Shown piece after piece: positions 1 through 64,000 of a stretch of 64,000 nt of DNA. The stretch spans positions 372,001 through 436,000 of the forward strand of contig CP030887.1 in the NCBI GenBank assembly GCA_006969905.1, given 5' to 3'. The notes under the pieces were generated by a model, which saw nothing but the letters and a program-made list of their open reading frames with translations, made no database searches and was not told the origin of the DNA. The stretch is from Balneolaceae bacterium. Its GTDB lineage: Bacteria; Bacteroidota; Rhodothermia; Balneolales; Balneolaceae. The first letter of the stretch is position 1; the number at the start of each line of letters is the position of its first letter. Position numbers and translations under genes: made by a program.

Positions 1-1122
1 AATAATCCAAAAAACAGAGGGAGATTGAAAAGCCGACCAAACCAGGTTAACCAGTTGGATACTCACAATAGTAATGGCAAAACCGATGCTATTCACAATA
101 GTTAATCCGGTTGCCACATAATCATCATCTGAGGATCTTGCAACCAGGGTTGAAAACTGGGGGGAATCGGGAATCACCGCAATTCCCCATACCAATAAAA
201 AGGCGAGAAAAATCCATATAGGAAGCTGGAATACAAGGGGAGCAAATAAACAGCACAATCCTGAAATAGCTAATGAAACTACGGCAACCTTTTTACTGCC
301 TTTCTTTAAAGCCAGATATCCGCCCACGATACAGCTCAACCCGCCAACAGCAATTATTAAAAATGACCAAAGCGAAATATTAATCCCAACAGGGTTCATG
401 GATAGGTAGAAAGCAAGCATTACCGGGATAAAAGCCCAGAATGTATACAACTCCCACATGTGGCCAAAGTATCCGAAAGCAGCGGATCGAAAGTTTTTGT
501 GCTTGAATAACCTGAATATCATGCCCGGTTTAAATGCCCCGCTTTTCGAACCGTAAGGGCCATCTGCTACTGTGAAATATAAGAGAAAACCTCCTGCTAC
601 TGAAAGCAGGGAAGTGCCCGTCATTACAAACCTCCAGTTCAGCTCACCACCCAGGTATTTCAACAGGTGAGGAAAAGCCGTTCCCAAAACTAATGCCCCA
701 ACCAGGTATCCCAAAGCTTTTCCCAATCCTTCTTTGTGCCAATCGGAGGAAATTTTCATCCCTACCGGGTAAATGCCTGCCAGAAAAAACCCGGTGAATA
801 ACCGGGCAAACATTACTTCGGTGAAGTTGGAACTGTATATGGTCAACCAGTTAAAAAGTGCTCCCAAAATAGCACATACCAGGAATACTTTTACCGGGGA
901 AAAACGATCGGCAATACTCAGAAAGGCGAACACTAATGTCCCAATGATAAAACCCGATTGAACGGCCATCGTGATAAAGCCTACAAACATTTCCAGCAAG
1001 TTCAGTTCCTCGATCAGTTCAGGAACTACCGCGTTACCCGCAAACCAAAGTGAAGTCCCCGCAAACTGCGCAAATACAATAACCGGAAGAATGTGTTTGG
1101 GGATGGGGATCTGATCTTTCAT
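1..1122 (-). CDS. MFS transporter, C-terminal end cut by window edge
   Basis: The minus strand is open from an ATG at 1122 to the first base of the window (374 codons, no stop), so the C-terminus lies outside. The protein is almost entirely hydrophobic helices. It starts MKDQIPIPKHILPVIVFAQF and continues with a typical first-half MFS pattern: a small-residue-rich helix, a loop ending ADRFSPVKV in the place of the helix 2-3 motif A, and an arginine-bearing helix 4 (MFARLFTGFFLAGIYPVGMK). About eleven transmembrane segments can be counted. A central basic loop (FKPGMIFRLFKHKNF) separates the two halves, as in 12-helix MFS permeases. The substrate cannot be told from sequence. Upstream reading frames with ATG at 1158 or 1216 are out of frame, so 1122 is the start. 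Confidence 0.85.
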   Translation of the reverse strand, partial: MKDQIPIPKHILPVIVFAQFAGTSLWFAGNAVVPELIEELNLLEMFVGFITMAVQSGFIIGTLVFAFLSIADRFSPVKVFLVCAILGALFNWLTIYSSNFTEVMFARLFTGFFLAGIYPVGMKISSDWHKEGLGKALGYLVGALVLGTAFPHLLKYLGGELNWRFVMTGTSLLSVAGGFLLYFTVADGPYGSKSGAFKPGMIFRLFKHKNFRSAAFGYFGHMWELYTFWAFIPVMLAFYLSMNPVGINISLWSFLIIAVGGLSCIVGGYLALKKGSKKVAVVSLAISGLCCLFAPLVFQLPIWIFLAFLLVWGIAVIPDSPQFSTLVARSSDDDYVATGLTIVNSIGFAITIVSIQLVNLVWSAFQSPSVFWII

Positions 1123-1335
1123 GACCCAGAAGAAACGGAAGTTTGGCACAAAAAGCCGGAAACATTGAAATATTTAGGTAAGGCTCATATATCAATTCAG
1201 AGTGTTTTAAATACATTTATAAACCAGCATTGATACGACATGATTATGTGGTGATTAGACCGTAAAAATCAAAAATATTCTTTTGTAAATAGAAACACTT
1301 CTAAAACTAACTAAACAGAAAATGGGTGAAATGAT

Positions 1336-1605
1336 ATGCCTACTCGTGAAGATATCAAACCACAGGTAATACATAAATTAGAAATCAAAACAAATGAAAA
1401 GGACATAAAAGAATCTGATGATCTTACTAATGATTTAAACATGACTGATACCGGCAAAGAGTCTATGAGTGAGCCATACTCGAGGATCACAAAAAAATAC
1501 GACGGTAAATCAATAAGTACGATTGAAGCAAAGAAATTAAAAAGTGTCAAAGAATCCATTGATTTAGTGCACAAAAAATCCAACAAAAAAATGGAAAGGA
1601 AATAA
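1336..1605 (+). CDS. Small lysine-rich protein, acyl-carrier-protein-like
   Basis: This 89-residue, highly charged, soluble protein sits 2 bases upstream of an outer-membrane-type gene, so the two are probably cotranscribed. Its layout resembles an acyl carrier protein: an N-terminal helix (TREDIKPQVIHKL), an acidic loop, DDLTNDLNMTDTG where ACPs have the D-S-L phosphopantetheine site, then KKYDGKSISTIEAKKL and a last helix SVKESIDLV that parallels the TVGDAIDYI helix of ACPs. The serine that carries the prosthetic group is not present in the expected place (M-T-D). I see the similarity only by eye. If it is an ACP fold, it cannot carry phosphopantetheine at that site. The base composition is AT-rich compared with neighbours. 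An overlapping antisense frame exists but has no protein-like features. Confidence 0.55.
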   Translation: MPTREDIKPQVIHKLEIKTNEKDIKESDDLTNDLNMTDTGKESMSEPYSRITKKYDGKSISTIEAKKLKSVKESIDLVHKKSNKKMERK

Positions 1606-1607
1606 CT

Positions 1608-2456
1608 ATGAAAATTAAGCTAGCCTTATTGTTTTTGACAGTAATTATATTTTTTGTTTCATCAGAGGTTTTTGCACAATTTGAATATAGCGTTCGTAGA
1701 AGTATTGCTGACAAAAGTGATATAAGCAAACCTGCCCAGTTTAGCTTGAATTTGTCTGAAACAGTAGAAAGTATTCTGGTGGATATTGGAATTTCCGGCA
1801 CGATAGATTTGGGACAAACTTATCTATTATTTTTTAAAGAGCTAACAATAACTCCCGAGTATCACAGAAATACTAATGTGGATAATAAACAACATATATT
1901 TATGGGATCCCTGTCTACTTTGGGACATCCAGATCTTGGATGGGGATTCTCACTTAAGAATCAACTTGTTGTAAGTTTTAAAAAAGACTTTGAAAATGAA
2001 AGCGAGTCATTTTTATTCGACTTGAATACCTTACCTGTTTGGAAAGCTATTGCTGCTCTATATTTCCCAAAAAATTGGACTCGACTTCAATTTATGTTTG
2101 CGCCTACACTAGGCATTTATTATGAAGATCGAGTTAACTCAGAAACTTCTTTTAATGGGAGTATTGCAAGAACCTATCAAAAAATAGATCTAGGCATTTA
2201 TCCGGGTTCAAAAATGTGGAACAAATCAGTTGAATTAACTATACAGAGTATCTGGTGGCAGTCAATATATGATGACAATTTTCTAACCCCAAATACTGAT
2301 ACCAATCCTCATTTACTGGACTTTGCAATTAATATTTATCCTCTAAAAAATAGTAAAAGCGTTGGTTTTGGTATCAATTATATCAATGGCACTAATCCAA
2401 TGACCAACCAATTCGATCAAAAATACCTTGAATTCGCTCTTCAATTCAAACTCTAG
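1608..2456 (+). CDS. Putative outer-membrane beta-barrel protein
   Basis: The 282-residue product begins with a clear signal peptide (MKIKLALLFLTVIIFFVSS, then EVFAQ, cleavage probably after A-Q). The mature part alternates polar and aromatic/hydrophobic residues in strand-like stretches (FSLNLSETVESILVDIG, WTRLQFMFAPTLGIYYED, SVGFGINYINGT). It ends in an aromatic-hydrophobic strand (KYLEFALQFKL) typical of outer-membrane barrels. No family name is recognised. It may be a transporter-like or structural barrel of unknown ligand. It lies 2 bases after the ACP-like gene and is AT-rich. The next gene is convergent and more than 100 bases away. Confidence 0.6.
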   Translation: MKIKLALLFLTVIIFFVSSEVFAQFEYSVRRSIADKSDISKPAQFSLNLSETVESILVDIGISGTIDLGQTYLLFFKELTITPEYHRNTNVDNKQHIFMGSLSTLGHPDLGWGFSLKNQLVVSFKKDFENESESFLFDLNTLPVWKAIAALYFPKNWTRLQFMFAPTLGIYYEDRVNSETSFNGSIARTYQKIDLGIYPGSKMWNKSVELTIQSIWWQSIYDDNFLTPNTDTNPHLLDFAINIYPLKNSKSVGFGINYINGTNPMTNQFDQKYLEFALQFKL

Positions 2457-2592
2457 TATAAATACTAGTGCAAACCAGATTTTTGGAGAGATTTTGTCAT
2501 ATATCCTACTGGTACTTTAGTTAGACCTAGTTTACTTATCATTATAGATGTTTCACCTTGTTTAAGTATGCTTTTACTTTACATAGTGGTAT

Positions 2593-2814
2593 TTAATATT
2601 TCGCTTTCTGCCTCTTTATAAACCTTTCCCATTTCAAAGCTTCCGTTTTTGATTCAAAACTTCTTACATATTTCAATGCCCAGGGGATTCCAGATTTTGT
2701 GGATTGAGTCCAACCATCATTATTTCTTTTAAGCCTAAGCTTAGCTCCTATGGATGTTGAACCAGTGTAATATTTATCTTTTACCGGACTATATAGAATA
2801 TAAACCTGATACAT
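2593..2814 (-). CDS. GIY-YIG nuclease domain protein (short, YhbQ-like)
   Basis: From the ATG at 2814 the product is 73 residues: MYQVYILYSPVKDKYYTGST opens with the two beta strands of the GIY-YIG fold (VYI...YYTG in place of GIY...YIG). It ends ESKTEALKWERFIKRQKAKY, where the glutamate in the ALKWE helix is the usual metal-binding position. This matches the small stand-alone GIY-YIG proteins that are common in Bacteroidota. A longer reading frame extends upstream to 2940, but it runs through the tRNA-Gly gene and a terminator, so the start at 2814 is preferred. The gene lies directly downstream of tRNA-Gly on the same strand. Biological role is unknown; these proteins are often called endonucleases without proof. 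Confidence 0.75.
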   Translation of the reverse strand: MYQVYILYSPVKDKYYTGSTSIGAKLRLKRNNDGWTQSTKSGIPWALKYVRSFESKTEALKWERFIKRQKAKY

Positions 2815-2825
2815 GGTATAAATAA

Positions 2826-2858
2826 AAAAGGCAGCTAAGTAAAACTTAACTGCCTTTT
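2826..2858 (-). terminator. Intrinsic terminator of tRNA-Gly
   Basis: A hairpin with nine outer pairs (AAAAGGCAG / CTGCCTTTT), one mismatch, five inner pairs and a three-base loop. On the minus strand it lies just 3' of the tRNA and is followed by a run of T. It is close to symmetrical, so it could also act on plus-strand transcripts. Confidence 0.75.
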
Positions 2859-2861
2859 GTG

Positions 2862-2934
2862 AGCGAGAAACGAGACTCGAACTCGCGACCCCAACCTTGG
2901 CAAGGTTGTGCTCTACCAACTGAGCTATTCTCGC
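2862..2934 (-). tRNA. tRNA-Gly (anticodon GCC)
   Basis: The minus strand folds into a full cloverleaf of 73 bases: acceptor stem GCGAGAA/TTCTCGC, D-arm GCTC-AGTTGGTA-GAGC, anticodon stem CAACC/GGTTG with loop TTGCCAA (anticodon GCC), T-arm GCGAG-TTCGAGT-CTCGT, and discriminator T. The 3' CCA is not encoded. A terminator follows at once. Confidence 0.95.
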
Positions 2935-3087
2935 ATTCAATAAAATCCCTTTCGTTTCCGAAAGGGCAATAAATATAAGGCTGATCGGGAGTACAATTCA
3001 ACCTTATTTTATAAAACTACACCACTAAATCCCTGAAGTACCAAAAACAATAATTTCTTTTGTGCCTTGGTGTTTCTGTGGTACTCT

Positions 3088-5001
3088 TTATAAGGATATC
3101 TCCTTAATGGAACCTAAAAGCTTCCCTAAAAACTTCTTTCCATATACCTGGTTTACGTGTTTCATATCAGCGATAACTACCAACAGTTCTTTACTTCGGG
3201 AGAATGCGACATTAAGGAGACGGGGCACACTTAGCCCATTCTTTTTCTCATCAAATGGACGAACAGAATAATGACGAAGCATCCCGTTTTGCAGCTCCCC
3301 GCTCATCACGGTATCAAAAATAATCACCTGCTTTTCCCTCCCCTGGAAAGTATGGATGGTCCCTACCTCCACATACCGGTAGCCTTCGTCACGCAGGTGA
3401 TTCCGAACGGTATACACACTGCTTCTGAAGGGAACAATGACCCCGATGGAATCATCAGCATACTTTTGGGTGAGCTTTCTCACGCTTTGTTCGATCAGTT
3501 TTAAATGCACTTCATTTGTGGGCCTGAACCCCCGTTCTTCCGCCTCCTGTTGTATGTACGGCCCGTACTTTGAAGAATCCACTAATGCCACTGAATTTGA
3601 ATCCAGGGCTTCTATCTCTGCATCCGATTTCAATCTCCCTTCATAAAAAACAGAACTGATCACACGGGCTAAATCAGATCGCAGACGGTACTGGGTATCA
3701 AAGAAACAGGTGAATTCCGGGTGTTCATCATGCCAGTTGAACAGGGCTTCGGTTGAGTCAGCGCCGGAGACAAAAGTAAAAATATCCTGTTCCAGGAAAC
3801 TGCGGGCTTCGGGATCATTGGTGATGGAAATAGGCGGTAATTGCATGGGATCACCTGCTATCACCAAATGCTTTTTACTTTTTGCAGCCATTAATAACAA
3901 GTACGGAACCCCCGCCATAGAGGCTTCATCAACCACAACCGCATCATAACTGATGTTATAAAACAACTCAGAGGTACATACTTTTGCCATAGTTGTAGCT
4001 ACCAACTGCTTTCGTTTCAGCTCATAACGCTCATTAATGTTCAGCAGCCGGTCAATTTTATCTTCCAGTTCTTCAATACCGCCCTCACGGTCTACTTTCT
4101 CACCTGCCAGCTGGCATTGCAACTCCAGGGCTTCCGGTATCTCTTCTCCACCTGTCATCAGCTCATCAATTTTTTCCTGGAGCTGCTTGTAGGTGGTAAG
4201 AGTTGCATCCAGCGACATCGCCTGTTCTTTCCGGCTTTCCAGTTTTACCTTTATCTGGTGCTCAAACAAAATATCTTCCAACCTGTCATCCGAAAGAGCC
4301 GCTTCCCCAAACCGCGTAGTTTGCTGAAGATCAAACCCGGGTTCAATTTCATACAGGGCATCAACTACACTGATCAGGCCCACATCTACTGCCCGGTTCG
4401 TATTGGAAACGAAAAGAACCCGCTTTCTTTCTCTTAGCAGGTTCGCTATTACGAAACCCATTGTAGCTGTCTTGCCTGTTCCGGGCGGTCCCCACACGTA
4501 CGATATGTTATTTATCAACGCCTTTTTGATGGCATCTTGTTGAGATTCATTTCTCAGGTCATCAAAAATGGGAGCGAAATCACTTTTATAGTTTTTGAAA
4601 CTCTTGTCCGGATTCAATAGTGCTTCCAACTGATCTACCTCTTTATACTTCTCTTCCAGGGTATATAAATGATCTCTCATTTTTTTGAGCACGAAATCGT
4701 TCTCCCATTCAAGGTGAACTTCCGGGATTACAGGACCCAGGTTTTCAGGAAATTCCAGCCAGACTTTTCCATCTTTAAAATCAATCTCATGAACTGCCAT
4801 TTCTTTGTCATCAACCCTTCCTCTTATTTCTTCGGCGAAACGGAGTCCCTGGTTATTGGTTTCAAACTCGTAAATATGATGAGTGGAGCCTTTTCCCCTC
4901 TCTCCATTACTTAACACATCCTGCGAAGGAGTTTCACGAACGGCCTCTATCTCTTTTTCAATTGCCGAAATGGCTTGTATGATGGTTTCTTTTACTTTCA
5001 A
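3088..5001 (-). CDS. Superfamily 1 DNA/RNA helicase, UPF1/IGHMBP2-like
   Basis: The 637-residue protein has the ordered SF1 helicase motifs: Walker A GPPGTGKT (about residue 171), motif Ia VLFVSNTNRAVD, Walker B VVVDEASM (DEAS), motif III GDPMQLPPI, the QYR motif (FDTQYRLRSDLA), motif V VGTIHTFQGREKQVIIFD and motif VI LNVAFSRSKELLVVI. This pattern is that of the DNA2/NAM7/UPF1-like group. The first 150 residues form an accessory domain with a predicted coiled coil (ETIIQAISAIEKEIEAV), and residues 250-330 contain a charged insert between motifs Ia and II. It likely unwinds nucleic acid in an ATP-dependent way; the precise substrate is not visible. No partner gene is adjacent, and the upstream GntR gene is 159 bases away with a repeat fragment between. 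Confidence 0.85.
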   Translation of the reverse strand: MKVKETIIQAISAIEKEIEAVRETPSQDVLSNGERGKGSTHHIYEFETNNQGLRFAEEIRGRVDDKEMAVHEIDFKDGKVWLEFPENLGPVIPEVHLEWENDFVLKKMRDHLYTLEEKYKEVDQLEALLNPDKSFKNYKSDFAPIFDDLRNESQQDAIKKALINNISYVWGPPGTGKTATMGFVIANLLRERKRVLFVSNTNRAVDVGLISVVDALYEIEPGFDLQQTTRFGEAALSDDRLEDILFEHQIKVKLESRKEQAMSLDATLTTYKQLQEKIDELMTGGEEIPEALELQCQLAGEKVDREGGIEELEDKIDRLLNINERYELKRKQLVATTMAKVCTSELFYNISYDAVVVDEASMAGVPYLLLMAAKSKKHLVIAGDPMQLPPISITNDPEARSFLEQDIFTFVSGADSTEALFNWHDEHPEFTCFFDTQYRLRSDLARVISSVFYEGRLKSDAEIEALDSNSVALVDSSKYGPYIQQEAEERGFRPTNEVHLKLIEQSVRKLTQKYADDSIGVIVPFRSSVYTVRNHLRDEGYRYVEVGTIHTFQGREKQVIIFDTVMSGELQNGMLRHYSVRPFDEKKNGLSVPRLLNVAFSRSKELLVVIADMKHVNQVYGKKFLGKLLGSIKEISL

Positions 5002-5092
5002 TTATCAATGGTTCAATGTTCAATTAAGAATGGTCCCATCATCCTGATTCTGAATGCTCGAAAAAAAGATATGAGCAATTTCATAATAGTGT

Positions 5093-5119
5093 AGATTCTT
5101 CGCTGTCGCTCAGAATGAC
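5093..5119. repeat. Half copy of a dispersed palindromic repeat
   Basis: The segment AGATTCTTCGCTGTCGCTCA followed by GAATGAC resembles one arm of the palindromic elements at 50502 and 51244 (agattYctc...cgctc...aatgac). No matching left arm is obvious, so this is probably a decayed or half element. Confidence 0.35.
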
Positions 5120-5160
5120 TGGCACAGAATTTCATCTTAATTGATAATTCTTAATTAAAC

Positions 5161-6054
5161 TTACTGATCCCATAACTCCGAACGTATCATTTCTGCACTT
5201 CTGTCGGATAGCCTGAATTCCAGCCTGACCCTTTTCTTTTCCGGAACTTTCTGTTCAACTAAACGGGCACTTTCGGGAGTGTATAAAATAAGATCGGTAT
5301 CCCGGACGAAAAGAGGTAATGAACGCCCGTAAATACTTCCTGCCACAAATGAGCCCTCAAAAGGAATGGAATGCTTAAGCTCATTGATGATTTTTGGAAT
5401 GCTTTCTTCATCGGAGGTAACCAGCCCGATGGTCTGAATAGCCACCTGGTCAATGATGGAAAGCAAAATATCGGGATCATAACTATAAATGATCGGGATG
5501 ATCAAAATGGACTCACTTAAACTCCGGAACTGATTTAAAAATTTAATCGGTACAAACAAAGCATCGTACCGGGCTGCACTTTCGTACTCGTTTACCGTAA
5601 TAACCTTGCTCTTTACCCCAACCTGTTTTTTGATGGAACTGGCAAGCATACTTCCCAATTCCATGTTCTCACCTACGCTGGCACTGGTTTGGATGCGCTC
5701 GGGCCAGTCCATAAAATCGAGTTGTTCCTGGAAAAGGAGTTCTATTTCCGAATCATCCAATCCGTAGCCCACCAATTCTTCGATAAGGGCCTGAACTTTT
5801 TCCCCACCAATTTCGAGACGCTTTTCTTTATCCATTAAAGAAGTCTGCTTTTGAACCACAAAACCCCTTCCCTGCTTGCCAACAATCAAACCTTCATCAG
5901 CCAGCATGTGATACGCTTTTCTCACTGTATGAAAACTGGCTTCCAGCTGGTGCCCCAGTTCCCGGGTAGATGGCAGCACTTCTCCTACCTGGAACTGCTT
6001 GGTAGAAATCATCAGACGAATGCGATCAGCGATATGTTTAGCGGAGGTTTTCAA
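5161..6054 (-). CDS. GntR-family transcriptional regulator
   Basis: The N-terminal 75 residues form a GntR winged helix: KHIADRIRLMISTKQFQVGE, LPSTRELGHQLEASFHTVRK (recognition helix) and MLADEGLIVGKQGRGFVV (wing). The remaining about 220 residues do not look like the FadR, HutC or aminotransferase-like effector domains. They have alternating strands and helices (SKVITVNEYESAARYDALFV, IQTIGLVTSDEES) that recall a periplasmic-binding-protein-like or Rossmann-like sensor, but I cannot name the family. The target is unknown. The gene lies 80 bases downstream of mutS on the same strand, so it could partly share its transcript. Confidence 0.85.
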   Translation of the reverse strand: MKTSAKHIADRIRLMISTKQFQVGEVLPSTRELGHQLEASFHTVRKAYHMLADEGLIVGKQGRGFVVQKQTSLMDKEKRLEIGGEKVQALIEELVGYGLDDSEIELLFQEQLDFMDWPERIQTSASVGENMELGSMLASSIKKQVGVKSKVITVNEYESAARYDALFVPIKFLNQFRSLSESILIIPIIYSYDPDILLSIIDQVAIQTIGLVTSDEESIPKIINELKHSIPFEGSFVAGSIYGRSLPLFVRDTDLILYTPESARLVEQKVPEKKRVRLEFRLSDRSAEMIRSELWDQ

Positions 6055-6134
6055 ATTAGATATGAGAGGTAAGATACAAGATAGGAGATAATTCTTTTTT
6101 CAATGGAACCATTCTTAAATCTCACATCTCATAT

Positions 6135-8804
6135 CTATTTGTCTACAACCCTCTTCAATTCAGTAAGCAACATCAATGCTTCGATGGGAGTCATTCGATT
6201 GGGATCTACAGCTTCCAATTTATTTAATACCGTTTCTAATCTTGGATCAACATGAGTAGCAAACAGATTCATTTGCTCAATTTCTTCCTGCTTTTCAATT
6301 TTCTGAGAAAGCCCTTTGGCCGCTTCTTTTTGTGAGGTGGCCTTCCCTTCAATACTTCCGTTTTTGTTGGTGATGTCAAGGCTGTGGCTTTCCAGGTTCT
6401 TTAAAATCTCTTTTGCACGGTTGATAACAATCTGCGGTAACCCGGCCATATTAGCTACTTGTATCCCATAGCTGTGATCAGCTCCTCCTCGAACCAGTTT
6501 CCTGAGAAAAATTACTTTTCCATCATGTTCTTTTACCTGGACATTATAGTTTTTGGTACGCTCATAAAGCTGCTCCAATTCGTTCAGTTCGTGGTAGTGT
6601 GTGGCAAATAATGTCTTGGCTGCTACGGGGGCATGATTATGCAGGTATTCTGCCAACGACCATGCTATACTTAAGCCGTCAAACGTACTTGTGCCTCTCC
6701 CCACTTCGTCCAGTAAGATTAAAGATCTTGGTGTAGCATTGTTCAGGATGTTGGCTGCCTCATTCATTTCCACAAGAAATGTACTTTCTCCTGCCGCTAA
6801 ATTATCGGAAGCACCCACACGGGTAAATATCTTATCAACCAAACCTATGGTTGCCGATTGAGCCGGAACAAAACTACCTACCTGAGCAAGCAACACAATA
6901 AGTCCCGTTTGGCGAAGTATAATACTCTTTCCAGCCATGTTAGGGCCGGTAATAATCAGAATCTGCTGATCAGAATTATCCAGGGAAATATCGTTGGGAA
7001 TAAAAGGCTCGCCCATAGGCAATGTTTTCTCAACTACCGGGTGTCTTCCTTTTTTAATCTCGATTATATCGGTATCTCTTACTTCGGGCTTGGCGTAATT
7101 ATTTTGAAAAGCGACTTCCGCAAAGTTCTGTAAACAATCTACCTCAGCAAGGGCCTGGGCAATTTGTTGAATATCATCTGCAAACTCGGCAACATACAAC
7201 CGGAGTTCTTCAAAAAGCTCATATTCCAGGGTTTTACTTCGCTCTTCAGCAGAGAGAATCTTCTCTTCAATCTCCTTCAGATCAGGAGTTATATACCGCT
7301 CGGCATTAACCAGGGTTTGCTTCCGAATGAAATGCTCAGGCACTTTGTCCTTGTGTGCATTGGTTACTTCAATGTAGTAGCCAAACACTTTGTTGTAGCC
7401 GATTTTCAATGAAGGGATGCCCGACTCCAAAGCCAGTTTATCCTTGATTTGGGCTATATATTTTTTTCCATTCCTGGCGATATCCCTTAACTCATCCAGT
7501 TCAGGATTTAATCCATCCCTGATCATATTCCCATCCCGTATACTTGCAGGTGGATCATCGCCCAGTGTAACCTGGATACGATCCTGAACTTCGATCATCA
7601 ACTTTAAACGACCGGAAATGTGCTGAAGTAACGGGTCTTCTGTGCCGGAAAACTGGCTTTTTACTTTTGGGATTTGCGCCAGGCTTAATTTCAACTGGGT
7701 AATATCGCGAGCGTTCGTTCTGCCAATAGCAATCCGGGAAATAAGGCGTTCGAGATCACCTATTTGTTCCAGTTCTTCCCGTAAATTATTTCTAATCTCA
7801 TGATTACTGAACAAATGCTCTACAGCATCTAAACGCTGTTGAATGGGTTTCAATCTTTTCAGGGGCCTCATTATCCAGCGCCGGAGTAATCGACCTCCCA
7901 TAGCGGTACAGGTCTTATCCATAATGGAGATTAGTGTGCCTTCAATGCCTCCTTCCTGTAAACTGGCTGTTAACTCCAGGTTACGTTTTGTCGCCGGATC
8001 CAAAGACATGAACTCGCTGCTTTCGTATGCATAGATTCTTCGCAAATGTCTTAATGCCGCTTTCTGTGTCTCCTGCATATAATGCAGCAATGAACCGGCA
8101 GCTACCTGTGCAACTGCTAACTCTTCAACACCAAATCCTTTCAAAGAATGTGTTTTAAAATGATCGGTGAGCAACTTGTAGCCATAATCACCTTCAAACA
8201 CCCAATCTTCGATATGGGTAATAGTATAATGAGCAAAATTATTGCTAAGGCTGTTTTTAAGCTTTGACTGCATTAAAACTTCCGAAGGCTGAATGGCAGC
8301 TAGAAGGCTATCCAGTTGCCGTTCATCAACTTCACTCAGGCCAAATTCCCCTGTTGAAATATCAGAAAATGCCAGCCCGATCTTTTCTTTTACCCAATGT
8401 AATGAAACAATGTAGTTGTTCCTTTTATGATCCAGCAGTTTATCGGATAGTGTTATCCCGGGCGTAGTAATTTCAGTTACTTCCCGTTCAACAATTTTAC
8501 GACCCGCTTTTTTTGCTTCCTCGGGACTTTCTGTCTGATCACATACCGCAACTTTATATCCCTTTTTTACCAACTTGGGCAAATAAGAATCCAACGCATG
8601 AAAAGGAAATCCGGCTAATGGTGTTTGATCGCCACCATTATTTCTTTTGGTAAGTGTTATACCCAGTTCCTTACTTACCAGCACCGCGTCATCTGAAAAG
8701 GTCTCGTAAAAGTCCCCAACCCTGAATAATAATATAGTACCCGGATGCCTGTCCTTTATCTCAAAGTACTGCTTCATTAATGGAGTTTGCTTGCGAGCGG
8801 CCAT
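6135..8804 (-). CDS. mutS: DNA mismatch repair protein MutS
   Basis: The 889-residue protein has the full MutS layout. The N-terminal mismatch-binding domain (MKQYFEIKDRHPGTILLFRV followed by GDFYETF) contains the Phe-x-Glu wedge. Connector, lever and clamp domains span about residues 130-560. The C-terminal ATPase has Walker A TGPNMAGKS, signature GAGESTFLVEM, Walker B LILLDEVGRGTSTFDG and the ATHYHEL H-loop. The helix-turn-helix dimerisation part follows, and the tail (PRLETVLNKLEAVDPNRMTP) contains the conserved C-terminal segment. It recognises mispairs and recruits MutL. The length agrees with the family. A 111-base inverted repeat lies upstream between mutS and the divergent YihY gene. 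Confidence 0.97.
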   Translation of the reverse strand: MAARKQTPLMKQYFEIKDRHPGTILLFRVGDFYETFSDDAVLVSKELGITLTKRNNGGDQTPLAGFPFHALDSYLPKLVKKGYKVAVCDQTESPEEAKKAGRKIVEREVTEITTPGITLSDKLLDHKRNNYIVSLHWVKEKIGLAFSDISTGEFGLSEVDERQLDSLLAAIQPSEVLMQSKLKNSLSNNFAHYTITHIEDWVFEGDYGYKLLTDHFKTHSLKGFGVEELAVAQVAAGSLLHYMQETQKAALRHLRRIYAYESSEFMSLDPATKRNLELTASLQEGGIEGTLISIMDKTCTAMGGRLLRRWIMRPLKRLKPIQQRLDAVEHLFSNHEIRNNLREELEQIGDLERLISRIAIGRTNARDITQLKLSLAQIPKVKSQFSGTEDPLLQHISGRLKLMIEVQDRIQVTLGDDPPASIRDGNMIRDGLNPELDELRDIARNGKKYIAQIKDKLALESGIPSLKIGYNKVFGYYIEVTNAHKDKVPEHFIRKQTLVNAERYITPDLKEIEEKILSAEERSKTLEYELFEELRLYVAEFADDIQQIAQALAEVDCLQNFAEVAFQNNYAKPEVRDTDIIEIKKGRHPVVEKTLPMGEPFIPNDISLDNSDQQILIITGPNMAGKSIILRQTGLIVLLAQVGSFVPAQSATIGLVDKIFTRVGASDNLAAGESTFLVEMNEAANILNNATPRSLILLDEVGRGTSTFDGLSIAWSLAEYLHNHAPVAAKTLFATHYHELNELEQLYERTKNYNVQVKEHDGKVIFLRKLVRGGADHSYGIQVANMAGLPQIVINRAKEILKNLESHSLDITNKNGSIEGKATSQKEAAKGLSQKIEKQEEIEQMNLFATHVDPRLETVLNKLEAVDPNRMTPIEALMLLTELKRVVDK

Positions 8805-8848
8805 ATATCGATTAACAATTTATTTTACTCAAACGATAATATTCTCTT

Positions 8849-8959
8849 TTGTCATCCTGAATTTATTTCAGGATCTGTTATGGAAGATGCGATGATCTAG
8901 TGAGCTTTAGTTTTATAGCTCTATTCTTTACAGATGCTGAAATAAATTCAGCATGACAA
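8849..8959. repeat. Inverted-repeat element (about 29-bp arms)
   Basis: Arms at 8849-8877 and 8931-8959 are near-perfect inverted repeats (27 of 29 by eye) with TTGTCAT/ATGACAA ends. Each arm is itself a small palindrome (TCCTGAATTTATTTCAGGA and TGCTGAAATAAATTCAGCA). The element fills the gap between divergent mutS and the YihY gene. The termini match those of the elements at 50502 and 51244. Confidence 0.75.
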
Positions 8960-9071
8960 TATAGAAGTTAAGGCTCTAAACATACCAATGAATTGGCTTA
9001 AAAACTATGCACATACGTTTTGAATTAATACATGAAGGCATGTATTTTAGGCTTAATCAATAGAATACTGA

Positions 9072-9980
9072 GTGCAGACATTTAAAGAATTTTGGAAGAA
9101 GGCAATTTCTATAGCAGGAGAAAAAGATCTTTTCTTTAACGCTTCAGCAATAACATTTAACCTTTTTATTTGTTCCATCCCTTTCATACTTATCTTGGTT
9201 TCTATCATTGGCTATGTACTTTCTATTGATGAAGCTTTTATAGAGATCGTACGCTATGGAAGCGAACTTTTACCGTCTTTCAGTTATGAGTCTCAACAAA
9301 CAGATATAATTACGGGTTCGGAAACCATAGAGAACCTGTTAAGGCCTTTAGTGGGTGCCCGGGAAGTATTTGGTATTCTTGGTTTAATAATCCTTGTTTT
9401 CTTTACCCAGGGGTTATTGCACAGTCTTAAACATGTTATTTTCGATATTTTTGATATCGAAGAACGGGCTCACCCGGTTATGGATATAGTGTACAACTTC
9501 TTTGTTTTTGGTTTGCTGGGCACGGTCTTCCTTTTTTTTAGCCTCGCTATCTCTTTTATCTCTCTTTTTGATTTAAGTGTAATCAAAATCCCATATACCG
9601 ATATCGTTATTCAGCTTCCCTGGGTTTACGACCTCCTTAATATTACACTACCCATTGTATTCACTTTCTTTTTGATGTTCGTAGTATTCAGGTTTATAAG
9701 CGAAAGAAAAATCTCTACAAAAGTCTCTCTCATGGGGGCCTTTATCTATACTTTTCTTTTTGAAGTAGCCCGATTGATTGTAAGTGTATACCTGGAGTAT
9801 GCTTTCTCAACCTACCGGTTTTTCTACCAGGGATATGCTATTGTAGTAGTTATTACCATTTGGACTTTTTACACTGCTCTTCTTTTTGTCATTTCAGTTA
9901 TAATGGCAAAGGCATTCCGTGAAGTTTATGGTACCCATAAAGCAACAGTAGAAAACAATCCTTATGCCGACCTGGATTGA
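9072..9980 (+). CDS. YihY/BrkB-family inner-membrane protein
   Basis: The 302-residue protein starts at a GTG and has about six transmembrane helices. It carries the N-terminal pattern of the YihY/BrkB family: FWKKAISIAGEKDLFFNASA, then ITFNLFICSIPFILILVSII. The final helix (YAIVVVITIWTFYTALLFVI) carries the Y-ALLF-x-G-like segment of the family. Members were once called RNase BN, but the family is now regarded as membrane proteins of unknown role. No ATG lies in frame upstream near the domain start, so GTG at 9072 is the best start. The stop overlaps the start of the next gene, which suggests cotranscription. Confidence 0.88.
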   Translation: MQTFKEFWKKAISIAGEKDLFFNASAITFNLFICSIPFILILVSIIGYVLSIDEAFIEIVRYGSELLPSFSYESQQTDIITGSETIENLLRPLVGAREVFGILGLIILVFFTQGLLHSLKHVIFDIFDIEERAHPVMDIVYNFFVFGLLGTVFLFFSLAISFISLFDLSVIKIPYTDIVIQLPWVYDLLNITLPIVFTFFLMFVVFRFISERKISTKVSLMGAFIYTFLFEVARLIVSVYLEYAFSTYRFFYQGYAIVVVITIWTFYTALLFVISVIMAKAFREVYGTHKATVENNPYADLD

Positions 9981-10585
9981 TGCCGGAAAAATTACCTCTT
10001 TCATTTTATGGTCGCGATGATGTAGTACAAATTGCCCGGGATTTATTAGGCAAAGTACTCTGTACTAATATAAATGATGTTTTTACCTCCGGGATCATTG
10101 TAGAGACTGAAGCTTATAACGGGAGAACAGACAAAGCCTGCCATTCCCATATCCACGGCAGAACAAAGCGAACCGAAATCATGTTTGGGAAACCCGGAAA
10201 GGCGTATGTATATCTTTGTTATGGGATACACCATCTTTTTAATGTGGTAACAAATGGGGAAGGCCTTGCGGATGCTGTTCTGGTTAGAGCCATTGAGCCT
10301 TTAAGCGGAGTACCCACTATTTTGAAAAGAAGAAGCAGGACTAAGTTGGAGCGGTCTGTAGGTGGTGGCCCGGGAATTGCTTCTCAGGCACTTGGAATTT
10401 CAACAGCACATTATGGTACCGATTTACTGGGTAATCTGATCTGGATTGAAGACCATAACTCTCTACTAAACCAAAAAGATATTATTGCAAGCCCGAGGGT
10501 CGGAGTGGATTATGCCGGAGAAGACGCCCTGTTGCCATGGCGCTTTAGGATAAAAGGGAACAAGTTTACCAGTCCTGCCAAATAA
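9980..10585 (+). CDS. 3-methyladenine DNA glycosylase (AAG/MPG family)
   Basis: The ATG at 9980 overlaps the preceding TGA by one base; a TTG three bases upstream is also possible. The 201-residue product has the alkyladenine DNA glycosylase pattern: FYGRDDVVQIARDLLGKVL, IVETEAYNGRTDKACHS with the catalytic glutamate in VETEAY, GRTKRTEIMFGKPGKAYVYL and CYGIHHLFNVVT with the flipped-base pocket residues, then VLVRAIEPL and SVGGGPGIASQALGI. It removes alkylated purines in base excision repair. The length is that of bacterial members. It is probably cotranscribed with the YihY gene. Confidence 0.95.
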   Translation: MPEKLPLSFYGRDDVVQIARDLLGKVLCTNINDVFTSGIIVETEAYNGRTDKACHSHIHGRTKRTEIMFGKPGKAYVYLCYGIHHLFNVVTNGEGLADAVLVRAIEPLSGVPTILKRRSRTKLERSVGGGPGIASQALGISTAHYGTDLLGNLIWIEDHNSLLNQKDIIASPRVGVDYAGEDALLPWRFRIKGNKFTSPAK

Positions 10586-10715
10586 ACCATCCTCTATCAC
10601 CTTCATCATTTAAAGTTATTTCCCAGCTAAAGCAAAATAGTTTAACATTGAACGAATTATTTCAAACCGCAAAAGGTTCAGATAACACATTTATTAAGAA
10701 AACTATTATTTAATC

Positions 10716-11321
10716 ATGAATTTTATTAAAAAACCATTCGTAATCCTTTCTATCATTGCTTTTACAGCAGTAACCATCGCTGCTACTAAATATGCAGCTA
10801 CATCCTGGTCCATTGACAAATCTCACAGCTCCATCAATTTTGAAGTTCGGCACTTTTTCACAAATGTACCCGGAGCTTTTGAAGATTATACAGCAGAAGT
10901 AAATTTTGCCCCTGATAACCTGGGTGAAAGCAGCATCAGTGTTACTATACCTGTAGCAAGTATTAACACAAAAAATGAACGAAGAGACGGGCACTTGAAA
11001 TCAGGTGACTTTTTCGAAGCAGAAAAATATCCAAACATCACTTTTGTAAGTAACAAAATTGAAACTACGGGCGATAACCAATTTACAGCGCACGGTACGC
11101 TTACTATTAAAGATGTAAGCGAAGACTTCGAATTGCCTTTTACCTTGCTGGGAGTTAAGGATAATCCTTTCCGCGAGAACGGTATTGTAGCAGGTATGAA
11201 GTCTGAATTCACTTTGCTCAGGAATGACTTTGGCGTTGGAACCGGAGACTGGGTTTCTGATGCTGTTGTAGGCAACGAAGTACATGTGACCCTGAACCTT
11301 GAGCTAAACGCCACAAAATAA
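10716..11321 (+). CDS. YceI-family periplasmic lipid-binding protein
   Basis: The 201-residue protein has an N-terminal signal peptide (FVILSIIAFTAVTIAATKYA). The YceI domain follows: TSWSIDKSHSSINFEVRHFF, ISVTIPVASINTKNERRDGH with the family's R-D-x-H motif, LKSGDFFEAEKYPNITFVSN, and GTLTIKDVSEDFELPF. YceI proteins are lipocalin-like barrels that bind isoprenoid chains and are exported to the periplasm. The gene stands alone and ends at a strong terminator. Confidence 0.93.
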   Translation: MNFIKKPFVILSIIAFTAVTIAATKYAATSWSIDKSHSSINFEVRHFFTNVPGAFEDYTAEVNFAPDNLGESSISVTIPVASINTKNERRDGHLKSGDFFEAEKYPNITFVSNKIETTGDNQFTAHGTLTIKDVSEDFELPFTLLGVKDNPFRENGIVAGMKSEFTLLRNDFGVGTGDWVSDAVVGNEVHVTLNLELNATK

Positions 11322-11344
11322 TTTCTTTTTTTAGCTAAAGATTT

Positions 11345-11378
11345 AAAGCATCGCTTCTTTGGAAGCGATGCTTTTTTT
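11345..11378 (+). terminator. Intrinsic terminator after the YceI gene
   Basis: A perfect 13-bp stem (AAAGCATCGCTTC / GAAGCGATGCTTT) with a TTTG loop is followed by a T run. It lies 24 bases after the stop codon. Confidence 0.93.
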
Positions 11379-11405
11379 ATTTTAGGTCAACTCAATACTA
11401 TACCT

Positions 11406-11954
11406 ATGAATAAGCGACTTCTTTTTATTTTCGGACTCATTGTAATTGCAGCAATTTCCCGGATGATCCCCCACCCTTATAATTTTGCACCTTTGGGAGC
11501 TATGTCATTATTTGGGGCAGCTTATTTTACAAATAAGAAGATTGCATTTATTCTCCCATTAGTTGCATTTTTTATAAGCGACCTCCTGGTCAACAACATT
11601 CTGTATGCAGATTACTATACCAGTTTCGTATTCATATCCCCCGGCTATATCTGGACTTATGGAGCCATGCTGCTTATCGTTCTTGCAGGTATGTTCCTTT
11701 TAAAGAAAGTAAATCTTAAAAGGGTTGTGGGTGGTAGCCTGGCTGCTTCAGTAATATTTTTTGTTGTTTCCAATTTTGGAGTTTGGCTTACAAGCCCAAC
11801 TTATCCTTTATCATTAGAAGGTTTTATTGCCTGTTATATGATGGCCATTCCTTTCTTTCACATGACTGTTTTGGGAGATCTTTTCTACTGCGGTGTGTTG
11901 TTTGGTACATTTGAGTTTGCGAAAAGCCGGGTACCTGCGCTACAAAAGGCTTGA
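11406..11954 (+). CDS. DUF6580-family integral membrane protein
   Basis: The 182-residue protein is predicted to have five to six membrane helices. The N-terminal signature RMIPHPYNFAPLGAMSLFGA is characteristic of the DUF6580 family, thought to be related to ECF-transporter substrate-binding (S) subunits. The third loop (ADYYTSFVFISPGYIWTYGA) and the helix SNFGVWLTSPTYP also fit. The substrate is unknown. No energy-coupling ATPase gene is nearby, so it would have to rely on a shared ECF module elsewhere, or has another role. A weak hairpin (AGTGC ... GCACT, then TTTTT) near 11990-12020 may end its transcript. Confidence 0.75.
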   Translation: MNKRLLFIFGLIVIAAISRMIPHPYNFAPLGAMSLFGAAYFTNKKIAFILPLVAFFISDLLVNNILYADYYTSFVFISPGYIWTYGAMLLIVLAGMFLLKKVNLKRVVGGSLAASVIFFVVSNFGVWLTSPTYPLSLEGFIACYMMAIPFFHMTVLGDLFYCGVLFGTFEFAKSRVPALQKA

Positions 11955-12031
11955 TTTCTTTATTTAAAAAGGGCAAAAAGAATATTATTATAAGTGCTAA
12001 TAACAGATCGGCACTTTTTAGATAATACTTT

Positions 12032-12709
12032 ATGTTTGAACTCTTCCCGGATCAACCGGTATATGATTACCCGACATTACTTAATGTAGCATACTCACTG
12101 ATTTGGGCATTTGTTCTTTCATCAATCATTGCAATAACCCATCGCCTTACCTATACAGGCCATCAATATCCCAGGAATTTTTTCCAGGGTCTGGCACTGG
12201 GTTCTATTGTAGCTGCCATGGTAATGATGGCAATCGGGGATAGCCTTGCCCGTGGCTTAGGAGCCTTTGGAGCCTTGGCTATTATCCGGTTCCGTACCCG
12301 CATCCAGGATACCCGAAACATTCTTTTTGTATTTGCTTCTTTAAGTGTGGGTTTAGCTATTGGTGTTTTTGGATATACTATAGCATTTGTAGGCACTATC
12401 CTTTTTTGCTCTTTTGCGTTTTTGCTTCACTTTACTCCCTTTAGCACTAAAACGGGTTTACGCGGTCGCCTGACATTCAGTCTTGAGGATGCTTCGAAAT
12501 TAGATGATGCCCTGCGGGTTATAAATGGATATTGCGTTGATACTGATGAAGTAGAAGTAGCTGCCCGAAATTCAGGACGGTATGATTATGAATATTTTAT
12601 CGAGTTTAAACTGGACGCCGACAACACTTCTTTCCTTCAGGATTTACGGAAAATAAGCTCCATTGGGCGAATTCGTATTACCTTCAAGAATATTATGGAG
12701 GAGAACTAG
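12032..12709 (+). CDS. DUF4956 inner-membrane protein
   Basis: The 225-residue protein has three to four N-terminal membrane helices with the DUF4956 hallmark LGAFGALAIIRFRTRIQDTR (about residues 75-95). A soluble C-terminal alpha/beta domain (RLTFSLEDASKLDDALRVIN ... YEYFIEFKLDADNTSFLQDL) follows. DUF4956 genes commonly sit beside VTC-type polyphosphate polymerase or CotH genes, but neither is present here. It starts a tight operon of four genes and is the only inner-membrane, multi-helix member. It is therefore a candidate inner-membrane partner of the fusion and outer-membrane proteins encoded next. That role is inference. Confidence 0.88.
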   Translation: MFELFPDQPVYDYPTLLNVAYSLIWAFVLSSIIAITHRLTYTGHQYPRNFFQGLALGSIVAAMVMMAIGDSLARGLGAFGALAIIRFRTRIQDTRNILFVFASLSVGLAIGVFGYTIAFVGTILFCSFAFLLHFTPFSTKTGLRGRLTFSLEDASKLDDALRVINGYCVDTDEVEVAARNSGRYDYEYFIEFKLDADNTSFLQDLRKISSIGRIRITFKNIMEEN

Positions 12710-12715
12710 GGTAAA

Positions 12716-13708
12716 ATGAAAAAGATCAATTCCTTTTATATTGTTATTGCCCTTTTTTTTATAGGTATGCTTACCCTGAATTCATTCTTTTTTCAGGGAA
12801 GCCAATCCTTTTTGGGAATAACATATAGCAAGGTTTATAAAATAAACGCTGAAAAATCTTCCATTATCGGGAATGTACATGTTGTACCCGGGCAAACCGT
12901 TAATACCGGGGATATTCTTGTAGAACTGGAGAGCCCGGAACTTAACCTGGAAATAAGCAAACTCCGGAAAGAGATCCAGTTACTTGAATCTGAAAAGAAA
13001 GAGAAAGACAAGCTACTCGAATCAAAAATCAAATTGTTAGAATCGGAGCGTACAATCCTGTATGGAGAGATTGCGAATGATATCCGCCTTATCCAAAATG
13101 AGATTGACCTGAACACGTCCCTGACCAATCAAATACTTAAAGGGCAGAATAAGACCGCCAATAAAGACTCGGTCACCTCCCTTCAACTGGAAATAAACTC
13201 TATCAGGGAAAAGGGAAGCCTTAAATTAGGTGCTATTGATATCCGGATAGCTGACACTCGTCAAGATCATGAATTTGACCAATCTCAAATACAATCAGAA
13301 ATTGAACTGGCCCAGGAAGAACTGAACTGGAGACTGGAGGAAAAAGACCGCCTGAATAAATATGCTACAAGTGCCGGGGTAATCGAGAATGTATATGTAA
13401 AAACCGGGGAAGAAGTAAAGGCTTTCTCTTCTATAATTTCTATCAATCCCGAACATCCATCTTCTGTTGTGGGTTATATGGTGGGCAGCAAGGAACGAAA
13501 CAAAACCCTTGGTGAAAGGGTGATAATCCGGTCCCTGGAACAATCGGAGCTGGAAACTGAAGGAAGTATCATCGGTTTTGGTTCTGTGGTAGCCCTTCCT
13601 GAGATTCTTCAAAAGTCTACGGCAGTAAAAGCATTTGGATTGGAGGTTTTTATTGAGATTCCTGAAAGAAACGGATTTGCTGTTGGTGAAAAGATCATTG
13701 TGAAATGA
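12716..13708 (+). CDS. HlyD-like membrane fusion protein
   Basis: The 330-residue protein has one N-terminal membrane anchor (FYIVIALFFIGMLTLNSFFF). A split biotinyl-lipoyl domain (IGNVHVVPGQTVNTGDILVE and its second half AGVIENVYVKTGEEVKAFSS) flanks a long coiled coil (about residues 75-205, rich in E, K, L, I). A C-terminal beta-barrel follows (IIGFGSVVALPEIL). This is the layout of periplasmic adaptor proteins that join an inner-membrane transporter to a TolC channel. No ABC, RND or MFS transporter is in the operon. The next gene overlaps by 4 bases. Confidence 0.87.
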   Translation: MKKINSFYIVIALFFIGMLTLNSFFFQGSQSFLGITYSKVYKINAEKSSIIGNVHVVPGQTVNTGDILVELESPELNLEISKLRKEIQLLESEKKEKDKLLESKIKLLESERTILYGEIANDIRLIQNEIDLNTSLTNQILKGQNKTANKDSVTSLQLEINSIREKGSLKLGAIDIRIADTRQDHEFDQSQIQSEIELAQEELNWRLEEKDRLNKYATSAGVIENVYVKTGEEVKAFSSIISINPEHPSSVVGYMVGSKERNKTLGERVIIRSLEQSELETEGSIIGFGSVVALPEILQKSTAVKAFGLEVFIEIPERNGFAVGEKIIVK

Positions 13709-14937
13709 AATTATTTTACACCACCTGTTTCACTCTTCTTTTTGCATTAAGCCCACACGTACTTTTAGCGCAAAGCACCTTCCACGATTTCATTCTTACT
13801 GCATTTGAAGATTTAAACACCTCAAAATTTGATGCTCAACTCGATTTTCTCAAAACCCGTAACTACTCCATCCCGATTATTGATGAGATAGAAATCAGGG
13901 GAGGGAACGATGAGTTTAACCGGGAAGATCAGCAATATGCAATCAGGATACGGCCTTCAAATCCCTGGAGAATAAGAAGAAATAATGCCCTTTTTAATGC
14001 CACCCGAAAAGAACTGGATATAAGAAGAAAACTGGCATTTGCTGAAAACCTGAGAGACCGGTACACCCTTGCACTCGACTATATATTTGAAAAAAGAGCA
14101 GCAGAAATTCATGAAGAGAGCTTTCAATTGCTCCAGCAGCGTATAGCAGTTTTAGAAGAAAACCAGCAAACCAATTTATTTGATGCCAAAGATTATATAG
14201 AAGCAAAGCTTGAGCTTATAGAAGCACTTGTCGAACTCAATGATTCAAACTCTGATCTGAATAGACTGGAGATTGCGATTCTATCAGTACTTCAAACAAC
14301 TTCTATAGATTGGTCGAATCTTGAATTGATCTCTACTGAAAAATTGAATTTATATAGTCAGCAGGTTGCAAAATCAATGCTCAACTCTACTGAACTTGAG
14401 CTTATTGCCCAGGAGCTGGAAGTTGCTAAGCGAGAGTTATCACTTGAAAAAGCTGATTTCGATTTAGGCTTCATCCAGGGGGAATACCGCCCGTTCCGGG
14501 ATAATGATTCAGATCTCGGGTTATCGGCAGGTATTACCATTCCTATTTTCAGAAGTAATAAAAACCAGATTGCTGAACGAAAGCTTGACGAGATTGAGTT
14601 GAAAAATGAACTTATTACGGAACAGCAAAGAGATTCAATCAATAAGGTTCTGAACTATAATTACCTCCAACAACTTATTTCTCATCATATCGAATTAGTG
14701 AAACAAATAGAATTACTAAACCTTGATTCTTTGGTGGATCAGTTGAACAGAATAGAAGATAATAACCCGCTTTCGCTTTTGGATATCCAGGAAGGCATAC
14801 TTAAAATAAAAAAGCTTAAACTGCAATCAGAAGAACAATTACTCAACCAGTATTTAGAGTTCCTGGAAGCATTTGATGCGTACAGCCAGTCCTCTCTCGT
14901 TAACCTTATTTCTAATAGCATGGAGACCATAAATTGA
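13705..14937 (+). CDS. TolC-like outer-membrane efflux protein
   Basis: The 410-residue protein begins with a signal peptide (LFYTTCFTLLFALSPHVLLA-QS). The rest is largely long amphipathic coiled coil with the two-repeat pattern of the outer-membrane efflux family. Short strand regions are interspersed (QQYAIRIRPSNPW and SDLGLSAGITIPIFRSNKNQ, where GITIPIF is the typical beta-strand entry before a coiled coil). It overlaps the adaptor gene by 4 bases and the SDR gene by 4 bases, so the group is translationally coupled. It is divergent from standard TolC sequences. A periplasm-spanning exit channel is the expected role. Confidence 0.8.
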   Translation: MKLFYTTCFTLLFALSPHVLLAQSTFHDFILTAFEDLNTSKFDAQLDFLKTRNYSIPIIDEIEIRGGNDEFNREDQQYAIRIRPSNPWRIRRNNALFNATRKELDIRRKLAFAENLRDRYTLALDYIFEKRAAEIHEESFQLLQQRIAVLEENQQTNLFDAKDYIEAKLELIEALVELNDSNSDLNRLEIAILSVLQTTSIDWSNLELISTEKLNLYSQQVAKSMLNSTELELIAQELEVAKRELSLEKADFDLGFIQGEYRPFRDNDSDLGLSAGITIPIFRSNKNQIAERKLDEIELKNELITEQQRDSINKVLNYNYLQQLISHHIELVKQIELLNLDSLVDQLNRIEDNNPLSLLDIQEGILKIKKLKLQSEEQLLNQYLEFLEAFDAYSQSSLVNLISNSMETIN

Positions 14938-15653
14938 AAAGGGTATTGATTACAGGAGCTACCTCAGGAATTGGTAAAGAACTTGCAGTGCAGTTTGTTC
15001 ATAAAGGATACATTGTTGGGCTTATTGGCAGGAGAACCGAACGGCTTCAGCAAATCAAAGAAGAACTTGGTGACAATGTCTTCTTCAGGACCCTGGATGT
15101 CCGGGAAACCGATAAAGCCAAAAAAACCTATCCAGAGCTTATTGCTGAAATGGGAGGCCTGGATATTATGATACTAAATGCCGGGGTGGGTATTGATAAG
15201 CTATTGCCCCAGTGGGAGCGTGATGAAAAGACTATAGCAGTGAACGTGATGGGTTTTGCCCATGGTGCACATTTTGCCTTCAATTATTTTATGAAACAAG
15301 GATGGGGACAAGTTGTAGGTATGTCGTCTATCGCCTCATTGCTGGCCTCAGGCCGGGCAGCAGCGTACACAGCTTCAAAGCATTTTGTTTCCAACTATAT
15401 GACCGGGTTTCGCCAAAAAGTAAAACGAATTGATGCTGATATCACAATTACGGATATCCGCCCGGGCTTTGTTGAGTCAGAAATGACGGAGAATAATAAA
15501 GGAATGTTTTGGGTGGCAACTACGGAAAAAGCCGTCAGGCAAATGGTAAAAGCAATCGAAAAGAAACGTAATCATGTCTACATTACAAAAAGATGGAGAT
15601 TAGTTGCCTGGGTAGCCAAACTGGTTCCGCAATTTGTATGGGACAGAATCTGA
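14934..15653 (+). CDS. Short-chain dehydrogenase/reductase (SDR)
   Basis: A TTG start overlaps the preceding TGA (TTGA). The 239-residue product is a classical SDR: TGATSGIGKE dinucleotide-binding motif, LDVRE, NAG motif in MILNAGVG, catalytic Ser in GMSSIASLLAS, YxxxK in YTASKH, and RPGFVES after the active site. It is an NAD(P)-dependent oxidoreductase of unknown substrate. The residues resemble the YdfG/DltE-like group with a C-terminal hydrophobic tail (RWRLVAWVAKLVPQFVW). Coupling to an export-type operon hints at lipid or envelope metabolism, but this is inference. Confidence 0.92.
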   Translation: MKRVLITGATSGIGKELAVQFVHKGYIVGLIGRRTERLQQIKEELGDNVFFRTLDVRETDKAKKTYPELIAEMGGLDIMILNAGVGIDKLLPQWERDEKTIAVNVMGFAHGAHFAFNYFMKQGWGQVVGMSSIASLLASGRAAAYTASKHFVSNYMTGFRQKVKRIDADITITDIRPGFVESEMTENNKGMFWVATTEKAVRQMVKAIEKKRNHVYITKRWRLVAWVAKLVPQFVWDRI

Positions 15654-15654
15654 T

Positions 15655-15909
15655 TTACCGGTCGCTTTTTAAAGAAAGATTGACTGGAGACTTCAATTTC
15701 CTTGGATCCAGTTTTTTCCCTTTTTGAGTAATCTTAATGAGGTTCTGCTTATTTAACCGGGCTACTGTTTTTACATCATCTATATAGTTTTTCCAGGTAG
15801 CTGAAAAAAGCGACCTTGTAATCTCCGTCATCGACACAGATCTGTCAATAACTCTTTTACTTTTTAGGCGCAGTATACGAGCCTTGATCTCTCGTCTGGA
15901 TGTTTTCAT
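15655..15909 (-). CDS. DUF3253 small winged-helix-like protein
   Basis: The 84-residue basic protein matches the DUF3253 pattern: an initial helix (EIKARILRLKSKR), SMTEITRSLFSATWKNYIDD in place of the family's PsEvaR...WR..m, then VKTVARLNKQNLIKITQKGK and KLDPRKLKSPVNLSL at the end. The role is unknown; the fold is predicted to be helix-turn-helix-like. It is convergent with the SDR gene, with only one base between stops, and is transcribed alone. Confidence 0.75.
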   Translation of the reverse strand: MKTSRREIKARILRLKSKRVIDRSVSMTEITRSLFSATWKNYIDDVKTVARLNKQNLIKITQKGKKLDPRKLKSPVNLSLKSDR

Positions 15910-16216
15910 AGTTGCTTCTCAAGTCTAATGTGCTTAGGATAACCATCTTATATGGATACTCCAAATAGCTTTTTTGATTAAAAACAGTAACTGAAATCTC
16001 TTTATGAGATTTAAAACTGAATTAACGGTATTGTTTTCTGTATGGTATAAACAATTTAGTATCACTACTCAGTCGAACACCAGGCTCTTTTGTTCATTCT
16101 TTTAATTTGTTTCTGTTCATTTCAAATCCAAGTAAGCTTAAACATAATTTGCCAGCTTTTAACAGATGAAATTCTTAAAGTAGTATATTCTCGTTCATCG
16201 TAATTCTTCCATTATT
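15910..16216. other. Intergenic region without recognised gene
   Basis: About 300 AT-rich bases between divergent DUF3253 and the PQQ-type lipoprotein gene. Promoters for both must lie here. No convincing box, repeat or structured RNA was seen. Confidence 0.6.
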
Positions 16217-17371
16217 ATGAAACCAGTCAAGCCAATTCTGTTTTTGCTTTCGCTATCCACTTTTATTTTTTCCTGTGGAAATAACTCTGAGCCTGAAGCT
16301 GATAAATCAAAAAGTAAATCGCTTGGTTTTATAGAATCTCCTAAAGGGTTTGAGGTTTCCATCTTTGCAGATAATGTACCTAATGCACGGCAAATGGCAA
16401 TCAGCCCGTCAGGAACTATTTATGTAGGCACTAGGCGGGAAGGAAAAGTGTATGCTATCGTTGATTACGATAAAGATTTCAAAGCAGACACAGTTTTTAC
16501 CATAGCCTCAGATTTAAGGCTACCCATCGGTGTAGCCTACAGAAATGGTTCCTTATATGTAGCTGAGGTAAGTAAAATCTGGAGGTATGATGATATTGAT
16601 AACAATTTTGAAAACCCTCCGCAGCCTACATTAATTACAGATGACTACCCGACTGAAGGGCACCATGGTTGGAAATACATTGCTTTTGGGCCTGATGACA
16701 AGTTATATGTCCCGGTAGGCGCACCCTGTAATGTATGTAACCATGAAGAGGATAACCCTATCTTTTCCACCATTACAAGGATAAACCCTGATGGAACTAA
16801 TAGAGAGATTGTTGCAAGAGGAGTGCGTAATACGGTTGGGTTTACATGGCATCCCGAAACACAAAACCTCTGGTTTACAGATAATGGCAGAGACTGGCTT
16901 GGTGATGACACCCCTCAATGCGAATTAAATGAAATTACTTCTTCAAACCAGCATTTTGGATTTCCTTTCCTTCATGGAAACGATGTGTGGGATCCTGAGT
17001 TTGGAGACATGGGTAAATCAAGGGCAGATGATTTCACAAAACCTGTTGTAGAATTGGGGCCGCATGTGGCACCCCTGGGAATGTTGTTTTATACCGGGCA
17101 AATGTTCCCTGATTCTTATACTAAATCAGCTTTAATTGCCCTGCATGGTAGTTGGAACAGGAGCGAAAAAATAGGTTATGAGGTTGTACAGGTTAGTTTT
17201 AATGCTGATGGTAGTGTAAAAAAGTACTCACCTTTTATTACCGGTTGGCTGCAACCCGGTGAAGAAGTAAAAGGAAGGCCTGTTGCATTATTGCAACTTA
17301 ACGATGGCTCCGTATTAATCTCCGATGATGGGGCAGGTAAAATTTATAGGGTGACATACACGAAGTCATGA
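16217..17371 (+). CDS. PQQ-dependent sugar (sorbosone-type) dehydrogenase, lipoprotein
   Basis: The 384-residue protein has a lipoprotein signal (LFLLSLSTFIFSC, cysteine at about residue 20). A six-bladed beta-propeller of the soluble glucose/sorbosone dehydrogenase family follows: KGFEVSIFADNVPNARQMAI, SPSGTIYVGTRREGKVYAI, RLPIGVAYRNGSLYVAEVS, HHGWKYIAFGPDDKLYVPVG, RGVRNTVGFTWHPETQNLWF and TDNGRDWLGDD. It also has a conserved CNVC pair. Such proteins are predicted to oxidise sugars with PQQ, but many family members have no proven activity. It is anchored in the periplasm or outer membrane. The stop overlaps the start of the DoxX gene. Confidence 0.9.
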   Translation: MKPVKPILFLLSLSTFIFSCGNNSEPEADKSKSKSLGFIESPKGFEVSIFADNVPNARQMAISPSGTIYVGTRREGKVYAIVDYDKDFKADTVFTIASDLRLPIGVAYRNGSLYVAEVSKIWRYDDIDNNFENPPQPTLITDDYPTEGHHGWKYIAFGPDDKLYVPVGAPCNVCNHEEDNPIFSTITRINPDGTNREIVARGVRNTVGFTWHPETQNLWFTDNGRDWLGDDTPQCELNEITSSNQHFGFPFLHGNDVWDPEFGDMGKSRADDFTKPVVELGPHVAPLGMLFYTGQMFPDSYTKSALIALHGSWNRSEKIGYEVVQVSFNADGSVKKYSPFITGWLQPGEEVKGRPVALLQLNDGSVLISDDGAGKIYRVTYTKS

Positions 17372-17811
17372 AAAACAGACAGAGAAAGCAGATTAGAGAA
17401 TTTGGGCTCCTGTTTATGAGAGCGGGATTGGGCATCATGTTCATTTTTCATGGATATCCAAAATTGTTTGGAGGCCCTGAAACATGGGAACGCCTGGGGG
17501 CGAATATGAGTAATTTTGGAATTCACTTTGCTCCAGCCTTCTGGGGGTTTATGGCCGCTTTTGCTGAATTCTTTGGAGGAATACTTCTTATTTTTGGATT
17601 GCTCTTTACCCCTGCACTTATTCTTTTAATTCTAACTATGACTGTTGCAACAGTAAGTTATATTGCTGATGGGCAGGGGATTATGGGGGCCTCTCACCCT
17701 CTTAAAGTGGGTATCGTTTTTGTTGGTTTGCTATTTACCGGTCCCGGAAAATTAAGTTTAGACTCACTATTGTTTTACAAAAACAAGCGCTCTATTAACC
17801 GAAGAGCTTAA
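17368..17811 (+). CDS. DoxX-family membrane protein
   Basis: The 147-residue protein has four membrane helices and the DoxX pattern: LFMRAGLGIMFIFHGYPKLF, PAFWGFMAAFAEFFGGILLI, FTPALILLILTMTVA. DoxX proteins are quinol-oxidase subunit relatives of uncertain role. The ATG overlaps the upstream TGA, so it is cotranscribed with the dehydrogenase-like lipoprotein. An electron-acceptor role for that partner is possible but unproven. Its 3' end overlaps the convergent holin-like gene by 17 bases. Confidence 0.9.
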   Translation: MKNRQRKQIREFGLLFMRAGLGIMFIFHGYPKLFGGPETWERLGANMSNFGIHFAPAFWGFMAAFAEFFGGILLIFGLLFTPALILLILTMTVATVSYIADGQGIMGASHPLKVGIVFVGLLFTGPGKLSLDSLLFYKNKRSINRRA

Positions 17812-18124
17812 ATAAAACGTAACTAATAGGAGACATTACGATTCCGAAAAGTAGTGCCCACCAAAAGCTTTTTACTTCAAAGTCTTTAAGAAGTGCATCA
17901 ACCAGCATTATCATTAATGCATTGATTACAAACCCAAAAAGGCCGAGTGTTAAAATGGTTACCGGAAGTGATATTAACACTACTATAGGTTTTATGAATA
18001 TATTTACAAGAGCCAACAGGCCAGCTACCATAATAGCTGCCCAAAAGTTCTTAATTTCGACTCCTCCCAAAAGCTTAGAGGTAATAAAAACTGCAATACT
18101 GTTTAAAAGCCAGGCCCAGATCAT
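17795..18124 (-). CDS. Four-helix phage-holin-family membrane protein (PF04020 type)
   Basis: The 109-residue product from the ATG at 18124 has four hydrophobic helices with the pattern of the mycobacterial-type phage holin family: ALVNIFIKPIVVLISLPVTI, then LTLGLFGFVINALMIMLVDA. These are chromosomal membrane proteins of unknown role and do not imply a prophage. A longer version could start at 18175, but that leaves only 15 bases to the divergent GNAT gene, so the shorter start is preferred. Confidence 0.85.
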   Translation of the reverse strand: MIWAWLLNSIAVFITSKLLGGVEIKNFWAAIMVAGLLALVNIFIKPIVVLISLPVTILTLGLFGFVINALMIMLVDALLKDFEVKSFWWALLFGIVMSPISYVLFKLFG

Positions 18125-18190
18125 AATTCCAAGGTTTTTGTTAATGCTCAGGGACAGCCTACGATAAAAAAACAAATTTGTTTGGATTGA

Positions 18191-18637
18191 ATGGAAACAA
18201 TACTTAAAAAATTTACAGAGTTAACTTCTTTTGAGGTCTTTGAGTTTCTCAAACTTCGCCAGGACGTTTTCATTATAGAGCAGGATTGCATATACCCCGA
18301 CATAGATGGTTTCGATGATAAGGCTTTACACCTGATGATTTTTGATGGGAAGAAATTAATAGCATACAGCCGGATTTTTGAGTCCGGCATTAAATTTGAT
18401 GATTCTTGCTCTATTGGCAGAATTGTAGTTTCTCCGGACTCAAGAGGAAGTACTGTAGGAAAATTACTCATTCAAAAAAGTATTGGGTACTGTAAACAGT
18501 TATTTCCAAATGCCCCTGTCAGGATTGAAGCACAATCTGCTTTAGCGAATTATTATGAGCAGTTCGGATTTATAACAGAGGGGGCTTCTTATATGGTTGA
18601 TGGAATAAACCATACAAAGATGGTTCTGAAAAGTTAG
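18191..18637 (+). CDS. ElaA-like GNAT N-acetyltransferase
   Basis: The 148-residue protein matches ElaA: FLKLRQDVFIIEQDCIYPDI, DGFDDKALHLM, SIGRIVVSPDSRGSTVGKLL (acetyl-CoA loop R-G-S-x-x-G), and ALANYYEQFGFITEG. It is a predicted GNAT acetyltransferase of unknown substrate. Its end overlaps the convergent Hpt gene by 4 bases. Confidence 0.9.
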   Translation: METILKKFTELTSFEVFEFLKLRQDVFIIEQDCIYPDIDGFDDKALHLMIFDGKKLIAYSRIFESGIKFDDSCSIGRIVVSPDSRGSTVGKLLIQKSIGYCKQLFPNAPVRIEAQSALANYYEQFGFITEGASYMVDGINHTKMVLKS

Positions 18638-18987
18638 GATTGAAGTTCGGAAAGCTTTTCTTTGAGCGAAGATTGGATACTTTTAAAGCCTGTGTCAATT
18701 TCTTCAATCAGTGCCTTTAGCTTATCAAGCTCAACTTTATTCTTTGAACTTTTTTCAACTTTTACAGTGAGTTCATTCAGTCCTGAAAGCCCAACATACA
18801 AAAAAGTAGGCTTTAGTTTATGAGCTTCAGCTCCTAATAACGCCCAATCCTGATTTTCATGGTGCTCTTTTAGCAGTTGTATCTGTTTGGGGGTTTCCTC
18901 GAGGAACAAACCGATCATTTCAGCCATTATACTGCTTTCCCCGCCCGTGATTTCGGTCAGGTAAGTAAGATCTATATTGTAACCCAT
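18634..18987 (-). CDS. Histidine phosphotransfer (Hpt) domain protein
   Basis: The 117-residue all-helical protein has an Hpt domain, with the phospho-accepting histidine in AHKLKPTFLYVGL. It also has the preceding helix pattern (MAEMIGLFLEETPKQIQLLK). It would shuttle phosphate between hybrid kinases and response regulators. No kinase gene is adjacent; the nearest two-component genes are at 22.4-27.9 kb. Confidence 0.9.
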   Translation of the reverse strand: MGYNIDLTYLTEITGGESSIMAEMIGLFLEETPKQIQLLKEHHENQDWALLGAEAHKLKPTFLYVGLSGLNELTVKVEKSSKNKVELDKLKALIEEIDTGFKSIQSSLKEKLSELQS

Positions 18988-19302
18988 GTACTGCTGCTAT
19001 CCATACTTTTTTTAACGTACTGATATATCTTCTTAAAGAATCTCGTGAAATATTTCCCGTATTACCAGCTAATAATCCTGTTAATTTATGCAGTAAAAAT
19101 TACAATGCTAACAAGTAAAAGTACGGTGATTTTAAAAATTAGTGCCTTCCAGTTTCTCATGTTTTCTTTTTCTGACCTTAACCCTATACATTGATCCTGA
19201 AGGAACAGCTTTAATCACTTAAAAACAAGTTATCCACATTATAATTTTGATTTTTTTTGTGACGCTGATTTTTAATTTAACTTAAATCAAAGCTTAATTT
19301 GG
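18988..19302. other. Intergenic region downstream of glmS
   Basis: About 315 AT-rich bases between glmS and the Hpt gene on the same strand. It holds one exact DnaA-box-like 9-mer at 19230-19238 (TTATCCACA) and a possible 24-codon membrane peptide on the minus strand. No terminator hairpin was convincing. Confidence 0.5.
19086..19160 (-). CDS. Possible 24-residue membrane peptide
   Basis: A short frame starts at an ATG on the minus strand and encodes MRNWKALIFK followed by a hydrophobic helix (ITVLLLVSIVIFTA). An A-rich stretch lies upstream of the start. It has the form of small single-helix membrane proteins. Chance cannot be excluded in AT-rich sequence. Confidence 0.2.
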   Translation of the reverse strand: MRNWKALIFKITVLLLVSIVIFTA

Positions 19303-21135
19303 TTATTCCACGGTAACACTTTTTGCCAGGTTTCTTGGCTGATCCACATTACAACCACGATTTACAGCTATATAATACGATAGGAGTTGTAAAGGTATTA
19401 CTGTTAGCAGTGGGGTTAGTTCATCTATGGTTTCGGGAACTTCCGTAACAAACTCAGCTAAGTTTTCCACTTCTTTATTCCCCTCAACAGTAATTGCTAT
19501 TATTCGCCCTTTCCTGGCTTTTACCTCTTCAATATTACTTACCATTTTATCATTGGTATGATCGGTAGCAGCAATAACTACAACCGGCATCATATCATCA
19601 ATAAGTGCAATAGGGCCATGTTTCATCTCTGCAGCAGGATAACCTTCTGCATGAATGTAGGATATTTCTTTAAGCTTAAGCGCACCTTCCAGAGCAACCG
19701 GAAAACCATACGATCTTCCCAGGTATAAGAAATTAGGAGCGTATGTAAAAAGGTTGGATATGTGTTCTATACCGGAAGCATTTTTTAAAACATGTTCAAT
19801 TTTACCGGGTATTTGATCCAGTTCCCGGATTAATTCTGCAGCTTTTTTATCCTCAATAGTTCCGCGATGCTGGGCCAACTTAATTGCCATTAATGTTAAT
19901 ACAGTGACTTGTGCCGTGAAAGCCTTTGTTGAAGCTACACCAATCTCAGGCCCGGCATGAATATAAACACCAGCGTCTGTTTCCCTGGCTATACTTGAGC
20001 CAACCACATTTACCACACCTAAAACCAATGCCCCTTTTTGTTTTGCCTCCCGTAAAGCTGCCAAAGTATCGGCTGTTTCTCCACTTTGTGAAATAACAAT
20101 CATCACATCCCCTTCCCCAATTAGGGGTGCCCGGTAACGAAATTCGGAAGCATACTCTACTTCTACAGGAAGTTCTGCAAGAGACTCAAACAAATATTCT
20201 CCTACAAGCCCTGAATGCCAACTGGTACCACAGGCTGCAATAATTATACGCCTTGCATTCGCCAGCTGATCCAGCACACTTTCAATTCCCCCTAAAGTTA
20301 TCGTACCTTTTGCCGGATTTATTCTACCTCTTAGACAATCAGAAATTGCTTTTGGCTGTTCAAAAATCTCTTTGAGCATGAAATGAGGAAAACCCCCTTT
20401 CTCTATTTCGTCCAAACTCATTGCAAGTTCATGGACTTCTTTAGTAAGTGCCTCATCCTGGGATGAATGAACCTCGTATCCATCCTTTCTGATAATTGCC
20501 AGCTCCCCATCATCCAGATAAACTACTTTGTCAGTATACTCAGCAACTGCGGAAGCATCAGAAGCAATTAACATTTCACCCTCACCAATACCTAGTAGAA
20601 GGGGTGAACCTTTGCGTGCTACCATAATTTGATCCGGGAAATCCTCATGTACAATCGCCAACCCGTAAGTCCCGTTAATTTGGGCAAGAGAAAGCCGAAC
20701 GGCTCTTTTTAAATCTTCCGGCTTTTCCTCCAAAAAGCTTTCGATCAATTTAGCAACCACTTCCGTATCTGTTTCAGAGTAAAAACTATACCCCCGGTCC
20801 GATAAGTTTTTTTTCAGCGTGTTGTAGTTTTCAATAATACCATTGTGAACTACAGCTATTTTGCCATCATCACTTAAATGGGGGTGTGAGTTAATGTCAT
20901 TCGGTTCACCATGAGTAGCCCAACGGGTATGACCTATTCCTATTCCGCCTTCAACCCCAGAGGAAAGTAAACTTTCCAGTTTAGCCACTTTTCCTTTTCC
21001 CTTCTTTACTGATAAAGACCCATTTATCGTTGCTATTCCTGCCGAGTCGTATCCTCTGTATTCAAGTCTTTTAAGCCCCTTTATGATGACTTCGCTTGCT
21101 TTTTTTGGCCCTACATAACCTACTATTCCACACAT
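19303..21135 (-). CDS. glmS: Glutamine-fructose-6-phosphate aminotransferase (isomerising)
   Basis: The 610-residue enzyme makes glucosamine-6-phosphate from fructose-6-phosphate and glutamine, the first step to UDP-GlcNAc. The N-terminal glutaminase begins MCGIVGYVG with the catalytic Cys2 and has RLEYRGYDSAG, GIGHTRWATHG and HNGIIENY. Two SIS domains follow with CGTSWHSG, ISQSGETADT, GVASTKAFT and LGRSYGFPVALEGALKLKEI, and the end NLAKSVTVE is the standard C-terminus. It is divergent from a glmU-like gene, so both genes of the UDP-GlcNAc route share a 118-base promoter region. No glmS ribozyme is present there. Confidence 0.98.
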   Translation of the reverse strand: MCGIVGYVGPKKASEVIIKGLKRLEYRGYDSAGIATINGSLSVKKGKGKVAKLESLLSSGVEGGIGIGHTRWATHGEPNDINSHPHLSDDGKIAVVHNGIIENYNTLKKNLSDRGYSFYSETDTEVVAKLIESFLEEKPEDLKRAVRLSLAQINGTYGLAIVHEDFPDQIMVARKGSPLLLGIGEGEMLIASDASAVAEYTDKVVYLDDGELAIIRKDGYEVHSSQDEALTKEVHELAMSLDEIEKGGFPHFMLKEIFEQPKAISDCLRGRINPAKGTITLGGIESVLDQLANARRIIIAACGTSWHSGLVGEYLFESLAELPVEVEYASEFRYRAPLIGEGDVMIVISQSGETADTLAALREAKQKGALVLGVVNVVGSSIARETDAGVYIHAGPEIGVASTKAFTAQVTVLTLMAIKLAQHRGTIEDKKAAELIRELDQIPGKIEHVLKNASGIEHISNLFTYAPNFLYLGRSYGFPVALEGALKLKEISYIHAEGYPAAEMKHGPIALIDDMMPVVVIAATDHTNDKMVSNIEEVKARKGRIIAITVEGNKEVENLAEFVTEVPETIDELTPLLTVIPLQLLSYYIAVNRGCNVDQPRNLAKSVTVE

Positions 21136-21253
21136 AAATCGTATTTGTAAAAATTATTAAACCCTCTCAGGCGAAAATTAATGTTTTGTAAATAATAGTA
21201 ATTATAAATCTGGAAAGCTCTATGTTTAATGAACTTTAATTGATTTGGTATTT

Positions 21254-22453
21254 ATGCAGCTTTGCTTTTTTTCAGTTCCTGAAAAATTAAACCTGGAACC
21301 CCTTACGCTTACCAGGCCTATAGACGATCTTCGGGTTGGTATCCTTACCATTAAGGAGAAATGGCAGAAATACCTTGATAACATTTCTATACACCGGATA
21401 ACAGATCAATATTATAATGGGGTGTTTTCCACTCCGGAAATCACACCAAATTCCCCTTGCCTGTTGATTAACCCTTCATTTATCCCAAACAAAGATGTAG
21501 TAAACGAAATCCAAAAACTCTCTTTAGGAGAGGGCTTGTTCAAATCGGATACACTTATTGCCGGATTGATAGACGGGAAATCGGGTTCAAACTTTCAAAA
21601 AAACCCTTTACCTATACCCATATTTAAGACTAAAAAACCTATTCAAAGCCCTGTTGATCAAATTGTATTCCTCTGGGATATATTATCACTGAATGTAGCC
21701 GAGATGGAAAAAGATGCTTTGCTTTTTGGATATGAAACTTTAGATACTGATTTATACCAAACAAAAGTTTTCTTTTCTACCCCCGAACGTATTTTTGTTT
21801 CTCCCACAGCTAAAATTGAAGCAGGAACTAATCTTGTAGCTGATAACGGACTTATATTTATTGGCGATGAAGCTGTTATTGAATCGGGCTCAATTATAAA
21901 AGGCCCTGTAGCAATTTGTGAAAAGGCTGTGACAAAGATGGGGTGCAGAATTTATGATGGCACTACCATCGGGCCGGTTTGTAAAGCAGGTGGTGAGGTT
22001 TCCCATTCTATATTTCATTCCTACTCCAATAAAGCCCATGATGGTTTTGTAGGTAATTCTATTTTCGGGCAATGGTGCAACATGGGGGCCGATTCAAATA
22101 CTTCAAATCTTAACAATAACTATAGCACAGTAAAGCTTGCCGACTGGAACTCAGGAGAGCTAATAGAAACCGGTTACCAGTTCTTAGGCAGCATATTAGG
22201 AGATCATTCCAAAACTGCGATAAATACTATGTTGAACACCGGAACTTTATGCGGGGTAAGTTCCAATATTTTTATGAGCAGCTTTCCTCCCAAAAGAATC
22301 CCTTCGTTTACGTGGCTTGGCGATGAAGCCCAAGCTGAATACAGACTCGATAAAGCCCTGGAAGCTATGAAAGCCATGATGAAAAGAAGGGACATAGAGC
22401 TCAGTGACAGCTACAAAAACATGATGATTGAGCTATTCAATAACAGGAGTTAA
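21254..22453 (+). CDS. GlmU-like sugar nucleotidyltransferase/acyltransferase family protein
   Basis: From the ATG at 21254 the product is 399 residues; a TTG at 21245 would add three. It has the N-terminal motif of the Bacteroidota GlmU-like family (EPLTLTRPIDDLRVGILTIK) in place of the usual GxGTRM nucleotidyltransferase signature. A left-handed beta-helix of hexapeptide repeats follows (IFIGDEAVIESGSIIKGPVA ... GFVGNSIFGQWCNMGADSNT). It likely supplies the GlmU step for UDP-GlcNAc, which fits its divergent position next to glmS. The exact activity is inferred from the family. Its end overlaps the convergent REC-GAF gene by 4 bases. Confidence 0.85.
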   Translation: MQLCFFSVPEKLNLEPLTLTRPIDDLRVGILTIKEKWQKYLDNISIHRITDQYYNGVFSTPEITPNSPCLLINPSFIPNKDVVNEIQKLSLGEGLFKSDTLIAGLIDGKSGSNFQKNPLPIPIFKTKKPIQSPVDQIVFLWDILSLNVAEMEKDALLFGYETLDTDLYQTKVFFSTPERIFVSPTAKIEAGTNLVADNGLIFIGDEAVIESGSIIKGPVAICEKAVTKMGCRIYDGTTIGPVCKAGGEVSHSIFHSYSNKAHDGFVGNSIFGQWCNMGADSNTSNLNNNYSTVKLADWNSGELIETGYQFLGSILGDHSKTAINTMLNTGTLCGVSSNIFMSSFPPKRIPSFTWLGDEAQAEYRLDKALEAMKAMMKRRDIELSDSYKNMMIELFNNRS

Positions 22454-24048
22454 GAACCCACCATTGTACTGCTTGAGCCCTTTACATCTCTGTAAACAAA
22501 CTCTAAAGTAGCTGAGCTCAGGTCATCTTCAACGGTTAACGAGGCATCTATTTGCTTAGTTAAAACTTCCAGGATCTCAGTAAACTTATATTCCTCTTTC
22601 TTTTTAAATGCAGCAAGAACACGCGCCAAAGATTCTTCCATAAGCACAACCCTAACGTGATCATTATCTTGTGAGAGATGTATTTTAAATTCTGAAGGAG
22701 GCTCGTAAATGAAAGAGCCATTAGCCCGAAATGCTTCAAATATTATTTCACTCACAAGTAACGAAAAAGGAACTGCCTGGTTAATGTTGAACTTAATCTC
22801 TTTATTATTGTCCATTCTTTCTACTTTGAACTTCAAGAATCCTTCCTGCCTGTGGCTTTCTACCAATATCCTGTTCAAAGTTGAGTAAATATCAATATCT
22901 GAAAATGAACCTTGTTCGTAAACAAGTTCATGAATAATAGCAATGGACTTTATTCTCAGAATGTTTGAAGAAACAATTTGTGTCTGATCCTTTACTCCCA
23001 TTCCCATTTGATCGAGCTGAAGAAAACTGGATATGAGAGCAAGGTTATTTTTTACCCGGTGATGCACCTCACCTATAAGTAGTTCTTTTTCCCGGATAAG
23101 TGCAATTAATTGCTCATTTGTTTGCTGAAGCTCTCTCCTGGCTAATTCTTCACTATATGCATTTGAGATAATGCCTGAAACTGTTTTCAGCAATTTATCG
23201 GTAGACTTATTCCAATCCCTTACTTCCTTCGTTTCATCAAATCCAATAAAACCAAAGTATTCTTCGCCTAGATAAAGGGGATAGCACAATACGGCTTTAA
23301 TACCAAAGGGTACCATTATATCCGCCAGATCTTTCGGCAGTTTTTTGACATCCCCTGCAAATATTCTCCCCTCTTTTTTGATAATCTTTTTCCATGAAGG
23401 CATTCTGCTGTAAGGCACGTTTTGCAGGTCATGTATCTGGGCTTCTATTCCTTCAGCGCACCATTCGAATGCATTTCTACAGGCATTCCCTTCTTCAATA
23501 TCTTCGAAAATATACACTCTCGATACATCTGCTGCCGCTCCCAAAATGCTTACAGCAAAATTCATTTTTGCTTCAAAATCATCTGTGGAATTGAAGTTCA
23601 GCGAAATCTCTGCCAGCACCTCCTGGAATTTTAAGTTAACCGATAAAAGAGACAGCGTATCCCGTAGCTTTTTCTTATCGTTTGCTTCGTTAAGTACTCT
23701 TCTTACCGTGAACGGCAGCCTTTTCAAATCTTCTTTGACAAGCACACCATCTGCCCGGTTTTTTAATAAATTAATCTGTGTTTCCTGGTTAAAAGAACCG
23801 GAAAGTATCACAATGGGGGTATCCTTTAAATGATCCTTTGCAAATGCGAGGGCCTCATTGCCCTGGTAAGCAGGTAAATTATAATCGGAAATAATCAAAT
23901 CAGGCTTCCAGTTTCTCACTTCCGATTGAAAGTCTTCTTTTGTTGATACCTGCTTGTAGTTAAACTTAAAGTTTAAAGACTTTAACTCCCGGAGGATCAA
24001 TTCAGCATCAAATTCTGAATCTTCTAATATGAGAAATTTCAGCGCCAT
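22450..24048 (-). CDS. REC-GAF-HisKA_2 protein with degenerate kinase ATPase domain
   Basis: The 532-residue protein starts at an ATG at 24048 (MALKFLILEDSEFD; a TTG at 24066 is the alternative). A complete receiver domain comes first, with phospho-Asp in ISDYNLP and Lys in VLVKEDL. A GAF-like domain follows (residues about 150-310). A HisKA_2 dimerisation helix contains EVHHRVKNNLALISSFLQLD. The region that should be the HATPase lacks the N-box asparagine (LLVSEIIFEAFRANGS in place of LILNELVTNALKHA) and has no DNGxG or GxGL boxes. It probably cannot bind ATP normally and may act as a phosphate acceptor or regulator. It is the last gene of a four-gene two-component operon. Confidence 0.85.
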   Translation of the reverse strand: MALKFLILEDSEFDAELILRELKSLNFKFNYKQVSTKEDFQSEVRNWKPDLIISDYNLPAYQGNEALAFAKDHLKDTPIVILSGSFNQETQINLLKNRADGVLVKEDLKRLPFTVRRVLNEANDKKKLRDTLSLLSVNLKFQEVLAEISLNFNSTDDFEAKMNFAVSILGAAADVSRVYIFEDIEEGNACRNAFEWCAEGIEAQIHDLQNVPYSRMPSWKKIIKKEGRIFAGDVKKLPKDLADIMVPFGIKAVLCYPLYLGEEYFGFIGFDETKEVRDWNKSTDKLLKTVSGIISNAYSEELARRELQQTNEQLIALIREKELLIGEVHHRVKNNLALISSFLQLDQMGMGVKDQTQIVSSNILRIKSIAIIHELVYEQGSFSDIDIYSTLNRILVESHRQEGFLKFKVERMDNNKEIKFNINQAVPFSLLVSEIIFEAFRANGSFIYEPPSEFKIHLSQDNDHVRVVLMEESLARVLAAFKKKEEYKFTEILEVLTKQIDASLTVEDDLSSATLEFVYRDVKGSSSTMVGS

Positions 24049-24074
24049 TACTTTTTGATTCAGCAAAATACCTT

Positions 24075-24515
24075 TTATGGTTTCTCATTAAGCAGCACCC
24101 AGTAAAAACCAATATCCCTCACCGACTTGATAAATCCATCAAACTCAACTGGCTTTACAATGTAGCTATTCACTCCCAGTGCATAACTTTCAATGATGTC
24201 TTGTTCTTCTTTGGAGGAAGTAAGCATCACAATAGGAAGTGCTTTTGTCTCTTCCTTTTCCCTAAGTGCCTTTAATACCTCCAGGCCATCTACTTTTGGC
24301 ATTTTAAGATCCAAAAGAACCACCTTGGGCTGATCTTTTATGCTTCTGTGGTCATATTCATCTTTTGCAAAAAGAAATGCTAATGCTTCTTCTCCGTTTC
24401 TAAGACGTACTATATTATTGGAGATATTATTTTTCTTTAGTGCCCTGAGCGTAAGCTCTGCATCCTGGTCATTATCCTCTACTAATAAGATTTCCACGAA
24501 TTTACTTTCTTTCAT
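24075..24515 (-). CDS. Single-domain response regulator (Rcp1-like)
   Basis: The 146-residue protein is a lone receiver domain: acidic pocket [17 protein letters not shown], phospho-Asp in [16 protein letters not shown], Thr/Ser in [12 protein letters not shown], and Lys in YIVKPVEFD. The insert [16 protein letters not shown] before the phosphorylated strand is typical of Rcp1-type regulators that serve phytochrome-like kinases. It has no output domain. It lies 10 bases after the PAS kinase gene and is its likely phosphoryl acceptor. Confidence 0.93.
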
Positions 24516-24525
24516 CTATTCACCT

Positions 24526-27500
24526 TTAATCATTTTTGGACACAGAGAAAAAGAATACGGAGCCTTCGTTCACTTTACTTTCAGCCCAAACTTCCCCTCC
24601 ATGCTTAGCAATTATTCTTTTAACTATGGCAAGCCCAACACCGGTACCCTCAAACTCATCCGCCCTATGCAACCGCTGGAAAACCCCGAATAACTTGTCA
24701 TGGTATTTCATATCAAAACCAACCCCGTTGTCTTTAATACTGTAAATAATAACATCATCTTTTTTGTCAGATGCTAGCTCTATAATAATTTTTTGCCTGT
24801 CCGAAGAGTACTTTACCGCATTTGATAATAAGTTTACGAGCACTTGTTTCATTAATACCAGGTCGCCCTCAATGTCAATGAGCTTTGGTATCTTTATATC
24901 GATATCTGCACCAGGATAATCATGTATAACCTCTCTTGAGACTTCTTCAGAAAGCGCAGTCATATTTATAGGGCTTTTTTCCAATTCCTTTTTACCTAAC
25001 CTTGAAAAAGAAAGTACGCCATCAATCAGGTTCCCCATTTGCACCCCACTTGATTTGATAATACCAAGAAGCCGGTTACCCTCTTCATCCAGCTTATCTT
25101 TATAGTCCTCTTTAAGTATATCAGCAAAGCCATTGATTGATCTTAACGGGGCCCGCAGATCGTGGGATATGGAATAACTAAATGCCTCCAGTTCTTTATT
25201 AGCCCTGTCCAGCTCTTGTGTTCTATACCTGACTTTTTTCTCTAATACTTCATTCAGGTTTTCAATTTTCTGCTGGTATTCGACCTGTTCAGTAATATCG
25301 GCTGTATACATGATAATACCCCCGATTTCATCAGGCTCGGTGTACCAGGGTATCAGCTTCCAGTTCAGCCATTGTATGGTTCCATCTTCCCGTACAAAAC
25401 GGTCCTGGGGATTTTCCAGTTCTTGTCCGCTCAAAACATCCTGGTGATCCTGCAACCACTCCGGTATTTCGCGAATTTCGGGAAATACATCATAGTGACA
25501 TATCCCGATTATATTTTTTTCTTCAATGCCATAATCCTGGTACCACTTCTTACTGGCAGTTAAGTAATTCATGTCCCGGTCAAACATTGCAGCGGCAATT
25601 GGTGCTTTTTCAACAATTTCTTTAAGCTGTTGCCTTTCCAGTAAAATAGTCTTCTCATTTTCCTTTTCAACAGTAACATCCCGAGATGTTCCCGCCATCC
25701 TGTAAGGTTCCCCCTCTTCATTGTAAAAAACTTTACCGCGCTCATGTATATATCGAACTTCTGCACCTTGTTTTAATACAATCCGGTGTACAAAATTATG
25801 GGGTTTTTTATTTTTTATTGCCCATTCAACATCTTCCCGAAAAGGTGTGCGGTCATCGGGGTGCATTAGTTCCTGAAGGGTTTCAAATGTAGGTTCAAAG
25901 TCTTTTGATTGCCCAAAAATCTCATAATTTTGATCAGACCACGTAATCTTATCTTCCGCTATATCCCAATTCCAGTTGCCGATTTTTCCAATCCTCTGAG
26001 CTTCAAGAAGAAGCTGGGTTTTCTTTTCAATCTCTTCCTCAAGTTCTTTCCTTTCTGATATATCCCGGCCTTCGGGAACCAGGTAAATCACTTGCCCTTC
26101 ATCATCAAAAATGGGAGTAATAGAAAAATCAATAGTAATAACTTTGCCACCTTCTCCAACTACATCAACATCATACCTGATAAACTCTCCTTTTGCTGCT
26201 TTTTTGATAGATCTGCGCAACTGATCATTTATTTGTTTACTTAACGACCACCATGGTGCATCCGCAAAATTAAGGCCTTTCGCCTGTTCAAGAGTAAACC
26301 CTCCAAAATCCAATGCAGATTTATTTGCCTCTATAAGCGTTCCGTCCGGTTCAAGAAGCCCTGTAAAATTAAATGTGTTGTTAAAAATGCTTCTAAAAAT
26401 CAGCTGCGTATTTTTCCGCTCCTCCTCAGCTCTTTTTTGGCTGTCAATATCCATAAAGAGCCCTCTCAGGCCTGTAAGCTCACCATTTTCAAAAACAGGA
26501 AGCCCGACAGCACGCACCCATAATTCTTCGCCGCCCAAGGTTACTATTATGCATTCCACGTCCCAGCTCTTCTGCTCTTCTATCCCTTTATCTACTGCTT
26601 CCTGTATTATGGGCCTGAAATCTTCGCGGTAAAACTTTATCCCATCCTCCACTGCAATAGGAGTCCCTGTTTCAACTTCATGAATTCTGTATACCTCATC
26701 CGACCAATAGCAGACCATTTTTTGAATATCCACTTCCCAGGAGCCAATACGTGCTACTTTTTGGGTTTCATGTAAAAGTTCAAGGGTGTCTTCAAGTTCT
26801 TTTGTTTGATGCTCAACCATCACCTGGGCTTTCTTTTGTTCATCTATATTAATTATAGAACCTACCATCCGTATAGGTTTGCCTTTTTCATCCCACTTGG
26901 CCTGACCTGAACTTTCAAACCACTTATAATTTCCCAATTTGGTTTTCATCCGGATTTCAATTTTGTACGACCTCTTTTCCTCCAGGTGTTCCTGGACAGC
27001 TGTAACTACCTGCTCTTTGTCTTCGGGATGTAACAATACATTTAAAAATGTGTCATAAGTAGCCGGAATTTCTCCTGGCTTATAACCTAGTAATTCATAA
27101 AACTTAGGCGACCACCACTCACTTCCGTCAAGGATAAACCAATCCCAGATACCCGCATTTATAGCCTGAATAGAAAGATCAAATCTTTGGTTAGATTCAA
27201 AGAGGTCTCCTTTTGAATCTGTGAGTCGCTTTAACGTGTCACTTAGCTCTTCATAATTACTGCGCATCTGCAAAAACAACGGCCGAAATATGAAAACAAA
27301 CTCTAAAAACAGGATCAAAACGGTGATTGCTGCGAGAGTAATTTCGAGATAGATAAGCTTACGAATCCCTGCCTTTGACTTTTCTTCCAAAACACTCACA
27401 ATTTCATCCATTCGTTCAAGAAAAATGCGTTCATTTTCCGAAATGACAGGTAATACATTAGCTAAATCACTTTTAGCATTGGCCTCAAGTATGGCATCAG

Positions 27501-27867
27501 CAATGGCTTCCTGGAATGGACTTATCTGATCCAACAGGGAGCGAACTTCATTATCCTGCTTAACCCGAAGTCCCAGCTCTTCATCCCCTTCTTTCAAGCC
27601 TTTGTGGATTCGATTCCACAATCCCACTTCATTTTTTAAATAATCCAGTGAAAAGTTTTCTTCCTCAAACTGGTAAGCTTCTTTAGCTATTTTTTGGCTT
27701 AGCATCCGCTGCTTTCCGGCTAAATTTATAATGGTAGCATCGGCTTGCTGATCATGAAGAATCTTTTGAATCAACACCTGGTTAGCTGTTGTCAAAATAA
27801 TAATTGTGGAAACCCCGATTATATAGGCCCATTTTCTGGAGAGCCTGTCGACCCACTTATCTTCCAT
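24526..27867 (-). CDS. Membrane multi-PAS sensor histidine kinase
   Basis: The 1113-residue kinase has two N-terminal membrane helices (about residues 14-34 and 170-195). They flank a sensor resembling the PilJ/type IV pilus chemotaxis N-terminal domain, with INLAGKQRMLSQKIAK. Five PAS/PAC units follow (about residues 225-865; for example AINAGIWDWFILDG, VARIGSWEVDIQK, RIGKIGNWNWDIAED). The HisKA box is SYSISHDLRAPLRSINGF. The HATPase has N-box LLSNAVKYSSD, G1 DNGVGF and G2 GTGVGLAIVKRIIAKHGG. It would autophosphorylate in response to an unknown periplasmic or small-molecule signal and pass phosphate to the downstream receiver proteins. It lies 16 bases after the NlpC/P60 gene. Confidence 0.93.
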   Translation of the reverse strand: MEDKWVDRLSRKWAYIIGVSTIIILTTANQVLIQKILHDQQADATIINLAGKQRMLSQKIAKEAYQFEEENFSLDYLKNEVGLWNRIHKGLKEGDEELGLRVKQDNEVRSLLDQISPFQEAIADAILEANAKSDLANVLPVISENERIFLERMDEIVSVLEEKSKAGIRKLIYLEITLAAITVLILFLEFVFIFRPLFLQMRSNYEELSDTLKRLTDSKGDLFESNQRFDLSIQAINAGIWDWFILDGSEWWSPKFYELLGYKPGEIPATYDTFLNVLLHPEDKEQVVTAVQEHLEEKRSYKIEIRMKTKLGNYKWFESSGQAKWDEKGKPIRMVGSIINIDEQKKAQVMVEHQTKELEDTLELLHETQKVARIGSWEVDIQKMVCYWSDEVYRIHEVETGTPIAVEDGIKFYREDFRPIIQEAVDKGIEEQKSWDVECIIVTLGGEELWVRAVGLPVFENGELTGLRGLFMDIDSQKRAEEERKNTQLIFRSIFNNTFNFTGLLEPDGTLIEANKSALDFGGFTLEQAKGLNFADAPWWSLSKQINDQLRRSIKKAAKGEFIRYDVDVVGEGGKVITIDFSITPIFDDEGQVIYLVPEGRDISERKELEEEIEKKTQLLLEAQRIGKIGNWNWDIAEDKITWSDQNYEIFGQSKDFEPTFETLQELMHPDDRTPFREDVEWAIKNKKPHNFVHRIVLKQGAEVRYIHERGKVFYNEEGEPYRMAGTSRDVTVEKENEKTILLERQQLKEIVEKAPIAAAMFDRDMNYLTASKKWYQDYGIEEKNIIGICHYDVFPEIREIPEWLQDHQDVLSGQELENPQDRFVREDGTIQWLNWKLIPWYTEPDEIGGIIMYTADITEQVEYQQKIENLNEVLEKKVRYRTQELDRANKELEAFSYSISHDLRAPLRSINGFADILKEDYKDKLDEEGNRLLGIIKSSGVQMGNLIDGVLSFSRLGKKELEKSPINMTALSEEVSREVIHDYPGADIDIKIPKLIDIEGDLVLMKQVLVNLLSNAVKYSSDRQKIIIELASDKKDDVIIYSIKDNGVGFDMKYHDKLFGVFQRLHRADEFEGTGVGLAIVKRIIAKHGGEVWAESKVNEGSVFFFSVSKND

Positions 27868-27883
27868 AATTTAACGTGCTTTG

Positions 27884-28450
27884 TTACATAACTCTGCGAG
27901 TGGTTAAATACCGATCAGACCAATACCGTTCCTGAAGCCCCGATATCATAACACCCGAACTTGTGGATGCATGCATAAACTGCTGGCTGTTAACCATTAC
28001 CCCCACATGAAGTAAATTTTTTCCGGTTTTAAAAAAAACAAGATCACCAATCGTAATATTTCTTTTCTTTACAGATTTACCTGTTTTAATTTGTTCTTTG
28101 GTATTTCTGGGAAGCTTTATTTCGAAATAATCTTCAAAAACAATTTGCATAAAGGATGAACAGTCTACCCCCTCGTAGCCTGTACCACCCAGCAAATAAG
28201 GAACCCCCTTCCAATCGCCAAACGCTTCATCCAAGGATTTTTTTAATGCTTTTTCCGATTTAGAAAACTTTTCTTTTTCAGCTTCCTTTTCTATTGTTAC
28301 AACAGGAGTAGCCTTAGCCTCATTAATTACAGTTATTTCTTCCTTTTTTTCTTTTTTCTGATTTTCCCACGGAATAGTGCCGCGTTTTACCACACCACAT
28401 GCGGGTACAAGAACCCCCAATAAAAGTAATAGCCTGAATTTGATGATCAT
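27884..28450 (-). CDS. NlpC/P60 (C40) peptidase lipoprotein
   Basis: From the ATG at 28450 the product is 188 residues; an upstream ATG at 28471 would add seven before the signal. It has a lipoprotein signal (FRLLLLLGVLVPAC), a charged linker of about 60 residues rich in K and E, and an NlpC/P60 domain with catalytic Cys in GVDCSSFMQIVF, His in LLHVGVMV and the third residue around QFMHASTSSG. It cleaves peptidoglycan peptide bonds, usually D-Glu to diamino acid. It is first in a tight operon with the PAS kinase and receivers, which is unusual for a cell-wall hydrolase. Confidence 0.9.
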   Translation of the reverse strand: MIIKFRLLLLLGVLVPACGVVKRGTIPWENQKKEKKEEITVINEAKATPVVTIEKEAEKEKFSKSEKALKKSLDEAFGDWKGVPYLLGGTGYEGVDCSSFMQIVFEDYFEIKLPRNTKEQIKTGKSVKKRNITIGDLVFFKTGKNLLHVGVMVNSQQFMHASTSSGVMISGLQERYWSDRYLTTRRVM

Positions 28451-28543
28451 TTTTTCGTATTCTCTGGACAAATATAATTGCTTATATCTATTTTAAAATT
28501 AGAATTTCCTATCTAAAAAACATTATTACTTTTATTCTTACAC

Positions 28544-29272
28544 ATGAGATTACTTGTCAATATTGATCATGTTGCCACTTTAAGAAACGCCAGGGGTGAA
28601 GGATACCCGGATATATCCGAGGCTGCCCGTGTATGCGAAGAAGCCGGGGCAGCAGGCATTGTCTTTCATTTACGGGGAGACCGCCGTCATATAAAAGACG
28701 AAGATGTTTTTGCCCTTAAAGATTCAGTAAAGGGCACTTTGGATTTTGAAATGGCGGCTACGGATGAAATGATTTCTATTCTAAAAAAAGTAAACCCTCA
28801 CCTTTGCACCCTTGTGCCTGAAGGCCGTGAAGAGCTTACTACTGAGGGCGGTTTAAACATGGAGCATATTTTTGATGACTTTAAAGAGCGTGTATTCCCT
28901 TCCATAAGAGAAACCAATATTGAGATTAGTCTTTTTGTAGATCCTATTCACAAGGATATTGAGCTTGCATACCAATTGGGTGCCGAAGCTATTGAACTAC
29001 ATACGGGAGAGTACTCGAATTCAAAAACCGATCATCAAAGAAATAATGAACTGATGCGTTTGTTTGCCGGAGCTACTTATGCGCACAGTCTTGGATTGAA
29101 AGTTAATGCCGGTCATGGGTTAAATCTTGAAAATCTACCATTATTCTTAAGCACAGTACCCCATCTTAATGAAGTAAGCATCGGCCATGCCCTTATAAGT
29201 AAATCACTTTTTTGGGGCTTAGAAAAAACGGTAAAAGCTTACCTGAAACTCATTGAAGCCTATAAACTTTGA
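28544..29272 (+). CDS. pdxJ: Pyridoxine 5'-phosphate synthase
   Basis: The 242-residue protein is a standard PdxJ TIM barrel: MRLLVNIDHVATLRNARGEG at the start, GIVFHLRGDRRHI, DFEMAATDEM, CTLVPEGREELTTEGG, ELHTGEYSN, LKVNAGHGLNLEN and SIGHALISKSLFWG. It condenses 1-deoxyxylulose 5-phosphate with aminoacetone phosphate to form pyridoxine phosphate, the last step of DXP-dependent vitamin B6 synthesis. The following era gene is 18 bases away and probably cotranscribed. Confidence 0.97.
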   Translation: MRLLVNIDHVATLRNARGEGYPDISEAARVCEEAGAAGIVFHLRGDRRHIKDEDVFALKDSVKGTLDFEMAATDEMISILKKVNPHLCTLVPEGREELTTEGGLNMEHIFDDFKERVFPSIRETNIEISLFVDPIHKDIELAYQLGAEAIELHTGEYSNSKTDHQRNNELMRLFAGATYAHSLGLKVNAGHGLNLENLPLFLSTVPHLNEVSIGHALISKSLFWGLEKTVKAYLKLIEAYKL

Positions 29273-29290
29273 TAATGCGGGTCAATATCA

Positions 29291-30178
29291 ATGACTGATT
29301 TTTCTAACCACAAATCCGGTTATATAGCTATTGTTGGCAAACCTAATGCGGGTAAATCAACCCTGATGAATAAGATACTGGGTACTAAGCTTTCCATTAC
29401 AACCCATAAGGCCCAGACAACCCGGCATCAGATTATTGGTATCCATTCTGAAGATGACTCCCAGATTATTTTTCTTGACACCCCCGGCATCATTAACCCA
29501 AAGTATGAGCTCCAAAAAGCCATGATGCGTTTTGTGGAAAAAGCTGAAAAAGATGCTGATCTCATCCTTTTCATTGTTGAAACGGGCGAAAAAAAAATAC
29601 CGGATTATGCTTTTGATTCCTTAACTAAACTTCAAAAACCTGTTCTGCTGGTTATCAATAAAATTGACAGCTCAACTGAAAACGAAACAAAGCAGCTGGC
29701 TGCTTCTTTAAACGAACAGTTTAATTTTAACGCCACTCTTTTTGTTTCTGCTTTAGAAGGCACAGGCATTGACCAACTTTTAAAAGCTATCAAAGAACCT
29801 CTTCCATTCGGGCCACCTTTTTACCCAAAGGATGAATTGAGCGAACACCCTGTCCGGTTTTTTGCTTCTGAATTGATCCGTGAACAGGTTTATCTTCAAT
29901 ACCATGAGGAGTTACCATACTCTACTACCGTTGAGGTGATTCAGTTTGAAGAACGTGATGACCTGGATTATATAAACGCTGAGGTGATAGTAAACCGGAA
30001 CTCTCAAAAAGGAATGATAATCGGCAAAGGTGGCCGGGCTATCAAGCAACTGGGGATGGCAGCGAGAGAGTCCATTGAAGCCTTTACCGGACGCAAGGTG
30101 TTCCTTGACCTGCATGTAAAAGTGCGTGAAAAATGGCGTGAAAGAGAAAATATGGTAAAAAATTTCGGTTACAGGTAG
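29291..30178 (+). CDS. era: GTPase Era
   Basis: The 295-residue protein has GTP-binding motifs G1 GKPNAGKST, G2 TTHKAQTTRHQ, G3 DTPGI, G4 NKID and G5 SALEG. A C-terminal KH domain follows with IIGKGGRAIKQLGMAAR, and the ending KVREKWRERENMVKNFGY is typical of Era. It binds the 3' end of 16S rRNA and acts in 30S subunit assembly. It lies just upstream of the regulatory region for metY. Confidence 0.97.
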   Translation: MTDFSNHKSGYIAIVGKPNAGKSTLMNKILGTKLSITTHKAQTTRHQIIGIHSEDDSQIIFLDTPGIINPKYELQKAMMRFVEKAEKDADLILFIVETGEKKIPDYAFDSLTKLQKPVLLVINKIDSSTENETKQLAASLNEQFNFNATLFVSALEGTGIDQLLKAIKEPLPFGPPFYPKDELSEHPVRFFASELIREQVYLQYHEELPYSTTVEVIQFEERDDLDYINAEVIVNRNSQKGMIIGKGGRAIKQLGMAARESIEAFTGRKVFLDLHVKVREKWRERENMVKNFGYR

Positions 30179-30312
30179 GTTTGTTTAAGGTATTTTTAAA
30201 TAAGTACTTGAATATGTATTTTCCCTCTTTCTGTGCCCAAAAAGAAGCGCTTTCATAAAAAATTTCTGCAAGAGTGTTGCTCCTTAAAATTCTTCGCCGT
30301 AAGATTTACCCA

Positions 30313-30390
30313 ATGAAATTAACACGCCAAAATATCGTCCTCAGAAACATGTGTTGTATGTGTATGTGCACTACAAACTCTGGGGACTGA
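30313..30390 (+). CDS. Met/Cys-rich leader peptide of the metY operon
   Basis: A 25-codon frame opens at ATG 30313 and stops with TGA at 30388-30390. Codons 13-19 read MCCMCMC, giving four Cys and three Met codons in seven. The tail TTNSGD leads directly into the stop. The codons that overlap the antiterminator arm (TCT GGG GAC T) lie at the end of the frame. Such a run of the regulated amino acids just before an antiterminator/terminator pair is the classic sign of ribosome-mediated transcription attenuation. The peptide itself is expected to have no function. No strong Shine-Dalgarno sequence is visible, which is usual here. Confidence 0.8.
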   Translation: MKLTRQNIVLRNMCCMCMCTTNSGD

Positions 30391-30426
30391 TTACGTAAAG
30401 AATTTATTTTCGAAAGTCCTTTAGAG
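30378..30426 (+). promoter_or_regulatory. Antiterminator of the leader-peptide attenuator
   Basis: CTCTGGGGACT (30378-30388), at the end of the leader frame, can pair with AGTCCTTTAGAG (30415-30426), which is also the 5' arm of the terminator that follows. Eleven pairs form, with two G-T pairs and one bulge. A ribosome that reaches the stop codon covers the first arm and lets the terminator form. A ribosome stalled at the Met/Cys codons leaves it free. Confidence 0.75.
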
Positions 30427-30450
30427 TGTATGATCTGAAGGACTTTTTTT
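30413..30450 (+). terminator. Terminator of the leader-peptide attenuator
   Basis: AAAGTCCTTTAGA (30413-30425) pairs with TCTGAAGGACTTT (30434-30446), a 13-bp stem with one G-T pair and an eight-base loop. A run of seven T spans 30444-30450. It lies 23 bases after the leader stop codon and is upstream of the riboswitch. Confidence 0.88.
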
Positions 30451-30489
30451 ATGGCTATTGATTTCATTCGTTCTTTTACATCATGCATT

Positions 30490-32020
<1,531 letters not shown>

Positions 32021-32029
32021 GGTTTAATT

Positions 32030-32578
32030 ATGAGCAACTCAAAAGCAACATACCTTAGTACGCCCAACCAAATTAATAAAGCAGTCGGGCGAGTTGTCAA
32101 TGCCATCAATAAAGATGAATCTAATGCTTATGCCACTTTTACTTCCAGCTCTGAGCTGAGTGATGGGCTATTTGCAAAAATCCATAGCAGGGAGTTTGAG
32201 TACTTCGCCGATGAGCCCGCAAATCTTGGAGGGAATAACAACGCCCCTACACCCGTAGAGTTACTTCTTGGTTCGCTGTGTGCCTGCCAGGAAATTGTAA
32301 TCAAAGCCTATGCTGCTGCCCTGAATATTTCTTTGAAGAAAGTACGGGTTGAAGCAAAAGGGGAGCTAGACCTTCGTGGATTTTTAAATATTAATGATGA
32401 TGTTCGTCCCGGTTTCCATACCGTCAGTTTTAAAACAGTAATAGATACTGACGAAACTGATCAGGAAAAGCTTCAACAGTTAACCGCTTTTGCTGAGGAA
32501 CAGTGCCCGGTTCTGGATATCATTGAGAACCCGGTTAATGTTAAAGGATTAATCACATTTGAAAATTCGAGTAACTAA
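32030..32578 (+). CDS. OsmC/Ohr-family protein
   Basis: The 182-residue protein has the OsmC fold with both redox cysteines: LLLGSLCACQEIVIKAYAAA (first site) and AEEQCPVLDIIENPV (second site). NAPTPVELLLG is the standard entry helix. Family members reduce organic hydroperoxides or act in thiol chemistry. It lies 9 bases after metY and 43 before metX, inside the methionine operon. A role in handling sulfur intermediates or oxidised thiols fits the context but is inference. Confidence 0.9.
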   Translation: MSNSKATYLSTPNQINKAVGRVVNAINKDESNAYATFTSSSELSDGLFAKIHSREFEYFADEPANLGGNNNAPTPVELLLGSLCACQEIVIKAYAAALNISLKKVRVEAKGELDLRGFLNINDDVRPGFHTVSFKTVIDTDETDQEKLQQLTAFAEEQCPVLDIIENPVNVKGLITFENSSN

Positions 32579-32586
32579 TTATTTGT

Positions 32587-32616
32587 TGAACCCCGCTTAA
32601 CTGTGGGGTTCATTTT
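32587..32616 (+). terminator. Hairpin between osmC and metX
   Basis: TGAACCCCGC (32587-32596) pairs with GTGGGGTTCA (32603-32612) with one G-T pair and a six-base loop, followed by TTTT. The short T run suggests a weak or partial terminator, which could lower metX expression relative to metY. Confidence 0.55.
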
Positions 32617-32621
32617 ATCTG

Positions 32622-33665
32622 ATGAGTAATTTTTCCTTACATACTTCCAAAAGAGCATTCATTACTGAAACAGGTTATCGCTTTGATGAAGCAGAGTTTG
32701 CTTACCATACATGGGGAAAGTTGAATACAAATAAAGACAATGTTGTACTTATCTGCCATGCACTAACAGGGAATTCTGATGCAGAAGATTGGTTCTCCGG
32801 ATTATTCCATGAAAACTCTTTTATCGATCTGAACAAGCATTTTGTGGTCTGTATCAATAACCTGGGAAGCTGCTATGGCTCAACCGGGCCATGGTCAATA
32901 AATCCTGCAACAGGAAACCCTTACCGGGCTGATTTTCCCAACATCACTATTCGAGACCTGGCTTGCTATCATCAGCACTTTCTGGATGATTTCGGGATTA
33001 ATGGAATTGAACTGGTAATCGGAGGATCTATGGGAGGTATGATTGCCTTAGAACTGGCCATTCTTGATCAAAGAATTAAATCTCTTTGCCTCATGGCTAT
33101 GGGAAAATCCCATTCTCCCTGGGCAATAGGTATCAGTCATGCTCAGCGAATGGCTATTTATGCTGATAAAAACTGGAAGGATGGCTGGTATGAAAAAGAT
33201 ACACCTCCTGCAAAAGGCCTGGCTGCTGCCCGGTCTTTAGCTATGATCACCTATCGAACTGCTGAAAACTATCGGCAAAAATTTGATCGCGACTTTAATA
33301 AAGAAAATGAAATCTTTGAAGTAGAGTCTTACCTCACTTACCAGGGAGAAAAGCTAGTTTCCAGGTTTGATGCACTTTCTTACATCCGCCTCACAGAAGC
33401 TATGGATACTCATGATATAGCAAGAAATCGTTTTTCGGCAGAGCAGGTTTTATCCTCTCTTAACATTCCAGTGCTGGTTATTGGGATTGAATCTGATCTC
33501 CTCTACCCTACTGATGAACAAAAAGAACTGGCAGCCTTAATCCCAAATGCTATATATAAGGAGATTAATTCTCCCTACGGCCATGATGCCTTCCTGATTG
33601 AGTTTGAACAGATTAATGAATGCCTTAAACCCTTCTTTAAATCTCACAAAATTTATACTACTTAA
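32622..33665 (+). CDS. metX: Homoserine O-acetyltransferase
   Basis: The 347-residue alpha/beta hydrolase-fold enzyme transfers an acetyl group from acetyl-CoA to homoserine and makes the substrate of MetY. The nucleophile is in VIGGSMGGMIALE, the N-terminal signature is ICHALTGNSDAEDWFSG, and INNLGSCYGSTGPWSINPAT is diagnostic. The Asp is in GIESDLLYPTDEQ and the His in SPYGHDAFLIE. Whether acetyl or succinyl is used cannot be certain from sequence, but pairing with metY supports acetyl. It is the last gene of the operon and is convergent with the KAP gene. Confidence 0.95.
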   Translation: MSNFSLHTSKRAFITETGYRFDEAEFAYHTWGKLNTNKDNVVLICHALTGNSDAEDWFSGLFHENSFIDLNKHFVVCINNLGSCYGSTGPWSINPATGNPYRADFPNITIRDLACYHQHFLDDFGINGIELVIGGSMGGMIALELAILDQRIKSLCLMAMGKSHSPWAIGISHAQRMAIYADKNWKDGWYEKDTPPAKGLAAARSLAMITYRTAENYRQKFDRDFNKENEIFEVESYLTYQGEKLVSRFDALSYIRLTEAMDTHDIARNRFSAEQVLSSLNIPVLVIGIESDLLYPTDEQKELAALIPNAIYKEINSPYGHDAFLIEFEQINECLKPFFKSHKIYTT

Positions 33666-33677
33666 TCTCAAATAAGC

Positions 33678-34991
33678 TTAACCTCTGGTTAAAGAGAACT
33701 CTTCAATTACTTCAGTTATATATTTAAAATCTTTTTCTGTCCAATCACTTAGAAGCTTTAATATCTCTAATTCAATAGCTGGTTTGGTTGGTTTTGAGTT
33801 TATCTCTTTTATGATTTTTTGCTCCAAGCGACCTCTTTTAGATAGAATGCAAGCTTTTATCCAACCTAAAACACTTGGTTCTATATTGATAATCCCTTCT
33901 AACCCCAACTCTTTAAAGACTAAGTTAGGATCTGCTTCTCCAAAGGCGTATTCCATGTATAGCTTTTTATTAATATGTCTTAGCGTAAGAAGTATTGAGA
34001 TGTAAAAGGAAAAATGGAAACTGAGTTTATCTCTTTTTAAAACACATAAAATATTTACAGTACCTATGATTTGATCAATATCTCTTGCTGTTAGCTTAGT
34101 AGCTTTGGAGAGCTCATACATTATATTAATAATGTCATTATATAACTCAACACCATCTCTTGTAAGGCCTTTATTATTATTTTTAAGATTCTCATCAAAC
34201 CCTGAAACCCTCATACGATTATCTATATAGTCTTTTGATATTGCTGAATCCAAATAGAAAAAAAAGTCAACAAATCTTTTTAAGTAATGCTCCGAATCAA
34301 ATTTACTTCCATAAACTGATTTAATTGATTCAAAAAGTTGGAATTGATCAATAGCAAGTACAAAAATAAAACCTTCGAGATCGAAGAAGTGTTTAATACG
34401 TTCTAAAAACTCAAGTGCATAATCTGGTCGACTTCTATCAAGCTCATCAACAAAAATTACAATCTTAGAACCTCTTGCTTTACTTGAAGCTTCCTTAAGG
34501 TGATCCTTTAAAATACTCATACTTTCTGTTTCGCTTTTGTATTCTTGGATTCGATCCTCCAAAATATTCCTTGTTAACTCAGAAAATGCTTTAGCAATGT
34601 TTTCAGTTTTGATCAATCCACCTACAGCAATATCTATTGTAGCAGGAACTACAAGCTTGGAAAATTTCAAAAAAGTTGATTTTATACTTTTAAATGATTC
34701 TTCTTCTATGATGGCTTTCAATTCAGATATTAAAACAATCATAGGATCAGTTTTATAATCAGATTCCCATACATTTATATAAATACTGTCAATATTCTCC
34801 TGAATACTATCCTGAAGCATCTTAATAAAAACTGTTTTTCCAGCACCCCATTTTGCATCTACAGCGATAACATAAGGTCCTGGAGCACCCTCTATTATTT
34901 TTTGAAGTGTTTGTAGTTTTGTCCCCCGACGTAGTTGATCTTTAGCTTCTTTATATAATCCGTCTTCAAAACCGCTCGTTGTTCTTTTCAT
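33678..34991 (-). CDS. KAP-family P-loop NTPase
   Basis: The 437-residue protein has Walker A at residues about 46-53 (DAKWGAGKTVFIK). INVWESDYKTDPMIVLISEL is the typical KAP segment, and Walker B is VIFVDELDRSRPDYALEFLE. The sensor region is FVLAIDQFQLFESIKSVYG. KAP NTPases occur in bacteria and animals; several bacterial ones take part in phage defence, often with partner effector genes. Clear membrane helices of the type inserted in many KAP proteins are not seen, apart from one weak stretch (LVVPATIDIAVGGLI). The gene is strongly AT-rich, stands alone and opposes its neighbours, which suggests acquisition by transfer. Confidence 0.85.
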   Translation of the reverse strand: MKRTTSGFEDGLYKEAKDQLRRGTKLQTLQKIIEGAPGPYVIAVDAKWGAGKTVFIKMLQDSIQENIDSIYINVWESDYKTDPMIVLISELKAIIEEESFKSIKSTFLKFSKLVVPATIDIAVGGLIKTENIAKAFSELTRNILEDRIQEYKSETESMSILKDHLKEASSKARGSKIVIFVDELDRSRPDYALEFLERIKHFFDLEGFIFVLAIDQFQLFESIKSVYGSKFDSEHYLKRFVDFFFYLDSAISKDYIDNRMRVSGFDENLKNNNKGLTRDGVELYNDIINIMYELSKATKLTARDIDQIIGTVNILCVLKRDKLSFHFSFYISILLTLRHINKKLYMEYAFGEADPNLVFKELGLEGIINIEPSVLGWIKACILSKRGRLEQKIIKEINSKPTKPAIELEILKLLSDWTEKDFKYITEVIEEFSLTRG

Positions 34992-35094
34992 AAGTTTTCA
35001 GTAGTTAATTATTTGAAAATACAACAGTTCTTTCCTTTTTCAATAAATAGTTATCAACTCTGAGTTGCCTTTTTTCATTTTCTAAATAAAACCC

Positions 35095-35124
35095 TTGACA
35101 GAATACTATACTTTGGGGTACATT
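35095..35124 (+). promoter_or_regulatory. Probable promoter of the division/cell-wall cluster
   Basis: TTGACA at 35095-35100 is a consensus -35 box. TACATT at 35119-35124 is a fair -10 box after an 18-base spacer. The predicted start is near 35131, so MraZ boxes overlap and follow it. Confidence 0.55.
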
Positions 35125-35150
35125 GTGGGGTGATGTGGGAGATAGTGGGG
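35114..35150 (+). promoter_or_regulatory. MraZ operator (three phased TGGGN boxes)
   Basis: TGGGG at 35126, TGGGA at 35136 and TGGGG at 35146 are spaced exactly 10 bases apart, matching the known TGGGN-N5 repeat operator of MraZ. A fourth TGGGG at 35114 is out of phase by two bases. They lie 54-90 bases before mraZ, consistent with autorepression of the cluster. Confidence 0.85.
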
Positions 35151-35203
35151 ACTTCTTCCTAATCCACTCATTTAGCAATCTAAAATTTACCTGGTCGGGA
35201 ACC

Positions 35204-35674
35204 GTGCCTAGCTTTAAAGGACAATACGAGCATAGTATAGACGAGAAAGGTCGTGTAGCTTTCCCTGCCAAGTTGCGTAAAGTCCTCAGCCCTGACGCCC
35301 AGGAACAATTCACCATCGTTCGCGGCCAAAGCGATCCCTGCCTCTATTTATACCCCGAAAATGAATGGGAAGTAGTTGAAGAAAGGCTCTCTAAAATTAA
35401 CTCCTTCTCAAAAGATGGCCGCCTTGTAAAAAGATACCTCTTACGATTTGCAGAAGATGTGGCGCTAGATAAACAAAACAGAATTGCCATCCCTTCCGAA
35501 CACATCAGCTATTCCGGCATACAGTCTAAGGTTGTTTTCATTGGAATGGGTGAGCATATCGAAGTCTGGTCCCCTGAAAAACTAAGCGAAGCTGACGGTA
35601 CTATAAGCCCTGAGTCTATTGAAGAAATTTTTGAACGGGTACTTGGGGATAATACCGAGAATGATGGTGCTTAG
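35204..35674 (+). CDS. mraZ: Transcriptional regulator MraZ
   Basis: The preferred start is GTG at 35204, giving 156 residues that begin MPSFKGQYEHSIDEKGRVAF. A longer frame from 35123 would run through the MraZ operator and is rejected. Two SpoVT/AbrB-like repeats are visible: SIDEKGRVAFPAKLRKVL and DVALDKQNRIAIPSEHISYS. MraZ binds the TGGGN repeats upstream and represses its own cluster. The rsmH gene follows within two bases. Confidence 0.95.
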   Translation: MPSFKGQYEHSIDEKGRVAFPAKLRKVLSPDAQEQFTIVRGQSDPCLYLYPENEWEVVEERLSKINSFSKDGRLVKRYLLRFAEDVALDKQNRIAIPSEHISYSGIQSKVVFIGMGEHIEVWSPEKLSEADGTISPESIEEIFERVLGDNTENDGA

Positions 35675-35675
35675 T

Positions 35676-36602
35676 ATGACCACATATCATGAGCATATAC
35701 CGGTTATGCTGCAAGAATGCATGGATGCATTAATTACCGATACGAACGGAATTTATGTTGACGGCACACTGGGCGGTGGTGGCCATTCTAAAGAAATTTT
35801 ATCCCTGATTGGCAAAGAGGCAAAGCTTTTTGGTATTGACCAGGACGATGAAGCTTTGGCGGCAGCTAAAGCCCGTATTGGTGAAGATTCACGTTTTGAA
35901 GCAATAAAAGGCAATTTCGGCTACCTGTCCACTCTTCTACCTCCCCAAGTAAACGGGCAGGTAGCCGGAATCCTACTCGATCTGGGTGTTTCCACTCACC
36001 AGATAAAAGAAGCTGAACGGGGTTTTAGTTTCCAGGAAGACGGCCCACTGGATATGCGAATGGGTAATCTTTCCGGTGTTTCTGCTTACCAGGTGGTTAA
36101 CAGCTACGATTATGAGACTCTCCGTGACATCATATTCCATTATGGGGAAGAACGTGCAAGCCGCCAACTTGCCAAAGCGATTATTGAGGCCCGGCCTGTT
36201 GAAACTACGGCAGAACTGGTTGAGGTAATCCGGGAAATAGTTCCCAAAAAATTTGCAGTTAAATCACTTGCCAGGGTGTTTCAGGCCATTCGCATAGAAG
36301 TAAATCGCGAATTGGATGTATTGAAAGATGTACTGGAACAATCCCTTGAAGTAATAAAACCCAGTGGCCGCATTGTAGTGATGTCATACCACTCGCTCGA
36401 AGACCGAATTGTAAAGAAGTTTTTTAAAGCCGGAAATCATGAAGGTGAAGTTGAAAAAGATTTCTACGGCAATATTATTTCCCCACTACAGCCTGTGAAC
36501 CGACAGGTCATCACTCCTTCGCCCGAAGAAGTGTCAATAAACCCTGCAGCCCGGAGCGCTAAACTCCGGATTGCAGAAAAAAAGGAAGGAGGAAGTCAAT
36601 GA
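35676..36602 (+). CDS. rsmH: 16S rRNA (cytosine(1402)-N4)-methyltransferase
   Basis: The ATG at 35676 gives 308 residues starting MTTYHEHIPVMLQECMDALI; earlier in-frame ATGs at 35661 and 35664 overlap mraZ and are less likely. SAM-binding motif YVDGTLGGGGHSKEIL, LDLGVSTHQIKEAERGFSF, GPLDMRM, and VKSLARVFQAIRIEVNRELD are diagnostic. VVMSYHSLEDRIVKKFF and the tail NPAARSAKLRIAEK complete the family pattern. It methylates C1402 of 16S rRNA. Its stop overlaps the ftsL start (ATGA). Confidence 0.97.
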   Translation: MTTYHEHIPVMLQECMDALITDTNGIYVDGTLGGGGHSKEILSLIGKEAKLFGIDQDDEALAAAKARIGEDSRFEAIKGNFGYLSTLLPPQVNGQVAGILLDLGVSTHQIKEAERGFSFQEDGPLDMRMGNLSGVSAYQVVNSYDYETLRDIIFHYGEERASRQLAKAIIEARPVETTAELVEVIREIVPKKFAVKSLARVFQAIRIEVNRELDVLKDVLEQSLEVIKPSGRIVVMSYHSLEDRIVKKFFKAGNHEGEVEKDFYGNIISPLQPVNRQVITPSPEEVSINPAARSAKLRIAEKKEGGSQ

Positions 36603-37015
36603 TCGTGCAATCCCCTCTGAAACAGCGCGAAACCCGACCTAACCTCCGAAGAGTACCTCTGCCCGATACAGAATCCCCATCTACCTCCCCAAAAAGAAAA
36701 AGTGACAGGGCAAAGAGTACTTCAAAAACGGTAAAAAATCGCATTCAGGGTATTAGCCCGTGGAAGGTGATTCTGGCTACCGTACTAATTGGTGCTTTTG
36801 GCTTCCTCTATCTAACCCATGTTTTTGCCACGCAAAAATTGTTAGAGGAAGTACAATTGCTCGAAGCTGAATACAACAAAGCACGTACTCAGCATGATGC
36901 ACTAAAACTGCAATATGACCGCCTGGTTGGCCCTGCCGATATTTACAATAAAGCAGAAGAGGCCGGTTTTGTTAATGGCGGACCTGCTGACAAAGTAATC
37001 ATCATTAAAAAGTAG
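36599..37015 (+). CDS. ftsL: FtsL-like cell division protein
   Basis: The 138-residue protein has a basic, proline-rich cytoplasmic tail of about 55 residues, one membrane helix (WKVILATVLIGAFGFLYLTH) and a short periplasmic coiled coil (LLEEVQLLEAEYNKARTQHD). This form and its position between rsmH and ftsI identify it as FtsL, whose sequence is poorly conserved. The cytoplasmic tail is longer than in E. coli. It would join FtsQ and FtsB in the divisome. Confidence 0.75.
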   Translation: MIVQSPLKQRETRPNLRRVPLPDTESPSTSPKRKSDRAKSTSKTVKNRIQGISPWKVILATVLIGAFGFLYLTHVFATQKLLEEVQLLEAEYNKARTQHDALKLQYDRLVGPADIYNKAEEAGFVNGGPADKVIIIKK

Positions 37016-37016
37016 C

Positions 37017-39191
37017 ATGAGCGAACGTACTGCCATATTAAAACGTACTGCCATATTAAGTCGTATGTTTTTAGTCTTTGGGCTGCTTCTACTCATTCCG
37101 TGCGTGTTAGCCTTTCAGTTAATTCGTATTAACTACCTGGAAGGTGAGGAATTACGAAAGCTTTGGAGCCAACAAGCTATTAGCAGTATTCCAATTCCTG
37201 CACAACGGGGGAATATTTATGACGCAAATGGAACCCTGCTGGCTACCAATGTTGCCAATTACTTGATTGCATTAGATCCCAAGATAGAAGGGCAAACTTC
37301 TGAGCAAATAGCTGCGCTTACAAAAACACTGGGTAAGATCACCAACCAACCTGCTTCTGTTTTTAAGAAAAAAATTGACGAGGCGCCTTCAAGATCCCGG
37401 TACATTGTACTTGCCCGAAACCTCACCCCTATTGACAGGGATGCCGTTCGGAACCTGGATATAAAAGGGGTAATTATTGAGGAAAGCTTTCGCCGCAGAT
37501 ACACTTTTGGTTCTCTTGCTTCCCATTCGCTTGGTTTTGTGAATCGTAAAATGCAAGGCCGAATCGGCCTGGAGGCTTTTTATGACCAGGAACTTTCAGG
37601 AGAAAACGGAGTGCAGCAGGTACGCCGTGATCCCAAAAACCGTATCTCAGCCTATGTAGGTGCTCCAAAAAAGTTACCTGAGAATGGAAAATCTCTATAT
37701 ACTACCATTGATTCATACATCCAGGCTATACTGGAAGATGAATTGAAGGATGGGGTTGAAAAACATCTTGCAGATTACGGTACCGGGATTGTAATTGACC
37801 CCAAAACAGGCGCAATTAAAGCGCTGGCTAATTATCCCACTTTTGATCCCAACTATCCGGGTAATGATGATGATCTAAATCGTCGCAATTTTGCGATTTC
37901 GGATATGGTTGAACCGGGCTCCACTTTTAAACTTGTGACTGCTATTGCTGCTGTTGAGCAAAACAAAGTTGATTTTGAAGAGATTTTTGAGACGCCGGAA
38001 ACAGGAGAAGTTGAAATTCACGGGCTTACCTTACGTGATCATGATCCTTTAGGTGATATGACTTTCCAGGAAGTAATCCAGAAGTCTTCTAACGTAGCTA
38101 CTGCTGAAATCGCGATGCGGTTAAAGCCCAAAGTATTTTACCAGTATGCAAGAAACCTCGGCTTTGGTTCGCAAACAAATATTGATCTTTCGGGAGAAGT
38201 ATCAGGTATTCTGAATAAGCCTTACAACTGGAGTTTGGTGAGCCTGCCCTGGTTATCGCATGGATACGAAGTACTGGCAACCCCTTTACAGGTGGCTCAG
38301 GCTTATGCTGCTTTTGCCAATGGTGGAATGATGATGCGGCCTTACCTGGTGGATCGTATTGAAGATCAAAATGGAAATATCATCCGGCAAACCGAGCCTG
38401 TTGAAATTCGTCGGGTTGCCAAAGAAAAAACCCTTAACAAATTGTTGCCTGTATTTGAAAGCGTGGTTACTGATTCCGGCACCGGAGAGTATGCCCAAAT
38501 ACAAGGATTGAGAATTGCCGGCAAAACAGGAACAGCCAAAAAGGTATATCAGGGCAGGTACTCTAATAAATACCTGGCTTCCTTTGTGGGCTTTTTTCCT
38601 GTCGAAGATCCCAAATATGTATGCCTGATTATGCTTAATGAGCCTAAGACAAGTGGTTATGGCGGGTATACTGCAGGCCCGATTTTTCGCGAAACTGCAA
38701 AACGTATTGCAGGACTTGATAACGATATACAACGATCTATCCTTTCCGATGAAACTGAGAATGAAGTTTTTGTTTACGCTCCTTCGCTTGTAGGAATGAA
38801 AAAGAAAGAAGCAGAGCTTCTTCTTTCCTCTCTCGAAATTCCTTTCCAATTCCAGGGAATAAACGGGTATGTGATCTCGCAAACTATCGAAGCAGGATCA
38901 AGTGTTCCGAAGTCTGAAAAGTTGGTTATGACTCTTTCAGAATCTATCTCACGCCCGGATACAATAAGTGCTTCTACCCGCTTTGCTGAAATACCCGAAT
39001 TGCGCGGAATGAATATGAGAATGGCAACATCGTTGCTTGCTGATATAGGATTAAAAACTAAAATCGTGGGTTCGGGAACCATTTATGCCCAGTTTCCTAA
39101 ACAAGGTGAGCGAATGAGAGTTGGCAGCACCGTAATCCTCCGTGGAAAAGCAAAATCGTTAGAACTAATCGCAAAAACAGACCGTCGCTAG
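37017..39191 (+). CDS. ftsI: Penicillin-binding protein FtsI (PBP3) with PASTA domains
   Basis: The 724-residue transpeptidase has an N-terminal membrane helix (MFLVFGLLLLIPCVLAFQLI) and a dimerisation domain (QRGNIYDANGTLLA). The catalytic motifs are SxxK in EPGSTFKLV, SxN in SSNVATAEIA and KTG in GKTGTAKK. Two C-terminal PASTA repeats follow (VYAPSLVGMKKKEAELLLSS and IPELRGMNMRMATSLLADIG). It crosslinks septal peptidoglycan. An 18-base tandem duplication near the start repeats RTAIL (37025-37059). The gene starts 1 base after ftsL. Confidence 0.96.
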   Translation: MSERTAILKRTAILSRMFLVFGLLLLIPCVLAFQLIRINYLEGEELRKLWSQQAISSIPIPAQRGNIYDANGTLLATNVANYLIALDPKIEGQTSEQIAALTKTLGKITNQPASVFKKKIDEAPSRSRYIVLARNLTPIDRDAVRNLDIKGVIIEESFRRRYTFGSLASHSLGFVNRKMQGRIGLEAFYDQELSGENGVQQVRRDPKNRISAYVGAPKKLPENGKSLYTTIDSYIQAILEDELKDGVEKHLADYGTGIVIDPKTGAIKALANYPTFDPNYPGNDDDLNRRNFAISDMVEPGSTFKLVTAIAAVEQNKVDFEEIFETPETGEVEIHGLTLRDHDPLGDMTFQEVIQKSSNVATAEIAMRLKPKVFYQYARNLGFGSQTNIDLSGEVSGILNKPYNWSLVSLPWLSHGYEVLATPLQVAQAYAAFANGGMMMRPYLVDRIEDQNGNIIRQTEPVEIRRVAKEKTLNKLLPVFESVVTDSGTGEYAQIQGLRIAGKTGTAKKVYQGRYSNKYLASFVGFFPVEDPKYVCLIMLNEPKTSGYGGYTAGPIFRETAKRIAGLDNDIQRSILSDETENEVFVYAPSLVGMKKKEAELLLSSLEIPFQFQGINGYVISQTIEAGSSVPKSEKLVMTLSESISRPDTISASTRFAEIPELRGMNMRMATSLLADIGLKTKIVGSGTIYAQFPKQGERMRVGSTVILRGKAKSLELIAKTDRR

Positions 39192-40652
39192 TTGGATATT
39201 CATGAACTCATAGAATTGGCAAATCCACTTCACGCTTCCCGCTATAAGCCGGAAGGCACGATCGGTCCGCTTGTCCAGGATTCGAGACAAGCTGAAAAAG
39301 GGTGTGTATTTATTGCGGTGAAGGGTACTGAAGTAGACGGGCACATGTTCCTGGAAGATGCAATTCAACAGGGTGCCAGTGTACTGATCTGTGAAGAATC
39401 GTTTTATACCGAAGCGGAAAGCGTATGTATTTTAGAAGTGGAAGACAGCCGCTCTTTGATTGGTCCACTAGCGCAGGCTTTTGAAGGAAACCCGGCCAAA
39501 CAAATGAGAATTGTTGGCATTACAGGCACTAATGGCAAAACCACCACGGCTACTTTGGTATATCAGATTCTTTGCCATGCAGGAGAGAAAGCTTCATTGC
39601 TGGGCACGGTTGCCAAACGCATTCTTACCGAAGCTTTTGACAGTAAGCTCACTACTTCCGATCCGATTGAACTGGCTGCTGATATGAAAATGATGGTAGA
39701 GGCTGGTTCAGACTTCCTCATAATGGAGGTTTCTTCCCATGCTTTGCACCAAAAACGGGTAGCTGGAATCGACTTTGGTGTAGCTGCTTTTACCAATTTA
39801 AGCCATGACCACCTCGACTACCATGAAACCGTTGAAGAGTATGCCTCTGCCAAGAAACTGCTGTTTGACGGTTTGAGTGAATCTGCAACAGCCATTATAA
39901 ATATGGATGATGAACAGGCAGAATTCATGATTAGCAACTGCAAAGCGAAAGCAATTGAACTTAGCTTTGAGGATTCGGACACTAAAATCTTATCCAGCTC
40001 CCCAAATGGCTTAAAATTATCTGTAAAAGGCACTCAAATTCAGACCTCATTAATCGGCAACTTCAATGCTTATAATGTTGCAGAAGCCTTTTTAATCTGC
40101 AAAGCATTAGGAGTCGAAAAAGAAAAAATTGTAGCTGCGCTCACTGAAGTAAAAGGAGCGCCCGGCAGAATGGAAGCTGTAAACTTTGGACAAAATGAGC
40201 CAAAAGTAATAGTCGATTATGCCCATACTCCTGATGCCCTGGTGAATGTGCTTTCCACCCTGAGGGCATTGAAAGAAAATGAGCAACAATTATTTGTTGT
40301 TTTTGGCGCCGGAGGTGACAGGGATGCAGCAAAAAGACCGGAAATGGCAAAAGCCGCAGAAGCTTTTGCAGACGAAATTATTGTAACCAGTGATAATCCA
40401 AGAACGGAAGATCCCGACCTGATTATCGCAGACATACTGCAAGGTTTTGAGGAAACAGCAAATGTAACCAGCATTACCTCAAGAAAAGAAGCAATTGATA
40501 CCGCTATTAACCGGGCAGGTTTAAACGACATTATCCTGATTGCCGGAAAAGGCCATGAAGATTACCAGGAAATAGATGGTGTTCGTCATGATTTTGATGA
40601 CCGCCTTGTAGCCAAAGAAGCCCTCCGACTCAAAAAAGAGGAGGAAAACTAA
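39192..40652 (+). CDS. murE: UDP-MurNAc-tripeptide synthetase MurE
   Basis: A TTG start lies directly after the ftsI stop; no in-frame ATG fits. The 486-residue ligase has the ATP site GITGTNGKTTTATL, the carbamylated-lysine region LTTSDPIELAADMK, EVSSHALHQKRV and NLSHDHLDYHETVEEY. DYAHTPDALVNVL and the substrate motif DNPRTEDPDLI follow. The D-N-P-R sequence indicates meso-diaminopimelate as the third amino acid. It overlaps mraY by one base. Confidence 0.97.
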   Translation: MDIHELIELANPLHASRYKPEGTIGPLVQDSRQAEKGCVFIAVKGTEVDGHMFLEDAIQQGASVLICEESFYTEAESVCILEVEDSRSLIGPLAQAFEGNPAKQMRIVGITGTNGKTTTATLVYQILCHAGEKASLLGTVAKRILTEAFDSKLTTSDPIELAADMKMMVEAGSDFLIMEVSSHALHQKRVAGIDFGVAAFTNLSHDHLDYHETVEEYASAKKLLFDGLSESATAIINMDDEQAEFMISNCKAKAIELSFEDSDTKILSSSPNGLKLSVKGTQIQTSLIGNFNAYNVAEAFLICKALGVEKEKIVAALTEVKGAPGRMEAVNFGQNEPKVIVDYAHTPDALVNVLSTLRALKENEQQLFVVFGAGGDRDAAKRPEMAKAAEAFADEIIVTSDNPRTEDPDLIIADILQGFEETANVTSITSRKEAIDTAINRAGLNDIILIAGKGHEDYQEIDGVRHDFDDRLVAKEALRLKKEEEN

Positions 40653-41788
40653 TGCTATACGAACTCTTTTATTGGCTCGATCAGGTATATGAGGTTCCAG
40701 GTACAGGTGCTATTGCTTTCATCTCGACCCGGACAGGACTTGCAGCAGTTACCTCGTTAATTATCAGCCTTATCATTGGCAGAAGAATTATCAAGTGGTT
40801 AAGCAATATGCAGCTTAAAGAGGTAATCCGGGACGATATTGGGCTGGATCACCATCATTCAAAAGCAGGAACACCATCAATGGGTGGGGTCATCATTTTG
40901 CTAGCCATCATTATTCCTGCCGTTTTGTTCATGAGGATGAACAGCATCTATGCCTGGCTCATTGTATTTGTAACCGGTACTTTAGGAGTTGTCGGCTTTA
41001 TTGATGACTACATCAAGGTAGTGAAAAAAGATAAAAGTGGCTTAGCAGGGCGTTTCAAAATTGCAGGCCAGGTTTTTGTAGGAATTGTTGTGGGTGTTAC
41101 CCTCTACTTTCATCCAAGCTTTGAAGAGGTAAACACGCTTTCCACTGTTCCTTTCCTTAAAAACGTAAATATTGACTACGCCTTTTTTGGTGAAGAACTG
41201 GGATGGATTATTTATATACCGGTAGCTGTATTCGTGATTACTGCAGTAAGTAATGCGACCAATCTTACCGATGGGCTAGATGGTCTTTCTTCAGGTATTT
41301 CCGCTATCTGTGGTTTTGTATTCGCTATTTTCGCCTACGTTTCCGGACGTACTGACTTCTCGAACTTTCTTGACATTATGTACCTGCCCGGTGCCGGAGA
41401 ACTCACTATTTTCTGTGCTGCGCTGATCGGGGCCTGTATGGGATTCTTGTGGTATAACAGCAATCCCGCTTCCGTTTTTATGGGAGATACCGGATCTCTG
41501 GCTCTTGGGGGCGCTTTTGGCGCATTAGCGCTAATGCTACATAAAGAACTGCTTCTCCCCTTTGTTTGCGGTGTATTCTTTTTTGAAACGCTTTCCGTGA
41601 TTATTCAAACTACTTATTTCAAATACACCAAAAAGAAGTATGGGGAAGGTCGCCGCGTGTTCCTGATGACACCTATCCATCATCACTTTGAAAAGAAAGG
41701 CTGGCCTGAACAAAAAATTGTGGTCCGATTCTGGATCATAAGCGTAATGCTTGGAATTATAAGCCTGCTAACCCTGAAAATCCGATGA
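40652..41788 (+). CDS. mraY: Phospho-MurNAc-pentapeptide transferase
   Basis: The 378-residue integral membrane enzyme transfers phospho-MurNAc-pentapeptide to undecaprenyl phosphate to form lipid I. Family motifs are AGTPSMGGVIILLAI, GFIDDYIKVVKKDKSGLAGR with the DD pair, ATNLTDGLDGLSSG, FMGDTGSLALGGAFG and TPIHHHFEKKGWPE. About ten membrane helices are present. It overlaps murD by four bases. Confidence 0.98.
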   Translation: MLYELFYWLDQVYEVPGTGAIAFISTRTGLAAVTSLIISLIIGRRIIKWLSNMQLKEVIRDDIGLDHHHSKAGTPSMGGVIILLAIIIPAVLFMRMNSIYAWLIVFVTGTLGVVGFIDDYIKVVKKDKSGLAGRFKIAGQVFVGIVVGVTLYFHPSFEEVNTLSTVPFLKNVNIDYAFFGEELGWIIYIPVAVFVITAVSNATNLTDGLDGLSSGISAICGFVFAIFAYVSGRTDFSNFLDIMYLPGAGELTIFCAALIGACMGFLWYNSNPASVFMGDTGSLALGGAFGALALMLHKELLLPFVCGVFFFETLSVIIQTTYFKYTKKKYGEGRRVFLMTPIHHHFEKKGWPEQKIVVRFWIISVMLGIISLLTLKIR

Positions 41789-43143
41789 TAGATGTAAAAG
41801 ATAAACATATCGTGATCATCGGGGCTGCCCGAAGTGGTGTGGCAGCAGCTATACTCCTTAAAAATAAAGGAGCACAGGTTTTTGTGTCTGATTTTAACCA
41901 GATAGGAGAATATCAGAAGCAACTGCTGCTGGATCAAAAAATAGAATTTGAAGAAGGCGGACACTCCGAGCGTACGCACAAAGCCGATTTTATAGTGGTA
42001 AGCCCCGGAGTTCCTACTGAGGCTCCTATTGTTCAGCATTATTTGAATAGTGGCAAAGCAGTGTATTCTGAAATTGAGACCGCCAGCTGGTTTACCGATC
42101 AATCCATTATTGCCGCTACAGGAAGCAATGGTAAAACTACAGTAACCTCGTGGATTGCCGATGTATGGCAAAAGGCCAACCGGAATTATTCAGTAGCGGG
42201 CAATATCGGGTTTGCCTTTTCTGAAAAAATAGCCCAAAAAAGCAAAGGCGACTTTATTCTTGAGGTGAGCAGCTTCCAGTTAGATCATATACACAGTTTT
42301 AAGCCTGAGATAAGCCTTCTGCTCAATATTACTCCCGATCACCTTAACCGGTACGGGAACAGTTTTGATGCTTATGCAGCGTCAAAATTCAGAATTACAG
42401 AAAACCAGGATGAAAAAAACTGGTTCATCTTCAACTATGATGACCCTGTGATCATGGCGCATGTTGAGGGACTAAAAAAAAAACGAAATGCCCCAAGGCT
42501 ATGGGCTTTTTCTACAGTCAGCGAGGTTCCGGAGGGTGCCTTCGTACGAGACCAACATATCATCTTCAAATTCAATAACGAGGAAGAAACCCTAATGCCA
42601 GTGTACGAAGTAGGATTAAACGGAAAACATAACTTAAGCAACGGATTAGCAACTGCTTTGGCCGCACGCGCGGCTGAAATTAAGAATGAAGCAATCCGCG
42701 AAAGCCTTAAAACCTTTGTGGGTGTTGAACACCGCCTGGAAATTGTGCGGATTGTAGATGACGTAAAGTATATCAACGATAGCAAGGCCACCAATGTAAA
42801 CGCCGTATGGTTTGCACTCGACAGCTTCCACGAACCCATGACCCTAATACTCGGGGGCAGGGATAAAGGCAATGACTACAGCGAACTGTTAGATCAAATA
42901 CAGGAAAAGGTGCATACCATTATAGCCATTGGTGAATCTAAAGACCGGGTTGAAGAGCAACTGGGAAATGCTGTCCCAAATTTTATAAAAGCAGAAAGTA
43001 TGTGGGCTGCAGTAAGAACTGCCAAAAAAACAGCTAAGCGAGGAGAAATTGTGCTTCTGAGCCCTGCTTGTTCTTCTTTTGATATGTTTGATGATTACGA
43101 ACACAGAGGAAAAGTTTTTAAAGAAGAAGTGTATAAGCTTTAA
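41785..43143 (+). CDS. murD: UDP-MurNAc-L-alanine:D-glutamate ligase
   Basis: The 452-residue enzyme adds D-glutamate to UDP-MurNAc-L-Ala. It has an N-terminal Rossmann domain (VIIGAARSGVAAAILLKNKG), ATP site TGSNGKTTVTSW, LEVSSFQLDHI, LNITPDHLNRYGN, VEHRLEIVRIVDDVKYINDS with the family's HR-x-E and NDSKATN, ILGGRDKGNDY and LLSPACSSFDMFDDYEHRG. It is coupled to mraY by an ATGA overlap. Confidence 0.97.
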   Translation: MIDVKDKHIVIIGAARSGVAAAILLKNKGAQVFVSDFNQIGEYQKQLLLDQKIEFEEGGHSERTHKADFIVVSPGVPTEAPIVQHYLNSGKAVYSEIETASWFTDQSIIAATGSNGKTTVTSWIADVWQKANRNYSVAGNIGFAFSEKIAQKSKGDFILEVSSFQLDHIHSFKPEISLLLNITPDHLNRYGNSFDAYAASKFRITENQDEKNWFIFNYDDPVIMAHVEGLKKKRNAPRLWAFSTVSEVPEGAFVRDQHIIFKFNNEEETLMPVYEVGLNGKHNLSNGLATALAARAAEIKNEAIRESLKTFVGVEHRLEIVRIVDDVKYINDSKATNVNAVWFALDSFHEPMTLILGGRDKGNDYSELLDQIQEKVHTIIAIGESKDRVEEQLGNAVPNFIKAESMWAAVRTAKKTAKRGEIVLLSPACSSFDMFDDYEHRGKVFKEEVYKL

Positions 43144-43151
43144 AAAAACCA

Positions 43152-44342
43152 TTGATTTATACCAGCCCACATAGCAACCTTTCAAATATCCTGGGAACCA
43201 GCCCTGAAGATATCGATACCCGTGCGCAAGGCAGCGACCGCATACTTTTAATGGCGGTTGTAATGCTCATGATGTTTGGTGTATTGGCTGTGTATTCTTC
43301 AATTGCTTACTTCGCAGAATCCAAATCCACAACAGCCTTCCGGCTTGTAACGGGCCACATGGTGAAACTGGGAATAGCTTTTGTGGTTATGTTGATTGCT
43401 TCTAAAATCAATTACCACACATTAGCCAAATTCAGCCGGATAGGTATGGTGATCAGCCTGTTCCTTCTTGTAGCCGTACTCATGGTTGGCACCGAACAAT
43501 TTGGTGCAAAAAGATGGCTGGATGTAGGCGGATTCAGTTTTCAACCTTCAACAGTGGCTTCCGTAGCTTTGATACTCCACGTTTGCGTACTGCTTTCTGA
43601 AAAGCAGGAATACATTAAAGACTTTAAGAAAAGCTTTATCCCTATCATGTTTTGGGTAACCCTGACCTGTGCTTTAATCGGGGTTCAGGATTTTAGTACC
43701 GCCGGCTTACTAATGGGTATTTGTCTTATCATTATGTTTATAGGACGGGTGAGCGTGCTTCAACTGGGAACGCTGGTAATTATTGCTGGTATCGGGGGAT
43801 CCCTTTTGCTCAGCCAATCTGAAGTTCGGCAAAGCCGGATTGATGAGTATGTGCGGCAAATCAAAGACATTGAAAGTTCTGAGATTCTGCAAGGCAGAGG
43901 CTACCAGGCACAACAAGCACAGATTGCAATAGCCAAGGGAGACCTAATGGGTGTGGGTATTGGCAAAAGTTCACAACGTGACTTCCTCCCCGCTCCTTAT
44001 AATGACTTTATTTTTGCCATTATTGCTGAAGAATATGGAATGATTGGTGCTATGGCACTTATTTTCATCTTTACTCTTATCCTGATACGTGGCGTTGTTT
44101 TCATTTCCAGAAATGCGGAGGACACCCTTGGGGCCCTTCTGGCCATCGGATGTACCCTCACCATTGTTTTATACGGCTATGTAAATGCGGGTGTGGCTAG
44201 TGGCCTTCTTCCTGTAACCGGTTTACCCATGCCATTTGTAAGCTATGGCGGAACCAGTATGCTTTTTGCCGGATTAATGATTGGTATCCTCCTAAATATT
44301 TCCAAGCACAGCCGGGAAAGGAGGCCTGTATTCTATGGCTAA
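43152..44342 (+). CDS. ftsW: Septal glycosyltransferase FtsW
   Basis: The start is a TTG 8 bases after murD; an ATG at 43252 lies inside the first membrane helix. The 396-residue SEDS protein has about ten helices with FGVLAVYSSIAYFAE, GAKRWLDVGGFSFQPSTVAS, LIGVQDFSTAGLL, DFIFAIIAEEYGMIGAMAL and GLPMPFVSYGGTSMLFAGLM. It polymerises septal glycan together with FtsI. It overlaps murG by 8 bases. The region between helices contains QGRGYQAQQAQIAIAKGDLM, also typical. Confidence 0.95.
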   Translation: MIYTSPHSNLSNILGTSPEDIDTRAQGSDRILLMAVVMLMMFGVLAVYSSIAYFAESKSTTAFRLVTGHMVKLGIAFVVMLIASKINYHTLAKFSRIGMVISLFLLVAVLMVGTEQFGAKRWLDVGGFSFQPSTVASVALILHVCVLLSEKQEYIKDFKKSFIPIMFWVTLTCALIGVQDFSTAGLLMGICLIIMFIGRVSVLQLGTLVIIAGIGGSLLLSQSEVRQSRIDEYVRQIKDIESSEILQGRGYQAQQAQIAIAKGDLMGVGIGKSSQRDFLPAPYNDFIFAIIAEEYGMIGAMALIFIFTLILIRGVVFISRNAEDTLGALLAIGCTLTIVLYGYVNAGVASGLLPVTGLPMPFVSYGGTSMLFAGLMIGILLNISKHSRERRPVFYG

Positions 44343-45435
44343 TCCAAAAATTCTGATAGCTGCCGGTGGAACGGGGGGACATGTGTATCCTGCCATTTCT
44401 ATCGCTGATGCTCTCAAAGCCCAAGAAAATAATGCCGAAATCCTTTTTGTAGGTACCAAAGATCACATGGAATGGATAGCCGTTCCAAAAGCCGGGTACA
44501 AGATTCTTAACGTCTGGATAAGCGGACTACAGAGAAGGCTTACGCTAAAAAATCTGTTATTCCCTGTAAAATTACTTACAAGCCTTGTTCAAAGCCTTCG
44601 CATTCTTTCTGACTTTAAACCCCAGGTTGTGGTTTCATGCGGGGGTTATGTCGCTGGCCCGATAGGTTGGATAGCTGCTAAAAGAGGGTTAAAGGTAGTT
44701 ATCCAGGAACAGAATAGTTTTCCCGGTGTAACCAACCGGATGCTTGCGAAATTTGCTTCTGTGATTTTCACTGCTTTTAAAGAGGCTGAAAAATACTTTC
44801 CTTCAGACAAGGTAACATTATCCGGAAATCCGACCCGTAACACTTTGGATAAAGTAAGCCGTGAGTCCGGCCTGAAGGCTTTTAGTTTCGATGATAAGAA
44901 GCCTGTACTCATGATCATGGGGGGAAGCCTGGGGGCCAGAAGTATTAATGATGCAGTTCAGGCCAATATTTCTTCCTTTAAAGGTATCCAGGTAATCTGG
45001 CAATGCGGAAGCCGATATTTTGATACACTTTCAACAGAAGTTGATCTCGAATCAAATACAAATATCCGGCTCCTGGCTTTTATTGAAAACATGCCCGAAG
45101 CTTATGCGGCCTCCGACCTCATTATCAGCCGTGCAGGGGCAAGTTCATGTTCTGAGTTAATGATGACTGGGAAACCCAGTGTGCTCATTCCCTCTCCGAA
45201 TGTTGCGGGTGATCATCAAACTCAAAATGCTCAATCAATGGTACATGCAGGCGCTTCTGTGCTCTTGAAAGATGACGAAGCCCGGGATGCTTTACCGGGA
45301 TTAGTTCATGAATTAATTCATAACGCAGAGAAACTTAAGAAAATGAATAAGGCGGCTCTTTCGCTGGCTAAACCGCATGCCGCTGAAGAAATAGCAAAAG
45401 AAATTTTAACCCTTGCAAAATCCAGTTTGAACTGA
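44335..45435 (+). CDS. murG: UDP-GlcNAc:lipid I N-acetylglucosaminyltransferase
   Basis: The 366-residue enzyme converts lipid I to lipid II on the cytoplasmic face. It has the N-terminal glycine-rich loop AAGGTGGHVYPAISIA, a second loop VVSCGGYVAGPIG, IQEQNSFPGVTNRMLAKFA, LSGNPTRN, MGGSLGARSINDAV, and the UDP-GlcNAc site ISRAGASSCSELMMTGKPSV followed by PNVAGDHQTQNAQSMV. It overlaps ftsW and abuts murC by one base. Confidence 0.97.
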   Translation: MANPKILIAAGGTGGHVYPAISIADALKAQENNAEILFVGTKDHMEWIAVPKAGYKILNVWISGLQRRLTLKNLLFPVKLLTSLVQSLRILSDFKPQVVVSCGGYVAGPIGWIAAKRGLKVVIQEQNSFPGVTNRMLAKFASVIFTAFKEAEKYFPSDKVTLSGNPTRNTLDKVSRESGLKAFSFDDKKPVLMIMGGSLGARSINDAVQANISSFKGIQVIWQCGSRYFDTLSTEVDLESNTNIRLLAFIENMPEAYAASDLIISRAGASSCSELMMTGKPSVLIPSPNVAGDHQTQNAQSMVHAGASVLLKDDEARDALPGLVHELIHNAEKLKKMNKAALSLAKPHAAEEIAKEILTLAKSSLN

Positions 45436-46868
45436 TGGAGCATACAATTAAAGCACAACCCATTTTTGGACAAACCCGGCACATACACATGGTGGGTATT
45501 GGTGGGATTGGTATGAGTGGTATGGCTGAGATATTGCTTCAACGAGGATACAAAGTAACCGGATCGGACGGTGCAAAAAGCGAAACTACCGAACGGTTAA
45601 AAGAGCTGGGAGCTATTGTTCATCTCGGGCACTCTGAGGAATACATTGAAGGCGCAGATGTTGTGGTATACACCAGTGCGGTTAAGGCTGAAGATAATCC
45701 CGAAACCAGGGCGGCGATTGAAAATCGTATACCGACTATAAAAAGAGCTGAGATGCTGGCCGAATTAATGAAAATGAAGTTCGGCATTGGGGTAGCAGGG
45801 ACTCATGGTAAAACCACAACTACTACTATGGTTGGCCATGTTACCCAGGATGGTAATTACGACCCTACAATTATTGTGGGAGGCAAAGTTCACAGCTTCG
45901 ACAAAACAAACGCCGTAGTTGGAAAGGGTGACCTGATTGTTGTTGAGGCCGATGAATTTGACCGGACATTCTTACGCCTCAACCCTTCTATCGCGATCAT
46001 TACCAATATTGAAGCAGAGCACCTCGATATTTATGATGACCTTGAAGATGTAAAGAATGCGTTCATTGACTACGCCAATAAGGTGCCTTTTTATGGTGCG
46101 GTTATTGTGTGCCTGGACGATTCTAATGTGAGGAGTATTCTACCCCATCTTGAAAAAAGAATCATCACCTATGGCCTTACTCCACAGGCACAAATCCGGG
46201 CAGTTGATCTCCAGATGAACAACTTCACCAGCACTTTTACTGTGGTAAATGATGATGAAAAGCTGGGCGTAATTACCCTGAAAGCCCCTGGTGAGCATAA
46301 TGTGAAAAACGCATTAGCTGCTATTGCAACGGGAATTGAACTTAATATCAACTTTAAACTGATTAAGCAAGGCCTTGAGCGCTATGAAGGAGTTTTCAGG
46401 CGTTTCCAGTTCAAAGCAGAAGAACACGGAGTGATGGTTATTGATGATTATGCGCACCACCCGACCGAGGTTCAGGCAACATTAAATGCAGCCCGAAAAG
46501 GCTGGCCAGACCGCAGGGTGGTAGCTGTCTTCCAGCCGCACTTGTATTCCAGAACTCAGGATTTATACAAAGAATTTGGGCTTTCCTTTTTTGAAGCTGA
46601 AACCCTCGTTATTACGAATGTGTATCCTTCTCGTGAAAAACCCATTGAAGGAGTATCCGGTAAGCTTATCGCTGACACTGCTGAACAGTATGGCCATAAG
46701 AATGTGATTTATGTTGAGAATAAGGAAGATGTTACCAGTACTTTGAAAGAAATTGCCCGGTCAGGTGACATCATCATTACCATGGGAGCAGGAGATATTT
46801 ACAGGTTTGGCGAAGCCTTTGTTAAAGAGTTGGTATCGAAGAACTATAAACCGATGAGCAAAGCTTGA
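45435..46868 (+). CDS. murC: UDP-MurNAc:L-alanine ligase
   Basis: The 477-residue enzyme adds L-alanine to UDP-MurNAc. It has HMVGIGGIGMSGMAEILLQR, ATP site GVAGTHGKTTTTTMVGH, VVEADEFDRTFLRL, ITNIEAEHLDIYDDL, APGEHNVKNALAA, GVMVIDDYAHHPTEV and VFQPHLYSRTQDLYKEF. It lies between murG and ftsQ. murB and ddl, which often follow murC elsewhere, are missing here. Confidence 0.97.
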   Translation: MEHTIKAQPIFGQTRHIHMVGIGGIGMSGMAEILLQRGYKVTGSDGAKSETTERLKELGAIVHLGHSEEYIEGADVVVYTSAVKAEDNPETRAAIENRIPTIKRAEMLAELMKMKFGIGVAGTHGKTTTTTMVGHVTQDGNYDPTIIVGGKVHSFDKTNAVVGKGDLIVVEADEFDRTFLRLNPSIAIITNIEAEHLDIYDDLEDVKNAFIDYANKVPFYGAVIVCLDDSNVRSILPHLEKRIITYGLTPQAQIRAVDLQMNNFTSTFTVVNDDEKLGVITLKAPGEHNVKNALAAIATGIELNINFKLIKQGLERYEGVFRRFQFKAEEHGVMVIDDYAHHPTEVQATLNAARKGWPDRRVVAVFQPHLYSRTQDLYKEFGLSFFEAETLVITNVYPSREKPIEGVSGKLIADTAEQYGHKNVIYVENKEDVTSTLKEIARSGDIIITMGAGDIYRFGEAFVKELVSKNYKPMSKA

Positions 46869-47611
46869 GCAAAAACGATTCAAATATCGAAACTAAAAAA
46901 GCTAATCTCCTCCCCTGGATGACGGCATTGCTTATGGTGCTTGGAGCCTCTGTTTTGATCGCAATGTATTGGAACAGGAATGTTACAGTTGAAGAACTGA
47001 GTTTTTCCGGTAATGCATTCACAGAAACCGAGCAGCTTATAGAAGCAGCAAACGTAACTTTTGGAGTAAAGCCTGACAGCCTTGACCTGGAAAGCTTGGT
47101 CAATCGAATTGAGGCTTTGCATTACGTTAAACAAGCTATTCCTTATGTAGAACCTTCAGGTGAACTTGAAATAGACATTACCGAGCGGCATCCAATCGCA
47201 CTTTTAGTGGATGAAGATAAACGGGCTTATATAGATGAAGATGGAGTTCGGCTTCCAATCATTTCTGGTAAAACCCTGGATCTCCCCATTGTATATGGCT
47301 TTAAAACCGCTATTGGCACTGATACAACAAAAGGTAAAGCTTTTGAACAGGTAAGAGATTTCCTGGTGGATGCAAAACACAACAAATTTGGATGGACCAC
47401 CATCAGCGAAGTAGTCTACAGCCCGGAAGAGGGGGTAGTAGCATTAAGCCATGAGAATGGCGTAAAACTGGTTTTCGGAGATCATAATTTCGAAACCAAG
47501 CTGGAAAATTGGGAAGTCTTTTATAAGGAAATCATCCGGACAAAAGGTATCCGATCAATACAAACGGTAGATCTACGATTTACAAATCAGGTGGTAACCC
47601 GTGAAATATAA
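46865..47611 (+). CDS. ftsQ: Cell division protein FtsQ
   Basis: A TTG start overlaps the murC stop (TTGA). The 248-residue protein has a short cytoplasmic part, one membrane helix (MTALLMVLGASVLIAMYW), and a POTRA domain (VEELSFSGNAFTETEQLIEA, then YVEPSGELEIDITERHPIAL). An FtsQ beta domain with VDLRFTNQVV at the end follows. It links FtsB/FtsL to early divisome proteins. Identity is supported by fold pattern and position between murC and ftsA. Confidence 0.9.
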   Translation: MSKNDSNIETKKANLLPWMTALLMVLGASVLIAMYWNRNVTVEELSFSGNAFTETEQLIEAANVTFGVKPDSLDLESLVNRIEALHYVKQAIPYVEPSGELEIDITERHPIALLVDEDKRAYIDEDGVRLPIISGKTLDLPIVYGFKTAIGTDTTKGKAFEQVRDFLVDAKHNKFGWTTISEVVYSPEEGVVALSHENGVKLVFGDHNFETKLENWEVFYKEIIRTKGIRSIQTVDLRFTNQVVTREI

Positions 47612-47655
47612 CCCAGAAACAATTTTAGCAATCAACAAAACACACCGGTACTGAC

Positions 47656-48915
47656 ATGGCAGAACAAGAAAACATTATGGTAGGACTGGATATCGGAACT
47701 ACTAAAATTTGCGCAATTGTAGCTTCAATTGAACAAGACAGGATTAACATTCTTGGGGTTGGTAAAGCCCCAAGCGATGGACTTAACAGGGGCGTGGTTG
47801 TAAATATTGACAAAACTGTAAATGCCATTAAAGATGCTATTGCCCAGGCTGAGCTTGCTTCCGGTATCCAGGTAAATTCAGTTAATGTTGGTATTGCGGG
47901 TGATCATATCCGGAGTATGAGGAGTAAGGGTGTAATCACCATTAATAATAAAGACAATGAAATTACCGCTCGTGATGTTGAGCGCCTTCTTGAGGATTGC
48001 CAACGTATCATGTTACCTACCGACCAGCAAATCCTGCATGTAATCCCCCAGGAATTTGTGGTTGACGGTCAGGATGGAATCAATGATCCGGTAGGCATGA
48101 GCGGAATGCGTATGGAAGCTGAGGTCCACATTATTACCGGACTGGTTTCTGCAGCTAAAAATATCTATCGCTGTGTGGAACGTGCCGGTTACCAGGTAGC
48201 GGATATCATTCTTGAACCTTTGGCCTCTTCTTATTCTGTGCTTGATGAGGAAGAAAAAGAAGCCGGGGTGGTTTTGGTTGATATCGGTGGCGGAACTACA
48301 GATGTAGCCATTTTCCAGGATAACACTATTCGCCATACAGCGGTAATTGCCATTGCCGGACAGAAAGTAACTGATGATATCCGTCTTGGGTTAAGCGTAC
48401 TTGATGATCAGGCAGAATCGCTGAAACGAAATCATGGGGAATGCTATGCAGATATGATCCGGGAAGATGAAGTTATTACCGTACCTGGTATTGCCGGCCG
48501 TCCTCCAAAGGAAATCACCAAAAGTATCCTCGCAAAAATTATACAAGCCAGGATGGAAGAAATTATGGAGATCGTAGGGATCGAAATTAAGCGAAGCGGC
48601 TACTCAGATTCCCTGAGCGCCGGTGTGGTTCTTACCGGTGGCGGTTCTCTTATCAGGAATATTTGTCCTCTAGCCAACGAGATACTTGGAATGGATGCTA
48701 AAGTAGGTATCCCATTGGGTATTACCGGAGGCTTGGTAGAGGAAGTAAACAGCCCGATCTATGCAACAGGTGTAGGCCTGGTGGTTCATGCCCTGAAAAC
48801 CGGCATGAATAATGACCAAACTATGATGCCGTCTTCACAAAAAGGCAGCAACAACATGGAACAGGTAATGAGTAAAATTGCCGATCGCATGAAAAGTTGG
48901 TTTAAAGAGCTTTAA
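47656..48915 (+). CDS. ftsA: Cell division protein FtsA
   Basis: The 419-residue actin-like ATPase anchors FtsZ to the membrane. It has phosphate-1 GLDIGTTKICAIVA, the 1C domain (NSVNVGIAGDHIRSMRSKGV), phosphate-2 VVLVDIGGGTTDVAIF, the adenosine motif VVLTGGGSLIRNICPLANEI, and a C-terminal amphipathic membrane-targeting helix (VMSKIADRMKSWFKEL). It is 44 bases after ftsQ and 62 before ftsZ. Confidence 0.97.
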   Translation: MAEQENIMVGLDIGTTKICAIVASIEQDRINILGVGKAPSDGLNRGVVVNIDKTVNAIKDAIAQAELASGIQVNSVNVGIAGDHIRSMRSKGVITINNKDNEITARDVERLLEDCQRIMLPTDQQILHVIPQEFVVDGQDGINDPVGMSGMRMEAEVHIITGLVSAAKNIYRCVERAGYQVADIILEPLASSYSVLDEEEKEAGVVLVDIGGGTTDVAIFQDNTIRHTAVIAIAGQKVTDDIRLGLSVLDDQAESLKRNHGECYADMIREDEVITVPGIAGRPPKEITKSILAKIIQARMEEIMEIVGIEIKRSGYSDSLSAGVVLTGGGSLIRNICPLANEILGMDAKVGIPLGITGGLVEEVNSPIYATGVGLVVHALKTGMNNDQTMMPSSQKGSNNMEQVMSKIADRMKSWFKEL

Positions 48916-48977
48916 ACAAACAGCAATCATCTACAATAAATAACAATTCAGTAAATCAAACATAAACAGGAGTAATC

Positions 48978-50303
48978 ATGGCTAATCGATTCTTTTTCGA
49001 CGAACAAAGCCAGGAAAACGCTAAGATCAAAGTGGTCGGCGTTGGCGGCGGTGGCGGTAATGCCATCAATAATATGATAAATATGGGCCTCGATAGTGTG
49101 GAGTACATCGCACTTAATACCGATGCCCAGGCACTCAAAAACAGCCAGGCAGATATCAAAATCCAGGTTGGAACTTCTTTAACCAATGGCCTTGGGGCAG
49201 GAGCACGTCCCGAAGTGGGCCGCGAAGCCCTTGAGGAAAACAGGCATGAGATAGAAGAGTCCATTGAAACAGCGGATATGATTTTTGTCACAGCCGGAAT
49301 GGGTGGTGGAACCGGAACCGGTGGAGCTCCCGTAGTTGCCGGGATGGCCAAACGCAAAGGAATTTTAACGGTAGGTATTATCACCACTCCGTTTGACTGT
49401 GAAGGAAAAATCCGTAAAAAATATGCCCTTGAAGGCATCACTGAACTAAAAAAGAATTGCGATACCGTAATCGTAATTCCAAATGAGCGACTTCTTGATA
49501 TCGCTGATGAAAATACTTCATTGATGGAAGCCTTTGCATTAGCAAACGAAGTACTTTATAACGCAACACGTGGTATCAGTGATCTGATCCTGATGCCCGG
49601 GCTTATCAACCTTGATTTTGCAGATGTTCGTACTACGATGACAGACGGTGGTGCAGCAATCATGGGTTCTGCTACTGCTGAGGGAACTGACCGTGCTGAA
49701 TTGGCTGCTCGTTCTGCTATTAATTCCCCACTACTGGATGGAGTAAGTATTCGCGGTGCACGAAGTGTGTTGGTTAATATCTCGGCAGGTTCCAATCTTG
49801 GAATGAGAGAAACCACAACAGCTACCAGTATTGTACAGCAGGAAGCAGGCGAAAATGCCGAAATCATCCTGGGTACAGTTCTTGATGAAGCCTTTGGTGA
49901 GGAAATTAGGGTAACGGTTATAGCCACCGGTTTTGACCTGGCTGAAGATCGTTCTACGGTAAAAGTAGCTCCTAATGCGCCTCTTAAAGCTGCCGCTGAA
50001 AACGTAGCCCGTACTCAGGCAAACAAACCAGCCGATGTACCTACCCGCTTTACCCGTGCCAGCGGAGACTTCTATAAAGGCGAAGGGAACCTTAAAAAAC
50101 TCGATACCCCTTCTTACCTGCGAAGAGACCTTTCTGTTCGTAATGAAGAAGAGACCGGGTTTAACGAAGAAGCAGAAGAACCGAAAGCACAGGCTCCGGC
50201 TGAAGAAAACCGGGACAATGTGACTCCGTTCCAGAGCAGAACGGAGCGCATTCGAAAAGATGACACAGACCAGCCTGCGTTTTTACGCAAGATTATGGAC
50301 TAA
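48978..50303 (+). CDS. ftsZ: Cell division protein FtsZ
   Basis: The 441-residue tubulin-like GTPase forms the Z ring. Motifs are IKVVGVGGGGGNAINNM, LNTDAQAL, the tubulin signature GMGGGTGTGGAPVVAG, T7-loop region NLDFADVRTTM, and a C-terminal conserved peptide QPAFLRKIMD that binds FtsA. The linker of about 100 residues is acidic and Pro/Glu-rich. A true Shine-Dalgarno sequence, AGGAG, sits 5 bases before the ATG, unlike most genes here, which suggests strong translation. Confidence 0.98.
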   Translation: MANRFFFDEQSQENAKIKVVGVGGGGGNAINNMINMGLDSVEYIALNTDAQALKNSQADIKIQVGTSLTNGLGAGARPEVGREALEENRHEIEESIETADMIFVTAGMGGGTGTGGAPVVAGMAKRKGILTVGIITTPFDCEGKIRKKYALEGITELKKNCDTVIVIPNERLLDIADENTSLMEAFALANEVLYNATRGISDLILMPGLINLDFADVRTTMTDGGAAIMGSATAEGTDRAELAARSAINSPLLDGVSIRGARSVLVNISAGSNLGMRETTTATSIVQQEAGENAEIILGTVLDEAFGEEIRVTVIATGFDLAEDRSTVKVAPNAPLKAAAENVARTQANKPADVPTRFTRASGDFYKGEGNLKKLDTPSYLRRDLSVRNEEETGFNEEAEEPKAQAPAEENRDNVTPFQSRTERIRKDDTDQPAFLRKIMD

Positions 50304-50370
50304 CCATCTTAAGCTCTTAGTCTGAATGGATTCCGGTTTAGGAATCTTTTTGATGAACTGATTTACTGAA

Positions 50371-50430
50371 TATAGCTACAGGCCAACCCGTTTGGCAGGC
50401 AGGCTCATTTCATTGAGCCAGCCAGCTATA
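50371..50430. repeat. Structured palindromic segment (three-way-junction form)
   Basis: Outer arms TATAGCT (50371-50377) and AGCTATA (50424-50430) enclose two hairpins: GCCAA/TTGGC (50382-50396) and GGCTCA/TGAGCC (50402-50419). It lies between ftsZ and its terminator. It may be a small dispersed repeat or a structured 3' UTR. Confidence 0.45.
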
Positions 50431-50445
50431 GATTGCTAACAACAA

Positions 50446-50478
50446 GAGAAGCCTCTGGGTAAGGGGCTTCTCTTTTTT
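50446..50478 (+). terminator. Terminator of the division/cell-wall cluster
   Basis: GAGAAGCCTC (50446-50455) pairs with GGGGCTTCTC (50463-50472) with one G-T pair and a seven-base loop, followed by six T. It is the only strong terminator found after mraZ. Confidence 0.9.
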
Positions 50479-50501
50479 GTGGTTGGTAACCTCTTCTTTT
50501 C

Positions 50502-50597
50502 TTGTCATTTCGAAGGAGTACTTACGACTGAGAAATCTAAAGAGTTATTAAAAGTCATAAAACCCTTTAGATTTCTCGCTTGCGCTCGAAATGACAA
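50502..50597. repeat. Dispersed palindromic repeat (GTCATTTCGA type)
   Basis: The arms TTGTCATTTCGA...GAGAAATCTAAAG (50502-50542) and CTTTAGATTTCTC...TCGAAATGACAA (50565-50597) are inverted copies that differ mainly in their centres. It resembles elements at 8849 and 51244. This type of imperfect palindrome is common in intergenic DNA of Bacteroidota and relatives. Confidence 0.8.
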
Positions 50598-50642
50598 ACT
50601 AAACTTAGTTTCATGTTTTTATTGATTTAGTTACCATTGAAG

Positions 50643-51236
50643 ATGGAAATAAAGTATATAGAATTAATAATTGGTTTCATTGGGGTTTTAGTAGGATCCA
50701 GTATGCCAATTTTTTATTAAATAACTAGGAGAAAACGAGAAAAGAAGAGAAAACTTAACTCGATCTTGTTTTCTTTAATCGATCTTTATTTTAGAATATC
50801 AGGAGTTGGAGCTGTTTTTGAGGCGGCAAATAAATTTAAATCGAATAACAAAGAGCTAGAAAAAATTTTCTTAGGTTTAGCAAATGATGACAAATTAGAT
50901 ACAAATATATTTAAGATTGAACTGGAAAAAACTGTTAATGAACTTTCTCTTGAAGACCCTTTCTTAGCTCAAGAAATGAGTATTTATTTCCGTCAAAATG
51001 AAATGTTTACTGATGATTTTAAAAATAAGAAGCTTATAAGTTTTGAAAAAAAATTTGTGATTATGTCAAACCTCTGTCATGTATACTTAAGAACTTTGGA
51101 AAAATACATCATCAAACTTTCAAAGAAGATCAATAGGAAAACAGTCCGCACATCCAAGAGTTTTATACAAAAAAACCAAATTGACCCATCAGATTGGGAA
51201 GAACATTTTTCAATATTTAAATCTTTAGAAACCTAA
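50643..51236 (+). pseudogene. Membrane-anchored protein gene with in-frame stop after the membrane helix
   Basis: An ATG at 50643 opens a frame with one membrane helix (IELIIGFIGVLVGSSMPIFY) that stops at TAA 50718-50720. The same frame then continues without another stop to 51236. It begins with a very basic stretch (TRRKREKKRK), as expected right after a membrane helix, and continues as a helical, charged domain of about 160 residues. The most economical reading is one anchored protein broken by a nonsense change. Translation of the second part could restart only at a TTG at 50766. The family is not recognised. The gene is AT-rich and lies between two palindromic repeats. Alternatively the two parts are separate genes, which I think is less likely. 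Confidence 0.6.
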
Positions 51237-51243
51237 AAAAGAT

Positions 51244-51312
51244 TTGTCATTTCGACCGTAGGGAGAAATCTAAATAACCCTTTAGATTCCTCACAGTCGT
51301 TCAGAATGACAA
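51244..51312. repeat. Dispersed palindromic repeat (GTCATTTCGA type)
   Basis: TTGTCATTTCGACC...GGAGAAATCTAAA and TTTAGATTCCTC...TTCAGAATGACAA form an inverted pair of about 69 bases in all. The ends and the AGAAATCT core match the element at 50502. Together the two elements flank the broken gene at 50643. Confidence 0.75.
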
Positions 51313-51323
51313 AAATATAAACC

Positions 51324-51674
51324 ATGCCATATTACACTTATATAGTAACCAACTCAACGAAAAGTACTTTGTACATAGGTATGACAAATGACATTCCATC
51401 TCGTATTCTTGAGCATGGATTAAATGCCGGTCACTCTAAAACCTTTGCAGGTCGTTATCATTGCTATATGTTGGTTCATTATGAGGAGTACAAGTATGTA
51501 AATGATGCTATCCAAAGAGAGAAAGAAATTAAAAAGTGGAAAAGAGAAAAGAAAAACACGTTAATCGAATCTTTGAATCCAAATTGGAGATTTCTGAATC
51601 AGGAACTCGGGCTATATCCTTTTGGCGATTATTCAAACAAAAAGAACATTAGCTCTCGAAGAAATACAAACTGA
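51324..51674 (+). CDS. GIY-YIG nuclease domain protein
   Basis: The 116-residue protein has the GIY-YIG pattern: YYTYIVTNSTKSTLYIGMTN with Y-T-Y-I-V and L-Y-I-G-M, DIPSRILEHGLNAGHSKTFA with the arginine and histidine of the active-site helix, and YKYVNDAIQREKEIKKWKRE with the metal-binding glutamate. It is of the small stand-alone type. The second GIY-YIG protein in this window (2593-2814) differs in sequence. It follows a palindromic repeat by 11 bases. Function is unknown. Confidence 0.9.
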   Translation: MPYYTYIVTNSTKSTLYIGMTNDIPSRILEHGLNAGHSKTFAGRYHCYMLVHYEEYKYVNDAIQREKEIKKWKREKKNTLIESLNPNWRFLNQELGLYPFGDYSNKKNISSRRNTN

Positions 51675-51705
51675 GTTTTATCTCTTCTAGGCTTTTAGAA
51701 AAAAG

Positions 51706-52839
51706 TCAGCTTAAAACAACCTCTCTCACCTTTTTACCCCAATTTTCCCAGTTCATTCTTTCAATATAATGCAGGTAAGCTTTTTGGCTCATAGAACGAT
51801 AAGCCGACTTATCTTCCCAGGCTTTTTTTATGGTTTCAGCTATTTTCTGGGGATGAGCGTCCAAATCAAAAGTATAGCCTGTTTTCCCATCTAATACTGC
51901 CTCTGGCACACCACCTACATTGGTGCCTATAGCAGGTAACCCAAAAGATGCCGCTTCAATAAATGACATGCCTACACACTCTGCCTTGGTGGGAAGAATA
52001 AAAAAATGCGATTTTTCAAAAAGTGAGGTGAGTTTTGCGTATTCATCAGGAATATGTTTATCAAGAAAGCCTAAAACTTCTAAGTAAGGGTGTTTAATTT
52101 TTGGACTACAGCCTAATACTTTTAATTTTGATTCTATTCCGAGCTTATTTAAAAAACTGGTTACTTCTAATGCCTTCGGACCTCCTTTCTGTTCCCAATC
52201 TTTCCCAATAAATAAGAGATTCAATGTCCTTGATTTCATTCTTTCTTGTATCAACGAGTCTATATTATTCTCATCATGGAAGTCAAACAAATTTGGCCCA
52301 TACGGTATAACATCAATTTTTGACTCATCTATATCATAATCTTGAATGGCAGAATCAGCTAACCAGTGTAGAGGTACTATTAATCTTTTAGCTTTTTGAA
52401 AAGCCTTTTTTTCAAGAAACATGGCATTCCTGAAGCTTTCGCTCATCAGGTTTTTATGACTCTTATGAAGTAAATTGAGTCGTGGGAAAGTTGCATCGGA
52501 AGTCAGATATAAAGGGATATCTGTTTTTAAATAAGCAACCTCTGGACTTACCAAAGATCCAAAAAGAATATCAGGTTTCTCTGCTTCTATTTTTTTTTGC
52601 AAAATCGCAGCATTCTTTTTTGCAAGAGCTATACTATACTGATACTTATATACTTTCCCTGATAACTTAGATAAAAATTTGCCACGAATTTTGACCCCAT
52701 ATTTATACCAATGGTCAAGAGGTCCCAAAGGTACCACCTCATCAAAGTTCTTCTTTAAAGCCTGGTACATTGAATAATGAGTACCTGAATAGGCTTTAAT
52801 GTCATTAGGATCTTCTTTTGTAATATATCCGATTTTCAT
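51706..52839 (-). CDS. Glycosyltransferase family 4 (GT-B) protein
   Basis: The 377-residue protein has a GT-B fold: the N-terminal domain has IGYITKEDPNDIKAYSGTHY and a donor domain contains LLFIGKDWEQKGGPKALEVT. The E-x7-E-type motif is in AECVGMSFIEAASFGLPAIG followed by TNVGGVPEAVLDGKTG. It transfers a sugar from a nucleotide sugar to an unknown acceptor. No other polysaccharide genes are near. It lies 10 bases after the TSUP gene and so ends a three-gene operon with PhzF. Confidence 0.9.
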   Translation of the reverse strand: MKIGYITKEDPNDIKAYSGTHYSMYQALKKNFDEVVPLGPLDHWYKYGVKIRGKFLSKLSGKVYKYQYSIALAKKNAAILQKKIEAEKPDILFGSLVSPEVAYLKTDIPLYLTSDATFPRLNLLHKSHKNLMSESFRNAMFLEKKAFQKAKRLIVPLHWLADSAIQDYDIDESKIDVIPYGPNLFDFHDENNIDSLIQERMKSRTLNLLFIGKDWEQKGGPKALEVTSFLNKLGIESKLKVLGCSPKIKHPYLEVLGFLDKHIPDEYAKLTSLFEKSHFFILPTKAECVGMSFIEAASFGLPAIGTNVGGVPEAVLDGKTGYTFDLDAHPQKIAETIKKAWEDKSAYRSMSQKAYLHYIERMNWENWGKKVREVVLS

Positions 52840-52849
52840 TATTCAGCTT

Positions 52850-53662
52850 TTATAGAATACTCCATAATAATCGAGATGCCATAACAACTGCAAGCAGTGA
52901 AAATCCCCATTGAAGAAATTTCCGGTTAATTCTCTGGTTTAGCAATGCACCACCAAATCCCCCAACCAAACCACCTATCGACATAGGCAGGGCTGCACCA
53001 AAATCTACATAACCAAATGTGTAGTCCGAAATTCCAGTAGTAGAAACGTCCATAATCCCCAGCTGAAACCAGCCGGAAAATACCATAATAACCATAGCCA
53101 GTTGAGAAACACTTACTGCCTTTCGAAAAGGCTGCTTATAAAACAGGTTCATAATAGGAACCATAATTCCACCCCCTCCAACTCCTGCAAGTGAGGCCAC
53201 AAAACCACCAATACCTCCTGTAACCAAACTCTCTTTCAAGCCCATATTTTTATAATCTCTATCCTCTTCAAGTTTTTGGTCATTACCTCTTCGGAACATC
53301 ATAAATGAAGCATAAAGCAGCATAAGGCTAAAAAATACTACAAACTGTTCCCGGTCATAAAACGCGGATGTCAAAACCAACTTACCAATTGTAATCCCAA
53401 TTACACCAAGGAACCCTAAAATAAGCCCCTCTCTCAGGTAAAAATTGTTCTGTACGTATTGCCGGATTGCACTCCCGCCCGCTGCTACAAACGTACAAAA
53501 CAACCCTGAAGCTATCGTCCATAAAACAGGATTTTGAACCCCCGCTTCATCAAATAAAAAATAAAGAACAGGAGTGAATATAATTCCCCCACCTACACCC
53601 ATTAATCCGGCTATCAATCCGGCAGCCAACCCGATTACCAACAGGACTAAAAACTCAATCAA
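52850..53662 (-). CDS. TauE/SafE (TSUP) family membrane transporter
   Basis: The 270-residue protein has about eight membrane helices in two related halves. Each half starts with a glycine-rich motif (LAAGLIAGLMGVGGGIIFTP and IGGFVASLAGVGGGGIMVPI), the hallmark of the TSUP family. Members export or import sulfite, sulfoacetate or other organosulfur anions; the substrate here is unknown. It overlaps PhzF by four bases. A second, different TSUP gene is at 56914. Confidence 0.92.
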   Translation of the reverse strand: MIEFLVLLVIGLAAGLIAGLMGVGGGIIFTPVLYFLFDEAGVQNPVLWTIASGLFCTFVAAGGSAIRQYVQNNFYLREGLILGFLGVIGITIGKLVLTSAFYDREQFVVFFSLMLLYASFMMFRRGNDQKLEEDRDYKNMGLKESLVTGGIGGFVASLAGVGGGGIMVPIMNLFYKQPFRKAVSVSQLAMVIMVFSGWFQLGIMDVSTTGISDYTFGYVDFGAALPMSIGGLVGGFGGALLNQRINRKFLQWGFSLLAVVMASRLLWSIL

Positions 53663-54438
53663 AACGAGTATTCTCCAACTAAATAAGTAACTGCCTTTCC
53701 AATAATCTCAACACGCTCACCTTTGTTTCTGCATAAAAGGTTTCCGATCCGTTTCGATATCTGTCGTGCAGTTAGCTCATCTTTCCCCAATCTTTTAGCC
53801 CAATACGGAGTAAGCCTTGTATGGGCCGAACCTGTTACCGGGTCTTCATCAACTCCTGATTGGGGAGCAAAAAACCGGGATACAAAATCTACTTCATCTC
53901 CACATGCTGTAACTATCACTCCCCGGGCATCTACTTCTTTCAGCATGCGCATGTCAGGGTTTAAATCGGCGACTTCTTTTTCAGCTTCAAGAACAACCAT
54001 ATAATCATCTGACTTGTACGTCTCACACTTCTCAATCCCCAAAGCCTGGTACAGAATTGGAGGGCCTTCCACTTTCTCCATTTCATCAGCCGGGAAATCC
54101 ATTAAAAGCTGATCTCCTTCTTTTAAAACTACTAACGGCCCGCTTTTTGTGTTAAATACGATTCGGGGTTTGCTATAGCCCAGATGATTAAACAACACAT
54201 GAGCCGTTGCCAGAGTTGCATGACCGCATAGATCTACTTCTGTAGTTGGGGTGAACCACCGTAATTGAAACTCACCTGAATCCGAAACAAAAAATGCCGT
54301 TTCTGAAAGGTTATTTTCAAGTGCCAGTTTTTGCATAATTTCATCCGGGAGCCATTCGCTTAACGGGCAAACTGCTGCCGGATTTCCACCGAACACTTTT
54401 GAAGTAAATGCATCAACCTGGTAAATAGGAAGTTTCAT
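53659..54438 (-). CDS. PhzF-family epimerase/isomerase-like protein
   Basis: The 259-residue protein has the PhzF (diaminopimelate-epimerase-like) fold: MKLPIYQVDAFTSKVFGGNP, AAVCPL, ENNLSETAFFV with the catalytic glutamate, RWFTPTTEVDLCGHATLATA, and DEDPVTGSAHTRLTPYWAKR. PhzF enzymes isomerise small carboxylates; most relatives outside phenazine clusters have unknown substrates. It is first in an operon with TSUP and a glycosyltransferase and divergent from mutS2. Confidence 0.93.
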   Translation of the reverse strand: MKLPIYQVDAFTSKVFGGNPAAVCPLSEWLPDEIMQKLALENNLSETAFFVSDSGEFQLRWFTPTTEVDLCGHATLATAHVLFNHLGYSKPRIVFNTKSGPLVVLKEGDQLLMDFPADEMEKVEGPPILYQALGIEKCETYKSDDYMVVLEAEKEVADLNPDMRMLKEVDARGVIVTACGDEVDFVSRFFAPQSGVDEDPVTGSAHTRLTPYWAKRLGKDELTARQISKRIGNLLCRNKGERVEIIGKAVTYLVGEYSF

Positions 54439-54501
54439 AGCCGACTTATTTAGAGTTATCTTTAGCTGATTGGAACCTAAGGCAAATTTCCGAAAATAAC
54501 G

Positions 54502-56910
54502 ATGAAGCTTTATCCCATTACCTTACTTGAAAAACTTGGATTTGAACAGCTCCGGGATGCCACCCTTGCAGCTGCTCAATCTGTTCGTGCCCAGGAAATG
54601 ATCGAGGAGCTTTATCCCACTGCGCACCAGCCTACCGTAGAAAAGCTGCTTGCGCAAACCGGGGAAATGATGGCATTGTTACGCGATCCAGATCCGGTGC
54701 CTTTAAACGAGCTTCCTGACGTACGTCCTTACCTGTCCCAATCTAAAGCGGAAGGCAGCTTAATACCGCTACATGCTTTTGTGGAAATTTTTAAACTGGT
54801 GAAGTCGGCAAGGCTTCTCAAAAAATTCCTGAGAGGAAAAGAAGAGGACCACCCCTCTCTAAATCATATAGCTGAAGGGATTATTGTACTTAAAGAGCTT
54901 GAGGGTTCTATCAAAGATAAGATCACAGATTCCGGAGATCTCAGAGACGACGCCAGTCCTGAACTGCGCTCTATCCGCAAAAAGCTGAATAGCAAAAAGA
55001 ACGAGCTCAGGAAAACGGTAAATCGTTTAATGAACGATGCAACCAAAAGAGGCATGGCCTCAGATGAAGGAGTAACCATTAGAAATGGCCGTATGGTTAT
55101 TCCTGTTTTAGCGGAGTATAAACGTCAGATACAGGGCTTTATCCATGATGTTTCTGCCACCGGGCAAACCGTATACCTGGAACCTGTTGAAGCCCTTCAC
55201 CTGAACAATGAAATAAGACAGTTTGAATCGGAAGAACAACGGGAAATTGAGCGGATACTAAGAGCATTAACCAATCATGTTCGGCATAATGCAGACTTCA
55301 TCAAACAAAATGTTGAATGCCTCGCTGAGTTGGATATGATAACTGCCAAAGCAAAAGTATCTATTAGGCTGGAAGCGGATATTCCAATCATTTCCAAAGA
55401 TTTTAATCTAAAGCTCAAAAAGGCTTTTAATACGAATCTGTTGCTAAAAAACATTCTTTCAAGAAAAGAAGAGCAATTAGAGGTGGTTCCTCTTTTTCTT
55501 GAAATGACACCTGATGAATTATGCCTGATGATTACCGGACCTAATGCCGGTGGTAAATCCGTTGCCATGAAAACTGTGGGTATTTGCTCTTTGATGATTC
55601 AATCCGGCTATGCAATCCCTGCTGACCCTACCTCAGAACTCCCGATTGTTAAAGGTATTTTTGTGGATTTGGGGGATGACCAATCTATCGAAAATGATTT
55701 GAGTACCTTTTCTTCCCGGCTGCAATGGATGCAGGAAACCCTTGATAATTTCGAAGAAGGTTCGCTGGTGCTTATTGATGAAGCAGCGGCTGGAACCGAC
55801 CCCGAGGAAGGCGGGGCTCTTTTCCAGGCTTTTATTGAACATTTATTGGATCGGAATTGCAAAGTAATTGTAACCACCCATCACGGATCGCTAAAAGTAT
55901 TTGCGCATGAGCATGAGCAAGCTGTGAATGGTTCTATGGAGTTTGATCAGGATTCTCTTTCTCCCACCTATCGTTTTAAAAAAGGAGTTCCCGGAAGCAG
56001 CTATGCTTTTGAGATCGCAAAGCGAATGCACGTTAAAGAAGAAGTGCTTGATCGTTCACGTATTCTGCTAGGTGAATCCAAAGATAAGATGGAGTCACTT
56101 ATTGCAGAACTGGAATCCAAAACACAAAAAGCTGACGAGCTGAAAAACAAATTTGAAGAACTGAAGCGGAAAACAGAATCTGACCGCAATAAGTATTTAA
56201 ATAAGCTGGAGGGTATTAACAGGGAGAAGGAGAAAATCAGGCAAAAAGCTTTGATTGAGGCAAAATCCATTATGGATAATGCCAACCAGCGAATCGAACA
56301 GGCGGTGGAGCAAATTGTAAGCAAGGAAAAGAGTGATAAAAAGGATATCAAAGAGATCCGGTCTGGTATAGAGCATGAGAAAGCTTCTATTGAGGGGTCT
56401 CTTGAGGAAATACAGGAACAAAAAGAAGCTCGTTTTTTACGAAGTAAAACTCCCCCTCAAATAGGCGATCATGTAAGTTTTCTGGACGGACATACTACCG
56501 GAGAATTGGTTGAAATTAACGGTAAAAATGCGATGGTACAGGCCGGAGGTTTGCGGCTTAAAACCAAATATAAAAACCTGGTAAAGGTAGAGGCTCCGAA
56601 AAAACGGAAGAAGGAAAAGGTTCGTGCATCTGCTCATATTGAAGGAGATTCTAAACTCAAAGAAGCTATTAAACCTTCTATTGATCTTCGGGGAATGAGA
56701 GCAGATCAGGCTGTGAAAGAGGTTCGGGAATACTTAGACCGGGCTTTGTTTCACGGATTACACCAGGTGGAGATTGTACATGGAAAAGGAACCGGGATTT
56801 TGAAAGACCAAATCCACAGCTACCTGCATGAACGTACTGAAATAAAAAGTTTCCAGCTTGCCAATGAAGATTTTGGGGGTGCTGGATGTACGGTGGTTTT
56901 ATTCAAGTAG
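54502..56910 (+). CDS. mutS2: MutS2 with C-terminal Smr domain
   Basis: The 802-residue protein has the MutS2 layout: core and clamp from residue 1, with VTIRNGRMVIPVLAEYKRQI and FIHDVSATGQTVYLEPVEAL. The ATPase has Walker A TGPNAGGKSVAMKTVG, Walker B LVLIDEAAAGTDPEEGGALF and TTHHGSLK. A long coiled coil follows (residues 540-640). The C-terminal Smr nuclease domain has IDLRGMRADQAVKEV and VEIVHGKGTGILKDQI. It lacks the MutS mismatch domain. MutS2 acts on branched DNA or collided ribosomes in different bacteria. Its last 127 bases have a second, diverged copy at 58908-59034. Confidence 0.95.
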   Translation: MKLYPITLLEKLGFEQLRDATLAAAQSVRAQEMIEELYPTAHQPTVEKLLAQTGEMMALLRDPDPVPLNELPDVRPYLSQSKAEGSLIPLHAFVEIFKLVKSARLLKKFLRGKEEDHPSLNHIAEGIIVLKELEGSIKDKITDSGDLRDDASPELRSIRKKLNSKKNELRKTVNRLMNDATKRGMASDEGVTIRNGRMVIPVLAEYKRQIQGFIHDVSATGQTVYLEPVEALHLNNEIRQFESEEQREIERILRALTNHVRHNADFIKQNVECLAELDMITAKAKVSIRLEADIPIISKDFNLKLKKAFNTNLLLKNILSRKEEQLEVVPLFLEMTPDELCLMITGPNAGGKSVAMKTVGICSLMIQSGYAIPADPTSELPIVKGIFVDLGDDQSIENDLSTFSSRLQWMQETLDNFEEGSLVLIDEAAAGTDPEEGGALFQAFIEHLLDRNCKVIVTTHHGSLKVFAHEHEQAVNGSMEFDQDSLSPTYRFKKGVPGSSYAFEIAKRMHVKEEVLDRSRILLGESKDKMESLIAELESKTQKADELKNKFEELKRKTESDRNKYLNKLEGINREKEKIRQKALIEAKSIMDNANQRIEQAVEQIVSKEKSDKKDIKEIRSGIEHEKASIEGSLEEIQEQKEARFLRSKTPPQIGDHVSFLDGHTTGELVEINGKNAMVQAGGLRLKTKYKNLVKVEAPKKRKKEKVRASAHIEGDSKLKEAIKPSIDLRGMRADQAVKEVREYLDRALFHGLHQVEIVHGKGTGILKDQIHSYLHERTEIKSFQLANEDFGGAGCTVVLFK

Positions 56911-56913
56911 AGC

Positions 56914-57681
56914 TTAACGTAAATACTTTATATAGATATTTATTGAATAAGCAATTACCAATAGCAGATAAATAAAGCCAAGATTTTTCTCAAACTTTTC
57001 CATCTTATGGGAGCTGGCGACTTTCGAGCCCAACCCATTAAATACCACGTATGCTAAAAATAGAATAATAGCATATTCGATGTTAATGCTACTCTCTATA
57101 TAATAAACATAAACCCCTCCTATACTTACCGGGGGTAATAAAATGGCTAAAGAAATAGCCCTTGCTTCATCTGCTGAAAATTTAAACAGGTATAGTAAAA
57201 TAGGCATTAGCAATACCCCAGCACCTATCCCCATCATTCCTCCTATAAAACCAACTAATGATGCTAATATCAAAATGGAAGCATTTCCAAGGTTCAAATC
57301 AAACCGATCAAAAAGCCCTATTTCATCATTAAAGATTTGATTGATCGCCAGGAACAGTAACAAAGATGTGAAAATAGCCTGCATCGTAAAATCGTCGAAC
57401 AGAAAAGCGATTTGAGCACCGAAATAAGAGAAAAAAGCATAACTGAGTACACCTATTACTATAATCTTAATGTGCTTTTTTACCTCACTCCTTAGATGCC
57501 AAACCGAAAGTGCGGACATTGGGCCAAGCATAGCAGCTAATACCGTTCCTTGAGCAGTGTGTTGGTCCAATATGCCAAATATAACCAGTAAAGAGACTAA
57601 AATAGGAGCCCCGGCAATTCCGGCATACCCACCTAAAAATCCAACCGTTAATCCAAAAATAATTATTGGAAGTAGTTCCAA
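56914..57681 (-). CDS. Second TauE/SafE (TSUP) family membrane transporter
   Basis: The 255-residue protein has about eight helices and the paired glycine-rich motifs LTVGFLGGYAGIAGAPILVS and ASLVGFIGGMMGIGAGVLLM. HTAQGTVLAAMLGPMSALSV is the family's loop. Its stop is only 3 bases from the mutS2 stop. It belongs to a two-gene AT-rich block that separates mutS2 from a duplicate of its own 3' end, so it may be acquired. It is not a recent copy of the TSUP gene at 52850. Confidence 0.9.
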   Translation of the reverse strand: MELLPIIIFGLTVGFLGGYAGIAGAPILVSLLVIFGILDQHTAQGTVLAAMLGPMSALSVWHLRSEVKKHIKIIVIGVLSYAFFSYFGAQIAFLFDDFTMQAIFTSLLLFLAINQIFNDEIGLFDRFDLNLGNASILILASLVGFIGGMMGIGAGVLLMPILLYLFKFSADEARAISLAILLPPVSIGGVYVYYIESSINIEYAIILFLAYVVFNGLGSKVASSHKMEKFEKNLGFIYLLLVIAYSINIYIKYLR

Positions 57682-57715
57682 GACAATCTTTTAATTAAAA
57701 TAGGAAAATAGTGCT

Positions 57716-58768
57716 TTATGGCATCTTTTGTTTAAATAAATCTTCGTGCTTTTTACTTATTTTTTTTTCCAACGTATCTCTGTCAAGCTTATTTACATTC
57801 AATGAGTTTGTATAGTTATGAACCATATCCATAAAAGACTTACTTATTTCGGAAGCAAAATCCTCGTTATTTCTGAGTATCATACCAATATTACCTTCAC
57901 CATCATTAAAACTAAAAATAGTATCCCTATTATCTACAACAATTACATGTACTCCCCACTTCCAGCTAGGTGCAACTCGTAGATCGACAATAAAGTTATT
58001 GTACTTTTCTTTCTTACTCATGGAGTACTTCTTTTCCAAAAAGTCCAAATGTTCATCCCATTTTTTGTCCAGTACCTCCTCCTCTTTTAAGGCATTCAAA
58101 CTATCTATTAGCTCTTCGTAATGGATATGATCAGACAAAATGGACTCAGATTTTTCACCAAAGTCCTTAAGCGAAAATTTTTTCTTTTTTCCTCTTTGGT
58201 CAAGTATATCAACTTGCTTTTTTATCCATAATGAATAATTCCTGATCAACTCTTCTTTCTCTTTAGAATCTGTCCCAGCCTGTGCAGAATTCAGAATTTT
58301 TTCTAAAACATCAGTACTCATAATATCAGTATATCTTCTGTATTCTATCCTTTTGTCCGACATTATCTTCCTAAGCTCTTTTTCGTATTTTTCACTTTTC
58401 ATAAAATTTGATGCCCCAAAATAGTGAATAGACTTTTTGCATTTCCTGAAAAGCTTTACAACTTCATTCTCAAATGGATTCACAGCATATGAAAAGAAAA
58501 GCTGATTGTAATCCCCTTTCTTTCTTAGCTCTCTGACAAAATAAAAAGCAATAATGCCCAGCAAATATGCATAACAAACTGCATTAGCCCAAAGCCAGAC
58601 TTCTGCTTCAAAATTTAGGATGTCTTTATAATCCTTATGGAGATCAATGTAAATTGGGGTAGCTGTAATTGCCAGTGATATAAAAACAACTACTATTGTA
58701 AAAAACTTTATTACAAAATCCGTAAAATTTTCCCTAAGAGTCCCGAAAAAGTCTTCTTTTTTAGCCAT
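57716..58768 (-). CDS. Two-helix membrane protein with possible PLD-like sensor domain
   Basis: The 350-residue protein has two N-terminal membrane helices (FFTIVVVFISLAITATPIYI and ANAVCYAYLLGIIAFYFV). A large cytoplasmic part follows. KLFRKCKKSIHYFGASNFMK and WGVHVIVVDNRDTIFSFNDG resemble strands of the phospholipase-D-like fold, in which non-catalytic versions act as sensors. No HxK catalytic motif is seen. The middle (residues 150-250) is highly charged and helical. I do not recognise a named family. It is strongly AT-rich and sits in the insert beside mutS2; a role in defence or signalling would be speculation. Confidence 0.7.
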   Translation of the reverse strand: MAKKEDFFGTLRENFTDFVIKFFTIVVVFISLAITATPIYIDLHKDYKDILNFEAEVWLWANAVCYAYLLGIIAFYFVRELRKKGDYNQLFFSYAVNPFENEVVKLFRKCKKSIHYFGASNFMKSEKYEKELRKIMSDKRIEYRRYTDIMSTDVLEKILNSAQAGTDSKEKEELIRNYSLWIKKQVDILDQRGKKKKFSLKDFGEKSESILSDHIHYEELIDSLNALKEEEVLDKKWDEHLDFLEKKYSMSKKEKYNNFIVDLRVAPSWKWGVHVIVVDNRDTIFSFNDGEGNIGMILRNNEDFASEISKSFMDMVHNYTNSLNVNKLDRDTLEKKISKKHEDLFKQKMP

Positions 58769-58907
58769 AATTATTTTCTAACGTTCATAATTCTAAAGAA
58801 TATAAAGCGTTCATTAATAATTACTAACTAAAAATTATTTTCTAGCAATTCAAACTTTTTACCGCATAGCACTTGTGCAAAATAATTATACAGTCCCTCC
58901 CCAACGA

Positions 58908-59034
58908 GAAAGGAACCGGGATTTTAAAAGACCAAATCCATAGCTACCTGCATGAACGTACCGAAGTGAAAAGCTTCCAGCTTGCTAATGAAGATTTTGG
59001 GGGAGGCGGAGTTACCATTGTCAATTTGCAATAA
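58908..59034 (+). pseudogene. Displaced duplicate of the mutS2 3' end (Smr remnant)
   Basis: This segment encodes EKGTGILKDQIHSYLHERTE, then VKSFQLANEDFGGGGVTIVN and a stop, and aligns without gaps to the last 127 bases of mutS2 (56784-56910). By eye about nine bases in ten match over the first 95 bases; the last 30 differ more. No upstream mutS2 sequence or start codon precedes it. It looks like the original mutS2 tail left behind after an insertion or recombination. Confidence 0.85.
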
Positions 59035-59082
59035 TCAATATCCAAATCAAGTCTGCAATAAGCATTGGATACTCATCATTTA

Positions 59083-59460
59083 TTATTGAGTATTGAAGGC
59101 TCCCTCTTCTTCAAGCAACTCCAGAGTTTCAACCGCATGGCGCAAATGCGGAATTACAATACTTCCCCCAACGATTAATGCCACATTCATACCATCAATA
59201 ATTTCATCTTTAGAATATCCCGCATTCACACATTGCTCCAGGTGATAATCAATACAATCGTTACATCGTAAAACAGCAGAGGCTACTAAGCCTAGTAGTT
59301 CTTTGGTTTTTCCATCCAGCGCACCATCACGGTAGGTATTGGAATCCATGTTGAAAAACCGCTTTACTCCAAGATGGCCCAGCTCCATAATCTTGTCGTT
59401 CATGATGGATCGTTTTTCGCGAAACTGTTGCAGCCTGTTTTTGTCTGGTGAATTTGACAT
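59083..59460 (-). CDS. Carboxymuconolactone decarboxylase/AhpD-like protein
   Basis: The 125-residue helical protein has the AhpD-type redox motif RCNDCIDYHLEQCVNAGYSK (CxxC followed by His). The ending MNVALIVGGSIVIPHLRHAV is also typical. The family includes peroxidase-linked disulfide reductases and decarboxylases; the CxxC-x2-H pattern favours a redox role. It is a single gene, with its own promoter likely in the region 59461-59600. Confidence 0.92.
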   Translation of the reverse strand: MSNSPDKNRLQQFREKRSIMNDKIMELGHLGVKRFFNMDSNTYRDGALDGKTKELLGLVASAVLRCNDCIDYHLEQCVNAGYSKDEIIDGMNVALIVGGSIVIPHLRHAVETLELLEEEGAFNTQ

Positions 59461-59916
59461 AGTAATACTTTTTTAGTGAGTTCGAGAAAGTACATAGTAT
59501 CTGATCAGAATAGAATACCTAATTATTCCTACCTCCCCTCTATCCCTTCCTTATCCAAGGAGTGGAGGCTCTATATTATCATTCAGAAATTGATTTCAAA
59601 ATTAGGGGAGGTCAAAAATACGTTACTAGTACGCTCGAACGTAAGCACAGGATTCTGCCTGGCAAAAGGGAAGTTTTGCAGAGATACATTCACGAGCGCA
59701 GCAAAGTGATCTTGATTTCCAACCACCTATATTGAGACTGCTTCGTTCCTCGCAGAAGTGAAAATCCTTCATTTCGATCCCGAATGCTCTCGAGAAGGGA
59801 TAAGGAAGGTTTTTTAACCAAAAACTCATGTACAAAGATTTTGTGCTTTCGTGATTTTGTGGCAACTTAAAACCAGTAACACATCCCGAAATCTCCTCTC
59901 AAAAGGGGACTTTTTT
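59461..59916. other. Intergenic region with degraded repeat
   Basis: About 455 bases between divergent AhpD-like and SGNH genes. A 12-base inverted pair (CCTTCCTTATCC at 59545 and GGATAAGGAAGG at 59798) bounds about 265 bases. Part of it (near 59735-59790) reads like a decayed palindromic repeat, including CTTCGTTCCTCGCAGAAG. Just before the SGNH start a short hairpin (TCTCCT/AGGGGA) is followed by six T. No protein-like frame was accepted. Confidence 0.45.
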
Positions 59917-61422
59917 ATGTTCAGAAAAAAGGAAGCAAAACATAAACTGGTGGTAATCGGTGACAGCCTTTCGCAAGGCTTTAAGAACGGGGGTATTTAT
60001 CGTACCGACATCAACTTCCCTTCTTTTGTCGCAAGATGTTTTGATCCTGTGCCCGAGTTTATTCAACCTTCGTTTACAGCCCAGGCAGGAATACCACTCA
60101 ACCTGGAGATATTATTAAGAGGAATATCTGAAGAGTTTGGGGAAAGCCTTGAATGGAATGAGTTTGTAGGGGCAGCTTCTCACACCTTCAAAACCTTAAA
60201 GCGGGTAAAAAAATACTGGGAAGGCGGATTTAAGGACCTCAGTGTAGATCAAAATCAGCCGTATCATAATCAAGCGGTGTGGGGATTTGCCATTAATGAT
60301 TCCTGGATTGTAAATGAGAAAAACAGCCGGGAGTTTATTGATCAGAATAAGGAACAATTCTCCGTTTTCGGATTACTACCTGAACATGCCAAGTACACAA
60401 CCGCCCGGCTTGTACTCAACCCAACCCTGAAGCCTGAAACCGAGGAAAATACTCAAATTCAAAATGCACAACTTTTGCAACAAGATGGGGGCATTGAAAA
60501 CCTTATTGTTTGTCTGGGCCACAACAACGCTTTGGGCGCCGTTGTAAATCTTGAACTCAAGTGGTCAGAGCCCAAAGATCTAACTGCTTTTACTGCACAT
60601 CGTACTCATTCCATCTACCGCCCAATACATTTTGAAAAAGAATACCGGGAGCTTGCTGAGCGAATTTCTGAAATTGGAGCCGAAAGAGTTTTTGTCCCTA
60701 CCATTCCCTATCCTACTATTCCCCCCGTTGTTAGGGGCGTCAACTCAGGTTTATCCAGTGAAAGGCTAAGGTATTTTGATTACTACACCCGTTTTTGGAT
60801 CTGGGATGAAGATTTTGACCCGGTTAAGCACCCTCACCTTACTAAAGATGAGGCCATTCAAATTGACTTTGCTATAGACGAGTTTAATTCTATTATCCGA
60901 AAGGTGGCTAAAGAGCACGGCTGGTTTGTTGTGCCTATGGCCAAAAATGTTGCCAGCATGGCAAGGCGCCGTTTAGGTGGTGAACTGCTACAGAGTTATC
61001 CCGATGACTTTGTAGCCGCTTTAAAACGTAATCCATTAACCTCACACCTTGTCAATGAGAAAGACGAGGCAACTTTGTCAACTGATTTTATAAGGGTTAA
61101 AAAAGAAACGGGCAAAATGTATAAAGGTGGCATTTTCAGTTTAGACGGTTTGCATCCCACTACCATTGGATACGGATTGATGGCCAACGTATACCGGGAA
61201 ACTATGAGACAGGCTGGTGTAAAGTTTCAGAAGCCTATGGATTGGGACTTTATTATCCAGGAAGATTCCCTGGTAACAACTCCCCCGGCCCTGCTTTCAG
61301 AGCTGAAAATGGTACTCCGGTTTTTGGCAATGGGAAAACAGGAACGCTTCGTAAACCTGGGAAAATCTATTCTGTCCCAGGCTTTGGAGTTGGTTTCGAC
61401 AGGCACACAAAGGTCTGGGTAA
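59917..61422 (+). CDS. SGNH/GDSL-type hydrolase
   Basis: From the ATG at 59917 the product is 501 residues (an in-frame extension to 59851 has no domain content). The GDS block is HKLVVIGDSLSQGFKNGG with the catalytic serine. Block III-like LIVCLGHNNALGAVV, and DGLHPTTIGYGLMANVY with the catalytic D-x-x-H, complete the triad. Large inserts give a length beyond usual GDSL esterases. It lacks a clear signal peptide. Substrate is unknown; esters or lipids are typical. Confidence 0.88.
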   Translation: MFRKKEAKHKLVVIGDSLSQGFKNGGIYRTDINFPSFVARCFDPVPEFIQPSFTAQAGIPLNLEILLRGISEEFGESLEWNEFVGAASHTFKTLKRVKKYWEGGFKDLSVDQNQPYHNQAVWGFAINDSWIVNEKNSREFIDQNKEQFSVFGLLPEHAKYTTARLVLNPTLKPETEENTQIQNAQLLQQDGGIENLIVCLGHNNALGAVVNLELKWSEPKDLTAFTAHRTHSIYRPIHFEKEYRELAERISEIGAERVFVPTIPYPTIPPVVRGVNSGLSSERLRYFDYYTRFWIWDEDFDPVKHPHLTKDEAIQIDFAIDEFNSIIRKVAKEHGWFVVPMAKNVASMARRRLGGELLQSYPDDFVAALKRNPLTSHLVNEKDEATLSTDFIRVKKETGKMYKGGIFSLDGLHPTTIGYGLMANVYRETMRQAGVKFQKPMDWDFIIQEDSLVTTPPALLSELKMVLRFLAMGKQERFVNLGKSILSQALELVSTGTQRSG

Positions 61423-61427
61423 TTTTA

Positions 61428-61444
61428 TTTAGATTTATTCTAAA
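61428..61444. promoter_or_regulatory. Palindromic operator 1 upstream of the TonB receptor gene
   Basis: TTTAGA-TTTAT-TCTAAA is a 17-base palindrome with a 5-base spacer, of the type bound by DtxR/IdeR- or Fur-like metal regulators. It lies 72 bases before the ATG of the FecA-like gene. Confidence 0.6.
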
Positions 61445-61476
61445 TTACTATTGATGCAAAGTTGAAGAGTGCATAA

Positions 61477-61493
61477 CTTAGACTTGTTCTAAA
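61477..61493. promoter_or_regulatory. Palindromic operator 2 upstream of the TonB receptor gene
   Basis: CTTAGA-CTTGT-TCTAAA repeats operator 1 with the same spacer and one broken outer pair. Its centre is 49 bases from that of operator 1 and it ends 22 bases before the ATG. Confidence 0.6.
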
Positions 61494-61515
61494 TAAAAAC
61501 CTCCTTGTTCTCTTT

Positions 61516-63726
61516 ATGAAAAATCTCTTCTCTCTGCTTCTCCTATCCTGCCTCTTCACAACACTTGCAAACTCACAAAACAAACAAACTGACAGCTTAG
61601 ATATTTACGATTCCATCATCATGGAGCGTATTACTGTTGTTGGTAAACCGGCTTGGGTTGACCGAACTCCCGGCTCTGCTTCTTTTATCGGCTATGCACA
61701 ATTACAACGGCAGCAGTATAGCGATATAAACAGGGTTCTTCGAAGAGTCAGCGGTGTAAATATCCAGGAAGAAGATGGCTTTGGTTTACGGCCTAACATC
61801 GGACTAAGAGGAACCGGTGTAGAACGTAGTTCAAAGATCACACTTATGGAAGACGGAATTCTTATTGCTCCGGCACCTTATGCCGCCCCTGCTGCCTATT
61901 ACTTTCCTTCAATTGGCAGAATGAGTTCGGTTGAGGTTCGAAAAGGTTCTTCGCAAATAAAATACGGCCCTTACACTACCGGGGGTGCCCTTAATTTGCT
62001 TTCTACCCGAATACCTTATGAACTACAAGGGATGGCTGAGGTAAGTGTCGGGGAATTCAATTCCAGGAAAATCCATGCCACCCTGGGAAATACCTACAAA
62101 AATTTCGGGTTCCTGGTAGAAACTTACCAGATGACAAATACAGGGTTTAAAGATTTGGATTTCGGAGGGGAAACCGGGTTTGATACCAAAGACTTCATGG
62201 GTAAATTCATGTTCCGAACTAATGCAGATGCCAGTATTTACCAGAAGGTGGAATTCAAGCTAGCCTATTATGATGAAATTTCTGACGAGACTTATCTGGG
62301 ATTGACTGATGCTGATTTTGATGCCGCACCCTATCGACGATATGCGGCATCCCAGGAAGATGTTATGGATGCAGATCAAACACAATTATCTGTTCGCCAT
62401 TTTGCTCAATTTGCTGAAAACCTTGATTTAACAACGACCATTTATCGTAATGAATTCAACCGAAACTGGTATAAACTGGACAAAGTTGACGGAGTTGGTA
62501 TCAGCACCCTGCTGGCAGATCCCCAAAACTACCCTGGTGCTTATAATGTTGTTGTGGGTGGCAATAGCCCCGATGATGTGCTTGATGTAAAAGCCAACAA
62601 TCGTGAATACTATTCCCGTGGAATCCAGTCAGTTTTAGCCTATAGCTTTGATGTTGGTAAAACCTCATCTGAGATGGAATTGGGCATACGCTATCATGAA
62701 GATGGGATGGACCGCTTCCAATGGGTAGACGGGTACCGGATGGAAAACGGGAGCATGATTTTAACCAGTTCGGGTACTCCAGGAACGAACAGCAACCGCA
62801 TTGAATCTGCACAGGCATTGGCTTTCTACCTTCAAAATAAAATCACTTTTAATAACTGGACTTTTACTCCCGGCCTTCGATTTGAGAATATCAATTTAGA
62901 AAGAGAGGACTATGGAAAAGCTGATCCTGATCGCACAGGCTCTGACTTAACTATTAGAGAAAACGAACTGAATGTTTTTGTTCCCGGATTGGGAGTGAGC
63001 TATCAGATAAATGAAGCATTGCATCTTTTTGGTGGATTGCACAAAGGTTTTGCTCCTCCAGGCCCCGGCTCTGTAAGTGGCACAGATGCTGAAAACAGTA
63101 TTAACTATGAATTAGGAACCAGGTATAGAAACAACAAACTTGGATTAGAAGCTGTCGTTTTCTTTAACGATTATTCAAATCTTTTAGGATCTGATCTTGC
63201 TGCTGGTGGAGGTGCCGGAACAACCGAACAGTTCAATGCCGGTGAAGTAAATGTAATTGGGGCAGAATTCTCTTTTGATTATGAGTTAATGCCTGAAAGT
63301 TCAACTTTGAAACTACCCGTTGCTTTGAATTATACTTTCACAGAAGCAACCTTTCAAAATAGTTTTAGCAGTAATTATGATGCATGGGGTGATGTAGAAG
63401 TTGGGGATATCATACCTTATCTGCCCACGCATCAATTCAATACCAGCCTTGATGCGATTTACAAAAAAGCAGATGCCAGCCTTGCCATATATGGCACTTC
63501 GGAAATGAGAACTATTGCCGGACAAGGTGATATAGCTGAAAATGAAAGTACAGATGCGTACGTTTTAGTTGATCTTTCTTTCGGATACCAGATTAATAAC
63601 AAAGCCCGCGTCTTCACGAATATTCGAAACCTAACGGATCAGACGTACATCGTTTCGAGAAGGCCGGCAGGTGTTCGCCCAGGTTTACCCAGAATGTTGA
63701 TGGGCGGGTTGAAATTAGATTTTTGA
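61516..63726 (+). CDS. TonB-dependent receptor, FecA-like
   Basis: The 736-residue protein has a signal peptide (MKNLFSLLLLSCLFTTLANS-Q), a TonB-box-like segment near residues 33-40 (MERITVVG), and a plug domain (DINRVLRRVSGVNIQEEDGF followed by GLRPNIGLRGTGVERSSKI). The 22-strand barrel ends RMLMGGLKLDF. Its plug resembles that of ferric-citrate type receptors. Two palindromes upstream suggest control by iron or another metal. No N-terminal signalling extension for a FecI/FecR system is seen. The next gene begins 78 bases downstream. Confidence 0.93.
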   Translation: MKNLFSLLLLSCLFTTLANSQNKQTDSLDIYDSIIMERITVVGKPAWVDRTPGSASFIGYAQLQRQQYSDINRVLRRVSGVNIQEEDGFGLRPNIGLRGTGVERSSKITLMEDGILIAPAPYAAPAAYYFPSIGRMSSVEVRKGSSQIKYGPYTTGGALNLLSTRIPYELQGMAEVSVGEFNSRKIHATLGNTYKNFGFLVETYQMTNTGFKDLDFGGETGFDTKDFMGKFMFRTNADASIYQKVEFKLAYYDEISDETYLGLTDADFDAAPYRRYAASQEDVMDADQTQLSVRHFAQFAENLDLTTTIYRNEFNRNWYKLDKVDGVGISTLLADPQNYPGAYNVVVGGNSPDDVLDVKANNREYYSRGIQSVLAYSFDVGKTSSEMELGIRYHEDGMDRFQWVDGYRMENGSMILTSSGTPGTNSNRIESAQALAFYLQNKITFNNWTFTPGLRFENINLEREDYGKADPDRTGSDLTIRENELNVFVPGLGVSYQINEALHLFGGLHKGFAPPGPGSVSGTDAENSINYELGTRYRNNKLGLEAVVFFNDYSNLLGSDLAAGGGAGTTEQFNAGEVNVIGAEFSFDYELMPESSTLKLPVALNYTFTEATFQNSFSSNYDAWGDVEVGDIIPYLPTHQFNTSLDAIYKKADASLAIYGTSEMRTIAGQGDIAENESTDAYVLVDLSFGYQINNKARVFTNIRNLTDQTYIVSRRPAGVRPGLPRMLMGGLKLDF

Positions 63727-63804
63727 TTTGGAATTATTGCTTACCTTTGGGTTCGGTTCAGCTGAACCCTATAAATTCTTAATCAACCCCAAATTTTTCC
63801 ACGA

Positions 63805-64000
63805 ATGAAATTCCTGTTCTATAGCTTACTACTGGTATTATTTGCAAGCTGTACATCCCCTAAAAAAGAAGCCCCTTATAACCCCGAAGCAGACACGTTG
63901 AAATACGAACAGGAAGTTCATCTTCGCAATGTTACCCAGCTCACTTATGGGGGTAATAATGCAGAAGCTTACTGGAGCTATGACAATACCAAGCTGGTTT
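63805..64000 (+). CDS. Lipoprotein with TolB-like propeller start, cut by window edge
   Basis: An ATG at 63805 opens a frame that runs to the end of the window (65 codons). It has a lipoprotein signal (FLFYSLLLVLFASC, cysteine at about residue 16). After a short linker, HLRNVTQLTYGGNNAEAYWS followed by YDNTKLV is the typical first PD40/TolB-like propeller blade. The rest lies outside. It may be the TonB receptor's operon partner or independent. Confidence 0.75.
   Translation, partial: MKFLFYSLLLVLFASCTSPKKEAPYNPEADTLKYEQEVHLRNVTQLTYGGNNAEAYWSYDNTKLV

Follow-up and report, generated by a model that had tools for sequence, protein, structure and literature searches.

A predicted cysteine/methionine leader-peptide attenuator in series with a SAM-I riboswitch upstream of metY in Balneolales

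The metY gene of a Balneolaceae bacterium very probably lies behind two gates in series, a ribosome-mediated attenuator with cysteine and methionine control codons and then a SAM-I riboswitch, which together would control an apparent metY-osmC-metX operon. This reading draws on sequence comparison and folding models of the window, by which we mean the whole 64,000-nucleotide stretch analyzed here, and of its relatives. If it is correct, a leader-peptide attenuator that is conserved across an order and apparently re-used elsewhere works in series with a metabolite riboswitch of the same pathway, and one sulfur-amino-acid gene answers to two successive nutrient sensors. The elements of the window are as follows.

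30277-30307, plus strand: putative promoter TTGCTC-N17-TAAGATTT, whose -7 box ends 5 nt before the leader ATG.
30313-30390, plus strand: leader peptide open reading frame (ORF), ATG to TGA, 25 codons, with control codons M-C-C-M-C-M-C at 30349-30369.
30337-30345, plus strand: segment 1 (GTCCTCAGA), which can pair with segment 2 and lies immediately 5′ of the control codons.
30378-30388, plus strand: segment 2, the antiterminator arm (CTCTGGGGACT), which overlaps the leader stop codon.
30413-30450, plus strand: terminator T1, with segment 3 at 30413-30425, a loop, segment 4 at 30434-30446, and a T-run to 30450.
30470-30480, plus strand: boxA-like element GTTCTTTTACA, lying after T1 and before the riboswitch.
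30488-30620, plus strand: SAM-I riboswitch aptamer (RF00162), a full-length covariance-model match of 67.8 bits (gathering score 44.4).
30642-30680, plus strand: terminator T2, listed at 30642-30673 by a generic terminator scan and probably serving the SAM-I riboswitch as its expression platform.
30701-32020, plus strand: metY, O-acetylhomoserine/O-acetylserine sulfhydrylase family (TIGR01326, 682.5 bits, cutoff 495.1).
32030-32578, plus strand: OsmC-like protein (NF041052, 81.4 bits, under its cutoff of 95), same apparent operon.
32622-33665, plus strand: metX, homoserine O-acetyltransferase (NF001209, 364 bits, cutoff 331), same apparent operon.

The original prediction placed a Met/Cys attenuator before metY. 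The attenuator is indeed upstream of metY, but the SAM-I leader intervenes and is fed first; the riboswitch, T2, and the boxA-like element were all absent from that prediction. The leader itself reads as had been described, a 25-codon frame with the MCCMCMC stretch (translation, MKLTRQNIVLRNMCCMCMCTTNSGD) that ends on the arm overlapping its stop codon (30388-30390). An in-frame GTG at 30274 extends the open frame upstream, but the start kept across relatives is the ATG at 30313. Segment 1 is complementary to TCTGGGGAC (30379-30387), within segment 2. The predicted intrinsic terminator also holds; the 13 bp of its stem include the A-T pairs formed with the first T's of the T-run. The sequence thus contains each of the four segments that make up a classical attenuator (pairings 1:2, 2:3, and 3:4). 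RNA from 30313 to 30450 folds with a z score of -5.07, and none of 200 shuffles was equally stable. A generic terminator scan of the window listed T2 but not T1, and no Rfam family matched 30313-30450 up to E = 5. The pattern TGYATGTGYATG occurs once on the forward strand and nowhere on the reverse strand of the 3.49-Mb genome, compared to 1 and 3 occurrences of a reversed-pattern control.

In the trp, his, and ilv attenuators, a short ORF with control codons is followed by segments that pair as 1:2, 2:3, and 3:4 and by an intrinsic terminator. The metY leader shares this layout, and its sequence and modeled structure have the testable hallmarks of trp-type attenuation. It differs in its mixture of Cys and Met codons, its apparently near-leaderless ORF, and the SAM-I riboswitch in series.

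From this layout we infer the following scheme. Transcription would begin on the leader ATG or no more than a few bases from it. When Cys and Met are plentiful, the ribosome would complete the leader and cover segment 2, allowing T1 to form and stopping transcription; in the window, an untranslated leader would fold as 1:2 and should terminate too. When charged tRNA-Cys or tRNA-Met is short, a ribosome stalled at the first Met-Cys codons would cover segment 1, so that segment 2 would be free to join segment 3, and RNA polymerase would pass T1. The attenuator would read tRNA-Cys charging and probably tRNA-Met charging as well. Terminators of the SAM-I family are passed only at low SAM, and a polymerase that had passed T1 would meet the riboswitch and pass T2 only in that condition. 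Aminoacyl-tRNA supply would be read first and SAM second, and both would have to be low for full read-through (AND logic). The arrangement makes testable how the cell combines these two signals to set sulfur entry through MetY.

Both kinds of control codon would suit the operon, since enzymes of the MetY family make homocysteine and can make cysteine; the NCBIfam label of TIGR01326 is O-acetylhomoserine aminocarboxypropyltransferase/cysteine synthase. No cysteine synthase above the TIGR01136 cutoff was found in the window's genome. The best candidate (L350) is nearest to the cysteate synthase and cystathionine beta-synthase models and falls under both cutoffs. Cysteine may be made from homocysteine in this organism, a route that would fit the absence of a cysteine synthase at the TIGR01136 level. 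Next to the operon, on the minus strand (33678-34991), lies a gene for a predicted 437-amino-acid protein that we take, from its sequence, to be a KAP-type P-loop NTPase-like protein.

To follow the leader across relatives, we read metY loci and SAM-I sites. A MetY-like match (E ≤ 0.001) was present in 58 of 58 relatives searched, some with paralogues only. All 30 metY loci that we read carry SAM-I and, on the same strand, a Cys/Met-rich frame ending 89-144 nt 5′ of the aptamer. SAM-I was matched in 211 of 244 genomes of the class, and the 138 distinct sites that we read are a sample among the matches listed. Ninety-eight of them lie in the window's order, comprising 80 metY-type sites (10 in which a CoA-binding-protein gene comes first), 17 metH-type sites, and one other (L103). 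A fixed rule required at least five Cys plus Met, including at least two Cys, in 10 codons, and a frame end 60-200 nt upstream. With this rule, 67 of the 80 sampled metY-type sites in the order passed. None of the 17 metH-type sites and none of the 40 sites outside the order did so, and among 4100 dinucleotide shuffles the rate was 0.3%. Lowering the threshold to four admitted two further metY-type sites, which are weaker evidence because five of the 40 outside-order sites also pass, against 3.6% of shuffles built from the order's metY-type and unclassified sites. Inspection revealed eight more Cys or Cys/Met leaders (L033, L095, L105, L113, L121, L129, L141, and L146). The total is 77 of the 80 metY-type SAM-I sites; three (L048, L055, and L136) have no leader. 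As metH-type and outside-order sites fail the rule, the leader is not a feature of every SAM-I riboswitch, and the metH sites without a leader provide a natural control within the same genomes.

Within the last 18 residues, at least two Cys were present in 76 of the 77 leaders and at least one Met also in 76, and Met is almost always close to Cys. Since in short leaders the start codon may be among the Met counted, Cys appears to be the surer control signal and Met the less certain one. The order and number of Cys and Met differ between species, as they would for control codons, and this variation bears on whether the nascent Cys/Met-rich peptide could itself be the sensor, arresting the ribosome in response to a metal, a thiol, or redox state instead of codon supply. 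MCMC or CCMC spacing could bind soft metals on general chemical grounds. Nevertheless, given the variable order and the fact that the other genes preceded by such leaders look like sulfur genes, we consider a peptide sensor unlikely, with only a small share of the probability.

To examine the pairing of the arms, we took from each member the segment around the leader stop, the T1 5′ arm, and the region before the stop. T1 was called cleanly at 68 of the 80 metY-type sites, and these 68 members were used. The script's T1 was wrong or oversized in L033, L043, and L141, which were dropped from the pairing, ribosome-mask, and promoter analyses; in L019 the hairpin is visible but was not called. 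At five sites (L095, L105, L113, L129, and L146; genus g24, family f4), a terminator after the leader was not found. Permutations used one member from each of 25 genera, a design in which relatedness partly remains. The mean 2:3 energy was -15.5 kcal/mol for a member's own partners and -11.9 kcal/mol for swapped ones, and the mean 1:2 energy was -16.0 compared to -13.6 kcal/mol; in each case, 0 of 1000 permutations was as good. The 2:3 result also held when all 68 members were permuted. Segments 1 and 3, paired as a control, showed no such preference (696 of 1000 permutations as good). Thus, the pairing of segment 2 with the T1 5′ arm and with segment 1 is species-specific, and the proposed pairing of the 30378-30388 arm with the terminator is borne out by the advantage of own over swapped partners.

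Co-variation also speaks to the idea that the leader encodes a small trans-acting protein and that the hairpins merely end its transcript. The peptide is conserved, as this idea would have it, but it is highly variable outside the MC stretch, and co-variation of the arms around the stop with the terminator would be needless for a peptide acting in trans. We regard this explanation as highly improbable. Ribosome-mediated attenuation, as originally proposed, instead draws support from both lines of evidence. The check suggested for it was whether related Balneolota keep the frame and both helices; the frame is kept at 77 of 80 sites, and the 1:2 and 2:3 helices co-vary between genera.

We modeled the switch by folding each transcript as far as segment 3, with the bases under a ribosome masked, and taking the probability of the 2:3 pairing, P(2:3), as antitermination. 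Across the 68 members, the median P(2:3) was 0.93 for a ribosome placed on the first Cys codon, 0.54 for none, and 0.0 for one at the stop. The first-Cys value exceeded both other states in 65 of 68 members and was at least 0.5 in 66. For the window, P(2:3) was 0.89 at the first Cys, 0.03 with no ribosome, and 0.00 at the leader end. The original prediction had a stall freeing the antiterminator and completion masking it, and the folding model behaves in this way, although the zero at the leader end arises by construction, because the chosen mask position covers segment 2. Moving the mask to the last Cys codon left 56 of 68 members with a P(2:3) of 0.5 or more but gave 0.00 in the window, because there segment 1 is then left free; in the window, early stalls alone would work. 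This result and the absence of T1 from the generic terminator scan count slightly against the reading. With no ribosome, 37 of 68 members had a P(2:3) of at least 0.5. The untranslated default thus appears to vary by species, and folding alone does not assure basal termination everywhere.

A generic sigma-70 scan listed no promoter at the leader. However, in 58 of the 77 leaders an in-frame start follows 2-7 nt after the end of a TTG-N17/18-TAnn(TTTG) motif, compared to 4.2% with shuffled upstream DNA, and the 16S gene has a similar motif ahead of it (TTGACA..TATCTTTG). Because of this spacing, the leader mRNA looks leaderless or nearly so. Mycobacterial Cys short ORFs are reportedly leaderless, according to the title of Canestrari et al. 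2020.

The position of promoters also helps to weigh a simpler account, in which T1 is the 3′ terminator of era, the MC-rich frame is due to chance, and metY is under SAM-I alone from its own promoter. In the window, era lies directly upstream of the leader, and SAM-I has a terminator of its own in T2. Yet an Era motif was upstream in just 10 of 30 loci (in three of them the upstream sequence was too short for a decision), while the leader was present in all 30. Since the leader persists next to differing upstream genes, T1 is not simply the terminator of era, and we rejected that assignment. Under a loose rule, a promoter-like match lay within 40 nt of the aptamer at 17 of 17 metH-type sites, which have no leader, but at only 19 of 68 metY-type sites, a layout that disfavors SAM-I being driven solely by an adjacent promoter of its own. 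Together with the co-varying arms, these data make the account based on era very unlikely. The 19 loose matches do leave a weak promoter between T1 and SAM-I as a candidate. At the three leader-less metY sites, a promoter-like match lies 55-65 nt upstream of the aptamer. The second SAM-I of the window's genome (L031; G000:C1:2891848-2891964), which precedes a MetH homocysteine-methyltransferase module, has a promoter-like match adjoining the aptamer and no leader peptide.

With a simple scan, a terminator followed the SAM-I aptamer at 53 of the 80 metY-type sites. The core of the boxA-like element, GTTCTTT, lies 14-25 nt 5′ of SAM-I at 74 of the 80 metY-type sites, compared to 0 of 17 metH-type sites and five of 40 sites outside the order, and is retained at the three leader-less metY sites. 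GTTCTTT is common to the 16S-23S spacer of the single rrn operon (GTTCTTTGACA; GTTCTTTGACATGGTGAAG), and the rrn leader carries GTTCTCTGACA (GTTCTCTGACATAGTTGAAAG), which resembles the boxA-like element; we take these rrn sequences to be boxA, the NusB/NusE site. An 11-base degenerate version of the pattern matched the genome 37 times, compared to 18 for its reversed control. Because related sequences are common in the genome, the meaning of the element, and any role that it may have, rest on its position and conservation. Among 25 additional, best-scoring SAM-I loci read elsewhere in the phylum (L325-L349, mostly one family; L338 is incomplete and uninformative), 22 also have GTTCTTT, here 20-27 nt 5′ of the riboswitch, and a general boxA-SAM-I pairing is possible. 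By eye, the start of the leader ORF in L113 and L146 can pair with sequence adjoining the boxA-like element (in L146, TTTAAATCACG with CGTGATTTAAA), which suggests another coupling of leader translation to read-through.

Similar leaders precede other genes in the order. The CMCMC codon pattern gave 28 matches in 25 of 126 order genomes: 16 are metY-type leaders, four lie before other genes and have a terminator, and eight are unrelated. The four are as follows.

L177 and L180: leader and terminator before a rhodanese/mercaptopyruvate-sulfurtransferase-like gene (L180 under the family cutoff).
L192: leader and terminator before a SUMT gene (TIGR01469, 314.9 against a cutoff of 185), followed by a frame that, from its sequence, is presumably cysH-like.
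L198: leader and terminator before a DASS-type anion transporter gene, partial and under the family cutoff.

A leader and terminator also precede five of five close rhodanese orthologues (76-84% identity) and four of 12 SUMT loci, where the Cys/Met attenuator unit occurs without SAM-I. Leaders with their own terminator at rhodanese-like, SUMT, or anion-transporter genes were seen in L177, L180, L192/L203, L198, L210, L212, L213, and L215-L219. A sulfur-assimilation attenuator regulon in Balneolales is therefore a possibility, one that would be visible in relatives alone, because in the window's genome SUMT had no match at all and rhodanese a weak one (29% identity), with no close copy of either. 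Such a regulon is predicted here in a lineage with none described in the literature searched.

Among described Cys attenuators with a terminator, the nearest in the literature searched is uORFC-8-2, upstream of cysS in Rhodobacterales, where two conserved Cys codons in an upstream ORF are followed by an intrinsic terminator and ribosome-mediated attenuation has been proposed (PMC8632094). It resembles the metY leader in all of these respects but belongs to Alphaproteobacteria and precedes cysS, and the accessible part of that source mentions neither Met codons nor a riboswitch (PMC8632094). The original prediction mentioned polycysteine leaders in actinobacteria, and the mycobacterial ones do precede cys operons, with Cys runs near the stop and no conserved terminator hairpin (PMC1262725). 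These are also Cys-rich short ORFs before sulfur genes, but the metY leader mixes Cys and Met and has a terminator and an antiterminator, and we rejected its assignment to the mycobacterial type (PMC1262725). Compared to the SAM-I (S-box) family, RF00162, the downstream element is an ordinary full-length match with a terminator; what differs is a second, predicted translation-dependent attenuator upstream of the riboswitch. Two signals are combined in one leader in Salmonella mgtCBR, which has tandem leader ORFs, mgtM and mgtP (PMC3641672), and in Bacillus clausii metE, which has SAM-I and AdoCbl riboswitches in tandem (PMC2258182). The former uses two ORFs and the latter two riboswitches, whereas the metY leader would combine a leader-peptide attenuator with a riboswitch, the two reading linked metabolites. 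Closer in phylogeny, clues for leader-peptide attenuation have been described for Flavobacterium amino-acid operons (PMC9723704) and short ORFs reminiscent of leader peptides for Bacteroides (PMC7366714); the available passages of neither source name Cys leaders, and those of PMC2965389 contain nothing on a Cys/Met leader element. In the literature searched, mostly without subscription journals, we found no Cys/Met leader joined to a SAM riboswitch and none in this lineage.

Finally, among 80 named metY relatives, the 900 nt upstream contain a Cys/Met-rich frame in 32, a count made with no shuffle control and including a Nostoc match (L265) that looks like chance. SAM-I was present in 18 of the 20 scanned among these 32; L292 and L299 have none above the gathering score. 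In L292 (Melioribacter sp.), a Met/Cys-rich leader and a hairpin with a T-run lie directly before metY. Thirteen Bacteroidia loci (L257, L267, L268, L276, L281, L287, L289, L293, L302, L306, L313, L314, and L316) have the reverse order, with SAM-I first and then a Cys-rich leader, the end of which lies 120-160 nt from metY; by eye, no hairpin with a T-run was evident in 12 of them (all but L293). A broader reading, which we hold tentatively and at somewhat less than an even chance, is that a two-gate metY leader, with charged tRNA-Cys/Met read by a leaderless or near-leaderless attenuator and SAM by a riboswitch on one transcript, exists in several Bacteroidota-related lineages with the sensors in differing order, that in Balneolales a NusB/E boxA between the gates modifies the polymerase once it is past the first gate, and that the attenuator alone has been recruited as a sulfur-assimilation regulon. 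Five loci have the same order as the window, with leader and terminator preceding SAM-I: L271, titled Ignavibacteria, and L285, L297, L311, and L323, titled Bacteroidetes bacterium or bacterium. Leaders of this kind thus also occur outside the window's lineage.
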